This document shows positions 1 to 41,611 of a DNA stretch of 41,611 bases, one piece after another. Source of the DNA: an uncultured bacterium (GTDB lineage Bacteria; Patescibacteriota; Minisyncoccia; Phycocordibacterales; Phycocordibacteraceae); contig CAJEYI010000008.1 of the NCBI GenBank assembly GCA_903994795.1, positions 1-41,611 of the forward strand, given 5' to 3'. The notes beneath the pieces are model-generated. The model saw only the letters and a program-made list of their open reading frames with translations. It was not told the origin of the DNA and did not search any database. How positions within the stretch are numbered: position 1 is the stretch's first letter; each line of letters starts with the position of its first letter. A program made the position numbers and the translations under genes.

Positions 1-785
1 GTTGGCTTCGCAAGAATAGAATAAGTGTCCGGATTGAGTGGATTTGATTGTGCCTGAATGACAGCAACCCAACTCTTGAAGTCACTGTCTGAAACTGACT
101 TCGCTGCAAACGTCATACCAGAAAATCCAGCCCCACTGATATTTCCCGAAGCACCTTTAAAGGTGCCGAGTCTCGTAGCCATGAGATAAAGCTGTGTCGT
201 CATTCCTGGCATCGCCATAATTTGCCCACCAAGACTTGGAATCCAAAAAGTATTTATTGGTGCATCGGATGTAATATCAAAATGCACTGGCGTGTTTACC
301 GGAAATTCCAGCTCATTAACTGTTGCAATTCCCTGCTCTGGATATATAAACAGCCATTTCCAATCGAGCGCGACGACCTGCACAGTGAGTGCGTGGTTCT
401 TTGAGACAATTGGTTTGTATGGGTCGAGTTCATGTGAGCCCTCGTATGCAATAATTGCCAAGATAAACACAATTACAGCAGGAGCAATCCACCACATGAC
501 TTCATTGGTCCACCAGCTATCGTGATCCCATGTAGGAGAATGCTTTCGATCGGCATTCCTACTAGTTGCTCGGAAATTCCATGCAAACGAAAAGAGCATG
601 ATAAACAAAGGGACGACCACAATCATCGCAAGCAGGACAGTTGCAATGATCACCCCACGTTCATGGAGTGCAATTGGTCCTTGTGGATTCATGACGTCTA
701 TCTGAGCGCCATGCAGAAATGCATACCACACCATACCCGCAATAAGCAGTCCGGCTACGATAGTAAGTATGATATTCCACCTCAT
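1..785 (-). CDS. cyoA: Cytochrome o ubiquinol oxidase subunit II, 5' part
   Basis: Subunit II of a heme-copper quinol oxidase, which takes electrons from quinol in the cytoplasmic membrane and reduces O2. The reading frame covers about 261 codons and leaves the window before its stop. Residues 5-24 and about 38-60 are hydrophobic, a third hydrophobic stretch (WWIAPAVIVFILAIIAY) follows, and then comes the extracytoplasmic cupredoxin domain with ALDWKWLFIYPEQGIA, NTFWIPSLGGQIMAMPGM and GNISGAGFSGMTF. The two cysteines of a CuA site are absent where a cytochrome c oxidase would have them, so this is the quinol type. No lipobox cysteine is seen. The ATG is fixed by an in-frame TAG two codons upstream. 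A TATACT box ends 7 nt before it. The other cyo genes should lie just outside the window. Confidence 0.88.
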   Translation of the reverse strand, partial: MRWNIILTIVAGLLIAGMVWYAFLHGAQIDVMNPQGPIALHERGVIIATVLLAMIVVVPLFIMLFSFAWNFRATSRNADRKHSPTWDHDSWWTNEVMWWIAPAVIVFILAIIAYEGSHELDPYKPIVSKNHALTVQVVALDWKWLFIYPEQGIATVNELEFPVNTPVHFDITSDAPINTFWIPSLGGQIMAMPGMTTQLYLMATRLGTFKGASGNISGAGFSGMTFAAKSVSDSDFKSWVAVIQAQSNPLNPDTYSILAKP

Positions 786-836
786 TTGCTACAGTATATC
801 ACTGCGAGATACTAGGTTTTATGGTAGGGTTGAGTT

Positions 837-1331
837 ATGAACAAGCAAGAAACACAAAAAAATCTCCACGAACTATTTGAGTTCAGTATTCTAATTAAAG
901 GAATCTCAGCATTTGTAGAGACACTTGGCGGCATACTGCTCTTTTTTGTTACACCTGCATCGATAAATAAATTCATTAGTCTTTTCAGTCTTGATGAACT
1001 TAGTGATGATCCTTCAGACGTATTTGCACAGTTTCTCGTGCATTTTGCACACACGCTCTCAATTGGGAGTACTACATTTGCAGCGCTCTACCTCTTGAGT
1101 CACGGCATCGTAAAGTTGATACTGGTGGTATGTCTTTTCCTCAAAAAGACATGGGCATACCCCGCATCTATTGTTGTATTGCTTATATTTATCGCGTACC
1201 AGGTGTATCAATACATTCTCACACCTTCCCTTCTGCTCGTCGCGCTGACGCTATTTGATTTTGTGGTCATAGCGCTCATATATAACGAGTACCGAAACGT
1301 ACTAAAAACCCTTCCACCGAAGACCATTTGA
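837..1331 (+). CDS. DUF2127 family integral membrane protein
   Basis: A 164-aa membrane protein resembling the DUF2127 family, whose function is unknown. Four hydrophobic segments can be seen: about residues 17-38, 68-92, 95-115 and 118-145. The N-terminus (LHELFEFSILIKGISAFVE) and the segment LLSHGIVKLILVVCLFLKKTWAYP are typical of the family. It is divergent from cyoA, with 51 bp between the two starts, and its stop overlaps the region of the next gene's start, so it is probably co-transcribed with the GtrA gene. A TAGGGT hexamer sits exactly 6 nt before the ATG, in line with the leaderless pattern seen elsewhere here. The family assignment is by motif memory; no function is claimed. Confidence 0.75.
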   Translation: MNKQETQKNLHELFEFSILIKGISAFVETLGGILLFFVTPASINKFISLFSLDELSDDPSDVFAQFLVHFAHTLSIGSTTFAALYLLSHGIVKLILVVCLFLKKTWAYPASIVVLLIFIAYQVYQYILTPSLLLVALTLFDFVVIALIYNEYRNVLKTLPPKTI

Positions 1332-1333
1332 GT

Positions 1334-1732
1334 ATGAAAAACGGAGCGACACGATTCTTGAAATACGGCGCGGTCGGAGTCTCCACATTTCTATTCGACC
1401 TTGCCCTGCTTTATGTGGCTGTGAGTATTTTAAAATTTCCTATATACATTGCGACGCCGGCAACATTTTTGATCGCAGTGAGTTGCAACTATGCAGTTAG
1501 TAGAAAGCTGGTCTTTAAGGGTACCACTCGTGGCTGGACTAATGGATATGTATATTTCGCAATTGTCGCAATCGGAGGTGCATTTGTAACAACTGCACTA
1601 GTTGAAGTCCTCGTGACATATCTCGGCCTCTTCTATATCGTCGCACGAGTCGCCGTTGCTGGTATCGTTGGTGTTTTGAACTACCTTTTCAATCTATACT
1701 TGAACTTCAAGGTTGTTGGACAGCACGCCTAA
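1334..1732 (+). CDS. GtrA family membrane protein
   Basis: A 132-aa protein with four hydrophobic helices, matching the GtrA family. These proteins are proposed to move polyprenyl-phosphate-linked sugars across the cytoplasmic membrane for surface glycosylation. The family signature is clear: RFLKYGAVGVSTFLFDLALL at the start, CNYAVSRKLVFKG in the middle and GVLNYLFNLYLNFK at the end. The ATG at 1334 gives the usual MK...RFLKYG start. A TTG at 1328, overlapping the stop of the DUF2127 gene, is the alternative. It is likely the second gene of a two-gene operon. Its substrate cannot be told from sequence, although a glycan cluster lies 20 kb away. Confidence 0.88.
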   Translation: MKNGATRFLKYGAVGVSTFLFDLALLYVAVSILKFPIYIATPATFLIAVSCNYAVSRKLVFKGTTRGWTNGYVYFAIVAIGGAFVTTALVEVLVTYLGLFYIVARVAVAGIVGVLNYLFNLYLNFKVVGQHA

Positions 1733-1733
1733 A

Positions 1734-1786
1734 TTCAGAAAAAGTTTAGAACTACTTTAAGATTCCTTCAGGTGCTTTTTGATACC
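1734..1786 (+). promoter_or_regulatory. Phased 11-bp repeat promoter, site A
   Basis: Four pentamers recur at an exact 11-bp period: TTCAG (1734), TTTAG (1745), TTTAA (1756) and TTCAG (1767). A weak -10-like GATACC follows at 1781-1786. The predicted start of transcription is near 1793, giving a leader of about 26 nt with a Shine-Dalgarno AAAGGT (1808-1813) for the NDK-like gene. Sites B (39107) and C (41103) have the same layout. One-helical-turn direct repeats are typical of OmpR/PhoB-family response-regulator sites; that identity is inference. Confidence 0.6.
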
Positions 1787-1818
1787 GTACATATGGACGC
1801 ACAACAGAAAGGTCGACC

Positions 1819-2247
1819 ATGTACATCTGTGGAATTATCAAACCCCACGCACTAGACCAGGCAGACGAGATTCAACGAACACTCACGGAGGCGGGTGTTC
1901 GGATTGTTCAGATAAAGAGGACGTGCTTCAGTGTACCAATGATAGAAGTGCTATACGATCACATGTCACCGAATGCACGGACCAGTATCGCTCAGGATCT
2001 GGTAGGAAAAATAGGACTCGCTCTGCTACTTGAAGTCGAGAGTGTTGAAAAACTTCTCAAAATAGTCGGTACTTCGAGCGATCCACGTGCATGTGATCCA
2101 GAAAGCATTCGTGCACGCTTTGGCGTGCACGAAGAGCCGACCTTGGTCGGAAGTGAATTCTGGTACAGAAATGCATTTCATCGACCAATCAATACACGGG
2201 AAGCCATACGCGATCTGATGTACTTCTTTTTCGAGATGGAAAGATAA
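1819..2247 (+). CDS. Divergent nucleoside diphosphate kinase-like protein
   Basis: A 142-aa protein of the nucleoside diphosphate kinase family, which exchanges gamma-phosphates between NTPs and NDPs through a phosphohistidine. The length is normal. The phosphate-contact lysine is present in IIKPHA (K8), and so are the family's SDPRACDPESIRARFG segment (R98) and the active-site context RNAFH (N118, H121). Directly after the catalytic His, however, the near-invariant GSDS is replaced by RPINT, and the usual KPD is KPH. Activity may therefore be altered. The ATG at 1819 has a good Shine-Dalgarno AAAGGT 5 nt upstream, unusual in this window, and lies downstream of phased-repeat site A. A terminator follows directly. 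It stands alone as a monocistron. The family call is fairly safe; calling it a working NDK is not. Confidence 0.75.
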   Translation: MYICGIIKPHALDQADEIQRTLTEAGVRIVQIKRTCFSVPMIEVLYDHMSPNARTSIAQDLVGKIGLALLLEVESVEKLLKIVGTSSDPRACDPESIRARFGVHEEPTLVGSEFWYRNAFHRPINTREAIRDLMYFFFEMER

Positions 2248-2262
2248 ACATCAATGCACCTC

Positions 2263-2294
2263 AACACGGGATTCGGCTTGCCGAATCCCGTGTT
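2263..2294. terminator. Bidirectional hairpin terminator
   Basis: A perfect 15-bp inverted repeat, AACACGGGATTCGGC against its complement, with a TT centre. It lies 16 nt after the NDK-like stop. The outer AACA/TGTT sequences give only short T runs. It also faces the stop of the small reverse-strand remnant at 2294, so it could serve both strands. Confidence 0.8.
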
Positions 2295-2383
2295 TACTTC
2301 TGTAAAAATTGAAGTGTTTTCTCCCAGACATCATTCGCACACTTCTCATCATATGCGCGAACATTCGTATAGTTAAACTCCTT
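2294..2383 (-). pseudogene. 3' remnant of a dienelactone-hydrolase-like gene
   Basis: An open stretch of 29 codons ends at TAA (2294-2296). It reads KEFNYTNVRAYDEKCANDVW followed by EKTLQFLQK. This resembles the extreme C-terminus of dienelactone hydrolase family proteins, where a phenylalanine/asparagine-rich turn, a tyrosine, an alanine helix and a W..TL.F ending recur. An in-frame TAA lies immediately upstream, and no catalytic Cys/Ser-Asp-His segment is present. It therefore looks like the tail of a deleted gene. It could instead be a chance ORF or a very small peptide; the similarity is short. Confidence 0.4.
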
Positions 2384-2417
2384 TTATCGAAATATTTTTA
2401 TTCATGGTACTAGTATA

Positions 2418-2762
2418 TCAATTTTCTTGAGCAAGTATTTCAGCTCGGATTTTCGTTACCCATTCCCTACCAACATCTCCTCCCCATAGCAACCACGCAA
2501 TATATCCGTTCGATGGACGTATAGAGTTGTAGAAATTCTTTCCTTTCTTGTCGACTTCATGGCGTGCAAAGTATGCATACATGTGGCGAATCTCGTGTGG
2601 CGTGAGCTTATCCCGGCGCGCGAGTACGCGCGCTCGATCAAGTCCAACGGCCGTACCTCCTCGTCGAAACTGCGCACGGAGCTCAAGTCCGCGCATTGCT
2701 TCTTTCGCAACTGCTACTGGCGGTATACAGAATTTTATAGTGTGCACTTTTTGTGGATTCAT
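2418..2762 (-). CDS. Small phage-type protein with a C-terminal WGGD motif
   Basis: A 114-aa basic, soluble protein. Residues about 14-105 match a small conserved module that I recall from phage structural or maturation proteins and their bacterial relatives: a leading alanine-rich helix (VAKEAMRGLELRAQF), RRGGTAVGLDRARVLARR, then LTPHEIRHMYAYFARHEVDK and finally GYIAWLLWGGDVGREW. The exact function of the module is unknown to me. There is no signal peptide. It sits between a pseudogene remnant and the gene for a giant secreted protein on the same strand, with 24 bp to the latter's stop codon. No other phage gene is nearby, so it is probably a stray or a domesticated module. Confidence is good that it is a real gene, lower for origin. 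Confidence 0.65.
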   Translation of the reverse strand: MNPQKVHTIKFCIPPVAVAKEAMRGLELRAQFRRGGTAVGLDRARVLARRDKLTPHEIRHMYAYFARHEVDKKGKNFYNSIRPSNGYIAWLLWGGDVGREWVTKIRAEILAQEN

Positions 2763-2786
2763 TTATATCCCAGCATACCCCCAATC

Positions 2787-5498
2787 CTAATGAGATGCTA
2801 TGTACGTACGAGTAATGGAACCGAAATACCCAGATGCAGGCTTAATTCCAGATTGCTTTTGGTATTCAATAAGAGCAGCCTTTGTCATCAATCCAAAGAC
2901 CTTAGTAACTCCGTGGGCCGACAAGGCTTTGCCGGCCAAACCAGCACCTTGTGCAATGAGGAACTTCTGTAAGTTTGCAACATCTGTGCCGGTACTCCCG
3001 ATCGTCAAGTTGCGTGTAAATTGATATTTCACTTTTATTGTTTGTGCTACAGGCGACACTGCTGAAGATGTGGTTACTGACGTGAGTGGATTAAGTATTA
3101 ACAAGATCTGTGCCGGAAGAGAGAGACCAGATTGCTGATAACCGATAAATACTTGTTTGTATGTAGTTACAACTGCAACAAGTTTTGGAATTTGATTTGT
3201 TTGTATGAAGTACAAAGCTTGAGATAACGGTGTAGATCCTGATCCCGTACTTCCTCCGCCACTCACACCACCTACCACACATGCAGACGTGGTAAATGAT
3301 CCGTCTGATCCATATGCAAATCCATCAGAGTTTTCTGCGTATGCTGAGTAATGATAGGTCGTATTACACACAAGGCTGGACAATACATTAGCAAAACCTC
3401 CTGTTGAAAAACCACCACTAACTGAGGTTGTCGTACTTGTGTATGCAGCAGTAAGCCCATACACAAAACCCTCTTGAGTCACAGCACTACCTCCTACTGC
3501 TGTTAAATTAGCATGGAGTTGTGCGCTTGTAAGTGACACATCTGACGCCGGTTGAGTAGCAACAGTTGGTGGCGTCGGAGATGATGCAGTGAAATTAGTG
3601 TAAATAGCGGAATCTCCAAAGGCCACAGCGGCTAATTTTGTTCCATCTGCGGATGATGTAACACCGAGCCATGGCTTCGATCCAGCACTTACTTGGTCAG
3701 TCCATGTAGTCCCGCCGTTATCTGATGTAAATATATCTGCAGAAGAAGAGACTGCAGCTACATGCAAACCATCGTCTGAGGACGAAACTGATGTCCAAAT
3801 TTGCGTGCCCGGAACAAGTTGATCTGCCCAATGCAACCCAGCGTCTGTAGACATATAAATGTAACCACCCGGTGCACCATTATTGCTATCTGCAGCTATC
3901 AGATATGACCCGTCAGCAGAAGAGGCAATTGCGCTCCAATAACGTGGCCCGGCACTTGGTTGATCATTCCACGTTGCACCACTATTAGTTGAAGTATAAA
4001 TATCACCCATGTTGTCATCAGTAACTGCAAGGTACGTGCCATCTGCAGACGAGGCGAGACCCAGCCAACTATACGTGCCTGGGAAAGTCCGATCTGTCCA
4101 ATTAAATCCACTATTTGTAGAAGTATAGATACCACCATTACTTGCAACCGCAACAAGATGCGTGCCATCTGACGATGATTTAATGTTTGACCATGGTTGT
4201 GTACCTGGATCTGTTTGCTTTACCCATGTGACACCACTATCTGCTGAAGTATAAATATATCCTGGACTAGCCTCCACTGCGGCAAGGTGCGAACCATCTG
4301 CAGACGACGTAATGTCTTGCCAAGGATGCGAACCAGAACCTAACTGCTCTGTCCATGTGGCACCACTATCTGCTGAAGTATAAATGTCGCCCGTAATTGT
4401 AATTGCAGCTAAATGTGATGCATCAGAAGACGCTACGATTTTACGCCAATACAAAGGCCCAGGCACACCACGATTTTGCCAAGTTGCTCCTCCGTCAGTT
4501 GATGTAAATACGTCAGAGTTATATGCAACTGCGACGAGACTACTATGTGAAGCAGCTGAAGAAACAGATTTCCAGTCTCGGGCGCCAGCTGTTGTTTGAT
4601 CAGTCCATGCACCTCCTCCATTTGAGGACGTATATATGTCTCCACTGTTTCCACTACCATTTGTGACTCCTTCTACTGCTGTCAGGTACATGCCATCCGC
4701 AGAAGACGTGATGCTTGTCCAGCTGTGTGCTCCTGGATCTACTTGGTCGTGCCACGTTGTGCCGCCGTCAGACGAAGTGAATACATCGCCATTATTCATA
4801 ACAGTAGCAATATGCGAACCATCGGAAGATGCTGCAATTGCTCTCCAATCGTGAGCCCCTGGATCTATTTGATGATCATTCCACGTTGTGCCACCATCAG
4901 GAGACGTGAATATATCTCCGTAGTATTGAATCGAAGCAGCAATATGCGTGCCATCTGCTGAGACTGTAATGCCAGACCACGTGGCAGATCCAGCACCAGC
5001 TTCATCGTGCCACGTTGTGCCGCCGTCAGGAGATGTAAATATATCTCCTCCTCCAACAGTCGCTGCTATAAATGATCCATCTGCCGAGGAAGCAATAGCT
5101 GTCCAACTTGCAGAGCCCGCTATAGATCGATCTTCCCATGTTGCACCGCCGTCAGATGAAGTGAATATATCTCCACCATTTACGGCTGCGGCAATGTGCG
5201 AACCGTCAGATGACTCGGCAATACTGCTCCAGGCATTTGAACCTGCTCCTGTACGAGCTGTCCAGGTAACGCCTCCGTCATTAGACGTATAAATGTATGC
5301 ATTTGCATTAGTAAGATCAACCGCTGAAATTGCTGCCATGTGCAAACCATCTGCAGCAGATGAAACCCCTACCCAATTAGCTTGTCCAAGAACTGTGTGG
5401 GCTGTCCATGAATACGTTTGTGCGTATGTAACCGAAGGCATATGTAAGAAAGCCCCTACCAGCACAAACAAAAACGCAGCTCGGCGTATGTATTTCAT
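2787..5498 (-). CDS. Secreted double beta-propeller protein with peptidoglycan-binding C-terminus
   Basis: A 903-aa surface protein. Residues 1-27 form a signal peptide with an AQ end (VTYAQ). Residues about 28-635 hold about 14 repeats of roughly 42 aa. The unit reads W..I.SS.DG..LAAV....IYTS.DGG.TW, i.e. Asp-box-like (S.D.G.TW) propeller blades. Fourteen blades would form two seven-bladed propellers. Residues about 640-735 form one immunoglobulin/FN3-like module (TYHYSAYAENSDGFAYG). A Gly/Ser linker and a hydrophobic, helix-like stretch come next. Residues about 825-903 form a PG_binding_1-like domain (GSTGTDVANLQKFL, ALIEYQKQSGI, GYFGSITR). It is probably exported by Sec and held on the cell wall, as an adhesin or sensor of surfaces. 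A TATATT box lies 15 nt before the ATG; no Shine-Dalgarno is seen. Confidence 0.82.
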   Translation of the reverse strand: MKYIRRAAFLFVLVGAFLHMPSVTYAQTYSWTAHTVLGQANWVGVSSAADGLHMAAISAVDLTNANAYIYTSNDGGVTWTARTGAGSNAWSSIAESSDGSHIAAAVNGGDIFTSSDGGATWEDRSIAGSASWTAIASSADGSFIAATVGGGDIFTSPDGGTTWHDEAGAGSATWSGITVSADGTHIAASIQYYGDIFTSPDGGTTWNDHQIDPGAHDWRAIAASSDGSHIATVMNNGDVFTSSDGGTTWHDQVDPGAHSWTSITSSADGMYLTAVEGVTNGSGNSGDIYTSSNGGGAWTDQTTAGARDWKSVSSAASHSSLVAVAYNSDVFTSTDGGATWQNRGVPGPLYWRKIVASSDASHLAAITITGDIYTSADSGATWTEQLGSGSHPWQDITSSADGSHLAAVEASPGYIYTSADSGVTWVKQTDPGTQPWSNIKSSSDGTHLVAVASNGGIYTSTNSGFNWTDRTFPGTYSWLGLASSADGTYLAVTDDNMGDIYTSTNSGATWNDQPSAGPRYWSAIASSADGSYLIAADSNNGAPGGYIYMSTDAGLHWADQLVPGTQIWTSVSSSDDGLHVAAVSSSADIFTSDNGGTTWTDQVSAGSKPWLGVTSSADGTKLAAVAFGDSAIYTNFTASSPTPPTVATQPASDVSLTSAQLHANLTAVGGSAVTQEGFVYGLTAAYTSTTTSVSGGFSTGGFANVLSSLVCNTTYHYSAYAENSDGFAYGSDGSFTTSACVVGGVSGGGSTGSGSTPLSQALYFIQTNQIPKLVAVVTTYKQVFIGYQQSGLSLPAQILLILNPLTSVTTSSAVSPVAQTIKVKYQFTRNLTIGSTGTDVANLQKFLIAQGAGLAGKALSAHGVTKVFGLMTKAALIEYQKQSGIKPASGYFGSITRTYIASH

Positions 5499-5634
5499 GG
5501 ATTTAATGCTAGTAATATACCCCTATTAAAGCACGAAAATCTTAATAAATTTTTAATGTATACGGACTTTGGTATAAAACATTTATTACGGGAACATAGC
5601 GGATGCTGGTAAATCAAAAAGTATGACTTTAAAC

Positions 5635-8600
5635 CTACCACCAAAGCCCATCCAATCCCGCAGCTTTCATCTGTGCACGTGTGAGCGATCCAAAGTATCC
5701 TGTTGCAGGCGTAATACCATAAGCTTTTTGATACTCTATAAGCGCAGCGCGGGTGGCGAGTGAGAAATAGCCAGTCGCACCGAGTTTCGCAAGCTTCTTA
5801 CTTGCAGGCCCGGCATCTTGTGCAATGAGTAGCGTCTGCAGAGCAGCGACATTTGTGCCTTTCATCCGTACAGTGAGATTTAGAGGAGCTGCGAGTCGAG
5901 GATCGGTGCTTTGGCCAAGTACTGCAGCAAGTTTTGCCTTAAGGGTTGCTACCTGCTCCAGGAGCTGACTACGAGAAACACTTGGCGACGAGCTTGCACT
6001 ACGATTATTTTGTATAGTTCCACCACCACTCCCGCTACTGCCTCCCCCGGTACTACGCACCACAGGAACATCTTCAGGTGCATGCGGAGCAGCTCCAAAT
6101 GTTATCGTAACAGGATCACTCCACGCACCATTTCCATACGATGTAACTGCGCGAATGCGAAGATCGTATGAAGAGCCATATGAAAGATAGTAGCTGTTTA
6201 TGATGACATCTGAAGTTGCACTTGAGTCTGTAGTACTGGCAAAAGCACCTTCATCACCAGGATTTAAAGTATCGCCATGAGGCTGGAGATAATACTGATA
6301 TGACTGTATTGAAAATCCTCCAGTATCTGACGGAGCTGTCCAACTAAATGGAATTGAGAGTCCGTCTGTAGTTGCTGCAGTAGCTGTCACAATAGTTGGC
6401 GCAGTTGCAAAACCAACACTTCCTAGTGCCTGGAGTTGTGGATACATTCCGTCGGCAATGCTCCACACTGTACTGAAATCAAAATCTCCAAGTGGTCCGA
6501 TACTTGGATCTGAAGTATTTATATATCGTGAGTTATCTGTTCCATCTATATTCACTGGCGTACAGCCTTCAGGATCTCCAAGCGCAGCTACACAATTACC
6601 ATTACCAGTTGCCGTTACGTCATAGTACACAGAATTAAATTGAGGATTTGTAAGATCCAAATATCCATATATCCCACCAACTGGAGCGTTCGCACTATAA
6701 AGTGTTGCCACAGAGAAGCTCGAGCTAATAATGGTCGATGCGGCTGATGGACCACCATTTTCAGTAGACGCACTCACAAAGCCACCTGCAACTACGTATC
6801 CAAATAGCTGACCAGCTGAATACGTGCGCGTAATGCTGACGCCATCAGTATCACCATTTATATATCCTATGAGTCCACCCGTAGCAAAACCTTCCATGTT
6901 TGCATTTGAAAAACTATCTGAAATCTGTGCCCCGCCATCAACCTCTCCAATAAGTCCTCCCACTACTGTCTCTCCATTAGAACTCGCTGTACCAGTAAAT
7001 GAGCTCTTCTGAATAATTAAATCTTGTACATATCCGAAAAGACCACCCAGAGCATCGAGCTGATTTTGATTTGAGTCGTTAGAATAGACGCTTGCACTCG
7101 ATGAAACACCAACTACCTGAGTATTACCCGCAACACCAGCAATTGATCCGACCGCAAAGTCTCCCGTAATAGAACCTCCATCGAGATGAAGACTATAAAC
7201 CTGACCATCTAAGTAATTAAAGAGGCCGGCAACAGGTTCTGTCGGACGATTGATGGTAAGACTCTGAATACCATGTCCGTGACCATTAAGCACACCACTA
7301 AATTGAACAGGATTGAAACCTCGACCGTCATTCCAGTTCTGGGTATCCGAACAGTCGATGTTATTTTGCAAATCGTATGTAGCCTGTGGTGCAGTGTCCA
7401 TTTGCTGGAGCTGGAGACAACTTGTAACTTGGTATGGATTCTCAGTCGTGCCCGCACCAAATCCTTCAAATGTACTTTGTGACGAATATGTAAAATCAAC
7501 GGACTCCGCGAGTTCCTGATTTGAGCCATCGATACCTTTTATATAAAGCGTATGTGCTCCGCTGGACTCAGGTGCAGGTATGGTTGAAGTACAGCTATCG
7601 AGCTGTGTATAGCTCGCACCATCATATGCATATTCGCAGGTGACAAATGCATTACTAAAAGATACAGATGGATGCCAACCACTCTCGGTAATTGTTGTTT
7701 TTGCAGCAGGACTCGCGATTGTAACTGTCTCACAATCATTTGTGGTGAATGATCGGTCTGCGCCATAGGTAGTACTTACGCCATCAACAATAAATGCTCG
7801 ATAGTGGTACGTCGTGCCACACGTCATCTCATCCGCTTCAACAACATACTGACCAGCTGAGTATGGGCTTACCGTTGATTGCGCTATTGAACCATAGTTT
7901 GTGTCAGTGCCGTACTGAACACCAATTGTTGTAATCGAACTTGCTGAAACACTATTAATCGTGAGTCCGAGCTGTACAATCTCTGACGTCAATCCAGTAC
8001 TAATGTCTGTTGTCGTACCAGTCGTAACACTTGGAGGCAGCACGAAGCCAGCTGAGAATGTTGGGTAGTCACCATCATTTACCTGCCAACCATACACAGA
8101 ATAATCCCACGAACTCATTGGGGGATGCTCCTGATAAAAGAAATACTGATCTGTGCCTAAGGAAAATTCTTCAGTACAACCGTCTGCACTCGCATTTCCG
8201 GCGCAGTACGATTGACCAGTGTTTCCTGCGCTAAAATATCCATTCACTATTGTTCCTGCGCTAACGGTGTTCCCCACAAGCCCACCAACACTACCTCCAG
8301 CATTTTCTGTAACCAACCCAGCTGCAAATACATTAATAAATGATCCTGGCCCACTAATTGCGTGCCCGATCAAGCCACCAGTATTATCTCCGCCTGTTAC
8401 GCTTCCACTTGCGTACGCATCCGTGACAGTTATGGAATTTGCATCACCAATAAGTCCACCCACGAAAGAAGCAGCTGATACAGCTCCTTGTGTATACGCT
8501 TCATAAAGTATGGTACCTGAGGTATACCCAATCAATCCTCCAACCACAACTCCACTTCCGCTCACAGTCGCACTTGAGCTCACGTGGTGTATCGTAGATG

Positions 8601-10638
8601 AAATATCAATTCCACTAAGCCCACCTACGTGACTTACACCTGCAACCGCACCAGTAACGTTTACATTTGAAATAGTTGCATTACTTGTGTATCCAAAAAG
8701 ACCCGCAACACCACTCGACTGACTTATGTTTACCTTAATTGTGTGATTCAATCCATCGAAGTGTCCGGTGAAGGGTGTACTTATAGCCCCCATCATTGCA
8801 GCGTTTCCATCAGCGGAACAATCAAGATCATTCTCGAGAACGTAGCTTTTTGAAACATCTTGATTCACTGCTTCGAGTTGAGCACATGAAGTTATTTGGA
8901 AAGGATTTCCTAGTGATCCATCACCAAGCTCTGGTGCAGGACTTCCCCCGCCACCACTTCCTCCGTCTACTGCATATAGTGCTGCAATTTGTGGATCTGA
9001 AAGTGCACGATTGTATACGCGCACATTATCAATCGTTCCGTTAAAGTTTTCCGAGTTCCCAAGGTAGGTTGCACCGATCGTGATGTTGTCGTCACGAGTT
9101 ACGTTTATTGGAATCGGATTATCAAACGTCACAAGCGTACCATCAATATATATTTGTCGAGCATTCCCATCGTATTCAGTGACAACATGATGCCAAGTCC
9201 CATCATATAAATTTGTGCCGTTATTCGCACAACCGACGACGTCATTCCCCCACCAGTAATTATCGAGCCCATTCCCACCATTACAATCACCATAACTCGC
9301 AAGCCGGAACGCATTCGTTGCACTCTGAGTTCCATAATCTCCCCACCCAATAATGCCTTGGCCATTTGTGCCAGTAGTCTTTATCCATGCACTTAGTGTG
9401 TACGGTGAACTCCCTACAGGGATTAGGCTTGGTGACGCAACAGTCACGTACCCTGTACCATCAAATGTAATGCCTCCACTTGTCTTACCAACTCCCCACG
9501 TACTTCCTCCATTAAGAGTACCTGTGTTTCCGTTACCCGTACTATCTGTCGCTGATGTGCCTGAGCCATCATTAAATTCCCAATCAGCAACGAGCCCACT
9601 TGTAATATCATCACTCGCACAATCACTTGTCATGAACGAACTCTCGTCACTTTGACCATACCCTGAAGCACTGCCTGCCCATGTGCGGTAGTAGTACTTT
9701 GTGCTGCATGTTAGTCCAGAAAGCGTACTACTAAAATTAGTACCCGCACCAAGATCTGCACCTACTCGGTGCTCATAACTATTCTGATCTACTGCAGACG
9801 TCCTACCATACGAAACACCCCAGTCATTCACAACATCTCCACCGTCATTTGTGACAATTCCGTGAAGCACTATACCTGTCTGGGTAATTGAAGTTGGAGT
9901 ATCAAATGTTACGGTTGGTGCAGTTGTTGCTGGCGGACCCCCTCCATTATCTATTGGTGCATCAAGTGTAAATGAAATTGATTGTTCAGTTTGATTCCCA
10001 GCTACATCGGTACCACGCACATAGAGTGTGTGTGAACCAGGTGCAGGTTTTGTCATGTCGATGTCTGGACCACACGTACTACCAGGTGTTTGATAGGGGT
10101 CACTATCAAGATGATACTCACATGTTGATGAGTCTCCCCACGCAATACTTGGATTAGCCCAGTCAGCGTCAGCAATCTCAGAATTGTCCATGGGACTATT
10201 TATGATGATTGGCGGTGGTGTGTTGTCATACGTAAAGCTCACGCTCCAATTGTACTGAAAACCAGTGTAGTCGGGATTATCCCACGCACTTATATATAGG
10301 ACATGAGGTCCATCACCTGATGGAGGTGGAATAGGAATGTTGGTCGTACAATCGATCGTAGTCCATCCTGTGCTATCAGTTCCTCCTTGAGTGTCGTACG
10401 CGTATCCGCATGACTGTGCCGTTTGGCCCCAGTACTCATTCGTGATGTAGCTCGCAGCATTATAGATACCATCCGCTGCTGGAAGATTCACACCATTTGG
10501 TGGACGTGCATGAACTTTTGAAACAAGGACTGGCGCAACTGGCGCAAGAAGTAACAGCAATACAAAAACGGAGACCAGGCTCCGTGCGTTGAAGGTTTGT
10601 GCGAGCGTACAAAATTTCATGTGCGTTCTGTTTATCAT
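5635..10638 (-). CDS. Giant secreted LamG/GLUG surface protein with peptidoglycan-binding C-terminus
   Basis: A 1667-aa exported protein. After a long signal peptide (hydrophobic core VSVFVLLLLLAPVAPVLV, cleavage near VHA-R) come two bacterial Ig-like modules with paired cysteines, an FN3-like module (about 245-340), a LamG/concanavalin-like domain (about 346-555: GLVADWEFNDGSG, YTLSAWIKT, GTWHHVV, IDNVRVYNRALS), a first GLUG repeat array (about 640-815, repeated GGLIG), further Ig/FN3 modules, a second GLUG array (about 1110-1390), an FN3 module (about 1410-1515), and a C-terminal PG_binding_1-like domain (about 1590-1667) nearly matching that of the 903-aa protein. It probably binds glycans or proteins on a partner cell. 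The start could be ATG 10638 or the ATG at 10620; the signal peptide works with either. It is the downstream-facing partner of the 903-aa gene, 136 bp away. Confidence 0.83.
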   Translation of the reverse strand: MINRTHMKFCTLAQTFNARSLVSVFVLLLLLAPVAPVLVSKVHARPPNGVNLPAADGIYNAASYITNEYWGQTAQSCGYAYDTQGGTDSTGWTTIDCTTNIPIPPPSGDGPHVLYISAWDNPDYTGFQYNWSVSFTYDNTPPPIIINSPMDNSEIADADWANPSIAWGDSSTCEYHLDSDPYQTPGSTCGPDIDMTKPAPGSHTLYVRGTDVAGNQTEQSISFTLDAPIDNGGGPPATTAPTVTFDTPTSITQTGIVLHGIVTNDGGDVVNDWGVSYGRTSAVDQNSYEHRVGADLGAGTNFSSTLSGLTCSTKYYYRTWAGSASGYGQSDESSFMTSDCASDDITSGLVADWEFNDGSGTSATDSTGNGNTGTLNGGSTWGVGKTSGGITFDGTGYVTVASPSLIPVGSSPYTLSAWIKTTGTNGQGIIGWGDYGTQSATNAFRLASYGDCNGGNGLDNYWWGNDVVGCANNGTNLYDGTWHHVVTEYDGNARQIYIDGTLVTFDNPIPINVTRDDNITIGATYLGNSENFNGTIDNVRVYNRALSDPQIAALYAVDGGSGGGGSPAPELGDGSLGNPFQITSCAQLEAVNQDVSKSYVLENDLDCSADGNAAMMGAISTPFTGHFDGLNHTIKVNISQSSGVAGLFGYTSNATISNVNVTGAVAGVSHVGGLSGIDISSTIHHVSSSATVSGSGVVVGGLIGYTSGTILYEAYTQGAVSAASFVGGLIGDANSITVTDAYASGSVTGGDNTGGLIGHAISGPGSFINVFAAGLVTENAGGSVGGLVGNTVSAGTIVNGYFSAGNTGQSYCAGNASADGCTEEFSLGTDQYFFYQEHPPMSSWDYSVYGWQVNDGDYPTFSAGFVLPPSVTTGTTTDISTGLTSEIVQLGLTINSVSASSITTIGVQYGTDTNYGSIAQSTVSPYSAGQYVVEADEMTCGTTYHYRAFIVDGVSTTYGADRSFTTNDCETVTIASPAAKTTITESGWHPSVSFSNAFVTCEYAYDGASYTQLDSCTSTIPAPESSGAHTLYIKGIDGSNQELAESVDFTYSSQSTFEGFGAGTTENPYQVTSCLQLQQMDTAPQATYDLQNNIDCSDTQNWNDGRGFNPVQFSGVLNGHGHGIQSLTINRPTEPVAGLFNYLDGQVYSLHLDGGSITGDFAVGSIAGVAGNTQVVGVSSSASVYSNDSNQNQLDALGGLFGYVQDLIIQKSSFTGTASSNGETVVGGLIGEVDGGAQISDSFSNANMEGFATGGLIGYINGDTDGVSITRTYSAGQLFGYVVAGGFVSASTENGGPSAASTIISSSFSVATLYSANAPVGGIYGYLDLTNPQFNSVYYDVTATGNGNCVAALGDPEGCTPVNIDGTDNSRYINTSDPSIGPLGDFDFSTVWSIADGMYPQLQALGSVGFATAPTIVTATAATTDGLSIPFSWTAPSDTGGFSIQSYQYYLQPHGDTLNPGDEGAFASTTDSSATSDVIINSYYLSYGSSYDLRIRAVTSYGNGAWSDPVTITFGAAPHAPEDVPVVRSTGGGSSGSGGGTIQNNRSASSSPSVSRSQLLEQVATLKAKLAAVLGQSTDPRLAAPLNLTVRMKGTNVAALQTLLIAQDAGPASKKLAKLGATGYFSLATRAALIEYQKAYGITPATGYFGSLTRAQMKAAGLDGLWW

Positions 10639-11034
10639 ACGACATGGTTACGTGTGTCTTTTTTGAAAAACACACCTATATAGTAGGAGTGATAATAAAA
10701 AATAAATTCTGATGAAAAGACTACGCATCGCTCTTTAACTTATTTATAAAAAGTATTTGAGTAAATAAATCGAAATCACAATTACTTACATCCGATTTAT
10801 CTATATTTTAAAGTATATTTATGTTTACAAAGAAGTATCTCGAGCACATATATGAAAAGTGCTGTCATTAAGATTCTTTTTTTTAAAAACACCCTTACAT
10901 TACACATGGTTCCTTACTAACAAAAAAACAAAACTGTGGAAAACTTTAAAAAATAAATCTTTCCTAGAACAATTTGGGCACCGGGATGATTGTACTCATC
11001 AATTCCAAAACCTATTATGTAAATTCTTTGCACA
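10639..11034. other. AT-rich intergenic spacer, 396 bp
   Basis: No coding potential is visible on either strand. The part near 10680-10690 (reverse strand TACTAT/TATATA-like boxes) probably holds the promoter of the 1667-aa gene. The rest has many A and T runs, including a run of eight T near 10875 and an imperfect palindrome CTATATTTTAAAGTATATTTATG-like around 10800-10822. I see no repeat array, tRNA or convincing terminator. Confidence 0.5.
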
Positions 11035-12282
11035 TTAATCCGTCGGTCCGTATGGGGACTCTAGTGTATTACTTACGTATGAATACCATTCACCATAGGG
11101 GCTCTGCCAGAAAAACAATGAGTGACTACCAGAAGGACCTACAGGTCGAGAAAGTAATTCATATATAGGGTCTCCTTTAGGAGCTGTACCAGTCTGCACT
11201 AAGTTCTTTTTCCATTCTAAGAAAGGTATTGCTGGTGAATACTTTGAGATAACATCTGTACCCCCGTCAACTGAAGATTTAATTGTGTCTTCTGCCACAT
11301 GATACTGCTCACCAGTAGTTGTCGATCCCTTGCTCCACGTGATTACAGGAGAAAAATTGCTTAGAGTAGAAAGCGGCACATCCTGATCTGACTTAAGAAA
11401 ACTCGGAATGATGTGAGCAGCCGTTCTTCCTCCAAACGGAAGCTCAATAAAATACCTATAACTTTGTGGCATGAGATAATAACCGCTACCAGAAGTACGG
11501 GACAGAACATTCAACATATCTATGTACTCATTGCTAGGTGGATTAATATCAGAAACCCGATCGATACTGAATCCATTCGTGGTTGTAGCGATTGTTTCGA
11601 TTATACTTCTGGAGTTATTAGGATTCACACCAATACTTGTATACCCATTTACTAACGTGAACATTCCCCGACCATCTTGAGCCTGTATGTTTGCATTGTA
11701 ACGAAGCTCCTCAGGAAGAACATTTGTGAGGTCTTTATGTGTAGCCGCAGTGAGACCTAATTCCTGACTCGTCGTTGTTGCAGCATCAAGAGGGTACAAT
11801 TGCTCTCCCCCGCCAAAAGCTCCAAGTCCCGACTGAACAAAGTATGTATCGTCCCACACCACAGGAGTGCCCGATGCATCAGAAATGAAGTAGCCGTAAC
11901 CAGCAATGTCTCCCCATGAATTAGAATTTGGAGAGAGCTCCTCGATATATACTGACAGAATTTTTCCTGCGTATGTACCACGTATGAATGTGCCGCCATT
12001 ATATATTTTCCCTAATCCACCCCACGACGTCTTAATGGTTTTTATTGGTGATGTGCCGACAATAGAGTGATAGTTAATGTTTGAAGCATTTTGACTTTCA
12101 ACTGAGGTTGCTACTGTTTTTTGTTCAGTACGATTCGATTGTGCAAACGCATAAACCAAATACGTCCCAGCGCCAATGCAAACTACTATGAGTATTCCAA
12201 TGAGAACCAGCAGACGTTTGTTGTTGTGACGTATTACTTCGTCTGGTTCCTGTACTGGAATTTGAGTGTCAAGTGTATCCAT
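11035..12282 (-). CDS. Membrane-anchored protein of unknown function
   Basis: A 415-aa protein that I do not recognise. Residues 1-23 are cytoplasmic and acidic, residues about 24-48 form one transmembrane helix (LLVLIGILIVVCIGAGTYLVYAF), and the rest would lie outside the cell. The external part is rich in Ser, Thr, Gly and aromatic residues with no cysteine, and has no repeat that I can see. It shows no peptidoglycan-binding tail, unlike its two giant neighbours. It starts 40 bp after the 3' end of the intron-containing tRNA gene on the same strand, with its own TATACT box at 12301-12306 on the reverse strand. No Shine-Dalgarno is visible. It may be a surface or secretion-related protein; that is inference from topology only. 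Confidence 0.65.
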   Translation of the reverse strand: MDTLDTQIPVQEPDEVIRHNNKRLLVLIGILIVVCIGAGTYLVYAFAQSNRTEQKTVATSVESQNASNINYHSIVGTSPIKTIKTSWGGLGKIYNGGTFIRGTYAGKILSVYIEELSPNSNSWGDIAGYGYFISDASGTPVVWDDTYFVQSGLGAFGGGEQLYPLDAATTTSQELGLTAATHKDLTNVLPEELRYNANIQAQDGRGMFTLVNGYTSIGVNPNNSRSIIETIATTTNGFSIDRVSDINPPSNEYIDMLNVLSRTSGSGYYLMPQSYRYFIELPFGGRTAAHIIPSFLKSDQDVPLSTLSNFSPVITWSKGSTTTGEQYHVAEDTIKSSVDGGTDVISKYSPAIPFLEWKKNLVQTGTAPKGDPIYELLSRPVGPSGSHSLFFWQSPYGEWYSYVSNTLESPYGPTD

Positions 12283-12321
12283 TTTGAGCGAGACTATTAG
12301 TATACTCTAAAGATATTTTTG

Positions 12322-12642
12322 TTGCGGGGGCCGGAATCGAACCGGCGTCTGGAGGTTATGCTTACCACTACAATTTTCATTGCTCGCACTTCGATTTGTG
12401 GTCTGGACTATGCCTTCATCCTGGCAGAATTGCTTCTATCTGGATGCCTACCGTCTAGTCTCTACACCTTCTCTTTCGTGTATTTGTATACACAAGAGAG
12501 CTTGGCTCGGCATTGCCGTTCGTCTACTTGTAACGGTAGACGTTAGGGTTTCACCGAATTTGGCAGGTAATCTTACGCGCAATTGCTCGCGCGCACGCCC
12601 GAATTGTTCAAGCCTCCCGAGGTACCTCTCCTCTACCCCGCT
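12322..12642 (-). tRNA. tRNA-Met (CAT), probably initiator, interrupted by a group I intron
   Basis: Exon 1 (12611-12642, 32 nt) and exon 2 (12322-12360, 39 nt) join into a 71-nt cloverleaf. The acceptor pairs GCGGGG with CCCCGC, and position 1 against 72 is A/A, so unpaired, an initiator feature. The D arm is GAGG/CCTC. The anticodon stem is GGAGG/CCTCC around the loop CTCATAA (anticodon CAT), and the T arm is GCCGG-TTCGATT-CCGGC. No CCA is encoded. The three pairs next to the anticodon loop are A:T, G:C, G:C rather than the usual three G:C pairs of bacterial initiators. The intron lies between T33 and C34. Fairly sure of tRNA and anticodon; the initiator role rests on the 1-72 mismatch. Confidence 0.9.
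12361..12610 (-). ncRNA. Group I self-splicing intron in tRNA-Met
   Basis: A 250-nt intron whose core folds by eye. P1 pairs exon GCU plus intron UGAA with UUCGGGC over a CAA loop, placing a U.G wobble exactly at the 5' splice site. P2 is CGCGC/GCGCG. P3 is CCTGCC (12562-12567) with GGTAGG (12447-12452). A CGTCTAC/GTAGACG hairpin lies in the P5 position. The Q-like stretch ATGCCGAGCCAAG follows, then a long P6 hairpin, P7 GACTA (12456-12460) with TAGTC (12406-12410), and P8 CATCC/GGATG. The last intron base is G, as needed. The small size and Q sequence resemble the tRNA introns of cyanobacteria and plastids (IC3 type). No ORF of its own is seen. Confidence 0.9.
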
Positions 12643-12767
12643 ATGTTCTATCTAGGCATCTACTGTATAAATGCCTACTCCCAAGAGTGTAAGACACATT
12701 TTGATAAAGAGCAATATTAGCTATTGGAACCAGTATATAGTACAATATACCTATACATAGTACTTTT

Positions 12768-13451
12768 ATGAAATCTGATCTCCAACATGCGGCTCAAGTT
12801 TTAAGAAAAGAAGGCAAAAGCGTTAAGGAAATTACCCGACTCCTAGGTGTCAGTCAAAGCTCTGCGAGCAGATGGTGCAAAAACATTGAACTTACTAAGG
12901 AACAAAAAGTAACCTTAGATACACACAGAAAAGAAGCTGGACTAAAAGCCCTATTACCTTGGATAGAAAAGAATAAAAAATATAAGACCAATGACATACG
13001 AATTCAAAAACAAAATGGAGAAAGTGATGTGGGTAAAATGACAGATAGGGATCTTTTTATTCTAGGATTAGGACTATATTGGGGAGAGGGATATAAAAAA
13101 GGTAGCCAAGAACTTGGATTTACAAACAGTGACCCTCAAATTATTTTGATATTTATTGAATGGCTAAGACAAAATTATCAAATTTCCAAAGATCAACTTG
13201 TGGCAAGAGTAACAATTAATGATCGTTATTCCGACAAAGCAGAAGAAATTCAAAATAAGTGGACTATGGCCACAGGTATACCACGTACCCAATTCACAAA
13301 ACCTAGTTTTATAAATACTAAAACTAGTTCCGTAACTCGAGATTCTGATACATACACTGGAACATTACGCATAAAAGTAAGAAACGGAACTTCTCTTCGG
13401 CGTAGAATATTGGCAAGTATTGTTTCTGCATCTACTCAAATAAATAGATAG
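12768..13451 (+). CDS. HTH protein with a LAGLIDADG-like domain
   Basis: A 227-aa protein. Residues about 5-45 form a helix-turn-helix (AQVLRKEGKSVKEITRLLGV, then SQSSASRWCKNIEL) like those of transposases and resolvases. From about residue 90, LFILGLGLYWGEGYKKG resembles a LAGLIDADG helix with its catalytic acid as Glu (GEG), followed by the mixed strand/helix pattern of that fold (LGFTNSDPQIILIFIEWLR). Only one such motif is seen, so it would act as a dimer if it is an endonuclease. The gene is AT-rich, reads away from the intron-bearing tRNA gene 125 bp to its left, and converges on the HEPN-like gene with 4 bp between stops. It may be a free-standing homing endonuclease or a DNA-binding regulator derived from one. 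Function not proven. Confidence 0.6.
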   Translation: MKSDLQHAAQVLRKEGKSVKEITRLLGVSQSSASRWCKNIELTKEQKVTLDTHRKEAGLKALLPWIEKNKKYKTNDIRIQKQNGESDVGKMTDRDLFILGLGLYWGEGYKKGSQELGFTNSDPQIILIFIEWLRQNYQISKDQLVARVTINDRYSDKAEEIQNKWTMATGIPRTQFTKPSFINTKTSSVTRDSDTYTGTLRIKVRNGTSLRRRILASIVSASTQINR

Positions 13452-13455
13452 TCAC

Positions 13456-14055
13456 TTAGATCACGTGAAACTCTTTAAACACATTCTCGTAGTGATTGAT
13501 GGTACGAAACGCAACATGGTCTGACAATTCAAACTCCGAACCTCTGTGCGCAATTTCGTTTCGAACCTTGTGTGCTTCCCAAGCATCATTGAGTGTATGA
13601 AATTGTGCTGGATTTGCATTCTTTAGCTTGTCCCCAATGCTGCTTCCGAAATACCCGAGCTTCGTAAGTAATTCTTCAAGCATAATGTCTGCTTCAATAA
13701 TTGCCTGACGCCAATCGCTTTGCTGCGTACTCTCAATTAAATTGCGGATGTACGTCCATCGTGAATCTTCGAGCTTTGCATCCGCTTCCTTCTTTGAAAT
13801 GGTTGTGTATTTTTGTGCGTCCTCTGCCTTTACTTGATAATACCGTGCTGAGAGATAGACAAGCACACCTATACAAATGAGTGAGAAAAGATACGCAAAG
13901 AGTGTGAAGAATATCCAAATAGTATTCAGAACATCACTTATGGAATTAAATGAAAGTGCCTGTCCAGAAAATACGAGATTGTATAACAGCTGGAAAAAGT
14001 ATGCGACGTTGAGAAAATGTATGGAGGGACCAACAGGATACACAGAAGGATTCAT
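13456..14055 (-). CDS. Membrane protein with a HEPN-like C-terminal domain
   Basis: A 199-aa protein. Residues about 15-35 are hydrophobic and amphipathic, and residues about 43-70 form a strong transmembrane helix (TIWIFFTLFAYLFSLICIGV). A charged linker follows, then a helical domain (about 110-190) with ADIMLEELLTKLGYFGSSIG and VRNEIAHRG. The RNEIAH sequence is the R-x4-H motif of HEPN domains, known in RNases and nucleotide-binding proteins. The ATG at 14055 is chosen because it follows the gatA stop (14060) and has TATACT exactly 6 nt upstream; an ATG at 14091 inside gatA is the alternative. An AAAGGA touches the ATG but has no spacing to act as a ribosome site. It may be expressed behind gatA or from its own start. 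Confidence 0.62.
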   Translation of the reverse strand: MNPSVYPVGPSIHFLNVAYFFQLLYNLVFSGQALSFNSISDVLNTIWIFFTLFAYLFSLICIGVLVYLSARYYQVKAEDAQKYTTISKKEADAKLEDSRWTYIRNLIESTQQSDWRQAIIEADIMLEELLTKLGYFGSSIGDKLKNANPAQFHTLNDAWEAHKVRNEIAHRGSEFELSDHVAFRTINHYENVFKEFHVI

Positions 14056-14059
14056 TCCT

Positions 14060-15547
14060 TTAGTATACCGTTTCTCCGGTGACTGCTGCACCTATTGTGA
14101 ACAGGAGATCTTCTGCACCTTTTGGTGCAGTGAATTGAATTCCAGCTGGGATATTTTTGTCACCTCGCGCAACGGTACCCATTGGAACAGAGAGTGCAGG
14201 GAGTCCGGTAAGATTTGCTGTCACCGTAAAAATGTCTTCAAGGTACATTGAAACTGGATCGCTCTTCTCGCCAATAACGAATGCTGGTGTCGGCATGGTT
14301 GGAGTTGCGATCACATCTACCTCTGCTAGTGCATTTGTGTATTCTGTAGCGAGCTGACTTCGTGCGGCAAGTGCTTTGCGATAGTAGGCATCAATGTAGC
14401 CTGCGGAAAGTACGAATGTGCCGAGAAGAATTCGACGCTTTGATTCGTCACCAAATCCTTCAGTACGACTCTCGAGATAATCATCGAGAAGTGTCTTCCC
14501 TCTCGCTGCATGCCCATAACGAATACCGTCGAATCGGGAAAGGTTTGTGGAAACTTCTGCAAAGTTAATGATGTAGTACGCAGCGATCGCATATGAACTT
14601 GTAGGAAGTGCAATGTCGATCACTTCGTGACCTTCTGCTTTAAGCGTTTCAAGAGTTGCTTCAAAATTCTTTGCAACATCTGGGTCAAGACCTTTTTCGA
14701 GCAGGTGTCGAGGCACGCCAATCTTTAGTGTTTTCTTTTGTGACTGAATCGCATCTGCTACTGGGTATGTAAAGTCGGCAGGAATTGTTGTAGAGTCGAG
14801 TGGATCATGACCTTTAATAGCATTGAAAAGTATCTTTGCGTCTGCGACTGTCTTTGTGATTGGACCGGCTTGATCAAAAGATGATGCCGCAGCGATGAGT
14901 CCGGATCGTGATACTGCACCGTATGTAGGTTTGAGACCAACAACACCACAATAGCTAGATGGATTTCGAACTGAACCTCCAGTGTCAGTACCGAGAGCTG
15001 CAATGGTAAGGTTCGCAGCGACAGCGGCGGCGGAGCCGCCGCTTGTGCCTCCTGCAACTCTACCAGTATCGTGCGGGTTCTTTGTCACTCCATACGCTGA
15101 ATTTTCTGTAGAGCCACCAAGTGCAAACTCGTCCATGTTGGTTCGACCTATAAAGATCGCGCCTTGTGCTCGTAGCTTTGCGGCCACTGTTGAGTCGTAT
15201 GTTGCTTTATAGTTCTCAAGCATCTTTGCTGAAGCACCTGCGATACGTCCATCAATCAAGATGTTGTCCTTTGTAGCAACTGGAATACCGCACATCAGTG
15301 GAAGTGCTTCGAGTGCAGTTGGTCCTCCCGCAATTGCATCATCAATTTGCTTTTGTGCTGCAGCAATTAAAGCATCGGTTGTTGCGTCAGAAAAAAGTTC
15401 ACGGAATGCATTCAATTCAGTATTTTGTGCAAGCGATGCTGAAGCACAGGCCTCGAAAAGTTCGGGCACAGTACACTCTCGCGCGCGAAGCGCGCGAGCT
15501 GCCTCAGCAATAGTTAGCGTATTAAGTTTGTCCGTTGAAATAGCCAT
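14060..15547 (-). CDS. gatA: Asp-tRNA(Asn)/Glu-tRNA(Gln) amidotransferase subunit A
   Basis: The amidase subunit of GatCAB releases ammonia from glutamine or asparagine to amidate mischarged Glu-tRNA(Gln) or Asp-tRNA(Asn), in the cytoplasm. At 495 aa it has the normal length. The amidase signature is complete: the catalytic Lys in GIPVATKDN (K93), GGTSGGSAAAVAA (166-178) and the nucleophile Ser in LGTDTGGSVRNP (S192). The position normally holding the cis-Ser (first Ser of GGSSGGS) is Thr168 here, a mild oddity. It starts 3 bp after the gatC stop, so gatC and gatA form one operon. gatB is not in the window and is probably elsewhere. Identity is very safe. Confidence 0.96.
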   Translation of the reverse strand: MAISTDKLNTLTIAEAARALRARECTVPELFEACASASLAQNTELNAFRELFSDATTDALIAAAQKQIDDAIAGGPTALEALPLMCGIPVATKDNILIDGRIAGASAKMLENYKATYDSTVAAKLRAQGAIFIGRTNMDEFALGGSTENSAYGVTKNPHDTGRVAGGTSGGSAAAVAANLTIAALGTDTGGSVRNPSSYCGVVGLKPTYGAVSRSGLIAAASSFDQAGPITKTVADAKILFNAIKGHDPLDSTTIPADFTYPVADAIQSQKKTLKIGVPRHLLEKGLDPDVAKNFEATLETLKAEGHEVIDIALPTSSYAIAAYYIINFAEVSTNLSRFDGIRYGHAARGKTLLDDYLESRTEGFGDESKRRILLGTFVLSAGYIDAYYRKALAARSQLATEYTNALAEVDVIATPTMPTPAFVIGEKSDPVSMYLEDIFTVTANLTGLPALSVPMGTVARGDKNIPAGIQFTAPKGAEDLLFTIGAAVTGETVY

Positions 15548-15550
15548 ACA

Positions 15551-15838
15551 TTAATCGTGAATCAAAATCTGCTTCACTGAAAGCAAGTCGCCTTCTCGTG
15601 CAGGAAATTGCTCCGTGAGTTTTTCGGTATACTTCCCTATCTCGTGTGGATTTTCATCTGCTCGAAACACATTTGTATATGGGAGGAGTGGAGTTGCCTG
15701 TGGGACGACGAGCTCGTCGAGCTTACTCACATACCCAAGAATTGCCTCGAATTCCTCAGCGAATTTCGCCAATTTCTCCTCGGGCACTGTGATGCGGGCT
15801 AGTGCTGCAAGCTTTTTTACATCATCTGTTGTTGCCAT
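15551..15838 (-). CDS. gatC: Asp-tRNA(Asn)/Glu-tRNA(Gln) amidotransferase subunit C
   Basis: The small subunit stabilises GatA-GatB in the GatCAB complex. It has 95 aa from the ATG at 15838. Family features are the N-terminal MATTDDVKKLAALARITVPE, then FEAILGYVSKLDEL, the V-P-type linker (VVPQATPLLPYTNVFRADEN) and the C-terminal FPAREGDLLSVKQIL. A longer frame opens at 15862, but MDYDRVRY before the usual start is not family-like. TAGAGT lies 7 nt before the ATG. It is placed directly ahead of gatA on the same strand. Confidence 0.93.
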   Translation of the reverse strand: MATTDDVKKLAALARITVPEEKLAKFAEEFEAILGYVSKLDELVVPQATPLLPYTNVFRADENPHEIGKYTEKLTEQFPAREGDLLSVKQILIHD

Positions 15839-15889
15839 ATATCTAACTCTATCATAATCCAAAAATAACTTCGAATCCGTGATATGTAC

Positions 15890-17956
<2,067 letters not shown>

Positions 17957-17968
17957 TTAAGCCATACC

Positions 17969-18454
17969 TTAGTACGATGCCTTTATTCCTCTCTCAACTC
18001 TAAATGGATCATTCGTATTGCAATTATTAAATCCGTTTGAGTAGAAATACGTTGCACCTGTAGGGAGTTTATATACTACCACTTGCGCATTGTATGTTGT
18101 CGCTGTTGCATTACATGTAACATTAAATGTACCCGTTCGAGGGTTCCCTCCGTTTGTTGGATAGAAGTATGTAATATTCTGACCCTCGCATGTAAAGTTC
18201 CCTGAAGTGGCGCCACTAGTGAAATCAAATCGTGGAGTCTGTCCGGACGGTACGAATGAGTCTTGTTCGAGTGCGCACTCAAGCGCGGAGTCAGCATTAT
18301 AAAATGCATACTGGGACTGTTTCGCGGCAGAGGCCAATAGAATTTGCTTATATGATATATCTAGCAGTGCTAATGACACAGCCAAAATTACTGCCGTGAA
18401 AATAATTGCAACTAGGAGTGCAAAACCTCGAGACGATTGTTGAGTGTGCATCAT
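17969..18454 (-). CDS. PilX/GspK-like minor pilin
   Basis: A 161-aa minor pilin. The short leader ends at SSRG, followed by the hydrophobic segment FALLVAIIFTAVILAVSLAL that acts as transmembrane anchor and assembly helix. It lacks Glu at position 5 of the mature protein, as is usual for PilX/GspK-type pseudopilins that cap the fibre. The globular part has two or more cysteines (ALECALEQ, FTCEG, NVTC, NNCNTND), a pattern of extracellular disulfides. It overlaps the upstream pilV-like gene by 4 bp, so translation is coupled. It is last in the order pilD-fimT-pilW-pilV-pilX. Confidence 0.75.
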   Translation of the reverse strand: MMHTQQSSRGFALLVAIIFTAVILAVSLALLDISYKQILLASAAKQSQYAFYNADSALECALEQDSFVPSGQTPRFDFTSGATSGNFTCEGQNITYFYPTNGGNPRTGTFNVTCNATATTYNAQVVVYKLPTGATYFYSNGFNNCNTNDPFRVERGIKASY

Positions 18455-19053
18455 AGCCAGTTTTGTAAATACTCAGTAATGACGCTTGATTGTGGTTTAC
18501 CTTCAGTAGTCCAGCTCATCGTCACAGTGAGTCTTGCTTCATTTGAAAGCGTTGTGGTGCAGGTGTTATCTGATTGCATATAGCAAATTCTAATACTTCT
18601 CGTGAAAATTGATTGAGTCGCTCCACTGGATGTCTGTGTAAAACTGTATGGAGCCGCAGAACTAATGTACAACGGGGTGCATGCGCCTCCTGTACCACTA
18701 CAAATTGCTGCACTATTTGCAATTGGATCTACCGTACAATTATTAGAAATACAATCAACAGTAAATGTACCGTTCGTGGTTCCATCAAGCCCACCAAGGA
18801 AATCAGGAGTTGAAATATTGTTTTTTCGTCTAGACAGATAGTTATTATCACGCTTGCTTCGCACGTACTCTACACCCTCTTGAGCAAGTGAGTTTGCAAT
18901 TAATTGATCGCGAGCAATGAATGCCGCATTTGCTGCATTCTGAAGTGTATCGAATGGACCAAGAATAACGATCATTATAATGGTGATGGCCACCAACGTC
19001 TCGACGAGTGTGAAACTACGAGTTACTTTTTGTGGAAGAAGAAAATATTTCAT
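18451..19053 (-). CDS. PilV-like minor pilin
   Basis: A 200-aa prepilin. The leader MKYFLLPQKVTRS is followed by FTLVETLVAITIIMIVILG with Glu5, the class III prepilin signature. The residue just before the cleavage site is Ser instead of the near-universal Gly, so PilD processing may be slower or altered. The body carries ANSLAQEGVEYVRSKRDNNYL, typical of PilV-like proteins, and several cysteines (CISNNCTVD, AICSGTGGACTP, ICYMQSDNTC). It overlaps both neighbours by 4 bp in ATGA junctions, indicating a tight operon. Role: minor pilin in the tip or initiation complex. Confidence 0.8.
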   Translation of the reverse strand: MKYFLLPQKVTRSFTLVETLVAITIIMIVILGPFDTLQNAANAAFIARDQLIANSLAQEGVEYVRSKRDNNYLSRRKNNISTPDFLGGLDGTTNGTFTVDCISNNCTVDPIANSAAICSGTGGACTPLYISSAAPYSFTQTSSGATQSIFTRSIRICYMQSDNTCTTTLSNEARLTVTMSWTTEGKPQSSVITEYLQNWL

Positions 19054-19598
19054 ATGTCAATTTGCCTCTGTACAGCACTAGTCTGAATACTAAAAGCGAC
19101 CGGAGATTGTTGAGGGTCCACATTTATCGATCCTTTAATAATGAATGTCACAAACGGTTGAGCAGTGTCTGTATTACCCACACCCTTCACAAAGAAAGTC
19201 AGGCTCGAAATAGTTATGCGTGGATCAGTGATTGGTGTAAAACTGCAACCCGTATCGTAACACTCACGAATTTGTCCACTGTTCAAATCGTACTGTACGG
19301 TTTTCTCTTGATCATCTACAAATGTAAAACTACTCTGTCCAGATGGAGACGGGCAGTTCGGAGCAGAGCTTCCAGGACACTGATATGCGCTCCCAGTACG
19401 TATAGACCGAGCCATCGTATCTACTACGAAGTTCAGATTATTTGAGACATCATTTGTCGCACGAACTCGTCGATCAAGACTAAGCATGTGTATGTAAGCA
19501 GTTGCAACTATGGTCATAACAATAGAAAAAAGCGCAACTGAAACCATGAGCTCAATTAACGTAAGTCCGCTATTCTTTTGTTTCTTTACATAAATCAT
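19050..19598 (-). CDS. PilW-like minor pilin
   Basis: A 182-aa prepilin. The leader MIYVKKQKNSG is followed by LTLIELMVSVALFSIVMTIV with Glu5. Downstream, VSNNLNFVVDTMARSIRTGS and SFTFVDDQEKTVQYDLNSG match the PilW/GspJ kind of minor pilin. The ATG at 19598 is preferred over one at 19649: it overlaps the stop of the upstream gene in an ATGA junction and gives a normal-length basic leader. It is part of the pilD minor-pilin operon. Confidence 0.8.
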   Translation of the reverse strand: MIYVKKQKNSGLTLIELMVSVALFSIVMTIVATAYIHMLSLDRRVRATNDVSNNLNFVVDTMARSIRTGSAYQCPGSSAPNCPSPSGQSSFTFVDDQEKTVQYDLNSGQIRECYDTGCSFTPITDPRITISSLTFFVKGVGNTDTAQPFVTFIIKGSINVDPQQSPVAFSIQTSAVQRQIDI

Positions 19599-20296
19599 TG
19601 GCAAGTTTGTGGTACATATACTTCCCCTAACTGATTCGCAATTACACAACGCGTGGTAGTGAGGGGCGCAGGGGCTTTTATGTATATTTCTACGGCTTTT
19701 ACAACTATAGTAGCGCTATTTAAAGTTATTACTGCCTGTATATTTGGGCGTTCGTACACTATATCAGCTGTATTTCCTCCCCCTGGCACAAAACAAGAAC
19801 TTTGAAGAAATTGAATTCCATTCGACGATGGGCATATCTTACTAATTGTATAGCCGTTCCTGAGTGTATACGTCTGCACTCGTTCTTGAGCGCCATCATA
19901 GTAACAATTTCCAGGTCTTGCCTCTGGGCCAGCTGACTGTGAGTGACCCGGGCAATTAGTAGTGCTTCCAGGGAGTCCCGGAGACACATCAGCGAATGTA
20001 TCGTAGTACGTAGTACTATCTCCGAAATGCACACCATATCCGGCATTAGAGACAGTGGTTCCGCTTGAAGTAAATCCGCGACTTGAAAGCCCGAAAGATT
20101 GCATTAGTCTGACTGAAAGAGCGACCGTGTAAGCAGTGTCGTTTAAAATATTACTTTTACTAAAGTTCGTTTGATTTACGATAAGTATCGTACTAAGTAC
20201 TCCCATGATGGCTACAACCACCAGCATTTCAGTCAACGTAAATCCGCGTTGCGGCTTACATATGTTGCTGTGTATTTTTAAAGTAGTGGGTTCCAT
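19595..20296 (-). CDS. FimT/GspH-like minor pilin
   Basis: A 233-aa prepilin. The leader ends at PQRG, followed by FTLTEMLVVVAIMGVLSTIL with Glu5. The globular domain is Gly/Ser/Thr-rich with scattered cysteines (TTNCPGHS, GNCYYDGA, KICPSSNG, QSSCFVPG, TTRCVIAN, PQTCQ). The protein is first of the four minor pilins and its start overlaps the pilD 3' end by 19 bp. FimT-type minor pilins have been tied to DNA binding during uptake in some species, which would fit comF elsewhere in the window, but nothing specific for DNA binding can be seen here. Confidence 0.78.
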   Translation of the reverse strand: MEPTTLKIHSNICKPQRGFTLTEMLVVVAIMGVLSTILIVNQTNFSKSNILNDTAYTVALSVRLMQSFGLSSRGFTSSGTTVSNAGYGVHFGDSTTYYDTFADVSPGLPGSTTNCPGHSQSAGPEARPGNCYYDGAQERVQTYTLRNGYTISKICPSSNGIQFLQSSCFVPGGGNTADIVYERPNIQAVITLNSATIVVKAVEIYIKAPAPLTTTRCVIANQLGEVYVPQTCQ

Positions 20297-21024
20297 TGGG
20301 TGAAAAAAGCTAACAAGTATCCAATTGCAAGAAATGGTACAAATGGGACTTCAATACCCATTTTAGGTCCTCCACGCCGAAGTACCAATATAAAGATGCC
20401 CACAACTCCTCCAACCCAAAATGAAAATAGCAAACCCGGGACAGCTGCACTTCCCACAAGCATCGACAACGAGAATGCTACCGGCGCATCACCAAGACCC
20501 ATCGCCCTGCCTTTTGATAATGCATATAGCAAAAAGAATGCGATACCGATAATAATTGCGACCAGTGTTGTGTGTCCAAATGAGATCAGGCTTTGTGCTT
20601 GAAGTATCGCAAACAGAATTGATAGCAACCCAAGTATGATTGAACTACTCCACGGTACTATAGTATGTCGCAAATCGTAATAAACTATGAATGTCAGTAC
20701 GAGCAATGTAAGTAGAAATACAAATAAGTGCACGGTTAGCCCTAGGGTGACATACGAGAAAACGAAAAGCGACCCTACTACTGCTTCGAATACCATATAC
20801 ATTGCAGGCACCTTGGACTTACAGGTCCGACATCTTCCTTTATGCAGCAACCATGAAAGAACTGGTACTAGATCAAGAGCGTCCAGAGTTCTTCTGCAAG
20901 AATTACACCTTGATCTTCCTCTCCACCACGACTGACCCGTATACACACGCTCTGAGATGACGCCTGTAAAGCTGGCCAAGACAGCACCCAGAAAGAACAA
21001 AGCTATTTCAAGTAATAAAGGCAT
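20278..21024 (-). CDS. pilD: Type IV prepilin peptidase / N-methyltransferase
   Basis: An aspartyl peptidase of the cytoplasmic membrane that cuts prepilin leaders and methylates the new N-terminus. It has 248 aa. The N-terminal methyltransferase domain carries ASFTGVISER and two CxxC pairs (C40/C43 and C65/C68) that usually bind zinc. Catalytic aspartates are in VYYDLRHTIVP and in the MGLGD motif. About seven transmembrane segments are visible. It is first of the minor-pilin operon. The ATG at 21024 has TATACT (21031-21036, reverse strand) exactly 6 nt upstream, predicting a leaderless transcript. A GC-rich foreign-looking island begins about 35 bp upstream. Confidence 0.94.
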   Translation of the reverse strand: MPLLLEIALFFLGAVLASFTGVISERVYTGQSWWRGRSRCNSCRRTLDALDLVPVLSWLLHKGRCRTCKSKVPAMYMVFEAVVGSLFVFSYVTLGLTVHLFVFLLTLLVLTFIVYYDLRHTIVPWSSSIILGLLSILFAILQAQSLISFGHTTLVAIIIGIAFFLLYALSKGRAMGLGDAPVAFSLSMLVGSAAVPGLLFSFWVGGVVGIFILVLRRGGPKMGIEVPFVPFLAIGYLLAFFTQWNPLL

Positions 21025-21030
21025 GTGTAT

Positions 21031-21036
21031 AGTATA
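21031..21036 (-). promoter_or_regulatory. -10 box of the pilD minor-pilin operon
   Basis: TATACT on the reverse strand, followed by six bases and then the pilD ATG. With initiation 6-8 nt after the -10 box, the mRNA would start at or next to the start codon. No clear -35 box is present. Confidence 0.55.
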
Positions 21037-21157
21037 ACCGATATTTTCACCTAAAATCGCCTCCTAAGGGTCTTGACATGTATGTATTATAGGTGTATGT
21101 TTTATTCATTGCGGCACAGGTTCCGCAGAGATATTCGTCAACTCAGGGAGCAGTTAC

Positions 21158-21721
21158 ATGAAAAGTCTGGTGCGCTGGCTCTGCGGAGCCTTGCTAGTGC
21201 TGGCGTGGACCTCGACGGCCTACGCTTTCACAACCATTCAGGACTTCGGCGGACCCACGTCCGCTGGATACCTGCACATCCAACTCGAAATCCAGACGGC
21301 AGTGAAGCCGTCTACCGCTGGGACGCTGATCACCGGCGTCACCGGATACTACACCCTCGGTCACGTGACCGAGGTCCTGATCGCGACAGGGTCCGAGTTG
21401 GACCCGTCCAACCTTCTCTACCCCCAGCCGAAATTCTTCGACTGGACTGGGGCAACGTTCGTGGCTGCCGATGGAAACTATGTGTTCTTTGCCTCGGGTC
21501 TTTTCAACCCGGGGGAGCACGACGTCGTTTCGAATGATGCCCGACTGGGCATCCCGTTCACCTCCGGCGCCTCGATCGCCGCGGTTCCCGAGCCCGGGAC
21601 CTGGGCGATGATGCTCCTCGGCATCGGCGGCATCGGCGCCGCCTTTCGCCGCCGGCGACACCTCAGTCGCCACCACAGCAGCACCTTCTCCGTCAGGGCT
21701 GGAACACAGTCCAGTCCCTGA
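21158..21721 (+). CDS. Secreted PEP-CTERM protein (PEPxxWA type)
   Basis: A 187-aa protein with a signal peptide (MKSLVRWLCGALLVLAW, ending near AYA), a beta-rich middle part with no cysteine, and a C-terminal sorting tripartite: VPEPGTWAMM, the hydrophobic stretch LLGIGGIGAAF and RRRR. This is the PEPxxWA variant of the PEP-CTERM signal, which exosortases recognise in EPS-producing proteobacteria. About 20 residues follow the arginines, more than usual. The ATG has AGGGAG 7 nt upstream. Upstream, TTGACA (21072-21077) and TATGTT with a 17-bp spacer form a sigma70-like promoter. No exosortase is seen in the window. Its composition differs from the neighbours. Confidence 0.8.
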   Translation: MKSLVRWLCGALLVLAWTSTAYAFTTIQDFGGPTSAGYLHIQLEIQTAVKPSTAGTLITGVTGYYTLGHVTEVLIATGSELDPSNLLYPQPKFFDWTGATFVAADGNYVFFASGLFNPGEHDVVSNDARLGIPFTSGASIAAVPEPGTWAMMLLGIGGIGAAFRRRRHLSRHHSSTFSVRAGTQSSP

Positions 21722-21731
21722 CAACCACCAC

Positions 21732-21749
21732 CCCGCGCAAGCGCGCGGG
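21732..21749. repeat. GC-rich stem-loop after the PEP-CTERM gene
   Basis: CCCGCGC and GCGCGGG flank an AAGC loop, 10 bp after the stop codon. There is no T run, so it is either a weak terminator or simply part of the GC-rich island. Confidence 0.45.
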
Positions 21750-21887
21750 CATGGCCAAGGCCCAGACGATCACTTCGTGGTTGGCTGGGTCTTCGCATTT
21801 ACATACTCAGTACGCACACCTCACACAATTATAGATTTTACACTCTAAGAACGTTATACTTTTAGCACTACTCGTAATTATTTTACT

Positions 21888-22670
21888 GTGATCGATCTTT
21901 TTAAGAATATTGTCACTTACCGAGAATTACTTTTCACTCTCTCGGAGAGCTACATAAAGGCTCGCTACAAACAAACCATACTTGGTGGTACGTGGGCAGT
22001 GGTACCTCCTCTTCTGCTCGTGTTTACAGCTGTCGCATTTATTCCCAACCTCAGCACAAGAAGTCCAGAACTGTTACCTTACTCTCTGTTTGTGTTTGTG
22101 GGATTTTGGTTCTGGGCGTTTTTTGCGAATGCACTATCTTTCGCCATACCAAATGTTGCACAAAATTCTCCTCTGCTTCGGAAAGTCTACTTCCCTCGAG
22201 AGATATTAGTACTTGCTGCAATTGTGCCCAGCATCTTAGATTTTTTGATTGGACTTCCAGTACTCTTATTTATCATGTTTTTGTATCAAGTGCCCTTTCA
22301 TCTCTCCTTACTACTACTCCCTTTTGTATTTATCACTGAACTCTTCCTCGTCTTTGGCTTGAGTTGCGCTGGGGCTATTGCAAACGTAGCATTTCGAGAT
22401 GTCTCAAAGTTTCTACCAATCCTCTTACAAATCCTTCTCTTCTCCTCTCCTGTAATATATGCACTTAGTGATATGAATCCGACATATAGCTTCTTTATTC
22501 GATGGAACCCTCTCACAGGAATCTTCGACACAGCTCGATCATTCATACTTCCTCGATACCCATTCCATATGGATGAATTCTTTGCGGCATTTATTATTAG
22601 CATACTTGTCGCATACCTTGGGTACAGACTCTTTAAGCTTGGTGAGCGAGTTATAGTTGATATCGCATAA
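21888..22670 (+). CDS. Polysaccharide ABC exporter, permease subunit (Wzm-like)
   Basis: A 260-aa ABC-2 type permease, which forms the membrane channel that exports an undecaprenyl-linked surface polysaccharide. The N-terminus has the family's amphipathic interface helix (YRELLFTLSESYIKARYKQT) and LGGTWAVVPPLL. Six hydrophobic segments follow, with SPVIYAL and RWNPLTGIFDTAR near the end, as in TagG/Wzm/KpsM-like proteins. The start is GTG at 21888. The ATPase gene follows 1 bp after the stop, so the two are co-translated. It opens the glycan cluster that runs to 28377. Confidence 0.9.
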   Translation: MIDLFKNIVTYRELLFTLSESYIKARYKQTILGGTWAVVPPLLLVFTAVAFIPNLSTRSPELLPYSLFVFVGFWFWAFFANALSFAIPNVAQNSPLLRKVYFPREILVLAAIVPSILDFLIGLPVLLFIMFLYQVPFHLSLLLLPFVFITELFLVFGLSCAGAIANVAFRDVSKFLPILLQILLFSSPVIYALSDMNPTYSFFIRWNPLTGIFDTARSFILPRYPFHMDEFFAAFIISILVAYLGYRLFKLGERVIVDIA

Positions 22671-22671
22671 T

Positions 22672-23415
22672 ATGGAATCTGAACCACAGGTAAAAGTAGA
22701 GAGTATTTCAAAGCTGTTCCGTAGGAACATGACGAGCTTTGCTAGTATATTCGGATTTGTATTAAAAATTCCATCTCAGGATGACTTTTGGGTCCTAGAC
22801 GATGTATCATTCACACTAAAATCCGGGGACTCTTTAGGTATATTAGGTACAAATGGTTCAGGAAAATCCACACTTCTTAAGATTCTTTCACACATAACCA
22901 CTCCAACCAAAGGCACAGTCGAGATTCGTGGAAAGATCGGTGCACTTATCGAGATAGGTGCCGGCTTTAATCCCGACTTAACTGGACGGGAAAACATCTT
23001 CCTCTATGGAGCGATTCTAGGAATGTCAAAAAAGCAGATTCGTGAGAAATTTGAAGATATTGTTGAATTTTCAGGACTCCGACACATGCTTGATACGCCA
23101 GCAAAATTTTATTCTTCTGGCATGTACCTTCGGCTTGGTTTTTCTGTGACAATACACATGGATCCAGATATATTAATTATCGATGAAGCACTCGCTGTGG
23201 GTGACGGCGCATTCCAAGAACAATGTTTCAGAAAGATTGAAGAATTTCAAAAACAAGGGAAGATTACTATCCTCGTGTCTCATGATATGCAAATGATTGA
23301 GAACTACACAACAAAATGTTTAATTTTATCAAAGGGCATTATTACTCAAGAAGGTCCGACACAGCAATCAATAAAAGAATACCTATATCAACTTACGCAC
23401 TTAGATAAAACTTAA
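22672..23415 (+). CDS. Polysaccharide ABC exporter, ATP-binding subunit (Wzt/TagH-like)
   Basis: A 247-aa ABC ATPase that powers glycan export with the Wzm-like permease. It has the Walker A GTNGSGKST, a Q-loop region with ALIEIGAGFNPDLTGREN, which is typical of the O-antigen/teichoic acid exporters, the signature YSSGMYLRLGF, Walker B ILIIDEALAVGD and the switch His in LVSHD. There is no C-terminal carbohydrate-binding domain, so export is probably not coupled to recognition of a modified chain end. The ATG at 22672 follows the permease stop by 1 bp. It overlaps the FkbM gene tail-to-tail by 4 bp. Confidence 0.93.
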   Translation: MESEPQVKVESISKLFRRNMTSFASIFGFVLKIPSQDDFWVLDDVSFTLKSGDSLGILGTNGSGKSTLLKILSHITTPTKGTVEIRGKIGALIEIGAGFNPDLTGRENIFLYGAILGMSKKQIREKFEDIVEFSGLRHMLDTPAKFYSSGMYLRLGFSVTIHMDPDILIIDEALAVGDGAFQEQCFRKIEEFQKQGKITILVSHDMQMIENYTTKCLILSKGIITQEGPTQQSIKEYLYQLTHLDKT

Positions 23416-24359
23416 GAATAAGTATGTGGAAGTTTCATAAACAAGAAATTGTCCCCCCAAGAATCACCACTCTCTGTAGGCACTTTAAAATCACCTACGT
23501 ATGGTAAATACCCACCTTCCATAGTAATTTCATATGGGAAATAGCCCAATTCTAAAAGTAAGGCAATTGCCCGCAAAGTTCTTGGAAATTCTGTTTTTCT
23601 AACTTCGTAAGACCATATTTCCATAATTATGATTACCGAACTTTGTCTTAATGTGTCCCGTCCTCCACGTAACACTAACTCTTCTGCTCCTTCTACATCA
23701 ATTTTAATCACAGTAGGTCGTGTGTGTTCCTTACTATAAATGTCTAATGTGCTAATTTTTACTTCAATTTCATCAGAAAACTCTTCATTTTTGTCTACGA
23801 GACTACTGCCTCCAGAATGATTTCTTTTTTTAAAGAGAGATGCTTTCCCTTCATGATCAGATAGTGCATATTCATTTATATATGGAACCTGCGTTACTTC
23901 CACGCTTTCAACTAGGCACTGAAATGCTTCAGGTAATGGCTCGAATGAGTGTACTTCTTCACAGAACTCTAAAGCTAAATATGTATAAAATCCAAAATTT
24001 GCACCGATATCGTAAAATATATCTGAGTTTTGTAAATGTTTAATAAAAAAAATAGATAGCTTTTTTTCACAAATAGATGGGAGCACTCCAAATATTTTAA
24101 TTCCACTTGCATCACTGTCATTATTTAAAACCGACTTTATTCTAATTTTTTTACCAAAAAATAACACGGCACCATCTTTTCTGAAGAACTTAACTAAAAA
24201 ATAATTAATGACATATTTTGGTTTTGTGCACAAAAAAAATATTTTTTTAAGTTTTGGGTAGTTATGAATTTGAGAAGCTATATAGACATTTTTATATTTA
24301 TCATTTAGTAACTGAAGAAATTTAAACTGCTTAGGGTGTGGGGAGGGCTGCATTTCCAT
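23412..24359 (-). CDS. FkbM family methyltransferase
   Basis: A 315-aa protein with a SAM-dependent FkbM-type methyltransferase domain at about residues 110-275: DIFYDIGANFGFYTY (SAM-binding motif I), VHSFEPLPEAF (motif II), NEYALSDHEGKASLF and PTVIKIDVEGAEELVLRGG. Family members O-methylate sugars or other metabolites, and a role in trimming the surface glycan is likely from context. The first 100 residues are basic and AT-rich in codon use. It is the only reverse-strand gene in the cluster up to 28377. It is divergent from the GT2 gene, with 49 bp between starts. The start could be ATG 24359 or 24353; TATTCT lies 9 nt ahead of the first. Confidence 0.88.
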   Translation of the reverse strand: MEMQPSPHPKQFKFLQLLNDKYKNVYIASQIHNYPKLKKIFFLCTKPKYVINYFLVKFFRKDGAVLFFGKKIRIKSVLNNDSDASGIKIFGVLPSICEKKLSIFFIKHLQNSDIFYDIGANFGFYTYLALEFCEEVHSFEPLPEAFQCLVESVEVTQVPYINEYALSDHEGKASLFKKRNHSGGSSLVDKNEEFSDEIEVKISTLDIYSKEHTRPTVIKIDVEGAEELVLRGGRDTLRQSSVIIIMEIWSYEVRKTEFPRTLRAIALLLELGYFPYEITMEGGYLPYVGDFKVPTESGDSWGDNFLFMKLPHTYS

Positions 24360-24408
24360 ATATCATTAAGAATACCACGCTCACCTCCTCGTGATACAAT
24401 ATTCACAT

Positions 24409-25167
24409 ATGACTGAACCAGCATCCCTCATGATGGTGACATACAACCGATTACCACTTACACAAAAAACACTAGAGTCGCTATTCGAGACTACTGAATA
24501 CCCTTTCTCATTAGTTATTATCGATAATGCTTCAACTGATGGAACAGTGGAATACTTGCAGTCTTTTTTAGATAAGAAACTTGCAGAAAATCTCCCCTTT
24601 TTCAAATCCTACTCGTTACAAGTTAATAAAAAAAATCTGGGCATTGGTATTGGTAGGAACCAAGCATTGCTTGCCGCTAAGGGTGAGTGGCTGGTAACTC
24701 TCGACAATGACGTTATTCTACCAAGGCACTGGCTCAATGAATGCATTGAGATACTGTCAACAAATGAAGATGTTGGTATGTGTGGTGTAAACTTTGAAAA
24801 AGAGGAGTTCCCAATCGTAACTCGACATGGAAGAATATTTCAATTGAGACCTGTCGGCAATTTAGGTACAGCATGTATTGTGTTTAATAAAAGACTATAT
24901 CAAGAGCTTGGCTTTTTTAATACCGAATATGGTTTATATGGTGAAGAAGATGCAGACTTTGGCTATAGGGCAAGAGTCAAAGGGTACGAGCTAGGTTATC
25001 TCCAAGAAGCAGGAATACACTTAGGAGTGGGTGCCAACGATACTGGGAAATACAAAGAGTTTAAAGAGAATAGGCATAAAAAAAATGTTCTTAGATTTAA
25101 GACTAATTGTTTTCTATATAAAAGAGGTTTGAAAAACATTTACATACACTCACCTGGTTTTAAATAA
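24409..25167 (+). CDS. Family 2 glycosyltransferase
   Basis: A 252-aa GT-A fold glycosyltransferase that transfers a sugar from a nucleotide donor to the growing glycan. The N-terminal motifs are SLMMVTYNRLPLTQKTLESL and VIIDNASTDGT. The metal-binding DxD equivalent is LDNDV, and GLYGEEDADFGYRAR near residue 190 contains the acidic catalytic-base region. There is no membrane segment. The ATG at 24409 is preferred over one at 24391; TACAAT lies 8 nt upstream. One base separates it from the next glycosyltransferase. Confidence 0.88.
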   Translation: MTEPASLMMVTYNRLPLTQKTLESLFETTEYPFSLVIIDNASTDGTVEYLQSFLDKKLAENLPFFKSYSLQVNKKNLGIGIGRNQALLAAKGEWLVTLDNDVILPRHWLNECIEILSTNEDVGMCGVNFEKEEFPIVTRHGRIFQLRPVGNLGTACIVFNKRLYQELGFFNTEYGLYGEEDADFGYRARVKGYELGYLQEAGIHLGVGANDTGKYKEFKENRHKKNVLRFKTNCFLYKRGLKNIYIHSPGFK

Positions 25168-25168
25168 T

Positions 25169-26137
25169 ATGAGCATACGATCACTGAAGTTCAAACTCAA
25201 TAAGCTACGTAGCGCTTCAAAATCTCAATCTTTTTTTTCTTTCATCTGTGTCATAATACTGATCTCATTAGACACAATATCGAAAGGATTTCTTAACCCG
25301 ATAAATACAAAATACGAAGCTATACCTACACCAACAGGACGCTCAAAACATATGCCTCCAGATGAGAGAGTTACTCTTATTATTCCCTTTCGCGACACCT
25401 CAGAATTACTTGAAACCTGCATTAAAAGCATCTTTGAAAAGACAACCTACACAAACTATGAACTTTTATTAATTAATAATCAAAGTGCCGAACAAAAAAC
25501 TTATTCTTATTTAGATAACCTACAAACGGATCCTCGTGTAACAATTATTGAATATGACCAAAAGTTCAATTATGCAGCAATGCATAATTGGGCAATGCAG
25601 TTTGTACAAACCGAATATGTCTTACTCTTAAACAATGACACGGAGGTAATTGAGCCTACATGGTTAACATGCATGATGAGCTGGGCAAAAGAAGATAGAG
25701 TGGGTGTAGTCGGGGCACTTCTTTTATATCCAAACAGAACAGTTCAACATGGGGGTGTAAGTATTTATCCAGGGGCAGCATACCACCTCTATCAAGGGGA
25801 ACTACTTAGTGAGTGCAGGAAAACACTTACATCAGCTGTTCAGTTACTGGCAGTTACTGGAGCATGCTTACTCACGAAGAAATCCTTATATGGAAAAGTT
25901 GACGGCATGGATGATATTAATCTCCAAATCGACTTTAATGACATTGATTATTGTTTAAAAATCCATGAGGCAGGGTATAAAGTTATACTTGAACCAAAAG
26001 CCTTGCTGTATCACCATGAGTCATATACTAGAGCACCAGCATGGTCTAACATATCAAAATATCTTCACCACAAAAAAGAGGTTGCTTCATTTTGGAATAA
26101 ATGGGGAGAGAAAGTTAAGTCTATGCAATTAGATTAA
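25169..26137 (+). CDS. Family 2 glycosyltransferase, WbbL-like
   Basis: A 322-aa GT2 protein. Residues 1-70 form a basic N-terminus with one hydrophobic stretch (FSFICVIILISLDTI). The catalytic domain then has VTLIIPFRDTSELLETCIKS, LLLINNQSAE, FNYAAMHNWA and LLLNNDTEV (DxD-like), followed by VTGACLLTKKSLYGKVDGMD and DFNDIDYCLKIHEAGYK. This layout, with FNY..ARN-like and ND(I/V)D motifs, is that of rhamnosyltransferase-like WbbL proteins, although the sugar cannot be named. It follows the previous GT2 by 1 bp and precedes the GT4 gene by 7 bp. Confidence 0.87.
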   Translation: MSIRSLKFKLNKLRSASKSQSFFSFICVIILISLDTISKGFLNPINTKYEAIPTPTGRSKHMPPDERVTLIIPFRDTSELLETCIKSIFEKTTYTNYELLLINNQSAEQKTYSYLDNLQTDPRVTIIEYDQKFNYAAMHNWAMQFVQTEYVLLLNNDTEVIEPTWLTCMMSWAKEDRVGVVGALLLYPNRTVQHGGVSIYPGAAYHLYQGELLSECRKTLTSAVQLLAVTGACLLTKKSLYGKVDGMDDINLQIDFNDIDYCLKIHEAGYKVILEPKALLYHHESYTRAPAWSNISKYLHHKKEVASFWNKWGEKVKSMQLD

Positions 26138-26144
26138 TTAGGCT

Positions 26145-27332
26145 ATGCAAATCTTATTTATATCACCTTCGTTTCCAAACAGGCTACACCGAATTCGTGC
26201 CTGGCAGCTACTCGAGTCCCTTACGCAAAACCACGAAGTGCACTTAGTCACACTTGCATGGAGAAAGCCACCTCAAGCAGAGCACTCTGAGTTAGCCAAG
26301 AAGTGTGCAAGCATAACTGTTGTGTCTGAGTCCCCTCTCCGAGGCATGTTCCGAGCTTTACTTGGAATACTCACTTCACAACCACTTGAAGTTGCGTATT
26401 GCAATTCATCTCGTATGCATAACGCAGTTCGTGAAATTACTACGGAAAAAACTATTGATCTAATTTACGTAAAGCGCCTACGAAGCGCTCAATTTGCAAT
26501 TGGTAGCACAATTCCTGTACATATCGATGTTACCGATGCAATGAGCAAGTTTTATGATATTGCCTCCGGTCATGCTGGATTTCCTTCGAAGTGGCTATAC
26601 CAAATTGAGGCATCTCGATACAAGAAATACGAAGTATACATAAGCACCATCTTCACCTCGTGGATTACGTGCTCCCAACCTGATGCTGAGTATTTAAAGG
26701 AGAGACTCCCTACTATATCTGTTTCTGTTGTACCAAACGGTGTTGATTTAGAATATTTCTCCTGGTCTAAGAGAAAACCAATCCGTCACACACTCATACT
26801 GAGCGGCCTCTTGAGCAAGTTCGTTAATTTTGAGGCAGCAAAATATTTTGTTAAAGAGATTTTCCCAAAGATTTTAGAGCACATCCCTGATGCACACTTA
26901 ATGCTTGTGGGTCCAAGTAATTGGCGCGTAAAATTACTTGCATCTAAATCCAAGAATATTACAGTCACGGGATTTGTTCCTGACCTGCGTCCGTATATCG
27001 AAAATGCTGAAATTGTATGCTGTCCAATCCTTACCGGTACAGGTACTAGAAATAAAATTCTTCAAGCCTGGGCAATTGGGCGCCCTGTTGTAAGCACAAC
27101 TATTGGAGCTGAAGGACTGCTTATTAAGCCGAATGAAAACATCTTCATCAAAGATACGCCGTCTGATTTCGCAGAGATGGTAGTGGAACTATGTAAAGAC
27201 CCCTTACTCGAAGATACGGCCGTACAGAGTGCCTACGCAACAGTAACGAAATGCTATACTATCCAAGCAATTACACAATCTTTAGAATCAGCCCTAACGA
27301 AATCGTCACATGAAACATCAAGTTTGGTTTAA
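26145..27332 (+). CDS. Family 4 glycosyltransferase (GT-B fold)
   Basis: A 395-aa retaining GT-B glycosyltransferase. The N-terminal domain (MQILFISPSFPNRLHRIRAW, HEVHLVTLAWRKPP) and the C-terminal donor domain (VVPNGVDLEYF, HLMLVGPSN, ITVTGFVPDLRPYIENAEI, GTGTRNKILQAWAIGRPVVS) are both clear. The pattern SQPLEVAYCNS...IDLIYVKRLRSAQF is similar to sugar transferases that have been annotated as associated with PEP-CTERM/EpsH systems; I recall this from the family layout and cannot check it here. It overlaps the next gene by 23 bp. Confidence 0.87.
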   Translation: MQILFISPSFPNRLHRIRAWQLLESLTQNHEVHLVTLAWRKPPQAEHSELAKKCASITVVSESPLRGMFRALLGILTSQPLEVAYCNSSRMHNAVREITTEKTIDLIYVKRLRSAQFAIGSTIPVHIDVTDAMSKFYDIASGHAGFPSKWLYQIEASRYKKYEVYISTIFTSWITCSQPDAEYLKERLPTISVSVVPNGVDLEYFSWSKRKPIRHTLILSGLLSKFVNFEAAKYFVKEIFPKILEHIPDAHLMLVGPSNWRVKLLASKSKNITVTGFVPDLRPYIENAEIVCCPILTGTGTRNKILQAWAIGRPVVSTTIGAEGLLIKPNENIFIKDTPSDFAEMVVELCKDPLLEDTAVQSAYATVTKCYTIQAITQSLESALTKSSHETSSLV

Positions 27333-28377
27333 TGTTATTCTTGATATCTTAATCCTTATCACGGTTTTCGTTATCGCCTACGAAGTACGTTTCCTCTGGG
27401 GTGACCAACTCCAACCTCTCACCTTTTATGTCCCATTACTCATTGCATCCGTGCTTGCTTTTCTATTCTCTACGCTCGTTGTCTCACTCTATAAAGACTC
27501 ACGGCCCCTTTTCTCTCTTGCGTACATTACAGCATTCTTAAACGCCTATGCATTGTGGATATTTTTTCTCGTCGCGTTTCCGTTCTTTAGCAAGATGCAA
27601 TATTCGAGAGCTATTATATTATTCATAATCGTATTTAGCTTTATTGCACTGTATGCAATACGCTTACTTCTACTTAAAATCAGCCCCATCAGCCTCGAAG
27701 AAGATCAAGCCGAGGTACGCGTAGCTACAGGCAACCTCACGCAACTGTTGGCAGTATCAGATGACCCTTTTGCACTACTCTCGCAAATTCGTTCAGTCCA
27801 TACAAGCATAGTCTCTCAAGCCGCAAAACGGGCTGTAGACATAGCTGGTAGTTTGGTTGGAGCAATTCCTGCACTCTTACTAACTCCGTTCATCGTGTGG
27901 GCTATACGGTCAGATACACCTGGTCCTATACTTATTGCTCAGAAGCGAGTAGGTAAAAATGGCAAGCTATTCACCATGTACAAATTCCGTACAATGTTTG
28001 CAGACACAAGCCTGTATTCTATGGCACCACGAAAGGATTCTGACCCTCGAGTGACCAAGGTTGGAAAGGTACTTAGAAAATATAGCCTTGATGAACTCCC
28101 CCAATTATGGAACGTACTTAATGGAACCATGAGCTTGGTCGGACCTCGCCCAGAGATGCCATTTATTGTTGATAAATATGCGCAGTGGCAACGCGCACGA
28201 CTCCGAGTGACCCCTGGTATCACAGGTCTTTGGCAGATATTTGGTAGAAAGGATATTCCTCTAGAAGAGAATCTAGAATATGACCTGTACTATGTAGTGA
28301 ACCAGTCATTCTTCTTCGATTGCGCAATAATTCTCAAGACTATTCCGCACCTCATTAGTTCTAAGGGTGCTTATTGA
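27310..28377 (+). CDS. Polyprenyl-phosphate sugar-1-phosphate transferase
   Basis: A 355-aa initiating transferase of the WbaP/EpsE/PglC superfamily, which puts the first sugar-1-phosphate onto undecaprenyl phosphate. Four hydrophobic segments fill residues 1-120. A soluble stretch follows, then the catalytic domain from about 175: RAVDIAGSLVGAIPALLL (membrane anchor), KRVGKNGKLFTMYKFRTMF, DPRVTKVGKVLRKYSLDELP, QLWNVLNGTMSLVGPRPE and RVTPGITGLWQI. A missing sensor/Rossmann domain makes it shorter than WbaP. It is the last gene of the forward-strand glycan operon, and overlaps the O-antigen-ligase gene tail-to-tail by 7 bp. Confidence 0.92.
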   Translation: MKHQVWFNVILDILILITVFVIAYEVRFLWGDQLQPLTFYVPLLIASVLAFLFSTLVVSLYKDSRPLFSLAYITAFLNAYALWIFFLVAFPFFSKMQYSRAIILFIIVFSFIALYAIRLLLLKISPISLEEDQAEVRVATGNLTQLLAVSDDPFALLSQIRSVHTSIVSQAAKRAVDIAGSLVGAIPALLLTPFIVWAIRSDTPGPILIAQKRVGKNGKLFTMYKFRTMFADTSLYSMAPRKDSDPRVTKVGKVLRKYSLDELPQLWNVLNGTMSLVGPRPEMPFIVDKYAQWQRARLRVTPGITGLWQIFGRKDIPLEENLEYDLYYVVNQSFFFDCAIILKTIPHLISSKGAY

Positions 28378-30353
28378 GTAGGTGCTGTATAGGCTGCGAT
28401 TCGCGACTTGGCTGACTCTATGAGAATAGGGTTTTTTTCAAGAGTAGCTATTGAGACTTCCACTTCTAGGAGCGAAATCATGTCCTTCTTCCACTGATCT
28501 TTATTCGGATCGCTCCAAATAAATAGACCGAATGTAGATGGAGGAAGCTTAGATGTTGTGGCGTCTATAAATGAAATTGCTTTTGCGTATTCGTGATTTT
28601 CTTCATACAACTTTGCCAATTTCACATGCCAATTAAAGTCATCTGAAGGATTAGCGCGTACCGCCATTTCCAATGCGCCAATCGTATTTACAGGATCTTG
28701 TAATTGCTCATAAATAAACGACTGTCCTTGATATATCTTGGGGCTATTTTTTCGGTATTCTAGTGCTTTATGTATCTCTTGTAGCGATAGGTTCAAAAGT
28801 CGTGTCTTGCGATCCCCTGTACTAGCTAGTGCGAGCGTATAATATGCCTGACCCTCATATAAATACTCGTGATAGTCCCATGGGTCAAATTGCTTAGCAG
28901 TTTCATACGTACTAATTGCACCAATCGTATCTCCTGTATTTAGAATTAAAATTCCTTGCATTGCATATGAATTTGAAATATTTACACAAAGCAAAAAGAT
29001 ATTTATAAGCACAAGAACACCTAGAAGTATCTTCTCCATATATAATACTTGAGACACTGGTAAGGATTCCTCTTGAGTCGTATCGTGCGTGAATCCATAC
29101 AACATCCCCAAAGACACAAGCATTGTAAAAAAGCTTAATGGATACGCAAAATCTACATCCATTCCCGCATGTATCAGAACCGCAATAACACCAATATACA
29201 GACCATACACACAAGCTTTATCAATGTCATGAGCATCTTTAAAAATCCCAACCTTAGTAGAAACTGGGTATTTTCGTAAACTTCGAGTAGCTGGAACCAG
29301 GCAAAGCGTTAACCAGCTAACCAGTAGTAATCCTCCAATGATTCCTGTTTCAGCTGTAAACCGCAAATAAAAGTTATGCGCATCAAACGAAAAATTTTCT
29401 ACCCTATCCCTAGTTCTAATTACTTCAATTTCATACTCACCTAAACCTATACCGAGTGGATTATGCTCAATGATTCGAACAGCATCTTTAAAATAGTACA
29501 ATCGTGCAAGAGTTGACTCCACAGGAACGTTTCTTCCCCCGTACACGCTTAGAGCGGCCTGTGATTTATCTGCTAGGTGTTTTGCGTACAGCATAAATCC
29601 ACCTGAAATAAGAGTAATACCTACGATAATGAGAAGAAATCTCGCAATGAGTTTTTTAGACAAAATATGCGGTATATGCCTATAAAACAGAATCGCACTA
29701 ATCAGTAATGCAAGAAATAGACTCGCAAATGCTCCACGCGATAAGGTGAGTACAAAATCAACGCCAATAAGTATTGACGTTATGGATAGCACGTACCGTG
29801 CATTTCCTTGTGCCTGTAACGCAAGGCACACAGATAAGATCAAGGGCAGTAATAAAAATCCCCCAAACGCATTATGCTCACCCAACATGCTTTCCAGGTG
29901 CAAGTATCCCAGGTTCTGTGTGAAGGATGGCAGGCTCAGCAGACTTAACAGCGCCGATCCCCCAACAAGAACATATGCAAGTGAAACAACAGCAATTTTT
30001 TTTGTCTGCACAATATGCAAGCTCGAATAAAAAATCAGTACTTCGAATAACAATTGTATCCACCTAATAAAACCTGAATGTATGTCACTTGCAAAAAAGA
30101 TTACAGCTCCACCATCCACAAGCAGTGCCGTAATAACAAGTACCATTGAACGACTTATCTTCGCTTGTCTCGTATCACACAAGAACGATAAAAGAAGCAG
30201 TGCACAACATATGCCAATAAGTAAGATGTTCGACATTGATTCCCCTCCAGTGTCAGCTGTTCGAAGACCTGGCACTACATAGTAGAGCAAAAGCCCACCA
30301 AATAATGTAATGCCGATCAGAATTTGATCTCGATATTTAATACACATTTTCAT
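28371..30353 (-). CDS. O-antigen ligase/polymerase-like membrane protein with C-terminal TPRs
   Basis: A 660-aa protein with about 12 hydrophobic segments in residues 1-470 and a C-terminal helical TPR-like part (about 480-640: GDTIGAISTYETAKQFDPWD, NPSDDFNWHVKLAKLYEENH). The Wzy_C/WaaL features are GEHNAFGGFLLLPL, LTLSRGAFASL, HNPLGIGLGEYE and the periplasm-side FDAHNFYLRFTAETGIIGG loop. Such enzymes polymerise or transfer lipid-linked glycans to lipid or protein acceptors. Without LPS in a presumed CPR cell, the acceptor may be a protein, possibly the pilin encoded next door. The ATG at 30353 has TATATT 7 nt upstream. Confidence 0.85.
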   Translation of the reverse strand: MKMCIKYRDQILIGITLFGGLLLYYVVPGLRTADTGGESMSNILLIGICCALLLLSFLCDTRQAKISRSMVLVITALLVDGGAVIFFASDIHSGFIRWIQLLFEVLIFYSSLHIVQTKKIAVVSLAYVLVGGSALLSLLSLPSFTQNLGYLHLESMLGEHNAFGGFLLLPLILSVCLALQAQGNARYVLSITSILIGVDFVLTLSRGAFASLFLALLISAILFYRHIPHILSKKLIARFLLIIVGITLISGGFMLYAKHLADKSQAALSVYGGRNVPVESTLARLYYFKDAVRIIEHNPLGIGLGEYEIEVIRTRDRVENFSFDAHNFYLRFTAETGIIGGLLLVSWLTLCLVPATRSLRKYPVSTKVGIFKDAHDIDKACVYGLYIGVIAVLIHAGMDVDFAYPLSFFTMLVSLGMLYGFTHDTTQEESLPVSQVLYMEKILLGVLVLINIFLLCVNISNSYAMQGILILNTGDTIGAISTYETAKQFDPWDYHEYLYEGQAYYTLALASTGDRKTRLLNLSLQEIHKALEYRKNSPKIYQGQSFIYEQLQDPVNTIGALEMAVRANPSDDFNWHVKLAKLYEENHEYAKAISFIDATTSKLPPSTFGLFIWSDPNKDQWKKDMISLLEVEVSIATLEKNPILIESAKSRIAAYTAPTQ

Positions 30354-30389
30354 TTATAGAAATATAACACATAAGCAGTGGCATGCCCT

Positions 30390-30427
30390 ATAACTAAAAA
30401 ACCCTGCAAGCAGGGTTTTTTAGTTAT
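30390..30427 (-). terminator. Rho-independent terminator of the major pilin gene
   Basis: An 18-bp perfect stem (ATAACTAAAAAACCCTGC and its complement) around an AA centre, 19 bp beyond the pilin stop. A-rich and T-rich arms make it work in both directions. It separates pilin transcription from the O-antigen-ligase-like gene downstream. Confidence 0.92.
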
Positions 30428-30446
30428 GATCAAAACTAAATCAATA

Positions 30447-30911
30447 CTAAGTACAACCGGTACCACTTGATGCAATAGTAGTTGTGTAAGTTTCTTGAGT
30501 TGACTTACCACTACTATCTACGCACCATGACTTTGTGTTATCGGCCTTAAGCTGTGCATATGCATACCATGCTGTAGCTGATGCATAACAAACTGGCGTG
30601 GACTGAGCATTGAAACCAGCAAATGCTGATATGATATTAGCGTCTGAAAAGACACTATTTGCCAAGTTACAAGTATAGCCTGTAGCTGCCGCGTATGATG
30701 AGTTGTTGGTATCGTAATAAATCGCAGACTGAGTTCGAATAGTATCCAAGTCTGATTTAATAGCAGCATCAGTTCCCTTTGTTCGAGCTGTGTTAAGAGA
30801 CGCGAGAACAACAGCTGACAAGATTCCGATGATGGCGATAACAACGAGGAGCTCGATGAGGGTGAAACCTCGAAGATGACCGCGTCGCATATTTGAAGGT
30901 ACAAGATTCAT
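30447..30911 (-). CDS. pilA: Type IV major pilin
   Basis: A 154-aa prepilin, the likely main subunit of the pilus fibre. The leader ends at HLRG. The mature protein starts FTLIELLVVIAIIGILSAVV with Glu5, then continues as a long alpha-helix (ASLNTARTKGTDAAIKSDLD). The small C-terminal domain has four cysteines (YTCNLAN, PVCYAS, SWCVDSS, GTGCT) able to form two disulfides, and is rich in Ser and Thr, as in glycosylated pilins. ATG 30911 or the in-frame ATG at 30890 could be the start (leaders of 15 or 8 residues). It has its own terminator and a 127-bp spacer to pilC, so it is probably expressed apart from the assembly genes. Confidence 0.92.
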   Translation of the reverse strand: MNLVPSNMRRGHLRGFTLIELLVVIAIIGILSAVVLASLNTARTKGTDAAIKSDLDTIRTQSAIYYDTNNSSYAAATGYTCNLANSVFSDANIISAFAGFNAQSTPVCYASATAWYAYAQLKADNTKSWCVDSSGKSTQETYTTTIASSGTGCT

Positions 30912-31038
30912 AATGTGTGAATGTAAATAATAATTAATGCGGTGTTTATAGATAATGTCCGCTTCACTATATTGTACGAGAGAAATGAAGAAAGATGAAA
31001 GTAGTGTGTGGATAAGTTGCTGTATGAATTAAGAAAAA

Positions 31039-32247
31039 TTAATTTATAGCACCTGCAAGATTGTAAATAGGCACGAGCACTGATGCAAGGAGCGATCCAA
31101 CTCCAAGACCAAGAAGCACAATCATCATCGGCTCAATCAAATCGACAAGCGTATCGATAGTTGTAGATACCTCGCGACGATAGAATTTTGCAAGTGTGTC
31201 GAGAATAGTTCCTAGCTCTCCTGTCTCTTCTCCCACACGAATCATGGCAATCATAATTCCAGGAATTTCTTCATGCTTGCTGAGTGAGTCTGAAATTGAA
31301 GACCCAGCCTTAACCTCTTCTCCTGCCTGCTTAAGGATTTCTTCAAATGTTCGACTTCCCACAATTTGACTAGTGGTGTCAATCATCTCAACAACTGCGA
31401 CACCTGACGCGAGCATGGTTGAGAAGTTGTCTGCGATACGTGAAAGATACAACTTCAAATATAGTGCCCCGAGAAATGGAATCTGAAGCTTTATACTGTC
31501 AAAGAAAAGCTGACCCTTCGGTGTTTGCATTGCTCTAAAAAAGGCGAAGCCCGCAATGACCATTGCTACCGCAAAATAGATGCCGTAGTGAATAAGGAAA
31601 TTTGAAAGAGAAATAACTACTTGTGTGTAAATAGGAATTTTTTGCCCTGAGCTTATCAATATAGAGGTGATATTTGGAATCACCATCGTAAGCATGAGAA
31701 TCATCACCACAAAGAAAATACCGATAACGAACGCCGGGTAGATAAAGGCGTTTTGTGCCTTGCTCATCACTTCATAGGTGCGGTCGAGGTAGTCAGCAAG
31801 ATATCCGAATGTTTCTGAGAGTTTTCCTGACTCTTCTCCTGATCGAATCATGTTTACATAAAATGGCGAGAACGCCTTTGGGTGGCGACCCATGGCTTTC
31901 GAAATAGGCATACCTCCCTGCAAGTCATCCGCGACTTCTGTCATCACCTGTGAAAGATATTTGTTTTCAACTTCTGCTGCAAGAAGCCTGAACACACGAA
32001 GCGCTGACACTTGTGCCTGGAAGAGTGTTGCTATCTGCCGCGACAAGATAACGATTTCCTTGTTTGAAACACTCTTGAAGCTACCGAGGTCAATTGAAAG
32101 AATGGATTTCTTTTCTGCTGGTTCAATTGAGGAGACGATCAGATTACGACGTTGCAATGTCGAAACAGCGACATCCATAGAAAGAGCCTCGACAGTTCCC
32201 TCTCGCTCATGTCCGTCTTTATCGAGTGCGTGGTATGTAAAAAGCAT
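31039..32247 (-). CDS. pilC: Type IV pilus inner-membrane platform protein
   Basis: PilC/GspF forms the rotor-like platform in the membrane on which PilB and PilT act. It has 402 aa. Two GspF domains are present (about 65-190 and 270-395), each with the motif F.....M...GE.SG: FSPFYVNMIRSGEESGKLSE and IPGIMIAMIRVGEETGELGT. Three strong membrane segments follow the usual pattern, the last being LIEPMMIVLLGLGVGSLLAS. A reverse-strand TATAAT lies 14 nt before the ATG. It follows pilT by 22 bp on the same strand. Confidence 0.95.
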   Translation of the reverse strand: MLFTYHALDKDGHEREGTVEALSMDVAVSTLQRRNLIVSSIEPAEKKSILSIDLGSFKSVSNKEIVILSRQIATLFQAQVSALRVFRLLAAEVENKYLSQVMTEVADDLQGGMPISKAMGRHPKAFSPFYVNMIRSGEESGKLSETFGYLADYLDRTYEVMSKAQNAFIYPAFVIGIFFVVMILMLTMVIPNITSILISSGQKIPIYTQVVISLSNFLIHYGIYFAVAMVIAGFAFFRAMQTPKGQLFFDSIKLQIPFLGALYLKLYLSRIADNFSTMLASGVAVVEMIDTTSQIVGSRTFEEILKQAGEEVKAGSSISDSLSKHEEIPGIMIAMIRVGEETGELGTILDTLAKFYRREVSTTIDTLVDLIEPMMIVLLGLGVGSLLASVLVPIYNLAGAIN

Positions 32248-32269
32248 AAGTCTTGTAAGTCATTATACG

Positions 32270-33337
32270 CTACAGATATCTCTCAAAGGTCTTTCTATCA
32301 ACTGCGCGTTCGTATGCGTGCTCAATGGTAACTTCACCTTTACGCACAAGCTCTGCGAGTGATCGGTCCATGTCCACCATACCATCTTGGGAACTTGTCT
32401 GAATGACTGTGGTTATTTCATGCGTGCGTCCTTCTCGAATAAGGTTCGCAATCGCGCTGTTATTTATCAGTAGCTCATATGCCGGCACGAGCCCTCCTGC
32501 AATACGTGGTATAAGTCGTTGTGAAAATATTCCCGCAAGTGAACCAGCGAGTTGCACACGAACCTGTGCTTGCTGTGTCGATGGAAACATATCGATAATA
32601 CGATCGATTGTTTGGGAGGCATTGTTTGTGTGCAAAGTAGAGAACACGAGGTGACCAGTCTCAGCAGCGGTAACTGCAGAAGAAATCGTTTCTTGGTCGC
32701 GCATTTCTCCGACCATAATCACGTTCACGTCTTCACGAAATGCTGACTGAAGCGCTGCTTCAAATGTTGGAGCATCGATATGGACTTCGCGCTGATGTAT
32801 AAGTGATTTCTTTTGTTCGAAAAGATACTCTACGGGGTCCTCAATTGTCACAATGTGCTCGGCGCGAGTTTCATTTATACGCTCAATAATTGCAGCGAGT
32901 GTGGTTGATTTCCCTTGTCCGACGGGACCCACCACAAGGAAGAAGCCCTGCGTACGCTGTGCAAAAACTTCAAGTATCGAAGGAAGATTCAGACTGGCGA
33001 AGGTGTTGATTTGGTGCGGAATCAAACGCATTGCCATAGCAATACCTCCTTGCACCACGAAACCATTTATGCGAAATCGTGCCTGCTGTGTATGTGCGTA
33101 TGAAAAGTCCACTGACTGAGTGACAGAAAAGTTTTCCATGCGCTGTGCTGGTGCAATACTTCGGAGAATCTTCTCACTTTCTTCTGCGGTGAGTATTGGT
33201 TGCTGCACAAGAGGTACAAGTGCCCCTGAGATTCGTACGATTGGATGTGACCCCACTGACAAATGCAGGTCTGACCCACCCTCTCGTATGACGATATCTA
33301 GGAGCTCATTAATTCGTGTCCCTTCACCTTTACTCAT
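32270..33337 (-). CDS. pilT: Twitching motility retraction ATPase
   Basis: A hexameric ATPase that depolymerises the pilus. At 355 aa it has PilT length. It shows the N-terminal PAS-like domain (SDLHLSVGSHPIVRISG), Walker A (GPVGQGKSTT; the usual TGSG is VGQG), the Asp box ITIEDPVEYLF, Walker B (VIMVGEMRD), the His box TGHLVFSTLHTN, and the PilT-specific AIANLIREGRTHEI that replaces the AIRNLIREGK motif. The start overlaps the receiver-domain gene by 4 bp. It is placed between the extension ATPase pilB and the platform pilC. The C-terminal AGLIAGLI-like retraction motif is not evident. Confidence 0.94.
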   Translation of the reverse strand: MSKGEGTRINELLDIVIREGGSDLHLSVGSHPIVRISGALVPLVQQPILTAEESEKILRSIAPAQRMENFSVTQSVDFSYAHTQQARFRINGFVVQGGIAMAMRLIPHQINTFASLNLPSILEVFAQRTQGFFLVVGPVGQGKSTTLAAIIERINETRAEHIVTIEDPVEYLFEQKKSLIHQREVHIDAPTFEAALQSAFREDVNVIMVGEMRDQETISSAVTAAETGHLVFSTLHTNNASQTIDRIIDMFPSTQQAQVRVQLAGSLAGIFSQRLIPRIAGGLVPAYELLINNSAIANLIREGRTHEITTVIQTSSQDGMVDMDRSLAELVRKGEVTIEHAYERAVDRKTFERYL

Positions 33338-33720
33338 GCGTTCTTTTCAATAATCGCAATTGTCTCTGTATATACTTCAGATGGAATTGCTGATGCTTTG
33401 ATAATGTATCCAACTGCACCTAACTGCTTCGCCTTTTCGATGTCACTATCTGCTCCTTGATTTGAAAGAACAATTTTCTTTGTGGTTACAGCTAGATTTT
33501 CATTCTTAATTGCCTCAAGCACATCAAACCCATCGAGCTCAGGCATTACAATATCTACGAGGAGTGCGTCTGGCACTGGCTTTGTGCGAAGCTCATTTAA
33601 AAGCGTGCTTCCGTTTTGGAAAATACTCACATCATGACCACCTGCCTTGAATTTCAAAGCATACATATCAAGCAAAAAACGATCGTCATCAGTTAGATAT
33701 ATCCGGTATGTGTTTGCCAT
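33334..33720 (-). CDS. Stand-alone response-regulator receiver protein
   Basis: A 128-aa CheY-like protein with only a receiver domain. The acidic pocket is TDDDR (D11-D13), the phosphorylation site is ALLVDIVMPELDG (D56), Ser occupies the conserved Ser/Thr place in IVLSNQGAD, and the conserved Lys lies in GYIIKASA. No output domain is attached. It is sandwiched between pilB (20 bp) and pilT (4-bp overlap), so it is translated with the motors. By analogy with PilG/PilH-type proteins it may tune extension against retraction; no histidine kinase lies in the window. Confidence 0.9.
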   Translation of the reverse strand: MANTYRIYLTDDDRFLLDMYALKFKAGGHDVSIFQNGSTLLNELRTKPVPDALLVDIVMPELDGFDVLEAIKNENLAVTTKKIVLSNQGADSDIEKAKQLGAVGYIIKASAIPSEVYTETIAIIEKNA

Positions 33721-33740
33721 AAATTAAGTACAGATAAAAA

Positions 33741-35561
33741 TTAAATCGCTGGTACAGCATTTGGGAGAGTCTCAGTTGTGTCCTGTGGCTGGCTTTCCTC
33801 TACAACCTTATCATCAAGTATGTCGGGAATGTCCTGATCAAGTAGTAGCTCGCCACCAAGTGCATTTATTTCTTCAAATGGGATCTCACCAGCTAACGCT
33901 TTCATAATAGCATCCTCACGCATAGTCAGCATGCCTTTTGCACGTGCAGCTTCAAATATCTTTTCTTCGATGGGACTAGTGAGAATGACGTGTTCAATAT
34001 CCTTATCCATCTTTAATATCTCAAAAACCGCCAAACGGCCCCGAGTACCATTTGGGCATTCGGCAGTCGCTGACGCCTCATAGAAATTCTCAAATGCCGG
34101 AAGTCCTTCATGGAACTCTGGTGGCAGATCGGAAAATTCCTTCTCGAGCAAGAGATTAAGGCTTTCTGACACTGGCACTGCCTTCCCTGCCCCTGGGCAC
34201 AACTTCCTTACAAGCCGTTGCCCAATAGCTGCAATAAGTGTTGGCGCAATAAGGTATGGATCAACACCCATGTCGACTAGTCGCGGAATAACGCCTGCGG
34301 CAGTATTGGTGTGAATTGTAGAGAACACTAAGTGACCAGTGAGGGCCGCTTGAATAGCTAGACCAGCAGTTTCTTTGTCACGAATCTCTCCCACCATGAT
34401 TACATCCGGGTCCTGACGGAGAATAGAGCGGAGTCCTGAAGCAAATGTATACCCAATCTCTGGACGTACTTGTGACTGCGATACACCGGAAATCTCATAC
34501 TCAATCGGGTCTTCCACAGACACTACATTTTGTGATTCTCGATCAAGCTCAGAAATCATGGAGAACAGTGTTGTCGACTTTCCAGAACCTGTAGGACCTG
34601 AGATCAGAATGATTCCGTACGGCTTTGTAATAATTTCTTTAATGGTTGCGAGATTTGCAGGCGATAAACCAATAGCATCGAGGGTTGAAATAGACTTTGC
34701 GCTATCCAAAATACGCATTACGATCTTTTCTCCGTACTGTGTCGGGAATGTTGAAACACGGAAATCGATTCGTCGTCCTTCAACAGTTGCAGAGAAGCGT
34801 CCGTCTTGCGGTTTTCGCTTTTCGTCGAGTCGTAGCTGTGCAAGAATTTTAATACGTGCCACAACTGCTGGATGTACTTTCGGTGGCAACTCAAGTGATG
34901 TATGCAGATCTCCATCCATACGGAAACGTACCTGCACTTTTTCAGGGGTTGCTTCTATGTGAATATCCGATGCACCACCCTCAACTGCATAGCGCAAAAT
35001 TGTTGCGACGATTTTCGTAACAGGCGCATCAGCCTTAATTGTTGGCTCTTCGATTGCATTGCCTCTTGAGGTAGTAGACTCTGTCTCATTGAGTGCGGGC
35101 TCAAGCTCTTCGAGTGCTTTATCTACTTCTCCTGAAATATTTCCATATTCTTCAATAACTCTTTCAAAATCTCCCTGTGTAATAAGGAACAATTTGTACG
35201 GCATTCCTACCCTTGTAGATATGAACTGAAGAGCGTCTATTGCTTCAATGTTGTCCGGGTCTACAATCCCCACCTCCAGAACGTCATCCGATACAGCTAT
35301 CGGCACAAATTTATAATGTACTGCTGACTCTTGTGGAATATACTCGAGCGCTTTCTTCTCAGATGGTTCCTTCGCAGATAGACTTCTTGTAGGAATACCG
35401 TACTTCTCGCTTTGAGCCTTCAAGACCACATCACTTGATATGCCATGTTTTAAAAGAATATCCAAAATCGAGACGTTTAACTTTTTCGCCTCTTCAATAT
35501 ATGCGGCTTTATTTTCCGCAGTTATAAGTTGCTTGCTAATGAGTAGGTCAAGAAGATCCAT
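33741..35561 (-). CDS. pilB: Type IV pilus extension ATPase
   Basis: PilB/GspE drives pilin polymerisation. It has 606 aa. The N-terminal MshEN/T2SSE_N domain (about 1-150) includes HYKFVPIAVSDDVLEVGIVD. The catalytic part has DIHIEATPEKVQVRFRMDG, Walker A GPTGSGKSTT, Asp box VSVEDPIEY, Walker B VIMVGEIRD and His box TGHLVFSTIHTN. The zinc-binding tetracysteine of PilB is degenerate: only LCPG and ECPNGTRGR keep one cysteine each. The C-terminus has an acidic extension of about 40 residues (LLDQDIPDILDDKVVEESQP). It is centre of the pilus operon. Confidence 0.95.
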   Translation of the reverse strand: MDLLDLLISKQLITAENKAAYIEEAKKLNVSILDILLKHGISSDVVLKAQSEKYGIPTRSLSAKEPSEKKALEYIPQESAVHYKFVPIAVSDDVLEVGIVDPDNIEAIDALQFISTRVGMPYKLFLITQGDFERVIEEYGNISGEVDKALEELEPALNETESTTSRGNAIEEPTIKADAPVTKIVATILRYAVEGGASDIHIEATPEKVQVRFRMDGDLHTSLELPPKVHPAVVARIKILAQLRLDEKRKPQDGRFSATVEGRRIDFRVSTFPTQYGEKIVMRILDSAKSISTLDAIGLSPANLATIKEIITKPYGIILISGPTGSGKSTTLFSMISELDRESQNVVSVEDPIEYEISGVSQSQVRPEIGYTFASGLRSILRQDPDVIMVGEIRDKETAGLAIQAALTGHLVFSTIHTNTAAGVIPRLVDMGVDPYLIAPTLIAAIGQRLVRKLCPGAGKAVPVSESLNLLLEKEFSDLPPEFHEGLPAFENFYEASATAECPNGTRGRLAVFEILKMDKDIEHVILTSPIEEKIFEAARAKGMLTMREDAIMKALAGEIPFEEINALGGELLLDQDIPDILDDKVVEESQPQDTTETLPNAVPAI

Positions 35562-35572
35562 TAAGTGTGTGA

Positions 35573-35905
35573 TTAACCTCCAGGAGTAGCAGCCGTGGTT
35601 GGTGCTCCTGAAATTGGAGCAAAGGGATCCCGTCGACCTACGGGTTCAGGAACTGAAGGAACTTGCGTATTTATGCGACCCGTAAAGCGTGGGTCTTTTA
35701 ATATATCTGTGTTAAATGTTACTGAGCCAGTCTTACTTGCCAAATTCAAGAATATAACCTGCGCCTGATCTGCCTTGGTGGTCACGTCGCTGGCAGTAAT
35801 TCCAATATCTGACGAACTACTTGCGTTGAAAAATAACAGGTACGCTCCCACAAGAAGTGCTCCCGCTACCAATACCGCTATAATGATTTTCATTCGAGTA
35901 GTCAT
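35573..35905 (-). CDS. PilP-like pilus assembly protein
   Basis: A 110-aa protein with one N-terminal membrane helix (KIIIAVLVAGALLVGAYLLF) and a short external part ending in PEPVGRRDPFAP. The RRDPF motif and the place between pilO and pilB suggest a PilP analogue (or a short pilus alignment subunit), although it lacks the beta-barrel domain of the proteobacterial protein. It shares the operon, with 6 bp to pilO and 11 bp to pilB. Membership of the pilus system is inferred mostly from context. Confidence 0.68.
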   Translation of the reverse strand: MTTRMKIIIAVLVAGALLVGAYLLFFNASSSSDIGITASDVTTKADQAQVIFLNLASKTGSVTFNTDILKDPRFTGRINTQVPSVPEPVGRRDPFAPISGAPTTAATPGG

Positions 35906-35911
35906 AATGTT

Positions 35912-36520
35912 TTATTTGAGCCAATAGGTACGAAGTGTCATTCCGTATGAATACACGCCTGTATCTGAACCCTTAATTGAAAGTTGCATCACATCTAACA
36001 CCGGTGCGCTTTGCTCTATCGCAAGTAAAAGTGACTGAAAAGCGGGATACGTTCCAACCGCAGTAACTGCAACATCAAGCGAATTTGTTGCACCATCTGC
36101 ATGAGGAGAAAGTCCACTACTCACATCGCCAGTGACAGGTGATGATGTGCTCACCGTTACTGCCCCTCCCGAGGCACCTGAACTCATTGTCGGTGCTGCG
36201 CCAGAAAGTGCAAATCCTGAAAGTGGAACACCGTATGTTGGACCAAGATGGTTCAAGCTGTCTACGAATTGCATTTGATTAATACTGTCAGGCATATACC
36301 AGATCAGTCGCGCCAAATCACTTGGTGAGATAGTCTGGCTTTTGGTAATCAAGCTCTTTTCATTGTCTGTAAACGAATTCGCAGCATCTAGTGCCTTTGT
36401 ATATGTGGTAATTTGCTGCTGAGTCGGCACTATGTGCGTTGTGTAGGTTGGATATATGTAAAAATAACCGATTCCAATCGCTAAGATAATAAGACCCAAT
36501 GGAAGAAGTTTATCGTTCAT
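35912..36520 (-). CDS. pilO: PilO-like pilus alignment protein
   Basis: A 202-aa protein with one N-terminal transmembrane helix (LLPLGLIILAIGIGYFYIY), a coiled-coil-like segment (HIVPTQQQITTYTKALDAAN) and a ferredoxin-like globular domain ending VLDVMQLSIKG and YGMTLRTYWLK. This layout is that of PilO, which pairs with PilN to align the platform with PilM. The start overlaps the pilN stop by 4 bp (ATGA). The Gly/Ser-rich middle part (SSGASGGAVTVSTSSP) is unusual for PilO. Confidence 0.8.
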   Translation of the reverse strand: MNDKLLPLGLIILAIGIGYFYIYPTYTTHIVPTQQQITTYTKALDAANSFTDNEKSLITKSQTISPSDLARLIWYMPDSINQMQFVDSLNHLGPTYGVPLSGFALSGAAPTMSSGASGGAVTVSTSSPVTGDVSSGLSPHADGATNSLDVAVTAVGTYPAFQSLLLAIEQSAPVLDVMQLSIKGSDTGVYSYGMTLRTYWLK

Positions 36521-37233
36521 GGTTTTGTTGAGGTGGCGACTTTTGTTGTTGTCGTTGCAGCTAAAGTACTTGTTGCTGTTGTAGAAGTTGCAACAGGAGA
36601 AATATATTTAGCAGACACTGGCCCAAACACAGGAACAATTTGTTGTGACACAGGTGTTTTCTCAGTAATAATTACAGGGTCGAGTGTTGCTGTCGCTGAA
36701 AAAGAAACGGTATTATCTTTATTTAGTTGAAAATCTGAGAAGATGGAATTTTTAATGTATTGCTGTTTCGCGAACACACTAGCTTGTGCTTCAAGTGCAT
36801 TAAAGTTCGCGGCCTGCCCATTTACAGTTATTGTCGCGGTTCGATCATCATTTACCTGAATATCAATTCCGGTGAAATGTACATTTTGTACAGTAGCTGT
36901 TTCCAATAGATTTAGAAATTGACTCAGTGCAATGTGATTATTTGCGACTGATGTTGCTGCATCTAACCTGTTACGAAGTGTAATAAACTGATTTACAGTA
37001 TCTTGATTGACACCTTTTTGCGCGTCTAAGATTTCCTGCGCAGCGACTTCGGCCTTCTTTGTGAGGTAGTTTGCATAAAAGAATTCGCCAGTTGCGCCAC
37101 CCACAGTGAGTAAGAGCAGCATAAAGCTAACAATCATCAAGACATTATTACCCTGTTTCTTAAAGCCCCGCGGTTCACCCGGCAGAGCTTGTTTTGGAAC
37201 AAATGAAGTTGGAATTGAGGGAGAGATAGCCAC
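36517..37233 (-). CDS. pilN: PilN-like pilus alignment protein
   Basis: A 238-aa protein with a cytoplasmic tail of about 30 residues (FVPKQALPGEPRGFKKQG), which may hold the PilM-binding segment. A transmembrane helix follows (VLMIVSFMLLLLTVGGATGEFFY), then a coiled coil and a PilN-like domain. The C-terminus is a Thr/Ala/Ser tail (STTATSTLAATTTTKVATST), a possible linker or O-glycosylation region. The start codon is GTG at 37233, and a TATACT box on the reverse strand (37240-37245) ends exactly 6 nt before it. An internal promoter therefore exists between pilM and pilN, separated by 60 bp. Confidence 0.82.
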   Translation of the reverse strand: MAISPSIPTSFVPKQALPGEPRGFKKQGNNVLMIVSFMLLLLTVGGATGEFFYANYLTKKAEVAAQEILDAQKGVNQDTVNQFITLRNRLDAATSVANNHIALSQFLNLLETATVQNVHFTGIDIQVNDDRTATITVNGQAANFNALEAQASVFAKQQYIKNSIFSDFQLNKDNTVSFSATATLDPVIITEKTPVSQQIVPVFGPVSAKYISPVATSTTATSTLAATTTTKVATSTKP

Positions 37234-37239
37234 GTTCTA

Positions 37240-37245
37240 AGTATA
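37240..37245 (-). promoter_or_regulatory. -10 box ahead of pilN
   Basis: TATACT on the reverse strand, six bases before the GTG start of pilN. It would give a leaderless transcript covering pilN, pilO, the pilP-like gene and pilB, independent of pilM. Confidence 0.55.
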
Positions 37246-37293
37246 CGGTGCGAATTACGAAAGATACACCATTATTTATGCACAACTGTTGAT

Positions 37294-38385
37294 TTACTGC
37301 AGTGTTTCTAACTTCCTGAGTGCTAAACCAACTGCCACCGCAAATTCTGGACCTATCTCTCGAAGTAGTGGTCGCATAAATTCCGGTGCTTGTACTTTTG
37401 CGAACGGATCAGCAAGCTTAACTTCGACAGAAAAGAATTGTCGGGCATAAGTTACTAAATCTTTAGTAACTCCTCCACCTCCGGTAAGAACAATTCCGGA
37501 CACTTGTTTCTCTTTTAAGCCACCTTCGTATTGATCGAGCACTCGCTTCGTTTCTTCAAAAATCTGCGCATATACGAGTTCAATTGTATTTTTGTCGTAC
37601 GTGTCAGGCACGATTTTAAAACCATTTGTCTTCTTTAGTACCTCTGCCTTTGCTATTGGGATACTGTGAGCGCCTGCAATTGTACGAGTTACATCTTGTC
37701 CTCCTTGTGGAATATTATGTGACATCGCAACTACTCCTCGCTCAACTACGTATATTTTAGTGGCCGATGCTCCGATATCTACTACAATGACAGGCTTCAC
37801 AAGCTCATCTACAACAGAACGGATCGTACTAAAGATCTCAATTTCATACGTATCGACTAGCAAGTGCGCTCCTGTTATGACGCTCTGTAGAAGCGACAAC
37901 TCGTCATTTTGCACAGCAACTATGAGAATTTTTACCTTTGGTGGTAAGGCCTTTCCTTGAGGAAGGGGCTCCGGTACCGCGAACCAGTCGAGCTGCACTT
38001 CCGCAACAGGTACAGGAATATACTTTCGAGCTTCCAGTTCGACAATTGTCTTTTGTTCAGCTGGAGTTTTTGCTCGCGGCAATTCAACTAACGTCAGCAA
38101 CGAATGAGAAAATGGAATCGATATTGCGGCGTCGATTGTGGTTACGTCTGCTTCTCGAAGTAAGTCCCTGAGTGTTTCAGCAATTTTATCTGCAGGAAGG
38201 TTGGTGGCCTGTCCCATCTCCCCACCACCATATGGCCCAAGGGAGAGCTCTCCATATGTTTCAAGAACCGCAACGCCTCTTTCCCTCTTCAACTGCACAA
38301 CCTTTATCGAAGATGAACCGACATCCACTCCGATAACACTACTACTCTTACTAGTACCACCAAGGAAATTTGATAAAAAACTCAT
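37294..38385 (-). CDS. pilM: Actin-like pilus assembly ATPase
   Basis: PilM is a cytoplasmic actin-fold protein that binds the N-terminal tail of PilN. It has 363 aa. It has the phosphate-1 loop IGVDVGSSSIKVVQL, LLTLVELPRAKTPAEQ, the phosphate-2 segment PVIVVDIGASATKIYVV, and the adenosine region GIVLTGGGGVTKDL. The ATG at 38385 (MSFLSNFLGG) is preferred over one 6 bp upstream, because TAAACT lies exactly 6 nt ahead of it and the family usually starts this way. It opens the assembly operon and is divergent from comF. Confidence 0.95.
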   Translation of the reverse strand: MSFLSNFLGGTSKSSSVIGVDVGSSSIKVVQLKRERGVAVLETYGELSLGPYGGGEMGQATNLPADKIAETLRDLLREADVTTIDAAISIPFSHSLLTLVELPRAKTPAEQKTIVELEARKYIPVPVAEVQLDWFAVPEPLPQGKALPPKVKILIVAVQNDELSLLQSVITGAHLLVDTYEIEIFSTIRSVVDELVKPVIVVDIGASATKIYVVERGVVAMSHNIPQGGQDVTRTIAGAHSIPIAKAEVLKKTNGFKIVPDTYDKNTIELVYAQIFEETKRVLDQYEGGLKEKQVSGIVLTGGGGVTKDLVTYARQFFSVEVKLADPFAKVQAPEFMRPLLREIGPEFAVAVGLALRKLETLQ

Positions 38386-38391
38386 ATGCAT

Positions 38392-38401
38392 AGTTTATCA
38401 T
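38392..38401. promoter_or_regulatory. Overlapping divergent -10 boxes of pilM and comF
   Basis: Only 22 bp separate the two start codons. TAAACT on the reverse strand (38392-38397) ends 6 nt before the pilM ATG. TATCAT on the forward strand (38396-38401) ends 6 nt before the comF ATG. The two boxes share 2 bp, so RNA polymerase could hold only one of them at a time, and each -35 region would lie in the other gene's coding part. Confidence 0.6.
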
Positions 38402-38407
38402 GTGTGC

Positions 38408-39103
38408 ATGATTTTTTTCACCTTTTTTGAACGAGTTATTCACTTTTTGATCGACATACTCTTCCCTCCTCGCGACACTGCGAAGATTGTAATAGGTACG
38501 GGATTCGAAGTTCTTTCAAAATTATGTGCACCGAAACAATTTAATGCTATTTCGTACTTACTTCCATATAAATCAAAAACCGTGCAAGCATTTATTCTCG
38601 AAGCAAAGTTTCATGAAAATAAAAAAGCACATATGTACCTAGGACAGCTTCTCGCAGAATATTTACTAGATACGTACTCAAATATGAAGCAGTGTGGTAT
38701 CGATGCTGCAAACCTATCTTCAATTACTTTAATTCCGGTCCCGCTCGGGAAAAAACGTCTAAAAGAGCGTGGATACAACCAGGTCGCAGAAATTACTAAA
38801 AGTGCAGTGCTGTTTCTGAAGGAATCAGCATACTCAGACACTTTGGTGCAGGAAATACCAATAGTATTAAAGGGAAACCTATTGTGTCGAGTAAAGGAAA
38901 CGGCTCCCCAAACGACACTTGCCCGAAAAGATCGGCTTCTAAACATGCAAAATGTCTTTTTGGCTCAAGAACGGCCAGATCTAGATACATTATATATAGT
39001 AATAGACGACGTAGTGACTACTGGATCGAGCCTGCTTTCAGCACGCGAGGCTCTCAAAGCCGCCGGAGCTGAACATATACAAATTCTCGCTCTTGCTCAT
39101 TAA
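38408..39103 (+). CDS. comF: ComF family phosphoribosyltransferase-like protein
   Basis: A 231-aa ComF protein, needed for DNA uptake in several naturally competent bacteria (exact role unsettled, probably after entry of single-stranded DNA). Residues about 9-18 hold the typical HFLIDILFPPR, but the zinc-finger cysteines that usually follow PPR are missing (PPRDTAK). The phosphoribosyltransferase part has ITLIPVPLGKKRLKERGYNQ and the PRPP loop VIDDVVTTGSSL. A longer frame runs upstream over pilM, but the ATG at 38408 with TATCAT 6 nt ahead is the natural start. It is divergent from the pilus operon, which supports a competence role for that pilus. Confidence 0.88.
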   Translation: MIFFTFFERVIHFLIDILFPPRDTAKIVIGTGFEVLSKLCAPKQFNAISYLLPYKSKTVQAFILEAKFHENKKAHMYLGQLLAEYLLDTYSNMKQCGIDAANLSSITLIPVPLGKKRLKERGYNQVAEITKSAVLFLKESAYSDTLVQEIPIVLKGNLLCRVKETAPQTTLARKDRLLNMQNVFLAQERPDLDTLYIVIDDVVTTGSSLLSAREALKAAGAEHIQILALAH

Positions 39104-39106
39104 AAA

Positions 39107-39160
39107 CTCAGAGAAACTTTAGAACTATTTTATAAATATTTCATCTCGTTTCCGTATACT
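39107..39160 (+). promoter_or_regulatory. Phased 11-bp repeat promoter, site B
   Basis: Four boxes at an exact 11-bp period: CTCAG (39107), TTTAG (39118), TTTAT (39129), TTCAT (39140). A TATACT -10 box follows at 39155-39160, exactly 6 nt before the ATG of the LAGLIDADG gene. From the second box to the -10 is 37 bp, the same distance as at site C. The core CTCAGA.A.ACTTTAGAAC is almost identical to site C. It lies 3 bp after the comF stop. Confidence 0.65.
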
Positions 39161-39166
39161 TTTGTA

Positions 39167-39808
39167 ATGGGGACTAATACACACAAAAATACACAAAGAA
39201 GACAAATACTTAAGCCGATACCCAGTGAAGCACTTGCAGAATTTGTAGGAATTATGATGGGCGATGGCGGAATGAGTAAATATCAAGCGACGATTAGTCT
39301 GAACCACATTACTGATTTAGAATATTCCTCATTTGTTTCTAATCTTATAACCGAATTATTTGAATACACTCCGAGCATTTACCACAAACCAGAGAAATCT
39401 GTTCTGGATATTGTTATGTCTCGAATAGAAATTGTAGACTTCCTACATACACTTGGGTTACCTATCGGTGACAAAATACGGCAACATTTAGATATTCCGG
39501 ACTGGATTAAGCAAAAGTCCACATTTACAATCGCCTGCATTCGAGGACTTATTGATACAGACGGTAGTATTTTTGCTCACACATATATATCCAAAGGAAG
39601 AAACTATAGCTACAAGAAACTTTCTTTTACAAGCGCCTCTGAGTCCCTAGTACATTCTGTATATTCTCTTCTTTCAGAACTAGGTTTTCATCCGAGAATT
39701 AGCCATAACGGTAAAGATGTTCGTCTCGAAAGCGTAGCTGACATGAAAAGGTATTTTGAGGTAATTAGTAGTCATAATCCGAAACATTTGAATAGATACG
39801 CTTCATGA
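39167..39808 (+). CDS. LAGLIDADG homing endonuclease-like protein
   Basis: A 213-aa protein with two LAGLIDADG helices: LAEFVGIMMGDGG (about residues 24-36) and CIRGLIDTDGSIF (about 124-136), both with the catalytic acid. The second half has YKKLSFTSASESLVHSVYSL and LGFHPRISHNGKDVRLESV, as in this fold. Two motifs imply a monomeric enzyme that cuts a long DNA site. It is not inside a recognisable intron or intein: it stands between comF and a tRNA-Ser gene that starts 18 bp downstream. The transcript should be leaderless (TATACT 6 nt before the ATG). It may be a free-standing mobile endonuclease or one recruited as a regulator. Confidence 0.88.
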   Translation: MGTNTHKNTQRRQILKPIPSEALAEFVGIMMGDGGMSKYQATISLNHITDLEYSSFVSNLITELFEYTPSIYHKPEKSVLDIVMSRIEIVDFLHTLGLPIGDKIRQHLDIPDWIKQKSTFTIACIRGLIDTDGSIFAHTYISKGRNYSYKKLSFTSASESLVHSVYSLLSELGFHPRISHNGKDVRLESVADMKRYFEVISSHNPKHLNRYAS

Positions 39809-39826
39809 CATATAGTGCTATGACAC

Positions 39827-39913
39827 GGAGAGGTGGGTGAGTGGCCGAAACCAGCACACTGCTAACGTGCCAGGGGATAAAACCCCTCGAGGGTTCGAAT
39901 CCCTCCCTCTCCG
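39827..39913 (+). tRNA. tRNA-Ser (GCT)
   Basis: An 87-nt class II tRNA. The acceptor is GGAGAGG/CCTCTCC with discriminator G. The anticodon loop is CTGCTAA (anticodon GCT, reading AGC/AGT). The long variable arm GGGG-ATAAAA-CCCC is typical of serine, and the T arm is GAGGG-TTCGAAT-CCCTC. The last pair of the anticodon stem is an A/C mismatch (GCACA against CGTGC). CCA is not encoded (CCCG follows). Confidence 0.95.
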
Positions 39914-39937
39914 CCCGATTGGTAATTGCGATAGTTA

Positions 39938-40111
39938 TTAATCCATCCCTCGCATCTTTGCGAACTTGTATCCGAGATATATTCCAAGAAAGCCACCGAT
40001 AGCTGTGCAAATGACGTTAGAAAATGAGAACGGATTTAGTGTCCAAAGATATGGAATTGTGGCTCCGATCGATGAGCCTATGATCATTCCGCCCATAATC
40101 GTCTTTTTCAT
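39938..40111 (-). CDS. Small two-helix membrane protein
   Basis: A 57-aa protein that I do not recognise. It starts MKKTIMGGMIIGSSIGATIP, has a short polar turn (YLWTLNPFSFSN), a second helix VICTAIGGFLGIYLGYKFAK, and a basic end. Glycine spacing in both helices allows tight packing, as in small AtpI-like or glycine-zipper proteins. TATTCT lies exactly 6 nt before the ATG on the reverse strand, the same leaderless arrangement as in the larger genes, which supports its being real. Confidence 0.65.
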   Translation of the reverse strand: MKKTIMGGMIIGSSIGATIPYLWTLNPFSFSNVICTAIGGFLGIYLGYKFAKMRGMD

Positions 40112-40149
40112 ATACTAAGAATAGCATTTGTGTGTGGCATACTATATAC

Positions 40150-40632
40150 ATGTCTGATATTGCGACAGAAACACACGAGGAAACTCACGACGCCGATCGC
40201 ACCGCAGGTGCGATCGTTATTGGCGATGGCGGAGCCATCGCCATGGTTCGCAGCACAAATAGCGAGTCATGGCTCTTCCCGAAAGGCCATATTGATGAAG
40301 GCGAGACCGATGAAGAAGCTGCAATTCGAGAGATTAAAGAAGAGACTGGACTCACCGGACTCGAATACATAGATGACCTTGGATTTTATACGCGACCAAG
40401 TGTTAAAGGGTCAACCACTAATTTCAATGAGAAATTAATTCACATGTATCTTTTCCTCGCCCCTCCACATACAGTACTTACTCCTTCAATGGAAATACTT
40501 GAAGCTCGCTGGGTTCCCTTCCGCGAAGTCGCTGACGTCCTCGGAACACCCCACACTGAGTGGTTCGTGAAGGACCGCGCATGGTTCGCGAATGTCTTTG
40601 ATCGAGTGCGCCAAGCAATACAGCGCGACTAA
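40150..40632 (+). CDS. Nudix hydrolase
   Basis: A 160-aa Nudix protein, which hydrolyses a nucleoside diphosphate linked to another group; the substrate is unknown. The Nudix box is intact at residues 46-68: GHIDEGETDEEAAIREIKEE followed by TGL. The N-terminal TAGAIVIGDGGAIAMVR and W-FPKG context suit bacterial Ap4A/NTP-type hydrolases. The ATG at 40150 is preferred over one at 40132, since CATACT lies 6 nt ahead and the added six residues look like noise. The stop directly abuts that of the reverse-strand fragment at 40633. Confidence 0.9.
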   Translation: MSDIATETHEETHDADRTAGAIVIGDGGAIAMVRSTNSESWLFPKGHIDEGETDEEAAIREIKEETGLTGLEYIDDLGFYTRPSVKGSTTNFNEKLIHMYLFLAPPHTVLTPSMEILEARWVPFREVADVLGTPHTEWFVKDRAWFANVFDRVRQAIQRD

Positions 40633-40854
40633 CTACTTGGATACCCAAGGTGTTGGAACACCATTCTCAATAACCTGAATTTGCACAGGTGAATCACTAA
40701 CCGAGTGGTCTGCCGTAAACGTAATGTTGCCATTTGGTGTACTGAATGAATTCCCTGCAATATATGAAGCTGCTCGTGAAGCATCAGTTGAGTTCGCTAG
40801 AGCACTGGCCATAACTAAGTCAGCTGATAAATACTTTACAGCTGTGTATGTTAT
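40633..40854 (-). pseudogene. C-terminal fragment of an ABC-transporter substrate-binding-like protein
   Basis: About 74 codons end at TAG (40633-40635). The frame reads KYLSADLVMASALANSTDAS, then AASYIAGNSFSTPNGNITFT, and ends IQVIENGVPTPWVSK. The pattern (alpha helix with ASR..., FSTPNGNITFTADH, VIENG) matches the C-terminus of type I periplasmic-binding proteins of the branched-chain amino acid class. It is cut at its N-terminal side by the sequencing adapter at 40855, so it is an assembly truncation and not necessarily a natural pseudogene. The complete gene may exist in the real genome. Confidence 0.6.
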
Positions 40855-40927
40855 AGATCGGAAGAGCACACGTCTGAACTCCAGTCACGGAGCGTCATCG
40901 CGTATGCCGTCTTCTGCGTGAAAAAAA
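40855..40927. other. Embedded Illumina TruSeq adapter and poly-A (assembly artefact)
   Basis: Starting AGATCGGAAGAGC at 40855, the first 34 nt match the TruSeq read-1 adapter to its CCAGTCAC end (40888). An 8-nt index GGAGCGTC follows (40889-40896), then the P7 sequence (40897-40920) with two T-to-G differences, and a run of A. In reverse translation it yields LFRS, and in forward translation RKSTRLNSSH, both known signs of adapter contamination in databases. The join between the two flanks is therefore not to be trusted. Confidence 0.98.
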
Positions 40928-41076
40928 TGGAGCATGTATGGGATATGGCAAGTGACCCTTTCTCAAACACAATAGAGTGTCATGTACTTAGCCTACGAAA
41001 GAAGATTGGTGATACTTCAAAGAAGTGCTTTATCCAGACTGTGCCAGGTCGTGGATATAAAATTGATACACCATAA
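40927..41076 (+). pseudogene. C-terminal DNA-binding fragment of an OmpR/PhoB-family response regulator
   Basis: The frame gives 49 residues: MEHVWDMASDPFSNTIECHV, then LSLRKKIGD and CFIQTVPGRGYKIDTP. These are the recognition helix and wing of a winged-helix output domain (VW, V..H...LR.KI, I.TV.G.GY). The receiver domain and the start of the output domain are missing, because the sequence is cut by the adapter. The ATG at 40927 is probably internal. Site C of the phased repeat starts 26 bp after its stop, so it is a candidate regulator of those sites. Confidence 0.85.
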
Positions 41077-41102
41077 AACATATACTTATTAAATGTCAAA
41101 AA

Positions 41103-41156
41103 CTCAGAAATACTTTAGAACGAGTTTAGTTATTTTTTAACTACTTTCCTTATCAT
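41103..41156 (+). promoter_or_regulatory. Phased 11-bp repeat promoter, site C
   Basis: Four boxes at an exact 11-bp period: CTCAG (41103), TTTAG (41114), TTTAG (41125), TTTAA (41136). The -10 box TATCAT lies at 41151-41156, 37 bp from the second box, as in site B. A leader of about 50 nt follows, with Shine-Dalgarno AAAGGA before the GTG of the ThiF gene. Directly upstream is the response-regulator fragment. Confidence 0.65.
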
Positions 41157-41212
41157 TGTAAGTGAAGAGTAGTTCATTCTTCACAGAACCCAGACCATGA
41201 AAGGATCGTGCT

Positions 41213-41611
41213 GTGGAAAGTCCAGTTAGTTCTTTAGTTGTTCTTTCGAGGAAAGTACTCCCTCGCGTACCAGAAAGTACCATCGTCTACAGGCTAATTC
41301 CAAAATATACTGATTTGAGTTTCTACTATGAACGGACTGATAGAAATATCGGGTGGATCACTCATGACGAGCAAGATATATTGCGAAGCTCTGTAGTCGG
41401 GATTGCGGGTACTGGTGGAATGGGAGGTCTTCTTGCGTCTACCCTTCTTCGGGCAGGAGTGGGTGAAATTAGGATCGCGGACTGCGAGATGTTTGATGCT
41501 TCGAATATTAATCGTCAATTTGCAGCAACTAGGTCTACGATTGGAAAGTCGAAAGCATTCGAAACAGCCCGGTTCTTACGTGGCATTTCAGATGACACAA
41601 CAATTGCTGTG
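41213..41611 (+). CDS. ThiF/HesA/MoeB family E1-like enzyme, 5' part
   Basis: 133 codons before the window ends. Residues 1-48 are a family-atypical N-terminal extension (ESPVSSLVVLSRKVLPRVPE). Residues about 50-133 start the adenylating Rossmann domain: the glycine-rich loop GIAGTGGMGGLL (63-74), the acidic residue in RIADCEMFDASN (D90), and NINRQF (98-103). The family activates the C-terminus of ubiquitin-like carriers (ThiS, MoaD) or builds cyclised adducts and peptides; which one cannot be told without the remaining part. The GTG at 41213 has AAAGGA 7 nt upstream and an in-frame TGA four codons before it. It is transcribed from phased-repeat site C. Confidence 0.85.
   Translation, partial: MESPVSSLVVLSRKVLPRVPESTIVYRLIPKYTDLSFYYERTDRNIGWITHDEQDILRSSVVGIAGTGGMGGLLASTLLRAGVGEIRIADCEMFDASNINRQFAATRSTIGKSKAFETARFLRGISDDTTIAV

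Follow-up and report, generated by a model that had tools for sequence, protein, structure and literature searches.

Does a reduced bacterial genome let each of its translation starts hinge on a single ribozyme? The question is raised by positions 12322-12642 of the window (the whole 41,611-nucleotide stretch of DNA that was analysed, which is contig 8 of a 902 kb genome assembled in 66 contigs and estimated to be 96% complete), for which the original prediction, made for a CPR-type host that is indeed a member of the Patescibacteria, had proposed an initiator-type tRNA-Met interrupted by a compact group I intron. We address in turn the identity of the gene and of its intron, the copy number of the initiator tRNA, the distribution of the intron among bacteria and among congeners, and the part that a neighbouring gene may play in its spread.

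The split gene and its ribozyme

The gene lies on the minus strand with its exon and intron borders where they had been placed: exon 1 (nucleotides 1-33; 12642-12611, AGCGGGGTAGAGGAGAGGTACCTCGGGAGGCT) is followed by an intron of 250 nucleotides devoid of an open reading frame (12610-12361), which ends in the expected G at 12361, and then by exon 2 (12360-12322, CATAACCTCCAGACGCCGGTTCGATTCCGGCCCCCGCAA), which runs from C34 to the discriminator base A73 and does not encode the CCA end. Both exons are matched by the spliced query (exon 1 at 100%) and, once joined, they fold into a cloverleaf with a 6-bp acceptor stem bearing an A1.A72 mismatch, a D stem with A11:U24, an anticodon loop CUCAUAA that carries the anticodon CAU, and a T stem GCCGG/CCGGC. 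It is on account of these features, which include a 1:72 pair that is not of the Watson-Crick type and a purine 11:pyrimidine 24 pair, that we read the gene, as had been done before, as an initiator tRNA. The run of three G:C pairs beside the anticodon loop is absent, the pairs being A29:U41, G30:C40 and G31:C39, and comparable exceptions are found among the initiator tRNAs of mycoplasmas. The original prediction had singled out these same pairs in connection with the intron; they are present but have no tie to it, since they recur in the intact fMet genes of congeners, many of the intronless ones being identical over all 73 nucleotides. That the gene should encode instead an elongator tRNA-Met or a tRNA-Ile2(CAU) is highly improbable, for the CAU anticodon and the existence of CPR elongator Met or Ile2 genes that likewise harbor 33|34 introns, both compatible with this alternative, are set against the initiator features at 1:72 and 11:24 and against a sequence that closely resembles the fMet of other bacteria and differs from the elongator genes recovered in the same searches. 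An ARAGORN run did not detect the split tRNA, and a promoter scan of the region gave nothing above chance. Standard tRNA finders miss split genes, and CPR genomes can therefore seem to lack an initiator tRNA.

A covariance-model search, the check suggested along with the prediction, placed the intron well within its class: the match to Rfam RF00028 (Intron_gpI) reaches 71.8 bits (E 2e-16) for a gathering score of 50, and R1, a covariance model of the split gene, gives 304 bits. The borders of the Rfam match (12383-12679 or 12383-12619) misplaced P1 and P2 and were discarded in favor of the exon-based ones. Helices P1, P2, P3, P4, P5, P6, P7, P8 and P9 are all present, among them the four core helices that had been paired by eye at the outset. 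P1 (12597-12613) pairs the exon end GCU33 and the intron's UGAA with UUCGGGC and contains the U33.G pair of the 5' splice site, which is U.G in 15 of 16 congeners and C-G in the remaining one; P3 is formed by CCUGCC (12562-12567) and GGUAGG (12447-12452), with 99% of cells paired and one compensated pair; P7, the guanosine-binding helix, is formed by GACUA (12456-12460) and UAGUC (12406-12410) and is invariant in the 16 congeners; and the P8 hairpin (12417-12446) is 100% paired, again with one compensated pair. The 3' strands of P3 and P7 were placed with the covariation alignment, P10 appears weak by eye, and the last intron base is G in all congeneric homologues compared. Taken over the 16 congeneric genes of the covariation sample (a 17th, with a long P6 insert, was omitted), 95.5% of the cells of the P1-P9 structure pair and 18 pairs have changed on both sides, compared with 8.9 +/- 1.8 pairs in shuffles and 2-6 pairs in structures slid by 1-3 columns, the effect of relatedness being removed by the slid controls and not by the shuffles. 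The tRNA stems of the spliced exons are 100% paired in the 16 species and display three compensated pairs in the T stem. The compensated changes in the intron and in the T arm thus indicate that selection acts on the intron and on the exons alike.

We conclude that the intron is real and conserved and that it is very probably self-splicing. By analogy with the chemistry of its family, a guanosine or GTP held in P7 would attack after U33, itself held in P1 by the U.G pair, whereupon the freed U33 would attack behind the terminal G of the intron, and ligation of the exons would yield the loop C32 U33 C34 A35 U36 A37 A38. Excision by proteins without self-splicing, as happens with the bulge-helix-bulge introns of archaeal tRNAs, is hardly credible as a substitute for this route; the intron does sit in the anticodon loop, and dependence on helper proteins in vivo is widespread among natural group I introns, but removal by proteins would leave unexplained a complete and conserved ribozyme core with an invariant P7 in 16 species, a U.G splice-site pair and a terminal G. 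We therefore favor, with a probability of about 0.9, the reading of the locus as the gene of an initiator tRNA(CAU) into which a group I intron is inserted at U33|C34. One congener (G049, L211:1001-1285) departs from the usual splice site in that C replaces U at position 33, so that exon 1 ends in GGCC and the splice-site pair becomes C-G.

Initiator tRNA copy number

A second, uninterrupted tRNA-fMet, which according to the original prediction would mark this copy as dead, was sought in the 66 contigs of the 96% complete genome and none was found: CAU is the anticodon of none of the 32 uninterrupted tRNAs found there, a DNA search with the spliced sequence matched just the two exons and no other fMet, and a relaxed tRNA search produced no convincing further fMet gene. 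The split gene is thus probably the sole initiator tRNA of the genome. Elongator tRNA-Met, tRNA-Phe and tRNA-Asp were also not found in this genome, absences that are probably assembly gaps; the Met and Asp genes are adjacent in relatives, so one gap could account for both. These absences, together with the fragmented and slightly incomplete assembly, lend some weight to the idea of a decaying split gene whose working counterpart has fallen into a gap. We nonetheless regard it as unlikely, inasmuch as the exons have kept their integrity in this genome and bear the mark of compensatory selection in 16 congeners, and an intact second copy occurs in a single one of 17 genomes with the split gene, G048, which is 75% complete with 3% contamination and whose two fMet copies have distant flanking genes.

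Other features of the same genome deserve mention. A group I intron also lies between nucleotides 35 and 36 of a tRNA-Asn(GUU) gene (L002:1199-1830, contig C24), where it carries an HNH-like open reading frame (L002:1257-1694), and an intact tRNA-Asn is present on contig C2; the 23S rRNA gene (L003:1501-1747, contig C9) contains a weak group I match of 35.8 bits. Within the window, 5635-10638 on the minus strand encodes a surface-type protein of 1667 amino acids with laminin-G-like, fibronectin III and peptidoglycan-binding domains.

A widespread intron that is optional in the genus

The original prediction regarded the gene as unusual, a judgment that, as far as the kind of intron is concerned, did not survive comparison with other bacteria. 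When one genome per species was scanned with a DNA pattern (a G directly before the 3' half of fMet), at least 113 stretches were obtained, and 61 of the first 80 proved to be full-length homologues under R1, a model that includes the exons, which add to its scores. Among the matches listed, the same insertion occupies at least 54 loci in 13 non-CPR phyla (Cyanobacteriota 12, Omnitrophota 8, Bacteroidota 8, Nitrospirota 7, and others) plus seven CPR loci, one of them an elongator-type gene, and full-length scores in those 13 phyla and in other CPR range, again among the matches listed, from 110 to 208 bits. About 64 of 380 CPR genomes contain an intron-sized R1 match of at least 60 bits, and the CPR loci fetched comprise fMet as well as elongator Met or Ile2 genes, split mostly at 33|34. 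By insertion site and by sequence homology, the intron of the window belongs to a pan-bacterial fMet U33|C34 lineage. In a tree built on intron columns only, the 33|34 introns of the genus form one clade (SH-aLRT 99); the fMet introns of other CPR and of Omnitrophota are close to it, and those of cyanobacteria fall in another part of the large group to which all of them belong. The elongator Met/Ile2(CAU) tRNAs of CPR with 33|34 group I introns are found at L247, L248, L250, L251, L256, L258, L260, L262 and L263.

What we describe is accordingly an element of a known kind, in a group of hosts that has received little study. The group I intron of cyanobacterial tRNA-fMet, to which the original prediction had correctly alluded, is published (PMC8450103, in the passage citing Biniszkiewicz 1994 and Paquin 1997; PMC1995217), and the introns of Synechocystis PCC 6803 and Gloeobacter share with that of the window the gene, the anticodon loop, the U33|C34 site (as seen in the 12 cyanobacterial loci fetched) and a homologous core. 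They differ from it in host group and in tree position, and the Synechocystis intron encodes I-Ssp6803I, whereas that of the window lacks an open reading frame and may be served in trans by a neighbouring gene. Group I introns in CPR tRNA genes, which share host group and gene class with ours, are mentioned generally in PMC8172020, in passages that give no gene, site or structure. The CPR rRNA introns of PMC11270868, a text from which the word tRNA is absent, are likewise mobile introns of CPR, but they reside in rRNA genes and carry LAGLIDADG nuclease frames inside the intron.

Comparison with the initiator tRNAs of relatives, also part of the original proposal, revealed three allele states. 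Across 93 congeneric genomes the 73-nucleotide spliced query aligned whole in about 47 (a few of them divergent), fMet is split at U33|C34 in 17, and it is split at U36|A37 in another 17. The tRNA is preceded in the conserved gene order by an amidase (GatA-like F4, 14060-15547, minus strand; PF01425, E 1e-131) and by F5 (13456-14091, minus strand), a gene without a Pfam match. In the F5 protein tree the states are scattered, with starred branches forcing at least six changes for the 33|34 intron and at least seven for the 36|37 intron, and close sisters (the window's genome and G089, for example) differ in fMet state; F5 being linked to the tRNA, its tree does not give an independent history of the hosts. 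The 33|34 intron is, then, an optional element that is quickly gained or lost at a syntenic locus. The genus offers a natural experiment, with one locus in intact, 33|34 and 36|37 states, with and without a candidate endonuclease, that renders the spread of tRNA introns lacking a reading frame directly testable.

The 36|37 introns (L224-L239, e.g. L227:1001-1322) constitute a second group I intron, unrelated to the first; the possibility that they are the 33|34 intron shifted by 3 nt was rejected, as they form a separate lineage in the intron tree, where they join the tRNA-Asn introns at a point at which long branches meet. A similar insert of about 90 nucleotides with CCCCATTCNNATGGGG recurs in introns that are unrelated, of both the 33|34 and the 36|37 kind, where it occupies the P6 region (L209:1157-1172, L224:1191-1206, L225:1208-1223, L229:1206-1221 and L043:295-310); it matches no Rfam family and is possibly a small mobile RNA element.

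The neighbouring gene and the homing hypothesis

An intron without a reading frame of its own would most likely have had its spread aided in trans, and a candidate lies next to it: an optional gene of 227 amino acids (12768-13451, plus strand), divergent from the tRNA, with an N-terminal HTH and a LAGLIDADG-like C-terminal domain. It sits between F5 and the tRNA in six of the 17 33|34 alleles, the other 11 being without it, and the six closest copies (at least 52% identity, that of the window included) all lie some 50-130 nt upstream of a 33|34-split fMet; none was seen beside the intact or 36|37 fMet alleles examined. Two congeners, one with gene and intron (G002) and one with neither (G008), align over 904 bp with 87% identity as far as the stop codon of F5, past which the exons alone match; a gene that is optional at a syntenic site, adjoining its presumed target, is the layout expected of a homing endonuclease. 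The association of gene and intron yields 5e-5 in Fisher's test, which ignores ancestry, and phylogenetically independent pairs number two to four with the intron against zero, an underpowered comparison (p 0.125-0.5) that falls short of a tree-corrected link; the connection is hence suggestive.

As to the protein, its AlphaFold model (pLDDT 92) has the HTH, a long helix and a mixed alpha/beta C-terminal domain, and Pfam and NCBIfam recognise the HTH alone. In a profile search with the C-terminal domain, LYWGEG, whose Glu is invariant in 28 sequences, falls opposite LYVAEG, the second LAGLIDADG motif of I-DmoI, at a sub-threshold E of 0.19, and one of the 28 family sequences matches LAGLIDADG_3 (E 0.15); fold comparison was negative, a Foldseek search with the protein returning no LAGLIDADG structure. 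From its sequence and setting we hypothesise that the gene encodes a free-standing homing endonuclease.

Its relatives make up a previously unrecognised family that adjoins tRNAs both in CPR genomes and in large viral contigs, and it is in this optional, tRNA-linked family that the value of follow-up lies. Relatives were found in 58 of 93 congeneric and 87 of 287 CPR genomes; a tRNA gene, intact or split, is close by in 58 of the 59 CPR loci fetched, the remaining one ending at a contig edge. In most of these loci the tRNA follows the gene immediately, in the same orientation and often with an overlap; in some the two diverge and stand about 90-130 nt apart. The three copies of the window's own genome all adjoin tRNAs (fMet, Ile-UAU and Gly-UCC). 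The family is optional and multi-copy, with copies that are sometimes degenerate (loci including L270-L328 and L345-L367). In the CPR sample a copy occurs within 300 nt of 22 of 95 intron-sized R1 matches and of one of 27 intact CAU tRNAs, a difference (p 0.02) that presumes the family search to have covered genomes up to G381. Of the 21 relatives scanned in IMG/VR, 18 lie no more than 300 nt from a tRNA, many of them inside tRNA arrays of large contigs, and no annotated phage homologue of the neighbouring gene was found in INPHARED.

Under collaborative homing, the endonuclease putatively encoded by the neighbouring gene would cut intronless fMet alleles, and the intron would shield its own. 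An arrangement of this kind has been described for F-CphI and the psbA intron of cyanophage S-PM2 (PMC6083498), where an intron without its own nuclease adjoins a nuclease-like gene and would likewise protect its allele; here the host is a bacterial tRNA gene, and the putative nuclease is of another family. SegB (PMC13096335) is similarly a free-standing homing endonuclease among the tRNA genes of T4-type phages; its domain architecture differs from that of the neighbouring protein, whose family consists of candidate genes, found in viral contigs too. There is about an even chance that the gene is rather a regulator or an unrelated tRNA-targeting insertion, linked to the 33|34 intron by shared ancestry or by chance, as the lone recognised HTH, the negative fold search, the scarcity of independent pairs and the fact that most family copies adjoin intact tRNAs would all allow. 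A regulator, however, accords less well than a selfish element with patchy, multi-copy and partly degenerate genes, empty sites, varied tRNAs and viral tRNA arrays, and a chance link accords poorly with six of six closest copies going with 33|34 alleles. Collaborative homing of the 33|34 intron with the neighbouring gene strikes us as possible at slightly below even odds. The wider proposal, that undescribed free-standing HTH/LAGLIDADG-like homing endonucleases for tRNA genes are common to CPR and tRNA-rich large viral contigs and collaborate at fMet with the intron, so that the initiator gene would have been repeatedly invaded by two unrelated introns and one nuclease gene, is advanced tentatively, the odds being somewhat against it. 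Members of the family beside intact tRNAs of other kinds imply that an intron would not always be needed for immunity.

Lastly, one contig catalogued as viral (IMGVR_UViG_3300018080_004888; L364 and L397) carries two intron-split CAU tRNAs together with a fragment of a family gene.
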